In this document: positions 1 through 64,000 of the stretch, piece after piece
Position numbering within the stretch: position 1 is the stretch's first letter
Layout of the letters: each line of letters begins with the position of its first letter
DNA from: Salminus brasiliensis
Taxonomy: Eukaryota > Chordata > Actinopteri > Characiformes > Bryconidae
DNA length: 64,000 bases
Direction: 5' to 3'
NCBI RefSeq assembly: GCF_030463535.1
Contig: NC_132894.1
Span: 28,974,625 to 29,038,624 of the forward strand
The notes under the pieces: model-generated
The model's input: only the letters and a program-made list of their open reading frames with translations
The model's database searches: none
What the model was told of the DNA's origin: nothing
Position numbers and translations under genes: made by a program

Positions 1-10355
<10,355 letters not shown>

Positions 10356-11690
10356 AACCTCCCCCACCGAAGAAGGACGAAGGCCCTAACCCAGGCAGAG
10401 CAGCGGGGACCATGGACTTTTATTGCTTTTTTACGTGGAGAGACTTGAACAAAAGGACTAAACCTGGCTTACATTAAAGCTACTGTCATGTTTGCCATAT
10501 ATTAAGTGCAATGAGCCTTTTCAAAACGTGTCATTATTTTTATCCTTGACGATGTTGCTGTTAGACATTTAAGATATGTTTTGTATTATGATCCATACTT
10601 TTCACAAGAGGTTAAAAAAAAAGAAAATCAAAAACAAAAAAACACCCACCTGTGCTATACCGTTTTATTGAAAGCTCAATATTTTCATTGTTATTGTGAA
10701 CTGCTGACAATGGCTATATTTAAAAGGAGAACAAAGAAGGAAAACTGGTAATATATTTTCAAAGAAGAACAGTATTATTTTGATATGTTTGTCAAGTTGC
10801 TTGCTCTGTGGTCTATCTAATCCATACTGTCACAGTGCAGAGTTTAAAGCAAATGATGTAGAAGTATGCTTTATAAGTATAACTCATGGGAACTTCATGT
10901 TTTAATTAAAAAAACAAACAAAAAAACAAGAAATAAGCTCTTGTTTTTAAAATGTTGGCAGGGGACCTTTCCCCAAGAGTAGTATGCAAATCTCCATTAG
11001 CACATACTGAGGTTGGAATACGATCCACTAGAATGGGTGATGATAGGTCTTGATATAATGATGCACAAATGTATTTTATGATAAAGGAATCACATAATTC
11101 ACATTGCTCTCTAGAACTATTTTAAATAACTTTGCATTATTGCCCACACACTTTAATGGCCAGATTTTTTTTTCTTTAAACCCCTTTAAATACCTCTAAA
11201 CAATTTATTCCTCCTAGCTCTAAAGCAACGCTACATTCCTCATCTGTTTTTATCCCTCAGGTCTGCACACTGGCCTTTGCTAATAGCCCAGGAACATTAC
11301 AAAGCAGCGCTGAGTGTTTGTTGGCCTTCATGAAGCCCCCAGATCAACCCATCTGTTTCTGCTATGCAATATGTACATGTCTAAAACCCCACCACTTATT
11401 TAGATGATTTAGAATATGCTGATGAAAGCAGAGATTTCCTCCAACTGTTCTAAAGTGTAGCATATATTGTAGTTTGGATGACAAAAGCTCATTGGAGGTT
11501 GTCATTCATGTGCCAATACCATTCAGATTTGTGGAAGCCTACGCAACCACTCTAGACACAGTTGGCATGAGCATTGTTTGTTTCTTGATACATTTATAGA
11601 CAGAACCGTGTAATGTAGTGCTAAATAAGTGAGCAACAGTGTACAGTGTATAAAATGTATTAAAAGTGATAATTCCATGCCGGTGTCACG
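10356..11690 (+). other. dennd5a: DENND5 3' UTR and downstream flank
   Basis: AT-rich sequence after the DENND5 stop with no credible ORF. Candidate poly(A) signals are ATTAAA at 10473-10478 and 10905-10910, with further ATTAAA-like sites near 11656. I cannot tell which is used, so the true transcript end is uncertain. Confidence 0.5.
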
Positions 11691-12479
11691 CGTCGTCTTT
11701 AATGTACAGGGCACTGATAGAGCTGTCTAAAGGAATGAGAAATGTGAAATTCAGGGCTCAGTTAGGCATTTCATTAAAGGACTTACTGCAGCCTTTATTG
11801 ATCACTGATGGCTGCACTAATTTATTCATGCTTATTGGTTCATTCTTAACCATGTGCACCTCATATTTATGCCAGAATATGTCTAGAAAAACTGTTTCAG
11901 TACACTGTGATTCTGTTTAAAAAGCAATGCAAAACAACTGACTTGGTACATCCAGCAAGGCCATGTGTTAATTCTATTTTGTTGATGGTACGTTATTTTT
12001 TGTGTGATCCCAGAATTTGAAGTGGATTTATCAGGATAACAAATTTGTTTTCTCCAGAAAAAAAAATTGTGATCTTAAGAAAACATGATTTATCTTGAAA
12101 TCACAAGTAAATATAAATATGGTTATTAATTATTTCACAGCCTTTCTGGACTTTCTTTGTGTCAATGCATTAATGATAATGATAAGATTTTTTTGTCATT
12201 CATTTTAAGCGTCACTCTGCCACACAACCTTCCCCTCAATTGTTTTACAGAGCCATTAAAGGTAGAAAAATCATATTTAGAAACATTTACTAAATGTAAT
12301 AAATCATTCCCTCAGTTTAATACATTTACCAATTCGTTCCCTCAATTTAATAAACAGTTCTAGCGTGAGGGATTGTTTATTCAGTTTTGGGAACAGTTTA
12401 TGTCTCTAAATATTATTTTTCTACCTTGATGACTGGAGGGCTCTCTAGTTTTTACAGTAAACAGCTGTGTTAACCCTCA

Positions 12480-13039
12480 TTTCTGTACAAAGGCTCTCAG
12501 CAACCGACTGGCTGCAGTCTGCTCCTCGGTTCGCGCTCTTTGCAGTGCACTACAAAACAAACAGCGACTCCCCGCACTGCACTCTGGGAAAACGAGTCCT
12601 GCCTCTTCTACTCCGGCTGTAACAACTCTGTTTTGTTCAGGTCGGATCCGTGTTTTAGGCGCTTTTTACCAAAGCAAATACAAGACGGCACTAATATACC
12701 AGCAGCTGTGTTCATACTAAAAGAGTCAGACAACAAATAACATACACAGTCAGAATCGTTTTGATTCGCATGTTCCTACAAATCCCAAGATGCGACTTTC
12801 TTAAAAGGAAAAAAGAGGCTTTGCTGATTGGTTGAAGTTCTGTTCAAACCGCGGCGCTCCGCTCCTTATATGGAGTTCCTGCGGAGCGACGCTCCTTATA
12901 TGGAGTTCCTGCGGAGCGACGCTCCATTTTGCTCCGGTATTTGTGCGCTAATGCTGCTCCACCATTCATCTGCGTGTGGCTCGAGTAAGACATGCGCAGT
13001 GCGGAGGAATAAAGCGAACGGAATTCAAAGTTTCCGACG
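12480..13039 (+). promoter_or_regulatory. sinhcaf: SINHCAF promoter region and probable non-coding exon 1
   Basis: GC- and CpG-richer than its surroundings. It contains a ZNF143/Staf-like site at 12775-12793 (cctacaaatcccaagatgc, about four mismatches to the family consensus as I recall it) and two CArG boxes at 12864-12903. A good splice donor (GACG|GTAAGAG) lies at 13039/13040. A 5' UTR exon ending at 13039 and spliced to the acceptor at 14307 (cttacag) would place the start codon at 14320, 13 bases into the second exon. The transcription start itself cannot be seen. Confidence 0.55.
12861..12925. repeat. 30-bp tandem duplication carrying two perfect CArG boxes
   Basis: The unit 12861-12890 is repeated exactly at 12891-12920, followed by a partial third copy (gctcc). 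Each full unit contains CCTTATATGG (12864-12873 and 12894-12903), a perfect CC(A/T)6GG serum response factor site. The flanks gctcc and ggagc are also mutually complementary. Confidence 0.95.
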
Positions 13040-13221
13040 GTAAGAGCTTTGTTATTGTTGCTCCTAACTCCGATTTAAACTACGCGACATTTTGTGCAAC
13101 ACGCTCGGGCTGCTCGTCTGCAGTTTAGTGGAGGTTTGTGTGAGAAACGTGCGTTTGCCCTGCCCGCGCGCTGGGGTTATTTACATCCAACAATGGAGCG
13201 TGGATGTGGAGCGTGGCATGG

Positions 13222-13243
13222 CAGCATGCTAGCTAGCATGCTG
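13222..13243. repeat. 22-bp perfect palindrome in SINHCAF first intron
   Basis: The core AGCATGCTAGCTAGCATGCT at 13223-13242 reads the same on both strands and extends by one more base pair on each side. It lies in the CpG-rich first intron. Function unknown. Confidence 0.9.
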
Positions 13244-13983
13244 GCTAGCAGGCTATTCCCTAACAATAGCCAACTCCGTCCGAGAAGGCGATTTGGCGCT
13301 CTCCACGGGCGAAAGTTTGAATAAATGGAAACGGACTTCGCCCGTCTGAACGTTTTAATCAAACGCGTTGAATTCGAGGTGTCGGGAAAGTACGGCGGAA
13401 TCCCGCCGGACGACGGATTTCGTTTAAACGTTAGTTTAGGAAACACGACCTCCCACCCCTTTTTGTCTGGGGTTCATCAGCGCACAAAACACGCTAGCGA
13501 TAAAGTCGCTCTTTCGCTTTTGTTTTCCGTCGCTGTTGCTGTAAACGAAGTTGCGTGTAGTTTGGCTGTGTTTCTGGATGTAACCTGAGGTCTTTCGGCC
13601 GTAGTTAACGTTGACTTCGTCCGTAGTAACGGAGACGGAGCGACGGCTCCATAGTAACGAACACGTTTGCACGGAAGATGCGCGCGCTTTAACCCGACCT
13701 TCCCTCAGAAAGTTAAAGACCGTGATCGGACGCCACGTTTGGGTCGGTTCGCATTTTTAAGGCTCAAACTTCGCTATTATGGCTGTAAAAGTCACTTGCC
13801 TTCGATTTTACACAACTTCGGCTGCAGTAAACACCTTTTATTTGCCCGTATAAACCCGTGTTTGCGGGTCGTCGTGGCTCCTCGGCTGAACTAGCTAACG
13901 TTAATGAGCTCAGTTTGTCTGAGTATCCCTTCAACACACGACCAAGACGAGTCAACAAGCCGCTCTGGTTTTAAAGTTAATAT

Positions 13984-13985
13984 TG

Positions 13986-14021
<36 letters not shown>

Positions 14022-14022
14022 C
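13984..14022. repeat. (TTA)n microsatellite
   Basis: Thirteen or so trinucleotide units in the first SINHCAF intron. Confidence 0.95.
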
Positions 14023-14319
14023 TAGGCAGCTGTTGTGAAATATAGAAAGTAGGTCAGTGCAGCTGACTCGTGCCGTTTTGCCAGAAAAGCAAGTCTGAAC
14101 ATTAATTTTTCTGGAATAAAGTCTGTCCAAATACAGCCGTGTTTGTTTTGGGCTCATAATTCGCATAAAATACCGAAATCTGGCTGAATGTTTGACAAGT
14201 GTCCTCGCAGAGCGCCGTGACCGCCCCCTCCATCACCCGCCTAAATTGTAGCCTGATGCTAGCAGAAGGGTTCGGCTGCTCTAACGCTGGTTTACGTTCA
14301 CTTACAGAAGCAACCAGAG

Positions 14320-15835
14320 ATGTTCGGGTTTCACAAATCCAAGATTTACCGCAGTCATGACGGCTGCTGTATCTGCAAGACCAAGTCGTCCAGCTCCAGG
14401 TTTACAGACAGCAGCAGATACGAGGAAAACTTCCGACTCTGCTTTGGGTGAGAACCGCTTTAACTCTTTGTTAGCCATTTCTTCAAGGAGCACATGCTAA
14501 TGGTGCTGTTAAAGCCATTCTCCCAGATAAATAACCCCCCCCCCCCACACACACACACACACTTTACTATATATGCATTTATTCAGTGTTGGACTGGATC
14601 TAATTTTTTTGTAATTGTAATTTTTTCTTTTTTGTCAGGTTATCTGAGGACAGAGTTGGAGATATCTGCAATGCCTGTGTTCTGCTGGTGAAAAGATGGA
14701 AAAAATTACCGCTCGGATCCAAGAAGAACTGGAACCATGTAGGTTGACCTTAACCGTAACAAAATGAGCAGATGAGATGAGCATAGCTGCCCTTCCTCCT
14801 TTCATTAGATATTTATTTTGCTGTCTTTCAGGTTGTGGACGCGAGAGCTGGACCGGGCTTCAAGCTGACCAAACCCAAAAAAGTGAAAAATATTGATGGA
14901 AAGAAGAAAAGCAAGCTGAAGAAGCTGCATAAATTTAAACGACAGAGTAGGTCACCCAACTTATTATTATTATTATTATTTTTGTTTTTAGATGTTATTT
15001 TTTTCAGTAGTAAAAACGGTAGTCGGTAGTCCCCTCACAACCTTCCCCAAGATCAGCCACTTCTGAGTAGTACATATTTTTGCTCTCTTTGCCAGTTGCT
15101 TGTGTGAATAAAAACAAAGCTATAGTCTTTGAGGCATTTAAACTTTTCTTGCAAAAAAAAAAATCATGTCTAACAAAGTTGTAATCTTGTGCATCTAGAG
15201 TGAAAATGCGCACTGCACAAAAGTGGTCGATGTTTGGGGAGAAGTTTGGACAACTTTTATTTCAGCAGCAAAATTAAATGGTGCTTAAGTTTGTTTAGTG
15301 ACTATTTACTGTTCTCCCCCACACTTTAAAAAAAAAAAAAAAAAAAAAAATGTGGCAGACAGTATTTATTAACCTTGTGTCTAAATGAAGGTTGTATTCA
15401 GATGTATGTCTTGTATCGTCAGATTCTGATGCCCACAGCACTACATCCAGCCTGTCCCCCTCTCAGTCTCCCAGCCACAGTCAGTCTGATGATGGCTCAG
15501 ACATTGAGACCAAGCAAAGGCGTCCGACGCCTGCTGGCTTCTCATTCCTTGATCTGTCCTACTGGAAAAGGTAATGCACTGTGAGTGTTGAAGTAATGCT
15601 GTTTGTGATGTAAATTACATTTACATTCATAATTTTGGCTTTTTGTGTTTGCAGGCAGAAAGTGTGCTGTGGGATCGTCTATAAAGGGCGTTTTGGCGAA
15701 GTCATTATCGATCCACGCCTTTTCAAGCCCTGCTGCAGCACCAAGGACCGAGCAGCGTTGGCGCCCACTTCAGACTCTCAGAACTCTGAAACACTGCCCT
15801 CTCCTCTCCCAGAGGACTTGAAGGAGACTTGGTGA
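14320..15835 (+). CDS. sinhcaf: SIN3-HDAC complex-associated factor (FAM60A), complete
   Basis: Coding exons 14320-14447, 14639-14738, 14832-14946, 15423-15570 and 15655-15835 join in phase to 223 residues; human SINHCAF is about 221. The N-terminus MFGFHKSKIYRSHDGCCICK, followed by FRLCFGL and DICNACVLLVKRWKKLP, holds the conserved Cys pairs of the FAM60A domain. A basic stretch follows (KPKKVKNIDGKKKSKLKKLH), then a Ser-rich linker (SSLSPSQSPSHSQSDDGSD), and near the end the conserved block FLDLSYWKRQKVCCGIVYKG and FGEVIIDPRLFKPCC. Known of the family: a nuclear subunit of the SIN3A/B-HDAC1/2 co-repressor that regulates cell-cycle and TGF-beta-responsive genes. It follows DENND5 in the same orientation about 4 kb downstream. 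A second, SINHCAF-like copy exists in some teleosts, so this could be either ohnolog. Confidence 0.95.
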
Positions 15836-17495
15836 TTTACAGCACCTCCTCCAGTGTCTCATTGAGGCTCCCTAGCTTTGTCTCCAGTGGCAGACTCAAA
15901 TATCATTCCCATGTTAGCTCACTGTGTATGAATGCTGTTGACTTTTTTTTTTTCTCCCCCCCTGCTTTTTTATGTTTAACGTTTTGAGATTTTTGTATAA
16001 TTTGTTTTTCTTTAAGAAAATGAGTGGGAGTAAAGACAAAAAAAAATGAATGGGCATTATTAGTACATATTCATAGGATCAAAATCGGGTTGAAACGGCT
16101 TAAGACGTGTAATACAGGTATTTTTTATTTTATTTTTTATACTTTTTTTTTTTTTTTTTGGCACTGTAAAGTATGTTTGACATTGACTTCTGTAGTGTTT
16201 TTGTAAATATCTTTATTTTCAATACCAGTGCATCAAAAGCCTCCTCTGGCTCCTAGTTTCCTATGTGTAAATTTGAGTTATTATAAATGTTCTTGAAATG
16301 CCATATTCGTCTGTGTCAAACAGGACTGTGTTAATGAAATGGTTCGAATCTTAAGCAATTTAGTTAAACCGTGCCTACCAGTTTCTCCTTGATCTGCATG
16401 TGTTAGCAGTGCAGTGAACAGGTTCATGGATATTCATAATGTGAATACAGCTCTATTTTTGTTCGTTACATGCACGTGCGTCAGTTCGACTCCCAAGTTG
16501 CTGGTTCCATGAGCGACGTTAGGTACCTTAAAGCGTTCTTTGAGTTCTTGCTTGGATACAAGCTACAGTTCTAAAATTCTTTTAAAATAAACTAAACTGC
16601 TCGCCATTGTTTTGCGAGTCTATCAAGGAATAAAAATACATACTTTAATATTGCTGTTTAAAATTCTATTTATGAAAGTATTCTGAATAAGCATGTGTTT
16701 CAGTGTGTAATCGCTGGTTAGAATTGCTCATCATTTACAAATGCTGGTGTGCCTATTACTACTGTAGGTTTTTATTATTGTTTTTGTGATTATGCTTATT
16801 TAGTTGGGTTTAATTATGGCCACCAGCAGTTATTTCACTACACAGACTTTAGCAACGCTTGATGTCACGATGCAGTTGCTAAACGTTCATGTATTTTGGC
16901 ATCTGCTTATGATCTGTTTCTCACTTGGCGCAAATGTGTATTTATGTACAAAAAGTCCTCAAAACTTCAGCTGTATAACCTGTCTTGGCATCATGATACA
17001 GACTAGCTTTCTCTTTGTAACACAAATGGGGAAGAGCCGTTCGTCACATTTGTTGCTATGCTGTTCAGGTAACTTGTCATTCAGAGTGATGGTACAATGA
17101 GTGGTTAAAGAGCCATTGTAGGGCTGAGTAGTCTTTCATTGTATTATTGGAATGAATGTTTGATCTCACCAGCAATACTGAGTCAATAGTGATGCTAACC
17201 AAACTAAACTCTGGTTTTCAGAATCTGAGAAAGCTAATATTACATGATGTCAGTATAAGGTTCAGGGAAACTATTTACATGGTACATTTTCAGTCAATGT
17301 TAATGTGCCTTATGAGAGATTTAACTGATATCAGAACATGAATTTGTCTTTTCTAATTTATACTATTTATTCAAATCTGTCTGTACAATTGATGCTGTAA
17401 AGAGGTTTTTGTGCACTTTTTATACTTTTATAATTTTTGTATCTTAATTTTGATCACATTTGTATTTTAATAAAACTTTGTATGTAAATTGGTTT
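15836..17495 (+). other. sinhcaf: SINHCAF 3' UTR
   Basis: AT-rich sequence without credible coding content. It ends at a canonical AATAAA at 17469-17474 (tttaataaaactttg), about 1.6 kb after the stop. The short ORFs inside it look like chance frames. Confidence 0.7.
17469..17474 (+). terminator. sinhcaf: AATAAA polyadenylation signal of SINHCAF
   Basis: The first canonical AATAAA in good AT-rich context at the end of the long UTR. An earlier aataaa-like word near 16630 is an alternative. Confidence 0.65.
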
Positions 17496-17891
17496 CAAGT
17501 AGTGGTTTCTTGTTGCCAAAACTGACACTCATAAAAATCTAGTCAAGCAAATAAACAAGAACTCTATAAGGATATTTGCTAAATGCTGGAAATGGTCAGC
17601 TCACATGGTCTATTTAGTTGACGTACCAAAGAAATCTTTGCTTGTAGAAGATTTTACAGTCTTAGAAACACCAGAGGGAGCCAAAGACAACTGCAAGAAT
17701 GTCCTCCACTACTGTTTCTGGCAGTGACCCTGTAATACCTCAAGGACCAGATTCCTCAATGTGGATTAAGCCTTATCTTGGGCTGAACTGCAGTGCAGGT
17801 GGTCAATCAGCATTAAAACTAACCCTATGAGTTTACACTTTGATTAAGAAATGAAAAAATATTTCAAAAGGAAATTGAAAATAATAATATA

Positions 17892-17896
<5 letters not shown>

Positions 17897-17930
<34 letters not shown>
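17897..17930. repeat. (TA)n microsatellite
   Basis: About 17 TA units downstream of SINHCAF. Confidence 0.95.
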
Positions 17931-17937
<7 letters not shown>

Positions 17938-20399
17938 AAATAATAAGGCTTTTCTCTTAATCTGGCTTTCCTAAAAATAATACATGATGAAGGCTCCTAG
18001 GACAAACCCTCAGAAGTTCATAGGAATGTTCTTTAAAAATCTGAAGAGGTTCTAAAATATTCTCTTATGAAAGTCTTCATTATTTTCCTAAGATTTTTTT
18101 TAACACACTCATGATTGGTTGCTTTTTTTAGGACAAATGGAGGAAAAACTAAGCCTTCAAAACCTTTCAGTAAACAAGAGCTAGATGTGTTTTCCTATTG
18201 TAAACAATTATCAGTACTTTAAAACAACCTGCACTTTCAATCCAGTTCATTAGACACTTTTTCGAGTAATTCAACAATTTTAATGGATTATTTTAAAGGC
18301 AGACTTTCTTAACTCATAGGGTTGGTTTCCCAGACAGGGATTAAGCCTGGTGGTGGATTTTATGTTCCTTTTAATGGAAAAACTCCATTCAAATGCTGTG
18401 TAGTTCAGGATTAGGATTAACCCATGTCTGTGAAACTGGCCCATAGAGTTTAAGACTAGTGTGCTGCTATCGTAAGGTCAAGAAAATAGTTAAGAACTTA
18501 TATTTAAGATTGCTAAGATACAAAAACATCTAAGAAGAATTTCTTTCTTAGGACACTTTTGTGAATCCGGCCCCAGGACTGGAAACTGGATTCAAAGTCC
18601 AGATTTGAAAACTTGGGAGCTAGACGGTTCTCAACCCTATTAAAAATATGTGAACTGTGCTTAAAAGTCGGGTCAACACATTTAATTTAACTCTACCAAC
18701 CAATTCTGCCAAGAGATATGCAGAATATGATATGCAGAATGCAGATATCAGATATGCAGAATTCTGACAGAAGCTTGATAGTCATTTTGCTAACCATGAG
18801 GATATCCGTTGGCTTCTGAGGCTGAGAATGAGATGGTGTAAATTCAGACATACAATGAAAGGGCTGAAGCTTGCAGTTAGAAGAGATGACAACGATATGG
18901 CATTAGTGATATACTGATGTACAGACACTGTTAAGTCCTGACTTTATGGATCCGCCCCAAACCACACACTCCTGTACTTTACATGTGACGCTAAGGATTA
19001 CACAAATGGTGCGTTTTTATTTTTTTTGTAGTTTGAGGTGTTCACAGTTTCCTGTTGCATGCTGCCTGTGAGCAGCAGTGGAGAGGCTTCAGCACACAGA
19101 TGTTTAGAAACAGAAGAAAAAAAAGAGGAAATGCGTAACCAGATGAATGGTAGATGTCATTCTTATCTCAATATGTACAGTTTGTGCCCCTGGTCAAATG
19201 ACGTGCAAAGAAGTTGTACTCTACTCTACAGAGACAGACTTTGTACAGAGAGCACATTCTGAAGTATAGGTACGTTTGGTAGATTCATTTAACATTGGGC
19301 AAAAGACAGGAAAACACTAAATGTGAATGGGAAATTAATAGAAAGTGTAATAGAGACTATTTACAGAACAAAAGCCACGTAAAATTGTATTTCCTGTAGA
19401 GGATTACTTAGAAAACCAACAAAACCACCAGCACCCAAATATTAACATACTAACCCATTTTCTACTAACAGATGAAGAATTCGATGAAGCATTGCTATGC
19501 CAACCTATGTCCCTGCAAGTTCTCCAGCTCTTGGAGAACTGCTGTTTTTTTCACCATTTTTTATAATAACTTGTCCAGAGTCAAGTGAGTTGCTCCAGAG
19601 AACTTGTAGAATAACTGGTTAAAACCGTTAAATCCAGCTCTGGTAGCTCATTCCTTTTTTGTGGGTTAACTGTCTATTGTAACCAAACTTAAAAACCAAA
19701 CAGTCTGTGTCCTTTTCCTGTGGCCTCGTTTCCGGTGGTACTGCGTTCTATTTTGTATATGTCACAAGTGAATTTCTTATGAAGCAAGCAGGGTCTCTAT
19801 AGCAACATCCATTGTGATAGAAAGCTAGCGTCACATTCGGCGGGAATTCTCAATACAAAGTACGGCAAGTGCGGACTGGTGTATTTGGTAGAACTGAATT
19901 GGCCTGCGAGTGCAAACTCCTGAGGACGGGAGGACGCTGTACAGTAATTTTGCAATTGGAAAAGCAGCATAGTTCGTAAAGCATTCTGGGATATTTGTCA
20001 TGTCCAGATGCATTCTCGAAAACACAGGCGGAACAAGAACACATCCAGCCATGGCTAAATGGAGCAGTACTTTGGCTGTAACTCATGATGTTTCACAAGT
20101 CCACAGGAACACAAGGACATCTTGGGTTCCTGTGTGTACATCGATCTTTGACAGAGGATGGAAAACTGACTACTGACTCTACTTTAGACTATACCACCAT
20201 CGTTGTAATTTTAATATCTTGCTCTTAATGGGAGGATAAGTAAAGGCTGCTAGGCTACGCACAAGTTTCTTTAACCTCGCCCAACATACTTTGCTGTTAA
20301 GACTGTGAAATGTAAACAACTCCTGCATGCAGACTTTATAGCCTAGTTTGGGAAATGTTTACAGATATAGACATACAGTATATGCTGTAAAAATATATT

Positions 20400-20755
20400 G
20401 CACATGACGCTCTAATACATGCAAAGCCAGTCACCAAATATATGACCGCTAGATAACCCACGCGATTGTAGCCTTCCCCTAACACTAGCAATGCTCATGG
20501 CGCTCTAATACATGCAAAGCCAGCCACCGCCTCTTTTCGACCTGACATGCTCAGAGAAAAAGCGACAGGTCCTTCTCAGCTCCCCAGCACCAAACTACAA
20601 ACTCCTGTGCTGGCCAACATCGCTGAAGAGAGGAGAGAGGAGAAAGCGTTATCTAAACACCCAGAGAGGGCAAAGCCATTTGTGCTCTCTCAGACTCATG
20701 GCAAAGCGGCATGGCTCGGGATTTGAACTCACGACCCCCAGGTGTGTGTGGAAGT
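20400..20755 (+). mobile_element. tRNA-derived SINE-like repeat, copy 1
   Basis: Shares with 21860-22000 and 38140-38465 the words aacccacacgnt.g tagcccccctagcac, gccaattgtgctctctc and gcaaagcgg..ggctcgggatttgaac. The segment ggatttgaactcacgacccccag resembles a Pol III B box with its tRNA 3' arm. No poly(A) tail is obvious. Confidence 0.6.
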
Positions 20756-21222
20756 TTGAACGCAAACATATTACTTTGTGTCTACAAGAAATAATGATGT
20801 ATCACAACCAGTCTGTTTATTTAATGGAACAAAATATTAATTCCTTAGTCTGATTCTGCCATTATTGTAGGTCATTATGGGAATACTGATTGGGATGCAG
20901 ACCTCAAGATGATCAAGCTGTGGTATAAACCATAGAAACAGTGTCCTCTATTTAACATTTTGTGTACACTTATAGTCCAGTGGCTATATGGATGTGATGT
21001 AATGACAATGAGCACTTCAGTAAGCATCACAGAAGATCTAAGGTCCAAAGTCCCTGAGACTGGAGTCCACAGGTTTGGTATCCAGGGATTCAGATACAGG
21101 GCAATACAGCAAGCATCCAGGGATCAAAGCAAATTAAGTTGTATAGTACTGATCTGTTATGTCTCGTCTAGTATGCAGCCCTCTCAGTCCAAAACGATGT
21201 GCATTGTAGTTCAGTTCTAATA

Positions 21223-23721
21223 TCATGAGCCGAGGTTGCTCATGGAGAGGTCCTTTGTTGATTGCTGGTCCTCACGATTGGATTTCAAGGTTATGGTTAA
21301 AAACCACAGGAACATCAAGACACCTGGAGTATGCAACACATAGGACAATTTATTTTAAATTTCTTCCCATGTATGCTTTTAACTACAGCCAACATTAAAA
21401 CTAACGGTGCTACATGGTTCTTTGAGCAATGACGTGGACTTGATTCCATAGAGAGCTATGTTTGTAAGAGAGATTCATTTGGTAAAGAACTTTTACATCA
21501 GCAAAGACCTTTAATCTTTAGACCTTTAAGAGATTCTTCACTCTCTCATTCTCATGCTCTGTGGAACCAAAAGTAATTCTTCCATGGCCAAAGTTATTCA
21601 AATCTGAATCTGGACCTTGAATCAAGTTTCCAGTCCTGGATTTCATTCTCGCTGAAAGTTAAGTGAACAGTTAATGTAACTGATTGGCCACATAGTGTCA
21701 CACCTGCTATGGATTACAAAGTGCAGGATCTGAACCCAGATTTGAAGACCGCTGTTCTATGGCATTGCTCAAAGAAACATTTTTAGCACCTTAATTAAAT
21801 TATTAATTAATTCATTTAGATTTTTATGAATATTGTTTGTCAAATATTTCCTTTTTTCCCCCTATTTGGTGCTGCCAATTAACCCACCCGTTTGTAGCCC
21901 CCCCTAGCACTGGGAGGGATCCCAACACTAAGAGGGTAAGGGCTTAACACAGGTCTCCCCCGATACATTTGACGCCAGCCACTGCCTCTTTTTAAGAGGT
22001 TTTCTTTTTTCTTTTTTGACCGCAGAGTCATTCACCAAGAAACCTTAGTGGGAAGCATATTCGAGATCATCCAACAACCAATGTGTCTATGGCCAAGGTG
22101 TGATGATAAGTTTTCATCTCTTGTTGTTATATTGATATACGTTAGCATTCCGGACCCAGAGCTAAACTACAGAAATACATTCCAGAAGCCCAACATGTCT
22201 TAGCGGAAGGTGAACATTGTGTGAATGAGATCTTCCACCAACCTTTTGCTGTAAAATTAAGCTTAGGCTATTGCCTCTATGAACCAACACTTACCTTGAA
22301 AGCCATTGAGTATGGTGAAGAGGTAAATTCCTGGTAGACTGATAGACTGTGGTCCATGTGTGCTGAATGCGAGCCCCCAAGGAAGCCCTAAAACGCAGCT
22401 AAGTCCCAGGACAGTGACCCAGTCCTTCCATATCCTCCTCACTCTATCTCCAGCCTGGACGCTCCGTACTCTCAGCTGCCGCATCTTCACCAGCATCACT
22501 GCCAGGATAGCTATGTTGAAGAGCAGCACCAACCCCAGATAACCATTCACTGTTATGTATCTCACGGTTTTAGTAGTGACCCAGCAGCTGCAGGTTGGAG
22601 AAGAAAAGCAGATGTGGTCATTGTGGACATAACACAAACAGAGATGAGAGCAGTTCCAATGTGTGTCCAATCTTATCCAACCAAGCAGGGGCACATCTGA
22701 TTTGGCTTGTTTAACTCGTTGTTCTAAAAGCCTATAAGCAGTTGAGAAGGTAGGCTTCTGCTTGTTTGGAGTGAAAACCCTGAAGCAACACTAGCTTTTA
22801 GTGGATAAGATTGGATAACTTTGGATCAGGGACAAAGGCATGTTTTGGAACTGTTGGATGGGGCTTACAGGTCCATGGCTACTGTGGTATTGCTGGCACC
22901 TTCCATTAGGGTGAACCTTCCATGTGCACCAGCTATTCCGCAGATTGTTACTATAAGTGTAGGAACACCTGCAGCAAAGCAAAAACGAATGAAATTTCGT
23001 GACCCTATTCTTCATGAAACAAAATAAAGGAAAATTATGGTTAATATGGTCCATCAAAGTCGTATACTAAGATAGGCTGGTTTTTACCATGAAAGCAGGA
23101 ACACAAACCTGTATATGCTTGACAGAGAGGTTTGGACTTTTATTAACCCAAATAAAATACCTATTTGTGATAATATGTAATATAATGTAATTCCTTTGCG
23201 TTTAAACTTTCGCACCCTATGTATATTCTTGCATGGTTACTCCTGCAACAGATTTCATTGTCCACTGATGGTTTGGGATTTGAGAGAGAATTTGCAGGCT
23301 TGGTGATGAATTTTCGTGCCTTATGTATCTTTTTTGTCATCTTTCTCAGTCTAAATCATTTTAGTTAATATTTACCATATGAGTGTCTCTGGCATTAGCC
23401 ATTCTAGCAGCTAGCAACACACAAAATATAAGATATTACCCTTTGTCAACTCACCCCAGCCCACCAAGCTCAGTTTGAGTAGGTATCTCCTGATGTAGAT
23501 GTTAAAGACCCGCACTAGCAGCAGGTACAAGTGGAAGCCTTCAATAGCTGTCCAGGTGAAAGTGACCTGCAGGGCCCAGTGCAGCATAATTCCCAGGGAC
23601 TTGCAGACTGCATCATTTTCTGGAGACCAAAAGGTACTAGTCAGGAAGAAGAGGTGCAGTAGAAACAGCGAGCCTGTAAGCTGTAAATGGATGACGACAG
23701 AGTGTTCTGTCTTTAAAGTCC

Positions 23722-23760
<39 letters not shown>

Positions 23761-24297
23761 GTGTGATATTGTTGGTTTCTTCTTGAGTTTAGTTTGTTGG
23801 AGTTTCCCCTTGTTTTTAGTTTCTTTCACTTTCCTCTTTGTCTGCCGCTGGTCTTTTCTCACACCTAGTCTTATCTCTGAAACAGCTTCTTGTAGTCTAC
23901 CATTTCTGTCATGAGTGCCAGCACTATCCTTGCCAGGGCCCTAAGCAAAACCTGACTTTGGCCCTCTTACCTAAAGGCACATTAACAGTGCCTATAAACA
24001 ATATACACTCTCTTGGATGTTCTCCTTTGTCCTTCTTTTATTGCTTTTCTAAACGGAGCCATGGTCAATATGACAAAAGAAATCTTCAAAGTAATGCCCA
24101 TGCAATAAAAATAAATAATGCTAAATAAGTGACTGCATAAATATTCACCCCCTCTACAGTGACTAACCTAATTTAACAACAGAGGTCCAGGCAATTGGCG
24201 CTAGTAAAGGTAAAGGTAAAGGTGCATGTATTTGTCACTTTACTATGTACAGCAAAATGTGTCCTCCGCATTTGTTCCATCTGTAGTAGTGAACACG

Positions 24298-24333
<36 letters not shown>

Positions 24334-27300
24334 CGAACTAGTAACTAATCGGTACCTACATGCAAAGCAGTGTAAACTGGCTGAGTTGTTCTTAAGTCAT
24401 AACAGTGGGGAAAGAATGGTGGTTCCAAAGAGTTTAGGAGGTTCATCTATTAGCTCGCTTTATTACTTTTAAGTGTGATTAGGATGTTGGATTACTTTGC
24501 TCCTCAAACAAATCTAATATTAATGGAAATTGATTTTTTTGTGTTACATTCCGACCTGAAGACATTCTCTGATAAATATGCTATACCAGAGACAAGCAGA
24601 AAGGGGCAAACCCTTTATCACAGCCCTGAAGGATATTCGTATCTAATAAATATCTCTCAAACACAGTTCAGATGTGTGGAACCACTACCCATGATTAAGT
24701 TCGTCTAAAGGGTTTATTTTTGGGGTGTGGTTGAGTTGCTGTTGGATGTAGTGTTGGAATGGAAAAAATGAGCATCCTCAGTGTTTTCCCAGGCTCCTCA
24801 TGGAAAACGGAAAGTACTTTTTTAATTGTGATTATACTTGTACAGAACTATGAAACTGTTCTTCACATGTTCCAGCTTGGAAACAACTGGAGCAGCCCAG
24901 CTAAATGTTGGTTAGTAGAATGTAAGGTAAGGTAAGGTGCATGTATTTGTCACTGTACAGCGAAATGTGTCCTTCGCATTTAACCCATCTGTGGTAGTGA
25001 ACACACACACACACACACACACTAGTGAACTAGTGGCAGTGAGTACACACACACCCAGAGCGGTGGGCAGCCAACTCCAGCGCCTGGGGAGCAGAGAGGG
25101 TAAAGGGCCTTGCTCAAGGGCCCAACAGTGGCAGCTTGCCAAGCCCGGGACAACCCTGTTATCGATAGCCCGGCACTCTAACCGCTGAACCACCACCGCC
25201 CCAGTTGTAAACATTGCAACTTTTAGTTCTTAGAAGGTTTAATCTGTCAGGTTTTCTAGACATTGCTAGAAAATGTAACCTTTTTATGATAACGTTTATT
25301 TATTGTTTTTATGTTTAAAGTTTTTTTTTCTGATTTTACCTATTTTTGTCTGGATTTTACCCAATTTGGATCGCCCAACCCATACATCTTCTCCCCCATC
25401 ACATGCTTCTTACACATGTGCATGCCAGCCACCACCTCTTTTTCCAAACTGCTGTCAATGCAGAAGTAAACCCTTTGACCCTGTATGATGGGCATATCTA
25501 ATAAATTACTATAAAACATAGGTTGTAATTTGTGCTATGGGGAGGCCTATGGAGATTGCATATATCTAGGAAGGAACTGCACTGTCTACCTCCGCTGACA
25601 GGATAAATGTTGAGATTGATCTTGATTTGGCTGATAAACATCTAACACAACCCACAAACCCCAAATATAACATATCATTTTCTTTTCTTAATTTGACATA
25701 TCCTTGGTTTGGTGGAGGTATATTGGAACCACTGCAGTGGATTCATTTTAAACTAGTGAAACATTGAGATCACCACCGGGTTTCCTCATGTTCTATATTC
25801 AAAAGCCAGTTTAGAAAAGACAACCAATACACTGAGCTTGTGAAGATCTCCTGCCACATACATACATACAGCTAAATTAGAAGGTCAGCTGGTTACGCAT
25901 GGGTTTTATCTCACTATCAAGAATGTACTGAAGCAGCCCTCTTACCTCTTGCACAGAAACAGGATGATGATGACAGCTGTGCAAACGACGGAAAAAGATG
26001 ATCCAAAGTATGAGATGTACACAAGACGCTGAACCTCAACAGGGTCTGGCACATCAGGGCTCTGTGAGGGATCGACACGGTGAATGAGAGTCATATCAGA
26101 ACTCAGAATAACATAGAGAGGATTCAGCTTAGGGCAAGACACTACAGGAGATGATGGTCATGTTTAAAAAAGTTAAGAAATAAAATATTAATATTTTATA
26201 TAAAAAACTAAAAAGAACTATTTGAAGCACCTTCATTTTTTAAAACAGTGTATTCTGTCACTGACTGTAGTCTGGTATTGTTCGCACTACACTGTGTCTG
26301 CTAATTTTTATAAATTAATATACTGCAATAAAAACAAAAGTATTACGGCATGTGCAAAAGTAATGGCACATTAAATATGTATTAAATATCTTTTTTCCAA
26401 TATGAATAATTAACAAAATTAACACAATTTTACTCGACATCCAGATTTTATATATTAAGAAATTCCTTCCCTTACGTTTGGAATAGGATGACAAGAACTT
26501 TCCTTCAAAATTTTTGGTTGTGAATGTAGGTAATAGCAGATTTTTGAGAAAGAAATGGGCGAGACTGTCATCCCCTCGGTATCGCGCCCTCCCCTGGGAT
26601 GATTCCGAGCCGCCGCCCACAGACCCAAATATGGACTTCTGCCTCGTTCGGTTCATGTGTTTGGTTCTTTTCATGTTTCGGTTCATGATTCAGGTTCATT
26701 TGTGTTCATGTTTGATTTAGAGTGTCTCATTTCATGTTGATCCTGTTCATGTGTTTCACCTGGGATCTAGAGGTACTTAAGGAGCCTCGACGCTTAGTTT
26801 GAGGCCGAGAATTGCATGTTTGGAGTCTTGAGGTTCCTGTTATCGCTCACGGTGTGATAAGGCCATCCTTACTCAACACTTTTTCTGCTGTGTTTTGACT
26901 TTTGGTTGAACTTTATGAGAAGATTATAACCTTGCTATGTTGCCTCTTGCTGATTTGCCATCATGGTTCTAGATCCTCATCCAAAAAGTAACAGGAAACA
27001 TGGAAAACATGACATGGCAAATGTGATCCAGTCCTTCATATTTCTCTTGGTTGCCAGTGGTTTTGGCCTTGCAGCCTTCCTATAGCTACCATCTCTTTCT
27101 AAAGGTGGAATTATTCACGCTGACCTTATCTGGTGCTGAAGAGGCCTGCAGTCCCTTAAATTCTTGTCTGGGTTTGTTTATTAATTATTTTCATTAATGG
27201 AACCAAACTCAACATTTTGTCTGTAGTGTCTTGCCATAACAAGTGTTCTTTGGGAAAACCAGATCAAACAGTCCACTTACTATTAGCACTGCAAAAAAAC

Positions 27301-30300
27301 TGAGGTGATTGCATTTACAGGTTATGTTCGTATAGTTTTGGCTGGTTTCACAGCCCTCTGTGCTCCAGTTTCCTAAAAAGCAAGAAAACACACACAAAAT
27401 GAAACAAGCCCACCAGCCCACTTATCCTGCAGTCTTTTGCACATCAACAGTAAACATCATTCAGTCTCATAGGACTGTCACTTTTTACAGTAGGCCTACA
27501 TTCTTATTTTCAGGGGAACTGAAGATTATTTTATTAGTGTTTGCTTCCGGACCTTTGTCACTATTGTTTGGCAGCTTCCAGTAGACACATTTTCTATTGC
27601 CAGTCTGAAACATAGGCATGATATAGGAAATAAATGCAAATGAGAAATTAAGTCTGCAATACATTTTATTACATTGTATTATTATTATTACAGTATATTT
27701 TTTCTTACCTGATTCACATTCATGAACTCCACCCTAACAGGATCAGAAAGGTTGTGGACATCTTGTTCCCCAAGCCATACTCCTATAACCTGCTTATGTG
27801 TAGATTCTTGAGCTGAAGGTACCTGGGCCACAACACATGTACAGAACATCTGTATAACTCACTGCTGCTGTAGATGTACTGCATAAGATACACTACAATA
27901 TCCGAGGTTAAGCAATGTATAATATACTGTATAATAAAGATCTCATTTTTGCATAGATGCAAAGGTCCCATTGAACACATGACAATAATGAACGGCTGAA
28001 TTTGTTCTTTTAAGGTGAACTAGTTCTGAGCATGAAGGTAAAATCCTGGGACAATTAAGAATTACGGCTGTAGATCAGTCCAAAACCTAGAATCTGGGGA
28101 TAGATTTGCAAAAACGTTCCTATAAACAAACCTGAAAATAGAAATTAAGGCCTCATTCACCAAACGTTTTTGAGAAGAAATTTCTTCTTAACCCCCCCTC
28201 ATGCAGTTTTTATTTGGGATTTGTTAACAAAGCAAATGAGATCCATTAAACACCTTGAATCTGATGTAGACTTTTTAGGACTTTTCTCAAGAACAAATTG
28301 AAGAAATCTCTTAAGAAGATAGTGGTAAATGAGGCCCAGTGATCCTAAATGCAAGTCTACTTAAGAAAATTGTAATTATTAATTTATTTTCTTAATTCTT
28401 AAGAGTTTTTTTAGACTGGGATAGCATGCAGCCATTTGTAACTTATTCTTATTTTATTATTATGCCTTCTATTCTGCATTTTACAGCTTATAAATAACAC
28501 ATTGTCTTATATTTCTTTATTTAGTTTCATTAATGAGGGGGGGGGGGGAAATAGAGGGGAAACAGAATCAAACAGAACTTCTAAAAATAAAGAAGTTCTG
28601 TTTGGAAGGAAGGACTTTTATGTTAAAGGAAGGACTTTTATGTTGAAAGGTACTTTTGGGTTGATGCCCCTTATCACCATTTTGACTAATCTTTGGTTAA
28701 TGTGTATCACCTGTGGGCTGGTGTATTTAAGTGGGGCTAGTGCCAGCTGCTGTTAGCTAAGGTCTTCCTTATGACAGTGTGGTGACAGACAGCCTGTAAT
28801 TCTAACGTGACCTTCACCCTCCAACTTTAATTTAATTTGGCATTCATTCTAGAAAAAAAAAAATCTAATAAAATCAATTGTTAAGATGACCCATGGTTCT
28901 TAATAAAAAAAAATAAAGAAAAAAAATTTAACAGCATTTTTTTTATTTATCCCCAGACTTCAGGTTGGCATGGGCAGCAAGGTAGAATGCAATGTTTCCA
29001 CATCTAGTGAAATGTATGAAGGCCATAGTAAGTGAGTATTAGTTTTGCAGACATGATAAGTATTAAATTGAATATCCTTTTATGTATTTAGATTCATTTA
29101 TATATAATTATTTATATATTTATATATTTATATATATGTAATGATTGGTTGGTGCTCTGGCAAACTCATTGTAACCAACATTTATAAGCAATTTGTCCTT
29201 TAAATCTGACTGCATTCTCTAGCGTAAGATCAACCCGTCAAGAAACTGCTGCGGCCCTCCGGCATTACAGTCCAACATCACCTGACAAATAAAATCAGAC
29301 ACTGACCGTGAAAAGACTGTGGTTGAGTACAGATACAGTTAAGGGTGCTTCATCCTTCTCCAGCTGTCCCCCCATGCTTCTCTGGACAGCTTCTGGTGGA
29401 ATATAGATTACATGTCCATGTTCTGTTTCCAATCTGCCCTGGAAAAACAACGCAGTAGATGTTCAGTGTACATGTGCATCTTGATGCTCTTTGCAATTCT
29501 GCTTTTCACTATTGTGTGCCCACTTGGGGTCTTTAAATCATAGAGAATTAAAAATCTACCATTTGTAAGCCTTTACCATTGATGTGCCATTTAGCAAGAG
29601 GTTATTTATTGCAAATATCGCACATAGCGAGCTGTGAAAGCAACTGAATGTCTCTTTGCTGTAAAACTAATTGTGGCTGTAAATTAATTGCTGCCTTAGA
29701 TGGTCAGATGTACATACACTCTTTTACACAAATTGGGGTTTCCATGATTTTCTGAACTGTTCTGGTTTTGTGAGTTATTGTTTATATGTTTTTTTTTTTT
29801 GGGGGGGTCAAAGGTATACATATATGATCAAAAATATACTTAGACCCACTTAGCTTATTAATTAAGTGGTGTTGAAAGTTCCAAAATGTCTTAACTTGCA
29901 AAGCTCAAACTTCCTGCTAATGATCATGACGGACATACAGTTGGTAGCTTTTCTGTCACCATAGAAAGCATTTGTTTGACAGCACTCGTTGGATTGACCG
30001 ACACTGTCGGTCAGTACAATAGGGGAAGCAGTGCAGAAGTCAGGAATGTCTCCATTTCTATGTTTAGCCATTTCTAAGCAACAGCAGATGCCAAGATCAT
30101 CAGTTTAAACAACTGTACATAAGAACAAGTTATTCAGAGGTGTAGCCACTTCCCTAAGGTCTGGAAGATGATCCAAACTGTCACCCTCAGCTGAGAGGAA
30201 ATGGTTCAAAAAGTCATGAACAACCCAGGAACCACCAAGGCACAGACCTTCCATGATTCCACACTGATGTGCACTAATAGACATTGAATGGTAGGATATG

Positions 30301-30769
30301 TATGTGGAGATATTAATTTCAGTACCAAACAAATCAAAATCACATAATGACAGTACATCCAAAATAGGTGTTTCATTACCAAACCCATGATTATAAGAAG
30401 TGTGTATTCAGCATATCAGAAACTGTTAGATCATTCCACAATGTACAAATATTGTTATTGAGGCAAAGGGGACCTACGAATATTGCAATAAAGGCATGCT
30501 TAACTATGAATTAAAAAACCTTTAGCTAGATAATATGTACTAATGTCTTGTAAATGTATTTGTGCAGCAGCAGTTAAGTGTTGTGATTTGCAGCGGGAGT
30601 AGCTCTGTGAATGTCATAACAGTGGTCTTACCTCCCTCTTGGATGTCACAGTCGCAAAGTACAAGTCTGGGGTTTTGAACCGGACCCTTGATGGTGGTCT
30701 TGTACAGTTTCTCATCATTTTTTCAACACACCTGTACAAAGAATTAAGCCAGTCATGTGTGTGTATGTG

Positions 30770-30860
<91 letters not shown>

Positions 30861-32367
30861 GTATATGTTCTTATGCAACATCAACCTCAAACTGCCTTGC
30901 AAGAAACAGGAGCCTCTTGTGGGATATGAACTGTGTTAAAAATTCCATTGACTACACTCAGATTACCCCTAAACCGCACAGCGTAGAAGTCTTCCTCATC
31001 GTCTGTCTGCTGGTGTGGGCTTCTGTCATGTATAATTCTCAGGCAGCGTGCACCCAGCGCTCCAGAATTTACATCTGTGGCTTGTTTCACCGCTCAATAT
31101 CAGACTGCATATAAGCCACACTCCCACAGACTTTCACACATGTGTCTGACTTACTGCCTCTCTCTTGCCTCATAGCTGTAGTGATTGTATATCTTGTCTC
31201 AGCACTGCTCAGTACCAGCATTAGTTGTTTCTTATTAGCCTTTAGAATAACTTAGTCTAGCCTAACCTAGCCTTTCTTATCATTGTTAAAGACTTTACTT
31301 CTTTGTTTTCTTGCTTTCTCTGCCTTTTTTTTTTTTGTTTTTTGTTTTTTTGAGGTATTCAGTTTATTTGTTATTGTGCTGGTAATAAACCTGTCCTCTG
31401 TACTAATAAACTCCCCCAGTCTGGTGATTCATCTTCTGGTGTTCAGACCTGGGGCTGTATTCACAAAAGCTTTGCTACAAAACCGTCTCGAGATGTTTTG
31501 AAAATTCTTCTTTTTTTTCTTTTTTTTTTCTTCTACAGGAATCTGGGGGTTAGAATCACTGATGAACTACAAATAACTGATTCTGTTCAGAATTATTGAT
31601 TCAATTTCATCAAAGACATATGCTGATACAAATGGACATTTACACATATTTAATACACATATGTTTAATGCACATTTCATTGGTGTGTAAGACTAAATAT
31701 TAAAATCTTTAAACCCCAAAACTCACCTAGGGACTTTCAGGGGATGGTTTTTCTGACAGTCATAGAGAACTCCTGAACAAAAACTGGAAACATTGTGGAA
31801 CGTCGCGGAATCACCTGTATATGTAAATGTGACATCAGGGAAGACCAGTTTCTCCTTAATTTTACAAATATGTTCTAACAGCATGTATAAGAATGCATAA
31901 TGGTAGGGACAAAGACCGTTCCGAGTTTCATTTGCTTCAATAATCCAACTCGTCAATGGCCTAGTGAACATTTATTATGTTAATATCCTGAAACTTAACA
32001 CAGCTTTTAAATGTGTAACATGATGGGAAAATGACTGGTGACTCTTTCATTTTAATTAAAGTTACACATTTACTTCACTAATACACTATTATTTACAGAA
32101 TTTAATCACCCCTAAATATCCCATTACCTATTTAATAACTTCGTATGACAACATAGTGCTCCACAAAACACTTCATGAACCTTAAATCTTTAGTTTTTAG
32201 CTTAAACAACTGTTTAAATCTGAAGAATCATATCAGATCTTTTTATGAAGCCAAAACCTACTTTCAGTAAAGCTGAAATAACAGATATTTTGTGTCCTAC
32301 CTTCCTCGGCTGTTGCCTTGGAGGAAAAAGAAAATACAAAAACGATAAGATAACATGCTGCCCTCAT
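21223..32367 (-). CDS. Adhesion GPCR A (subfamily VIII, ADGRG1/3/5-like), complete
   Basis: Twelve exons in consistent phase: 32301-32367, 31727-31814, 30632-30731, 29307-29438, 27709-27822, 27553-27604, 27281-27372, 25946-26061, 23455-23720, 22869-22968, 22295-22587 and 21223-21323, giving 506 residues. It starts with a signal peptide (MRAACYLIVFVFSFSSKATA). A short ectodomain of about 208 residues ends in a GAIN/GPS with all four cysteines: RKCVYW, NWSTEGC, then CKCNHL|S. The predicted cleavage is Leu208|Ser209, exposing the tethered agonist SFFAVLI. TM1 begins near residue 229; TM2-TM3 are in the 266-nt exon (LYLLLVRVFNIYIRRYLLKL) and TM5-TM7 in the 293-nt exon. The tail is short (TLKSNREDQQSTKDLSMSNL). 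It resembles GPR56/GPR97/GPR114, which couple to G12/13 or Go/Gs; which one is orthologous cannot be decided here. The ectodomain is shorter than in B. The donor of exon 27553-27604 (GTCCGG) is weak but is required by phase. Confidence 0.88.
21860..22000 (+). mobile_element. tRNA-derived SINE-like repeat, partial copy
   Basis: Contains ctgccaattaacccacccg, tagccccccctagcac, a stretch like taagggcttaacacagg, and gccagccactgcctctttt, shared with copies at 20400-20755 and 38140-38465. It lies in the last intron of receptor A. A weaker relic is at 25330-25450. Confidence 0.5.
23724..23759. repeat. (GA)n microsatellite forming a polypyrimidine tract
   Basis: About 18 GA units. On the minus strand this reads (CT)n and abuts the CAG acceptor of the TM2-TM3 exon (exon starts at 23720). 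Confidence 0.95.
24215..24345 (+). mobile_element. CA-associated short interspersed repeat, truncated copy
   Basis: aaggtgcatgtatttgtcac, then aaatgtgtcctccgcatttg, then (CA)n and actagcgaactagt. This is the 5' part of the same element as 24918-25203. Confidence 0.6.
24918..25203 (+). mobile_element. CA-associated short interspersed repeat (Mermaid-like), full copy
   Basis: Order of parts: ggtgcatgtatttgtcac, (CA)n, then gagcagagagggtaaagggc, cttgctcaagggcccaacag, and a tRNA-like end with cactctaaccgctgaaccac. Such microsatellite-associated repeats are widespread in otophysan fish genomes; the family name is from memory. It lies in a receptor A intron. Confidence 0.65.
26160..27270. other. 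Receptor A intron 26062-27280, contents unclear
   Basis: AT-rich, with a GC-richer patch at 26550-26640 and repeated ttcatg words at 26650-26760. Open minus-strand frames show no recognisable domain. It may contain a decayed transposable element, but no termini were identified. Confidence 0.4.
30774..30855. repeat. (CA)n(TA)n compound microsatellite
   Basis: About 13 CA units followed by about 27 TA units, just upstream (minus-strand sense) of receptor A exon 30632-30731. Open reading frames across it are low-complexity artefacts. Confidence 0.95.
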
Positions 32368-33495
32368 TTCTCGAAAATTACAGTTCCTCGCTGTCTGTCT
32401 GCTGCCACCTTCAACTCTTGGTTCCTCATAGTGAGCTCTGACTCTTGTCGCATTTGTGGTTATCTGCTGAATCAGAAAGCAAGTGGTTGTCACACAGCAA
32501 CATCAGGTTACACATATGATCAATCGCAAGATGTGACCAACACACCAAAACGTTCACAGTGTACCATTTTATTAACAAAATGGGACAGATTCAAATATTC
32601 AGTTGTACAGAAGATCTTGACACTCTTGAGAACTATACTTGAGGTAATTACAGAAAGGAAGAAGCAGTGAGGGTGAAAGAAATCTTCTTGGTTGTAAACT
32701 TAAAAAAATGGACTTTACTCATAATACAGAAAGTTATAGTCATAAAATATTAAATCACAGTTGAGTGGTTTAGGCTGCATAAATTAAACAATCCGCTGTT
32801 CATAGGGATCAGCAGCTGGGCATATGCATGAGTCCAAACAGCAGGTCAGTGAGGTTTAATGTACATTCAAATAAAAATCAAAAACAACAAACTAATTCTT
32901 AAGCAGCCGAAAACATAGTGGCACATTATACATACATCTTAAACAACATGGGATTTCTCAACAGTGTGAATTAACCCCCAAAAAAGTGAGTTATCACCTG
33001 TGATAACAGACGCATTGTGTAATTTGTTAAGAATCATTTCTCATCCATGGCTCGTTGTCACAAGTGCAGAAATCAACATCGCATATGCATTCATGAGCAG
33101 AAAAAGAGACATTTACTATTTACTATATGAGGATTAGAACTGAATGATAACTTATTTATTTAAGTTTTGCCATGTTCTGGTCATTGCTGGACATCAAAAC
33201 AGATAGCCAAAAACTGGAAGTGCTGTGTCAAATCTGTCTAGACAGAATCACATAAATATACTAAACACTACAGCAAACTAAAACCATACAACCTGAAAAC
33301 TCCAAACTCTGTAAAGGTTAAACATGTTGTAAGGTCAGCAATGAGGAACTAAATGGAGAAATGCAGACTGTACAGCTGATTATGAAAGTGGTGATGGCTC
33401 GTTTGAGTTGTGAGAACTCTCTGTCTTGTTATCCACTGCTTTGTGAAGTAAAGTTGGAAAGGCTTCTCTTTGGCAACTGCTGCCTGTAACGTCTG
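32368..33495. other. Spacer between receptor B stop and receptor A start
   Basis: Only about 1.1 kb separates the last codon of B from the first codon of A. It must contain the 3' end of B and the promoter or 5' UTR of A. It is AT-rich; no TATA box or poly(A) site could be assigned with confidence. Confidence 0.5.
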
Positions 33496-43933
<10,438 letters not shown>

Positions 43934-44454
43934 TTCAGCAACTGCCTGTTTACCTTCGTTCCTTTAAGAGCTGTGAAAACTGTGGTGAAAAAAAGAATGC
44001 CTGGGTTAATCTCTACCTGTCATGGCCTATATTTAACACTATTTAACTAATTATATATGTATTGGATTTGAAACACTTCTCTGGAGAACAACCTAGAGAA
44101 CATTCGACTGTATCATCAAATAAACATAGTTTTTAAACAAGACAGCTCTCATTGATATGTTTTAGGGACTGAACTTTTCTGATGTTAGAGCCAATGCTCC
44201 CCAATGCTTTACTAACCTAAAAAGTGTCACAGGCACGTGTTTAAACCACAAACATTTTTTTAACAGTGATATAAATGTGCTTTGTGTCCTTTATGGTCGC
44301 TCTCTCCGAATGTACTTTTTGTCTCCAAATGCGAACAATCAGCCTAAAAAGCTCAGCCTCATATCACGTTATTTTCCAAGAACCTAGAGTAGCACTTTCC
44401 TCCCAAACACAAAATGAGTATTCTGACCCAAAGAAAGGCCCAGACTTACCAAAA

Positions 44455-44549
44455 ACTTCAGGTTGAAGACACATCTGAGCTCTCACGCTGTCTAGTACTG
44501 CGAAACTTCCAAGCAGGTCTACTGGAAAGGAATCATTGATGTCACCCAT
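44455..44549 (-). other. Possible 5' non-coding exon of receptor B
   Basis: An open minus-strand stretch beginning with an ATG at 44549 runs to a strong donor (TTTTTG|GTAAGT) near 44455, about 520 bases upstream of the receptor B start codon. If spliced to an acceptor just upstream of 43933 it would be a 5' UTR exon with an upstream ORF. No protein family is recognised, and there is no direct proof of transcription. Confidence 0.3.
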
Positions 44550-44699
44550 TCTTCTTTACTGTATGTTGTTCCTGCCATTCATTTGACTAGGCAAATTACA
44601 CCACATCATGAGTTCAATTTAATCACTTCAGATGCGTAATGGACAAGACAGCTCTTATTTAACTGTTTACTTTATTTAAATCGACTATTGCAGTTTTTT

Positions 44700-44850
44700 G
44701 GAAACTCCATGGGCATTTTGGGCTCCATGAAACAATATTGCACTGCGCCACATTTACTCTAACAATTCTGCCAAAATACTCAATTAACACTTCTGTCAGT
44801 CCCAGGCCCTTAGAACTGCCCTAACTTTCCTCCTCTACAGCACCCCTGAA
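44700..44850. repeat. Dispersed repeat shared with receptor C intron
   Basis: The block with attctgccaaaatactcaat and ttttgggctccatgaaa is repeated in the same orientation at 60240-60350. It is either a mobile element relic or part of an old segmental duplication spanning receptor genes. Confidence 0.6.
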
Positions 44851-45238
44851 TTTAGGTATTACGAGGACAATTTGAAATGCCACAATAACATGGCTCCTGA
44901 AAATAGCCTTCTTCTTTTATACATGCAAATAACACAAATGCAGATGAAAAGCATGCCAATGACTCCCATGGGATCCCCTAATCACACAACAATCCAGGAA
45001 GAAAATCTGCTTAAGGAAACATGCTAATGCCCATTTTTTGATTCAGTTGACGGGACAAAGGACGCTTTGTGTTGGTAAAGCATAGACCTAAACCAGAGGA
45101 ACAGAGACCACTTTCTATACAATACAAACTGATCTAATATGCTTATCAGTAAATTGTCTCTTAGCGTTCTGAATTCACCTAATAATAACATGAGCTTTTT
45201 ACTGTCAATAACTCCTGAAGTGCCTGTTTTACTTATTT

Positions 45239-45245
<7 letters not shown>

Positions 45246-45272
<27 letters not shown>
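45246..45272. repeat. (CA)n microsatellite
   Basis: About 13 CA units in the spacer between receptors B and C. Confidence 0.95.
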
Positions 45273-45273
<1 letters not shown>

Positions 45274-46139
45274 CACTGCATATGTATTGCATTTTACTAT
45301 TAATATAGTAACTTCTGGACCTTAATAACCAAGTCTTCTTGCACACATTTGTATGTGTATATTTGTTGTATTTATGGTCTTTGTACTTGTTACTTTTGTT
45401 AGTTAATTAATTGTTCTTGCACTATTGACTTATGTCCTACCTATTCTGCACTGGACATTTAGCCTAACAGTGGTTGGTTGTACTGCACAAGCCTGCATTT
45501 GTATAAGGACATTAAAGTTAAAGTTGAAAGTTAAGTTGTAAAAGGGAGGGGACTATGGGTTGGAGTTAAGGTGGCTTCTGCTTTGAGCAAGACGGCCAGA
45601 TGCCTCCTTTTTATTGTTGAGTTAAAGTGAGGTGATGGGAGGTGGTAGGAGCATAATCTTTGTCATGGAACAAAGAAGAAAAAGTTTGAAATTAATAGAC
45701 TGTTTGACTGGGAGAGATTTGTTTTGTTGTTTTCTCTTTCATGTCCAAAAATCAGTGGCACTGATGATTGCAAAAAATGGTCACAGCAACTGTCATCATT
45801 AAAAAAAAAAACAACAAAAAACATTGCATATACTGTATGTCTTTTAATTTACCAGCATATTTAATACATCAGAAATGTATTTATTCAGTTTGTTTTGGGT
45901 AGCTATTGAGTAGAACTCAAGTAGAGTAGAGTTTTTTATTTAAATAATTTCAAATTTATCTGAATGTATTTTGTATGTATTTTTCTGATGCATGCAGTAC
46001 TCAGATACTCCACGAGGGGAGCAGAAAACATGTACCTAAATGTATTTTCTTTTTATATGCCATATATATAATGATGCATTTGGCTATGAAGGACATAGTT
46101 TAGTTTAGCTTTTGGTAATTAATGTTTCTTAGATAAGGG

Positions 46140-46935
46140 CTGCAGGTCCAGGGGTTCGCGGACCCAGGGAATTGTAGTACACTGAGATGCTGGAGCTGTC
46201 GTCTCGCTGCTTACACGCGATCACTCAGGTTTGTTGACGGTGGAGCAGATAGATGCTGGTGTTCTCAGGGTACGCCCGTGTCCGTGTTACCTTCTGGCTC
46301 TCTCCTTTTAATTATGCTGTGATAATCACACCTGCCGGAGTCGTCAGACATACCCAGATGCTGATTCTCAACATTCTCTGCACTCCATAAAAATTCTCTT
46401 AGAACTAACTTTTCTCTCTTTACCTTCTTCGAGTAAATGGCTACCCAGCCCGACCTGCAGGAAGATTGCCCGCTGAGGTCCCCTCTACCTGCATCTAACC
46501 AGCTGCCACCTACCAGTCCGGCCAGCGGGTCCCCCCCAACCCGCCACCACCCATGGCTCACCCGCCTGCCGCTGCTGCCTGTTTGGTGGCCGTGCTGAAA
46601 CCTAGATGGACTCGTGCCTGTCTGACACTATTAATATCACCACTATCAAATTTCTGTTGTATCTGCTTTGGTAATTTTTATCATTAATGTTTAAATAGTC
46701 TGGCCAGAGGACGATGGGTCCCCCTTGTGAGTCTTGGTTCCTCCCAAGGTTTCTTCCTCCAGCTCTGAGGGAGTTTTTCCTTGCCACTGTCGCCGTTGGC
46801 TTGCTCACTGGGGTCTTTGACCCTTCATGTTATTCCTCTGTCCTTTATTAAGTACTAATTATGTAAAGCTGCTTTGTGACGACAACAGTTGTAAAAAGCG
46901 CTATACAAATAAATTTGACTTGACTTGACTTGACA
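46140..46935 (+). mobile_element. Dispersed repeat ending in an L2-like LINE tail with (TTGAC)n
   Basis: The 3' part reads tttttccttgccactgtcgc, then tgtaaagctgctttgtgacg, then aaaagcgctatacaaataaa, and finishes in TTGAC repeats. This tail type is shared with vertebrate L2-type LINEs and is common in fish. A short copy of the same tail is at 56136-56185. The GC-richer 5' half (46140-46600) may belong to the same element or to an unrelated sequence; its open frames match nothing I recognise. Confidence 0.6.
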
Positions 46936-48782
46936 TTACATTTCCTGGGCTTCTCAGCATGTTGATTAGACATTAACTAACACAGTGTCAGCTACATGTA
47001 CCGAGATTTGTATATATTGTTAAAGGCCTTTGCATATTGCAAGCACCCATTCAGCTGTCAACTGTCAACAGGCCAGCCATCTATCTGATAAAGAAGGCAT
47101 TAGCCTCTGGAGCTGGGGCTATGGGTTTGAGTCCTACCTGGAAGAGCATTAGGGCATGGCTACTGCTCATTATTGCATGTTTCTTAGAAAGAATCACTGA
47201 TAATTGAGCATCACAGTTTTAAATTAATTCATTAAACCATCTCATTTGGCACTAACAGGGTAAAGCTTTCATACAGGCTGCACCAGTAGTGCCTCCCAGA
47301 AGCAACACTAAAGCTATACCTCATTTCTATCATATAATATAGTTCAACACAGCAGACAACAGTGTCATTATACACACAGTACAGTGACCAAAACCAAAAA
47401 ATGCAAATATCCCTGGTACTAAACCTACGATGGATCTCTGTTAGATGATTTGGCTGTGAGACAAAGGGAAGCACACAAGCATGTTTTGCTCAAACCTGTT
47501 TAACTGCATTAAAAACGTGGTATTTCACCCAGCCATACACTTCTGCAAGAGGCTACAACAAAAATGTGTGTCAGACCTCTGAACTAAATTCCAATCAAAA
47601 AGAAATACCCTGAACTTCCACATTAGAGTGAACACTTTATTTTACAGCACAGATCAAAACTCTGAAACTGTACAAATCTTACAGTAAATAACAGTGTAGT
47701 AAGTACTATCAGACCCACTGCACCAGTGTTGCTTACAGCCATGGAATCATTCACAGCCAGAGCGCCCTCTATTGGTTAAGGGAAAAGCTGGACAGTGAAC
47801 GAAAATAATCAAATGTAGTAATTGTATTTTAGAAGTTTTTGTATTTAAATGCACTTTTATCATCAGTCATTTCTAAAAATGTATTTTCTCATTGATATTT
47901 GGTTTATATGTGGAGCTAGAAATGTATAAACCAGGTCGGATAGACGCTTCTTTTCCATCATAAATAAAGCTATAAATAACGAAATTCCGTTATTCACATT
48001 GAATAATCTAGGGTGCTCTAATGGATAAGGTACAATTTGTACTTAAACGTACTGAAACACACAGCACAGCTGACAGAGAGAGAAACACACGAGTGCTGTA
48101 TCAGAAAACTAAGGGTCTGAGGGTCCTAAGCATGTTCTTCAGTTCTTATTCCACTGCTTTCAGTACTGACTCCAGCGCCTCCACCATGAAGCTAAAGGGT
48201 GGTAAAGGGTGATGGTTTTAGAGTGTTAGTTTATCAGTGAAAGGAAGCGTTCACTGTAGTCTAAAAGTTTAAGGTATTTTATAATATAATTTTATTCGAA
48301 TTGCAATTACAATCATAATTCAGTTGTTAGATCTTACACACCCCTGTTTCGTGGAGGTGTGGGAGTGCAGACCACACTGTATCAAACTGTAAAATACAAC
48401 ATTTTAACATAGTTTAACAGGCTTAGTACCAGTGATATTTGCATTACTCTTTGGGTTCGTGTACTGTGTCTAAGAAAGAAAGGCCTGCATGAACACCCTC
48501 AGCTCCCGTCACACGAACAACACGTCAGTGAGGCTCCTCAGGTGGGGCTCCAAGACACAGTACCCAGCTTTAGAGGCTGATGCAGATCAAATTAGACCAC
48601 TGAGCCACACAAACCAGCATCTTCCAAGTCTACAGATTTACTGCTGACACAGTTATTCTGTTGCCTTATTTATTAGAACACTGGACAACACAGCACACAC
48701 AGAAATTATTCTCAAACCTTTGGTCATATTGCTACTTACAGCAGAAATGTAAAATCTTCAATATCCGGGTGTAATCCATGTT

Positions 48783-49064
48783 ACTGGGAGGCTGAGGCTG
48801 GTGGAGTGCGTGAGCTCAGGGTTTCTGGGCTGTGGTGGTCTGTGCTGATCGGGTGTCCGATCGGGTGTCCGAAGTCCAGTATCGATATGGTGGTCCTGAG
48901 GGAGCTCTGGACTAGCAGGTCGTCTAAGGAGGGGTGCACCGGCCCAGGCCGGAAACGGAGCAGGTCAAAACCCCCGTGCTGATCAGTAGTGGGGTCGCAC
49001 CTGTGAGCGGACTCTGCAGGGCAGCCTGAGCAATACAGTGGGACCCAGTCTTTTACTCTGTAGC
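48783..49064. repeat. Left arm of a ~280-bp inverted repeat
   Basis: Read in reverse complement it matches 51120-51393 almost base for base over most of its length, including gagctcagggtttctgggct and aacggagcaggtcaaaaccc. The two arms are about 2.05 kb apart. A third, more diverged copy at 49480-49650 has the orientation of the right arm. Confidence 0.9.
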
Positions 49065-49793
49065 TACACGGGAGAGCTGCATCTGATCATCTTGTCATTT
49101 GTCATTTGTGTGCGCTTAACTCAACTGATCTGAGGAAAAAAGGGGAAAAGAGTAAATATTAAATAAAAGTCAAACACAACTTGAACCAGAATGGAGCACA
49201 AAGTAAGATGAGCTAAAATGATGTATTTAGAGAGAATTGCTGGAGCTTTAAAATGAGCTAGAGTACATTAAACAAGACTTTAATCTTAATCTGGATCTGG
49301 AAATATCAGTAACATCATCTTTTATTGTCTTAAAAACAGAAAAGTTTATTCTTCATGAACTTTGGTGAAAGATTAATGTGAATCTGTGTGCACTTCTACA
49401 AACACAACTTTAACAATGGATCAACAACTGTTGATAATCAGTGAATTTCCTGATAAAACATCTGCAGTCTGTGTCCCACTGTCTCCCTCAGGCTGCACTA
49501 CAGCGTCCTTTCTGAGGTGCGATCCCACTAATGACCAGCATGGGGGGCCCTGACCTGCTCCGTTTCTGGCCTGGGTGGGTTCACCCCTACTTAGACAACC
49601 GGATAGTCCGGAGCACCCTCAGAACCACCATGTTCATACTGAACTGATCTGTATGAGGAGCTATACACGTATGAACTAGGCCATAAAGACACTACTTTTC
49701 AATTACGAATAACAGAAACACACGAAAGAACTAGTCAGACTGAATAATCTGGTCAACAGCACCTTCACAGACTTAGAAGACAGGGCTTCATGT

Positions 49794-49866
49794 GGTCCAG
49801 TGGCCTAATGGATAAGACCTCAGCCTCCAGAGCTTGGGCTTGTGGGTTCGAGTCCCACCTGGGTCG
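49794..49866 (+). tRNA. tRNA-Arg-like sequence with CCA anticodon; probable pseudogene
   Basis: 73 bases fold as a cloverleaf. The acceptor GGTCCAG pairs with CTGGGTC (two G-U), the T stem GTGGG/CCCAC is intact, the A box is TGGCCTAATGG and the B box GGTTCGAGTCC. The body resembles tRNA-Arg(CCT), but the anticodon loop CTCCAGA reads CCA (Trp). The D stem has one mismatch and the anticodon stem another. There is no T-run terminator nearby. Confidence 0.55.
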
Positions 49867-50849
49867 CTCTGAAAAGCACACTGGTTAAGAGAAGCTGCGA
49901 GTTGTTGTCACGTTCTAGATAAAATTCCCTTTACATTTCAGTCATTTAATGTAAATCATTATAGATTGAAGTCTTTCTGCACTTCGTAAACTACTGTCCA
50001 AAACATACTGTTATAATAATAATATAGCTCATAATGTAACTGTTTATGATTAGACTGGAAGTGGAATTAAAAAAAGCTTACCTGTAGTTGAGCTCACCTG
50101 CTTCTTTACACATTCCACTGCTTCCGAGACTCCAGTTATGAGAAATGACAATATGATTATGATATAACCCAGAAATATAGAATATAAGACATATTCTGAT
50201 TCATTTTCATATGTAATTTAACACCCCTAAACAGCGCAACACTCATTTTCAACACCACGAGCTGAAGCACTCATTTACAAGCTACTGCAGCACTAGGATA
50301 TGCTAGTATCATTTAAACCCCCCAAAAAGACCTCAAGGGGGCTCAAACCACCAACAAATACTGAGAGATAATCAGAAGTGGCGAGTATGGAAGTATAAAT
50401 ACTTCATTACAGTACTTAAGTAGATTTTTGACGTATCTGTACTTGAGTATTTCTGTCACTTAATACTTAATACTTTTTACTTCTACTCCCTACATTTCAC
50501 AAAAATTAATGGCCCACGCTGCTGTTAGTGAATCTGAATCTGTGAAAGCTTCGGTTCGTGTGAAAAATGAAAGAGCTGAGCTTCGGTTCTGTAATAATGT
50601 GATGAACCGCACCGACAGATAACCTCCAACTGACACACTGGTGTAGCCTAGACCCTCTGCCCCCATCACACCCGATTTATTGGTTTTGCCCTCCTACGTG
50701 CTGAAGCAGATATCTGAATAAAGAGCTATAAAAGTAAGAACCAGGTCGTGAAGACGCTTCTTTTCAATCATAAATAACAGAAACCACTATTCACACTGAA
50801 TAATCTAGTGAACAGCACACCCACAGACTTAGCAGAGAGGGCTTAGTGT

Positions 50850-50922
50850 GGCCCAGTGGCCTAATGGGTAAGGCATCAGCCTCTTGAGATGGGAATTTTA
50901 GGTTCAAGTCCCACCTGGGCCA
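50850..50922 (+). pseudogene. tRNA-Arg-like pseudogene with CTT anticodon loop
   Basis: A 73-base relative of the copy at 49794. The acceptor GGCCCAG/CTGGGCC is perfect and the D arm GCC/GGC intact. The T stem (TTAGG versus CCCAC) and anticodon stem are mismatched. The loop CTCTTGA would place CTT as anticodon. Confidence 0.6.
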
Positions 50923-51119
50923 AAAAAGGGTGAGCTTTCCTTTCTTAAACTTGTTAATTATGGTGGCATAGTAGCCAATCCCATCAAATCACTGACATTT
51001 CTCAGGACTGATCACCTGTAAATGAAGCAATTACAGCTCCGTATCTCATCTTATTTTGGACCTCATGTTAACAGGGTACAGTGTTCACACATGCTGCACT
51101 AACCGAGCCTCCCAGAAGC

Positions 51120-51393
51120 TACAGAGTAAAAGACTGGGTCCCACTGTATCGCTCAGGCTGCCCTGCAGAGCCCGCTCACAGGTGCGACCCCACTACTGAT
51201 CAGCACGGGGGTTTTGACCTGCTCCGTTTCCGGCCTGGGCCGGTGCACCCCTCCTTAGACGACCTGCTAGTCCAGAGCTCCCTCAGGACCACCATATCGA
51301 TACTGAACTTAGTCAGGACACCCGATCAGCACAGATCACCACAGCCCAGAAACCCTGAGCTCACGCGCTCCACCAGCCTCAGCCTCCCAGACA
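51120..51393. repeat. Right arm of the ~280-bp inverted repeat
   Basis: Inverted partner of 48783-49064 (ggtgcgaccccactactgat, cctcaggaccaccatatcga). Open frames across it are not conserved in the other copies. Confidence 0.9.
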
Positions 51394-52345
51394 CGTGGAT
51401 TATGGTTGTCGTACCATGCACATTTATTTCTGATTATTTTAAAATCAATTAAAATCATGAGTTAAAATCAATGATTAATGGAAATAAAATCAGCAGATTA
51501 ATCAATAATGAAAATAATCATTATCTGGAAACAAAATATTTAAAAAGTATTTTAAAATATTTATTATTTAAAAGTGAGACGTTTCACATACACTTTCATT
51601 AATCAATATTTTTTTATTTTATTTTTAATTTAAGTTTTATAATTTGTTTTAATATTTTTTTGTTCAGCAAAAAAATCTTTTAATTTCTTTAAGGGTCGAC
51701 GTATAATCATAAATATAATAATTAAAACATCAACAACAAGAGGAAGAATTGTGAAATACTGTATACTGTGATACCGTAAAATCGTGATATTTTGTGAGGA
51801 GATTAGCATACCTTAAAAATCTCACAGCTAAATCCAATAAGTAACTAAAGCTGTATCTGAAAATAAAAATAAAATAAATAAAAAATAAATTCAGTCATTA
51901 AAAAAAACCCTCGTCTTAAATTCTTTAAGGATTTAGATAAATACAGGAATAACGGGTTTAAACGTCCTAATGTAGCTGTTCAATAAAGCTGTGGTAATAT
52001 GAAAGACGCAGTGACTACACATTACCACTAGAGGGAAGCACGACCTTACAAACTGCAGCTTACTGATGGGGTGATTATCCTGATGTGGGATATTTCTCGC
52101 ACTGGGGTGCGTCCCCTTTGAAGATTACTCCACCCTAATCTAAAAATTGACTTTTTAGAGACGTCATGTGATTTTGATGACACGTCTTGACAGCTCGCCT
52201 TTTATTTTATTCAGGAAGACCCACATCAAATTAAATGTAGGTGTCGCACAATTGGCAGTGAGAGTGTTTAGATATCTCTCAACACAAATAACATGTACAT
52301 CTAGTGAACAGCACCTTCACAGACTTAAAACAGATAGGTCTGTGT

Positions 52346-52791
52346 GGCCCAGTGGCCTGATGGATAAGATATCAGCCACCAGAGCTGGGAATTACACACA
52401 GTAAAATACGCACAGTATAAACTGCGCATGTGATGTCTGAAGGTCAACTGACATCAGTTGCAGTGCTGGTTGCTTGTCTGTCCATTCTTGATTGGTTCTC
52501 GCTGCATTTACATTTGGATATGCTAAACCAAATAAAGATGAAAAAAGAAGAGGAAATATCTATAAAAAATAACATTAATATCCTGCAAGTTCCCTTCAAA
52601 GAGGTTTAGTAACAGAGTACTTCTCCCTTAGAAAGGTTTTATGGCATTTTCTTTCAATGCTGATAAGATATCTTTGATGCTTTATGACGACTTAACTATC
52701 CCCCTGCATTCACCACAAGGTATTACAGAGGGTGGTACACTGTACACCATACTAAAGCTGGGAATTGTGGGTTTAAATCCAACTTGGGTTG
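52346..52791 (+). pseudogene. tRNA-Arg-like pseudogene split by a 362-bp insertion
   Basis: The 5' half (GGCCCAGTGGCCTGATGGAT ...) runs to 52393 and the 3' half (gtgggtttaaatccaacttg) resumes at 52767. The halves are separated by 52394-52755, with AGCTGGGAATT repeated on both sides (52383-52393 and 52756-52766). Confidence 0.8.
52394..52755. pseudogene. Transposed copy of the receptor C terminal-exon region
   Basis: Matches 54350-54713. The part at 52604-52753 is identical to 54564-54713 by eye. The part matching the last receptor C exon is clearly diverged: several substitutions, a missing ctgaccgca block, and a damaged acceptor (TTTTTTCATC where the gene has CCCCGCAG). Intron sequence is included, so it is a DNA-level copy and not a spliced retrocopy. 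Confidence 0.85.
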
Positions 52792-53129
52792 CTGTGGCAG
52801 GTCCACTGGGATTAAGACAGTGGCTGCAGGTTGTTGTACTTCATAAACCATTGGTGCCCAAAACTGTTTGTGCAGTTCATGAATATTCATGTGGCTCTCT
52901 CCTCCAGCACATAGGATGGACTAGCAGGTAGTCTGTGGAGGGGTGATTTGTAGATATCCATTTACATTATTACATTACATTATTATTACAGACTAATAGA
53001 GCCACGCCATCCACTTCCTGCCATTTTTCTACTGATATTTTGTCACTTCCTGGCTCAGAAGGAAGTTAAGAAACCTTTTAAACTTTCAATGCCACAAGGT
53101 GGCGCTAAACATTAATCACCAAGTCAAAT

Positions 53130-53559
53130 CTAGCCCAAAACAGGTTGCTGTTAGAGTTTATCAGAGCCCGAGCACAACCTGATGCCAAACCCAAACACGG
53201 GCCGGGTCGGGCTGAGGTTTCCTACTACTTTCCTCGGGCCCTGACGGGTCAAGCTCAATAAAATGGTCTGTGACGTAGGCCTATGTTTTTGCATACTATT
53301 TTTGAATTTGATATAAAGCTATGGCGTGATAATCACAATATAGCAAAGCAAACGTTGCCATGGTCGTAATTTATTTTTTAGACCTTAATGTCTAATAGCT
53401 TTTTAAAATTTGTTTTAATTAGTCTACAGTTTGTTAGATAGGCTATTAAAGACCTTTATTATCTTAACAATATCCAATGTTATCTAGGTTTCTTTTGCAT
53501 GTAAATTATGATATCATTGTTGGCCTATTGCATTTTTGCATTTTGCACCTAGGCTTAAT

Positions 53560-53604
<45 letters not shown>

Positions 53605-53940
53605 GACATCATTCTTGTAGCCTATTCTGCCAATATTTAGGCCTGTTGATCATTGTTCGTATTGTTGGTGGTTTAATCATTTGGAGTTCCATTCTTAATA
53701 AACAGTTTTCTTAAATAATAGGCATTGCACTGTCCATTAACGTCATTCTAGACAGATTTCGGTCATTCAAACAACTAAAAAGGTCTGTTTAACAGTCTAC
53801 TTACTAAAAAAACATCGGGTTTGAATCCACTTTGGCTCATAACGACAGTTTATGGGGCGGGCTAAACTCGGACAGAACGTGCACAGACAGCGTTGGGCCT
53901 GATTTTTTGGGCCCAATCTAAGCTCTAGTTGTTACACACA
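53130..53940. mobile_element. Dispersed element related to 57998-58490
   Basis: Contains gggccgggtcgggctgaggt, a stretch with ctcgggccctgacgg, an (A)n(TA)n tract at 53554-53600 and atggggcgggctaaactcgg. The same words appear in inverted orientation at 57998-58490 in a receptor C intron. Class not determined; no coding sequence. Confidence 0.55.
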
Positions 53941-54397
53941 GGTTTTGGGCCACTGTTTGCAAACATCGAAAAGGCACCACTATACCACACCACCAGTGAC
54001 CAGTGACCCATATTATTTGGGTCGTGAGTCATGTTCAGCACAGCAGTGATAGTGATGTAGGTATCAGGTATGGTTACACTGCTGGTGTTTCTGAACACTC
54101 TGTACAGTTTTGTTTAAGTAGTTGATACGTTCTGTAGCAACAGATGCCCTAGAGTATAATACCTGTATACCTAAAGTGCACCTGTATGGTAGGTGTTCCA
54201 GATTAAATGGTCAAATATGGTAGGTTAACAGAGTAAGGATTTCAGGTGAAGACTGGGCAAAGAAGCACAAAAGATCTAGTGCTTAGTAACAAGATATAGG
54301 CAACCGCAAACAAGGTACAACCAAGTGCTAGATGCTAGAAAGAGCAAAAAAACACACAGTATAAACTGCGCATGTGATGTCTGAAGGTCAACTGACA

Positions 54398-57300
54398 TCA
54401 GCTGACCGCAGTTGCAGTGCTGGTTGCATGTCTATCCGTACTTGATAGGCTCTGGCGGCGTTTACATTTGGATATGCAAAACCACAGGAAGATGAAAAAC
54501 CCTGCGGGGAAAAAAAGAAGAGGAAATATCTGTAAATAAATAACATTAATATCCTGCCAAAAGGTTTAGTAACAGAGTACTTCTCCCTTAGAAAGGTTTT
54601 ATGGCATTTTCTTTCAATGCTGATAAGATATCTTTGATGCTTTATGACGACTTAACTATCCCCCTGCATTCACCACAAGGTATTACAGAGGGTGGTACAC
54701 TGTACACCATACTTAAAAAGTGCAATATAATGCATGTATCCAGTACAATGACAGCTGCCTTAAAGTCCTTTTATGTCTCTACCAGCTTTGTGCATCTAGA
54801 GACTAAGATTTTTGCCCAATCTTCTTTACAAACTAACTCAAGCTCAGCCAGGTTGGATGAAGAGCGTCTGTGAACAGCAATTCTCTTTGATCTATGTCAT
54901 TCCACTGTGGCTCTGGCTGTATGTTTAGGGTCATTATAATGCTAGGGGTGAATCTCTTTCCCAATTTCAAGTCTTTTGGAACCTCCAACAGATTTTCTTC
55001 CAGGATTGCCCTGTATATAGCTCTATCCATCTTCCCATCAACTCTGTCCAGCTTCCCTGTCCCTGCTGAAGAAAAGCATCCCTACAGCATGATGCTGCCA
55101 CCATGCTGTTTCACAGTGAGGATGGTGTGTTTAGGGTGATGAACAGAGTTACTGTTTACCACCATACATAATGCTTTGCATTAAGGCCAAAAAGTTCAAC
55201 TCTGGTCTCATCTGACCACAGAACCTTCTTCCACATGTTTACTGTGTCTCCTATATGGCTTGTGGCAAACTGCAAACTGCACTTCTTATGTCTTTCTTTC
55301 AACAATGGTTTTCTTTTCTTATGTCACATATTTCAGATTTGATTACAATTGTGAGAACTATGTATCATTTTCATTCCACTTCATAATTATGTGCTACTTT
55401 TGTTGGTCTATCACTTAAAATCTCAATAAAATACATTTAAGTTTGAGGTTGTAAGCTGAGAAAATGTGAAAATGTTCAATAATATAATGAATAATTTGCA
55501 GAACCTAGCATAGCTTAAAACATTGTAATTACAGTTGCAGTCAAAATTATTCAATCCCCACTGCAAGTCAGGTTTATTAGCAAAATAAACAAACTATATA
55601 TATATGTATATATCATTTTAAGAAAGTACTAGTTTTAGTACAAAAAAGAACAGCATTACTCAAAATATTCAAAAAAGACAAGTAAACAAATGTTATTTTG
55701 GACTGTAAAACTTGCTCTAGCGTTCCTCTGGGAAGTGACTTGAATTTTACATTGTTGAATTTATTTTGTAAGATTGTTAAATGTGTTGCACTTTATTTCT
55801 TTTACGTAAATTATTTCATTTCTTGTGGTGGAAATGTTATGTTTGACTGTTAAGCTGTTAGCACTAAAGAATTTTCTGTTACAGAATAGTGCCCTTACTG
55901 CATTCTATGTGTTTAAGAAAAGATGATTAAAGAAAATACTGCAATATAAAATAATTCTTTTTTTCATTATTTTGGAGAAATTCTTTTCATTTCTAATACA
56001 CTCACATTAGAGTAATCTAAAAATTAGTTGTTAGATGAATCGACTAATCGAAAAAGAATTATTAGATTAATCACAAAAAAAAAGAATCATTAGGTGCAGC
56101 CCTACAATTCAAGTCACTAATTTTACTAATTACTGATTATGTAAAGCTGCTATACAAATAAATTTGACTTGACTTGACTTGACTACTTTTTGGTTTGCTG
56201 CTGCAACCACCTCCTTCAAATCCCTCCAAAGATTTTTAATGGTGTTCAGTCAGGTGACATTGACAAACACTCCAGAATCTTCCTGGAGTTCTTCTGAAAC
56301 CAAGCCTCGGTGGACTTTGAGTCTGGTGGACTGAGACACAGTCCTGTTGGAAGGTCCAATGACACCCAAGCTTCAGCTTCCTCACAGAAGGCATGAAAGA
56401 CTGGCATTAGCCAGTCCACATTTTTGATGTTTTATCTGAAGCACACCTGACACAAATAATGAAGCCATTGATGTGAGCTCTAAAAAGGGATTCTATTCAG
56501 GGGGCTGAATTATCCTGATTCTGCATTCTGTGTTGGATTTGGAAAGAGGAATTGCTCTTGTTTGATTGGTTTATTGCATACTGCTGGAAGTTTGTACTTG
56601 TATTTTGCTAATACACCTAATTTGTAATGGGTGTTGAATAATTCTGATTGCAACTGTATTATCTAACCAGATAGTGTTGCTGGATAGTCCTATCACCCAC
56701 CTCCTTTTTCTGGCTAACCCAACGTCAGGAGTAAATGGAAGTGATTCTAAAAACACTACAAGCTAACGCTAGACTGAGAGGGTAATCTCCACCTGATTGT
56801 CCAGGCTTCCAGGCTTAAAAAGCTAGTGGGCTGGGTGTAAAATTGCCAAATATGGGGGCATTAATAAAATCATATGTAGAATTTTTTGTTAAATGAAGAA
56901 ACAACATTGTTTGAGGTTTACGGTTTGTTTATGGTATTAAACTCCTTTATACAACTATGCCAAGAAAACCCCTTTAGTCTTACGTAGGGCACCCTAAATC
57001 TGCACCACTGCCTTTGTATGATCACACTTTAGCCTATCGTCCTGTTTTGCATGTGATTTTGTATGTTGTCTTGAATACAGCCACGTCATCATTCCAGTTG
57101 AATAAGATGGCTCAGAAAAGTGATGTAATATTCTTAAAATAAAGCACTGTATCACCAAACAAACAATGTGCTTTTGCTCACCCTGCAGTGGGTTTAATAT
57201 GCAGAAGAGGTAGAGGAAGACTGTGATAACTGTGTTATAAGCGAAGAACCCCACACTCCAGCAGATGCCTAGTAGACAGGTGATGCCTAGAACTGTGCAC

Positions 57301-57474
57301 ATGCTCTTGGCCCAAGGTTTCATTTGTTGGCCTGGGGGCACAGAGTGCCGGCAGAAGATAGTCCGTGCAAGAACCACCAACAAGCTCAAGTTAAAGGCAA
57401 AAACCACACAGAAGAAGCCAAGAACTGTGATGTTTCGTACAACGTCATTGGAGATGTGGCATCTTTATGTGGTA

Positions 57475-57521
<47 letters not shown>

Positions 57522-60500
57522 TGTCAATAAAAGCAGTGACAGTTTCTCCCCCAATGTTCTCCTCAATTTATTCATATATATTTAATTATGATTATGACAT
57601 GGTTTTACTATGTTTAAAGGAGAGTTGCTGTAGGCTTACCCTTGATAGGATGTGCTGTTCATTAAAGATGAGCCCACATTCAGATAAATGTTTCGGTCAA
57701 TGATGAAGATCAAAGTCACAACAACAGCAGGGACACCTAAATAAAATATGATAGTATTAATACGAACAATTTAATAGCTATGACGAAATAAATAGCGCCT
57801 GGATTCATCTAACTTGTTTTAAAGTCACAATATAAATGCAAAAGTTTGGGCACCCTTGGTCACAATTTCCATCACTTTGAACTGTTAAGTGAGTGGCTGA
57901 TGAACTGATCTCCAAAAGGCGTGAAGTTAAAGAGGAAACATTCTCTTCAACATTTTAAGAAGATCAGTGTTTTATTTGTCCAGTTTTAGAGTAAAATGCA
58001 CGTTTTGTCCGAGCCCACCCCGCCCCGCCCCATAAACAAGATAACATTGGATATTCTTTAAATAATGAAGGCCTACAACTGTAGTCTAATCAAAATGAAT
58101 TAAATAGGCTATAATCTGGTGCAAATGCTTAGGTTGCTGCAAACGAATAACACTATTGCACACATTCATCTTGCCTTAAGGTTACAGCATAAGATAAAAA
58201 ATAAACTACAAATAAAGCAACATTTAGCAGGCTACACACAGCACTTCACATCAAGAGTAACGCTGACAAGTGGAGGAGCTCATGTGTGCACAATGTGTAG
58301 GCCAGTGGTGCGTGAGTATAACAGTCTTGTGCAACCTGTGCAATCTTTAAGATCACAGTGTAATTAGTTACTTTGCTATATAGTCATTATCACCCCATAT
58401 ATGTTTTTATATGTTAAAAATAGCATTAAAAAACAATAGTCCCATGTCACACACCATTTGCTTGAGGCTGACCCGACAGGGCCCGAGGAAAAGGAAAAGC
58501 AAGGTGATACAAATTTCAATCCTTTTTTAATGAGTGATACTAACGAAGCAGGAGAAAAGTATTTTCAGGTAGCCATTTGGGCTGTAATTAAGAAAAGTCA
58601 GTTAACAAGATGGACAAGGTAGAAGTCAAGTTGAGGTCTGGAAGACCAAGAAGGTTTTCAAGAGAGCTGCTTGTAGGATTGCTGAAAAGACAAAGGCCTT
58701 CAGGAATATTTAGCAAACTCTGGAGTGATGCTGCCCTGACACCAGCATAAATATGACCTTCATGAAAGAAGATTCATCAGGAGAAAAACATTTCTGTGTC
58801 CTCCCCACAGCATTTAACATCAGGTTTTTTAAAAGGAACATCTAAACAAGCCTGATGCATTTTGGAAACAAGTTGTGTGGTCTGATGATGTTAAAATAGG
58901 ACCTGATGTTAAGCAGTGAGGATGTTAAATGCTGTGGGGAGGAGAAGCAGAAATGGTTTTCTCCTGATGAATCTTCTTTCATGAAGGTCATATTTATGCT
59001 GGTGTCAGGGCAGCATCACTAACAGGGAACATTTTCCTTCTTCTTCAGCAGGATATTAATCCTAAACATACCTTAAAAACACAATGGGAAATCTCATTGG
59101 GGAGCTAGCTAATAAAACTTTCCATGATCCTCACAGCCCCCAACCTAGACATCATGAGAAATCTGCAGATACACCTCATAAAAGTAAAAGATTGAAAAAT
59201 CCCCAAAGTAGAATTAAATCAGTGTTTAGAATCTAGGATACCTACAAAAGGGGGAGTGTTACCTAAGAACTAACTGGAATTAGGTCATATTCATTTCATG
59301 AGATGATGTTAAACTCACCCCAGCCCACCAGGCTCAGTTTGAGTACATATCTCCTGATGTGGATGTTGAAGACCCGCACCAACAGCAAGTAGAGGTGGAA
59401 GCCTTCAATAGCCATCCAGGTGAAAGTAGCCAGCAGAAAATAATGAAGTAGGACTGCCACGTAGATGCAAAAGACTTTATTTTTAATGTAATTTTGAACT
59501 ATAAAATGTAAATTTAAAAATATAAGAGCCACAGCCAGACAAATATGGATCCGCTGAGACTGATCTGCTCCTGCACGCCTTTGAGAAAAAAAAGAGATGG
59601 TCAGGGCATGGTGGTTTTAATGTAATGCTAACTTTGTCTGCCTTTAAAGTTTACCTTTTCAAATGACTGTCAGATGCACAGAAGCGTGGAAGTTGCTGCT
59701 CTATGCAAGAAGTAGCTCTATAGAGAACATGAGTAGAAGCCGCTTACCATTTTATGAAGTAGAGGAGAACGGTGATCACCAGAAACAGCAAAGACAGACT
59801 GCATCCAGTTAGAGAGATGTAGGTCAAATTTAGTTGATCTTCCTTGGAAACATTATTGCCTGGTACCTGAAAATAATATTGGGGAATGTTTAACATGTGT
59901 ATCACCGTTGCAAGTACTGCAATTTCTGTGTGTGAATACATGTGTGTGTTTGCAAGTGTATGTGCATGAAATGAATGAGATTGTACCATCAATATTGCAA
60001 AATAGGTTAGGTGATTACATAAGCAGTGAACCCAGTCTTCTTCTATACTCCTGATTGTGGAACAACCAGTGTCTTCAAATTCTGTTAGACAGAAAATAAA
60101 CTTAAAATGGAATTTTTTAAATAACAAAATCGAATAATATTTTTATAGCAAGATGCCACGGTGCAAGCCGTTTCTCTCCCATGCTTTTAAGAGATAATCT
60201 TGCCACAAATGGGAGATACTAGATGTGCGGCTGCAGGGGAGCTACCAGGGATTTTGGGCCCCATGAAAAGATATCACACTGGGCCCCACAATTCTAACAA
60301 TTCTGCCAAAATACTCAATTAATCCATTTTTAGGGCCCCTTTCAGTCACTGGCTCTTCATCCTAACCCCCATACCATGGCCATGTGTGGTTGATTGGATA
60401 TTTCGCTTGATTTAGTAAAGAAGTGTTTTAAATAAGCCCTAGTTTGTCAGACTGTATGTAGATAAATAATGAGGAAACATCCTCGAACATTGTTGGTGGA

Positions 60501-63211
60501 CCTGCCATTACCAAACCAAGACTGGAACACAGGCCAATTCCAAAAGCCTAACACATACCCAACCCACTAGCAACAGCCCTTGTCATAAATGGTGAAACGG
60601 GGATGGTAACTTCAGGAGAACATGATGCTGTTGTGATACATTGGGAAAATAAGTGTAATGTAGAGTATCAACTTACCACTGGATGTGTAGTTGTAAAATA
60701 CACACTGTAGAGTTTTGTTTTCCTACAATAGAAATAATTGGAACTGCAATAAAAAAGTAGACGAGTGAGGGATTAAAGTTTGTGTTGTACGATCGGAAAG
60801 AGCATACTTACGACATTTACAGTCGGCCCCACACGGACTGAGATTCTCACACGAGACGTCAGCCCTGAGACCTTCTTCCCACTGACACTCACGCCAATAA
60901 TTCTGTTATTGATGATGTTCTGTGAATGCAGGAACATAAAATGAAATGTAAGACGTGTCCAAAATGATGACCAGAGCATGTTTTTTTCCGCACTCGAACA
61001 GAGGTTAAAAACCTCAAATCAATTAACTTAACGAGGATATGAATAAATGGACACATAATCAAATTGATATATACAATATTATATAGCATTTCGTAACTTC
61101 ATGTCCCTAAAACCTCTAATCAATATTCAATACAATAATAATAATATTCAACCACAAACCTTAAAATACATTCTGATGTCTGTTTTACAGTATTTCAGGC
61201 TACAGTGATGAATTTCAACTTTATTTGATATGGTAGTGCAATTGCTTAGAGGCTGCATTGTATAAATGGATTTTTATTATTGATAGCTACATTCAAGTAC
61301 ACACTACTACTACCGCAAATATTACTCCTCATAAGAAATAAATAAATACATAAATAAATAAATAATACTATACATATTAAAACATCTAACATATTTTTAA
61401 ATAACAATATTTAAATTATACCATATTATTATTACTCTTTAGCTCTTTCCATAAACTTGTATGTAAACTTGGATGTAAATACATTATTCACATTAATTAC
61501 ATTATCCTCTTGAGACCCTGAGTCCTCATATTGGGACATTGCATTTCTTTGACCCTTTGGCCTCACATGAGGACATTGTTTTTTGCAAAAATGACTTCCG
61601 GTACAAAGACTAAGTTTATTTTTTAAAACTGGTTAGGTCCTACTAATCCCGAATAGGAGAAATTAAATAAGACAAATTAAAAATTCACACCAAACATCCT
61701 AAAATATTAAAATATAAAATATGAAACATTTACTGTTTGCTGTAAAGCCTGTTGGGTTTATAACAACTTATTTGACAGTACCTTAAATTGTTCAGGTGAG
61801 GTTATCAGACAGAAGACTATTCTATTCTCAGGTTTCGCAACAATCTCCTCTGGTAAGAAGATCTCCACTGTTCTGTTCGGAACATCTGAGGAAACTGGGG
61901 CTGCCTGTCACACATAAACAGCATGACTTTACACATCAACTTTACAGACCATTGATAAGATGGATAAGGTGTTTCTAATGTAAAACTCATTTCTGGAAAA
62001 GCAGAAAGATATTTCTGTAAAATGTAAATTAAATAAATAAATAAAAATCTGTAACATTAATTTCCCTCTACCTATATTTCACTTATTTACTTAGTTTTAC
62101 TGTTTTGGCTAACCAACATACTTGTATTTTTTTGTCAATAAAAACAAGATAGAGCAGCCATAGGAAACAAATAAAATATGAGTGAAATATACTGAAGTCA
62201 AGTCATTCTGGATCAGTTGCAAGAAAGACCAGCTAGGAGGGAGTGGCAGTAGGTCTTGAGGAACTGATGAGGAACTGAGCAAGTATCTCGGTGACCTCCC
62301 AAGAGACAGAGGGTCAAATTTTCCAGATATTGTTGAGGTGAAATCTGCTTGACCGAGACTGAGTTTAGAATGATAACTGGACATCCACAACTACGCCAAG
62401 GCTTTGTGCTTCTGTAGATGGAGTTTCCAGGGAGTTCTCAAAGGGCATGGCAAGATCGTGGTATCAGCATTTCATTGGTAGGAGAACCCATGAGGGTAAA
62501 AAAGCACAGGACCAAGCATCTAGCCTTGTGGCACAGTCGTGGAGTCTGTAGGATATGTGCTTGCTTGTTTATTTGTATATTCATTATTCATTATCATATA
62601 TTGTGATAACTAGTAAATAGTACATTAAATAATAATATTCATGTATTTTTAATGGCTGTCATTGAATTAATATTAATTCCAATATTTATTAAACATAGTT
62701 TTTCAGTGTACATTAGCAAAGCAATTAGACAATGATTGGAAGTTGTCTTTCACTCAAGTGCAGTTCAGTAACCTGAGAAATATAAATGCAGATCATGTTA
62801 ACAAAAAATTATCATCACAAATGAATAAATGCATAATAGTGGAATAGTTTAATTATGCAAACAGTGTCTTACCATGGTGTCATTGGCATGAACAGTAATA
62901 TTTCCAGACTGTTCAGCTGTTTTGTGTAGGTATACAGTGAGGTTTCTTGAATTCAGGGATTGTGACAGTGACTCTTGAGTGTTTTCGAGATTCTTTTCTA
63001 AATCCATGATAGACCTGCATGGAGAAGCATAAAAAGTAGAAACATGTTCTACATATTTTAACTGTTTAGTGTCCTCTGTGAAGTGACTGTTGATGTTGCA
63101 ATCCTAACCTCATAATTTCTTTCAGGTCAAAACCTTCCAAATGTTTATCCATTTGTAGCATTGAGTTGAGAATGTTGATACTACTGTAAGCATCTGTCAA
63201 TTTGCCACACT
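54398..63211 (-). CDS. Adhesion GPCR C (subfamily VIII, ADGRG-like), 5' end not found
   Basis: Eleven exons in consistent phase: 63109-63211, 62873-63014, 61782-61904, 60812-60919, 60677-60722, 59987-60081, 59748-59866, 59319-59578, 57640-57736, 57182-57462 and 54398-54501 (stop TGA), giving about 491 residues. The signal-peptide exon and any exons before 63211 were not recognised, so they probably lie outside the window or in 63212-64000. The GAIN exons include TVEIFLPEEIVAKPENRIVF. The GPS has four cysteines (QCVFYNY, DTGC, HCLCNHL|T), and the agonist TYFAILM is the classical ADGRG form. The usual GPS Trp before the GC pair is replaced: EFEDTGC instead of xNWSTEGC. TM2-3 end in LYLLLVRVFNIHIRRYVLKL. 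TM7 closes in FFIFLWFCISKCKRR with a short Ser/Thr tail. The last intron (about 2.7 kb) carries Tc1-like relics. Confidence 0.85.
54730..55330 (-). mobile_element. Tc1-like transposase relic in last intron of receptor C
   Basis: The minus strand encodes AIYRAILEENLLEVPKDLKL (55030-54833), typical of the Tc1 C-terminal half, with flanking frames broken. The plus strand shows the matching tctcatctgaccacagaacc region. Inverted ends were not located. Confidence 0.75.
55530..56658. mobile_element. Tc1/mariner-like element with inverted termini
   Basis: Left end acagttgcagtcaaaattat and right end, reversed, acagttgcaatcagaattat are both next to TA. The interior holds an L2-like tail with TTGAC repeats (56136-56185) and degenerate transposase-like sequence at 56190-56420 with no open frame. 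It lies in the last intron of receptor C. Confidence 0.75.
57478..57518. repeat. (GA)n microsatellite near a splice acceptor of receptor C
   Basis: About 20 GA units. On the minus strand this is a (CT)n tract about 16 bases from the acceptor of the TM5-7 exon (starts 57462, after cataaag). Confidence 0.95.
57998..58490. mobile_element. Inverted partial copy of the 53130-53940 element
   Basis: Contains gtccgagcccaccccgcccc and gacccgacagggcccgagga, the reverse complements of words in 53130-53940. It sits in the receptor C intron between exons 59319-59578 and 57640-57736. Confidence 0.55.
58500..59100 (+). mobile_element. Decayed Tc1-like element containing a long inverted repeat
   Basis: Plus-strand words such as gttgaggtctggaagaccaa and caagttgtgtggtctgatga recall Tc1 transposases, but no frame is open. 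It includes the inverted repeat 58724-58821 / 58921-59020. A gcaaaagtttgggcaccc terminus-like word lies at 57838. Confidence 0.55.
58724..59020. repeat. ~98-bp inverted repeat with ~99-base loop
   Basis: Arm 58724-58821 (agtgatgctgccctgacacc ...) is nearly a perfect reverse complement of 58921-59020 (... ggtgtcagggcagcatcact). Only a few differences occur, near the loop end. RNA from either strand could form a long hairpin. Confidence 0.9.
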
Positions 63212-64000
63212 CTGTAAAAGATCACAAATAAGAAAATTCACAGCATACAAACACATAGCACACATTATAAAAATGTGAGTCAGCTAGCACAATCACACAT
63301 TAGCTGAGCAAAACTCTGGTTTTCGTCATCAAACACATAATTAAGGCTCTATAAGGTTACGTGAATATTTTACTAAATCAGCTAATCAATGTTACTCATC
63401 ACGCTGAGAATACAGTGGATGGCATTTACAGTTTACTAGCTACTTATATTAGACCATTCTCAGACAAATGTGACAGACGTTCTAATACCCTGCTGAATAA
63501 TCCAGCTCAGGACCATATTTTGCTAGTAGGTGGTGTCAGCTGATCTAAGCTGGTCCAAGATGGTCTTTGATCTTTCCCCTGTGGAGAATCAAGCCTGTGT
63601 TTCAAAACTTAACATTACTGTAATGTTAAATACTTTACTGTCCAATGTAAACTAGGCCTACACTCTCATTTAAAGGTAATATAGTTAGTATTGAATCCAT
63701 GCAGCTGACTGCTGTATGACTAGCTGGCGGCTAGATGCCGTGGTGTCCACAATTCCCTTTCTTTTTGTTGCTAAATGAGTGCCCAGGTGTGTTTTTCTGT
63801 GTGATATTTAAGTCCTAAAAGTGCTATTTATTACAGTAACATTTGCGCTAAATCATACATATCGTCACTAATGAGACCACTGCCCTGCCTTACACATTTA
63901 TAGCTGGTCACCAGCAAAAGCTTTGCATGAACTAAATTGCATTTGTATTAATTACATTTTACAAATTATTTTTAGAAGATATTTGTTTAGTTGTATGTGT
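63212..64000. other. Upstream flank or intron of receptor C
   Basis: AT-rich. No signal-peptide exon and no family-like splice pair was recognised on the minus strand, and the plus-strand frame at 63361-63543 has no recognisable domain. Given the phase of exon 63109-63211 (it needs one base from an upstream exon), at least one more exon must exist further 5'. Confidence 0.5.

Follow-up and report, generated by a model that had tools for sequence, protein, structure and literature searches.

A 362-bp copy of the terminal-exon region of an ADGRG-like receptor gene inside a probable decayed tRNA gene copy of Salminus brasiliensis: a likely repair-mediated duplication with clustered divergence

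Target-primed retrotransposition of transcripts, which generates processed pseudogenes, inserts transcribed sequence between short target-site duplications (TSD). Repair-mediated duplications, as defined in vertebrates by Pace, Sen, Batzer and Feschotte (2009; PMC2671141), are insertions in repeats whose sequence has one other place in the genome. The part of that publication used here reports 824 human cases with a donor within 5 kb (mean length 162 bp, maximum 619 bp), 80 zebrafish cases, 20 human chimeric cases, and two complete exons duplicated in this way. None of the 39 proximal duplications examined there has a poly(A)/T tract, against 17 of the 29 others, and a TSD is found in 6 of the 39; breakpoint signatures include microhomology of 2–9 nt, filler, deletion, or TSD of 4–21 nt. 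In the published pipeline, transposable elements serve as hosts and as the means of detection (PMC2671141). Concerning the later exchange between nearby copies, the L/M opsins of gibbons are described as undergoing intron-biased gene conversion with purifying selection on exons, in the section of that study on which we draw (PMC3213168).

We analyzed a window of 64,000 nucleotides of the Salminus brasiliensis genome (contig NC_132894.1, positions 28,974,625 to 29,038,624), whose features are collected in Table 1. An earlier note, made from the sequence of this window, had described a 362-bp copy of the 3' end of a gene called receptor C, intron sequence included. Self-BLAST of the window and alignment bear this out: 52403-52756 matches 54347-54717 on the same strand with 86.1% identity over 382 columns (E 2.7e-104). 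Source and copy are 1.6 kb apart on the same chromosome, and intron, exon, and 3' UTR sequence are all present in the copy. The source had been placed at 54350-54713, which is correct as to the 3' end of receptor C but not as to the limits of the homologous span. The reported lack of a poly(A) tail and of inverted ends is confirmed as well, since no run of five A or T touches either insert end in the junction sequences and the repeat tool found no inverted repeat linking the two ends. When the source or the copy was used as query against the 1.066-Gb genome, each returned two matches, i.e., the source and the copy, in a search whose tool skips very common words and whose match count cannot prove rarity in general. 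Either exon alone, with E up to 10, again gave only these two places.

Table 1. Features of the insertion, of its source, and of the related tRNA-like copies (positions in the window)
Feature	Position	Strand	Basis
5' part of the putative host, a probable decayed tRNA gene copy (nearest tRNA-Arg)	52343..52393	+	joined-flank matches, ARAGORN on best outside places
3' part of the putative host tRNA gene copy	52767..52789	+	joined-flank matches, ARAGORN
TSD copy 1 (as read here), AGCTGGGAATT	52383..52393	+	window word search, genome search with joined flanks
TSD copy 2 (as read here), AGCTGGGAATT	52756..52766	+	window word search, genome search with joined flanks
Inserted 362-bp copy of the receptor C terminal-exon region	52394..52755	- (gene-strand orientation)	self-BLAST, alignment
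Divergent block in the copy, with 14 substitutions and all internal indels	52458..52601	-	alignment, permutations
61-bp island (13 of the 14 substitutions)	52474..52534	-	alignment, permutations
Source segment in receptor C: last-intron end, terminal exon, and first part of the 3' UTR	54347..54717	-	self-BLAST, genome search
Last coding exon of receptor C; reads GFFIFLWFCISKCKRRQSLSSTDRHATSTATAVS, then stop, when its split first codon is included	54398..54501	-	translation, phase
Receptor C exon before the terminal one, over its aligned part; C-terminal portion of 7tm_2, LFCILNPLQ/G at its end (slash, exon end)	57182..57461	-	domain match, phase fits terminal exon
Neighboring tRNA-like copy, uninterrupted, paralogous empty site	49794..49867	+	window comparison, ARAGORN
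Neighboring tRNA-like copy, uninterrupted, paralogous empty site	50849..50923	+	window comparison, ARAGORN

The window contains the word AGCTGGGAATT at 52383 and 52756 and at no other place, and its reverse complement nowhere. The two perfect copies directly frame 52394-52755, in agreement with the 11-bp direct repeat previously noticed around the insert. When the two flanks were joined and searched in the genome, the left half of this locus covered positions 1-95 of the query and the right half positions 85-199, with an overlap of exactly 11 bases. This search scored 40 of 178 first-look candidates, and two of the 40 are the halves of this locus; positions 85-95 are crossed without interruption in all 38 others, including the window neighbors at 49747 and 50803, though many of the 38 come from a single tRNA array on contig C14 and are not independent. 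Because these 38 of 38 scored matches run uninterrupted through the 11-mer, we read it as a target-site duplication relative to paralogous empty sites. The same count leads us to reject a duplication of the 11-mer already existing in the host family, the very case that the earlier note had proposed to look for against its own claim. If the insertion were old enough for the observed divergence, two unchanged 11-bp repeats would have only a modest probability, about 8% (reckoned by hand with 11% over 22 sites). At the left junction, AATTACACACAGTA is immediately followed by AAATACGCACAGTA, and together they form a 14-bp near-tandem repeat (86%) that could be slippage or filler. Microhomology at the junctions, judged by eye, is 1-2 nt at best and cannot be told from chance.

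The host is most likely a decayed copy of a tRNA-Arg gene, since its matches cover the tRNA body and ARAGORN, applied to the two best joined-flank places outside the window (L027 and L028), gave tRNA-Arg(ccg) for both. Against the tRNA-Arg name, this program called no tRNA in the joined host itself, and for the neighbors at 49794 and 50849 it gives Trp(cca) and Lys(ctt), which we read as changed anticodons. The tRNA body alone (query 44-48 to 118) is covered by 34 of the 38 other scored matches, most of them in arrays on contigs C13 and C14, and a SINE as host was replaced by a tRNA gene copy on this ground and on that of the two tRNA-Arg(ccg) calls. Hence, from the "tRNA-like repeat" of the earlier note, the tRNA likeness is retained, while "repeat" gives way to a decayed tRNA gene copy clustered with SRP RNA copies. 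Full-length matches to the metazoan SRP (7SL) RNA lie at 48764-49054 (+) and 51128-51419 (-), interleaved with the tRNA-like copies; a partial match under the gathering score lies at 49532-49645 (-), and a 29-bp fragment at 52917-52945 is identical at 26 of 29 positions. The best 26 of 12,637 genome candidates that were scored for 7SL are all on the same contig, at 12.90-12.93 and 13.22-13.25 Mb, with higher scores. Because these best places sit elsewhere and score higher, the SRP/tRNA cluster of the window appears to be an older, outlying cluster of Pol III genes.

Since only two copies were found, 1.6 kb apart, with no poly(A), a retained intron, and a short TSD, we consider it highly probable that the insertion arose as a repair-mediated duplication, a judgment that bears on the insertion event and leaves out the conversion discussed below. 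Likewise, the 38 uninterrupted sites, the 11-base overlap, and the self-BLAST support the earlier proposal that a templated insertion duplicated its target site and took genomic DNA from a place about 2 kb distant. Within what the cited part of PMC2671141 describes, the locus resembles the class by its single donor less than 5 kb away and more than 50 bp apart, by its length under the published maximum, by insert ends free of a poly(A)/T tract of at least 5 bp, and by a TSD inside the published range, with possible filler or slippage at the left end. It also interrupts a repeat copy, whose uninterrupted form is seen here in 38 of 38 scored matches, and members of the class may carry whole exons, as this one does. 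By contrast, the host here is a tRNA gene copy where the published hosts are annotated transposable elements, the uninterrupted sites used for comparison are paralogous, and the divergence is confined to an exon block, a pattern not seen in the portion of PMC2671141 considered and one that calls for a second process. A staggered double-strand break of about 11 nt would have opened the decayed tRNA gene copy, and a broken end would have invaded or captured the terminal-exon region of receptor C, about 2 kb off. About 360 bp would then have been copied through synthesis-dependent strand annealing or a related template-switch pathway, and the gap closed by end joining, fill-in of the staggered ends yielding the 11-bp direct repeat. 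Afterwards, the copied exon would have degenerated as a pseudo-exon, whereas the non-coding sequence on either side would have been kept identical between source and copy, most likely by ectopic gene conversion. Such a history would make this locus a clear case in which break repair copied an exon from nearby together with its splice-site region, one way by which genes could gain spare exons. Two-copy pairs of at least 50 bp within 10 kb were also surveyed over 264 kb (the window plus 60 kb to its left and 140 kb to its right): among six such local pairs, only at this locus does the flanking direct repeat exceed 6 bp, and in two others it measures 6 bp.

Other origins of the insertion have to be weighed against break repair. 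The LINE machinery could have retrotransposed an unspliced or intron-retaining receptor transcript, devoid of poly(A), into the tRNA gene copy; the 11-bp TSD and the insertion of transcribed sequence would fit, both features being shared with processed pseudogenes, but here the intron is kept, the tail is missing, the 5' end lies within the intron, and the donor is only 1.6 kb off, whereas landing so close to the template is not expected from this machinery. Moreover, the distribution of poly(A)/T tracts in the cited part of PMC2671141 (0/39 proximal duplications versus 17/29 others) argues in the same direction. We regard this origin as quite unlikely. A TSD of 11 bp is also inside the range known for some transposons, and the segment could be a mobile element (a non-autonomous transposon or an exapted one) from which the terminal exon of receptor C was built. 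However, a family of mobile units would, we expect, have been picked up by the genome search, which yielded only two matches in 1.066 Gb (very common words being skipped), the insert ends share no inverted repeat, and the terminal exon has the look of ordinary receptor sequence because the terminal exons of receptors A, B, and C of the window have the codons TTC CTG TGG in common. A multicopy mobile unit is unlikely, a mobile-unit origin of the exon is rejected by copy number for this genome and within the sensitivity of the search, and the mobile-element reading as a whole is hardly credible. The idea, raised in the earlier note, that the terminal exon of receptor C lies inside a mobile unit was therefore not borne out by the BLAST of the source segment that it had called for, which was to reveal many copies and returned only source and copy.

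From its sequence, receptor C can be assigned to the ADGRG-like adhesion GPCRs, on the minus strand. A later 7tm_2 part is found at 56994-57464, an earlier part at 59296-59616, and a partial GPS motif at 59744-60142; for the TM2-4 exon, the nearest solved structures are adhesion GPCRs G6 and G2, then G5, G4, G3, and G1. The exon ending at 57182 joins in phase with the exon 54501-54398. Between this gene and its copy, the divergence is strongly clustered. After trimming of the ends (3 ungapped columns on one side and 12 on the other, which held four junction mismatches), 14 mismatches remain in 330 ungapped columns, 13 of them within 61 bp of the coding exon, where divergence reaches 21%. This clustering was attained in 0 of 20,000 permutations, and identity runs of at least 150 and at least 62 columns occurred together in 8e-5 of them; these permutations assume independent columns and count the five internal gaps of the block as four events, the 1- and 10-bp gaps, a few bases apart, being taken as one. 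All the internal indels fall in 52458-52601, where the copy lacks 10, 16, and 1 bp and has 11 extra bp in two adjacent gaps. Outside this 144-bp block, 152 bp on the intron side and 47 bp on the 3'-UTR side are identical (0% divergence), and four more mismatches (52754, 52410, 52407, and 52394) and a 6-bp gap are located near the junctions. The figure of (144/345)^18 is only descriptive because the block limits were picked after the data had been seen. In the source, the block corresponds to 54402-54561: it takes in the coding sequence of the terminal exon as far as the stop codon, together with some 60 bp in which the splice acceptor lies.

By codon reading, 10 or 11 of the 13 exon substitutions are nonsynonymous (one depends on order), against 78% expected under neutrality, and bases are altered in the copy where receptors A, B, and C share TTC CTG TGG. 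The splice acceptor is lost from the copy through the 16-bp deletion. With exon changes that match neutrality and without its acceptor, the copy has the appearance of a decaying pseudo-exon. Since neutral decay would be expected to strike the flanks equally, either conversion between the two copies homogenized the flanks or a different template supplied the block. Our best, though not proven, reading is ectopic gene conversion of the flanks, with selection on the exon perhaps acting as a filter: in permutations on the trimmed columns of this one pair, the identity tracts exceed what is expected from the overall divergence. As in the gibbon L/M opsins (PMC3213168, in the section cited), nearby copies would be homogenized in their non-coding parts while the coding part stays diverged; both copies work there, whereas here one is a 362-bp fragment that lost its acceptor, and conversion is deduced from a single pair. 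The more specific proposal, that copy and live exon kept exchanging by gene conversion while selection purged every exchange touching the working part, is possible but tentative. If it were true, the pseudo-exon would trace, about 2 kb off, the functional footprint of the receptor exon, and small repair fragments could go on exchanging sequence with their parent gene, so that the identity between donor and copy could not simply date such events.

Other explanations of the block are less favored. The source or the copy exon might have been converted from a third, diverged paralogue, or the insert might be a chimera of two templates; receptors A and C do show a converted-looking exon part (102/114 versus 81/149), and chimeric repair duplications are known (the 20 human cases of PMC2671141, in the part used). 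Yet the genome search with E up to 10 returned no third DNA match to either exon, and the best other among 30 matches to the protein of the receptor C TM2-4 exon is 52% identical, on which a close paralogue of receptor C was rejected as donor; such a donor would need to be lost, unassembled, or missed, and we find this rather unlikely. The change cluster could also have been made at the birth of the insertion by an error-prone polymerase: two deletions lie between short repeats (a T run and CTG), as polymerase slippage gives, and the left end, with its 14-bp near-tandem repeat, looks re-copied. But 21% over 61 bp stands against an error of about 1.2% deduced for short insertions made at hotspots of meiotic breaks (PMC7615360, in the portion relied on), a synthesis too accurate for this, and the 152 and 47 bp beyond the block are without change. 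No local reverse-complement template explains the island either, and a switch to such a template within about 1 kb was rejected, no tested segment beating the direct alignment by two or more. A polymerase origin thus appears unlikely, to a somewhat greater degree than a third donor. In the copied exon (52447-52559, minus strand), the frame stays open, and the 16-bp deletion brings an AG lying upstream into phase with the exon that comes before it in the receptor gene. The copy could accordingly be proposed as a putative working alternative last exon of receptor C, the in-phase translation from this AG, DISSSFFIFIWFSISK... up to a stop, giving an open 37-residue tail. Against this, neutrality would produce the same mix of substitutions (78% nonsynonymous expected), the chance of no stop in 13 changes is 0.65, and a matching frame is a one-in-three chance. 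The open frame and the in-phase AG are probably due to chance, and a working exon is very improbable.

Gene conversion does seem active in the receptor cluster. Between receptors A and C, about 36 kb apart, the last 114 columns of the TM2-4 exon (23450-23563 versus 59314-59427) are identical at 102 of 114 positions (89% DNA), versus 81 of 149 (54%) in the rest of this exon. This suggests a partial-exon gene conversion between the two genes, and constraint on that part of the domain may account for some of the likeness. For the same part, A and B share 82/114 positions and B and C 78/113, with a smaller contrast with the rest of the exon. An open frame with a DDE_3 transposase domain lies at 35982-36326 (-), between exons of receptor B, and an inverted pair of 100 bp, 96% identical (58724-58821 versus 58921-59020), is located between exons of receptor C.
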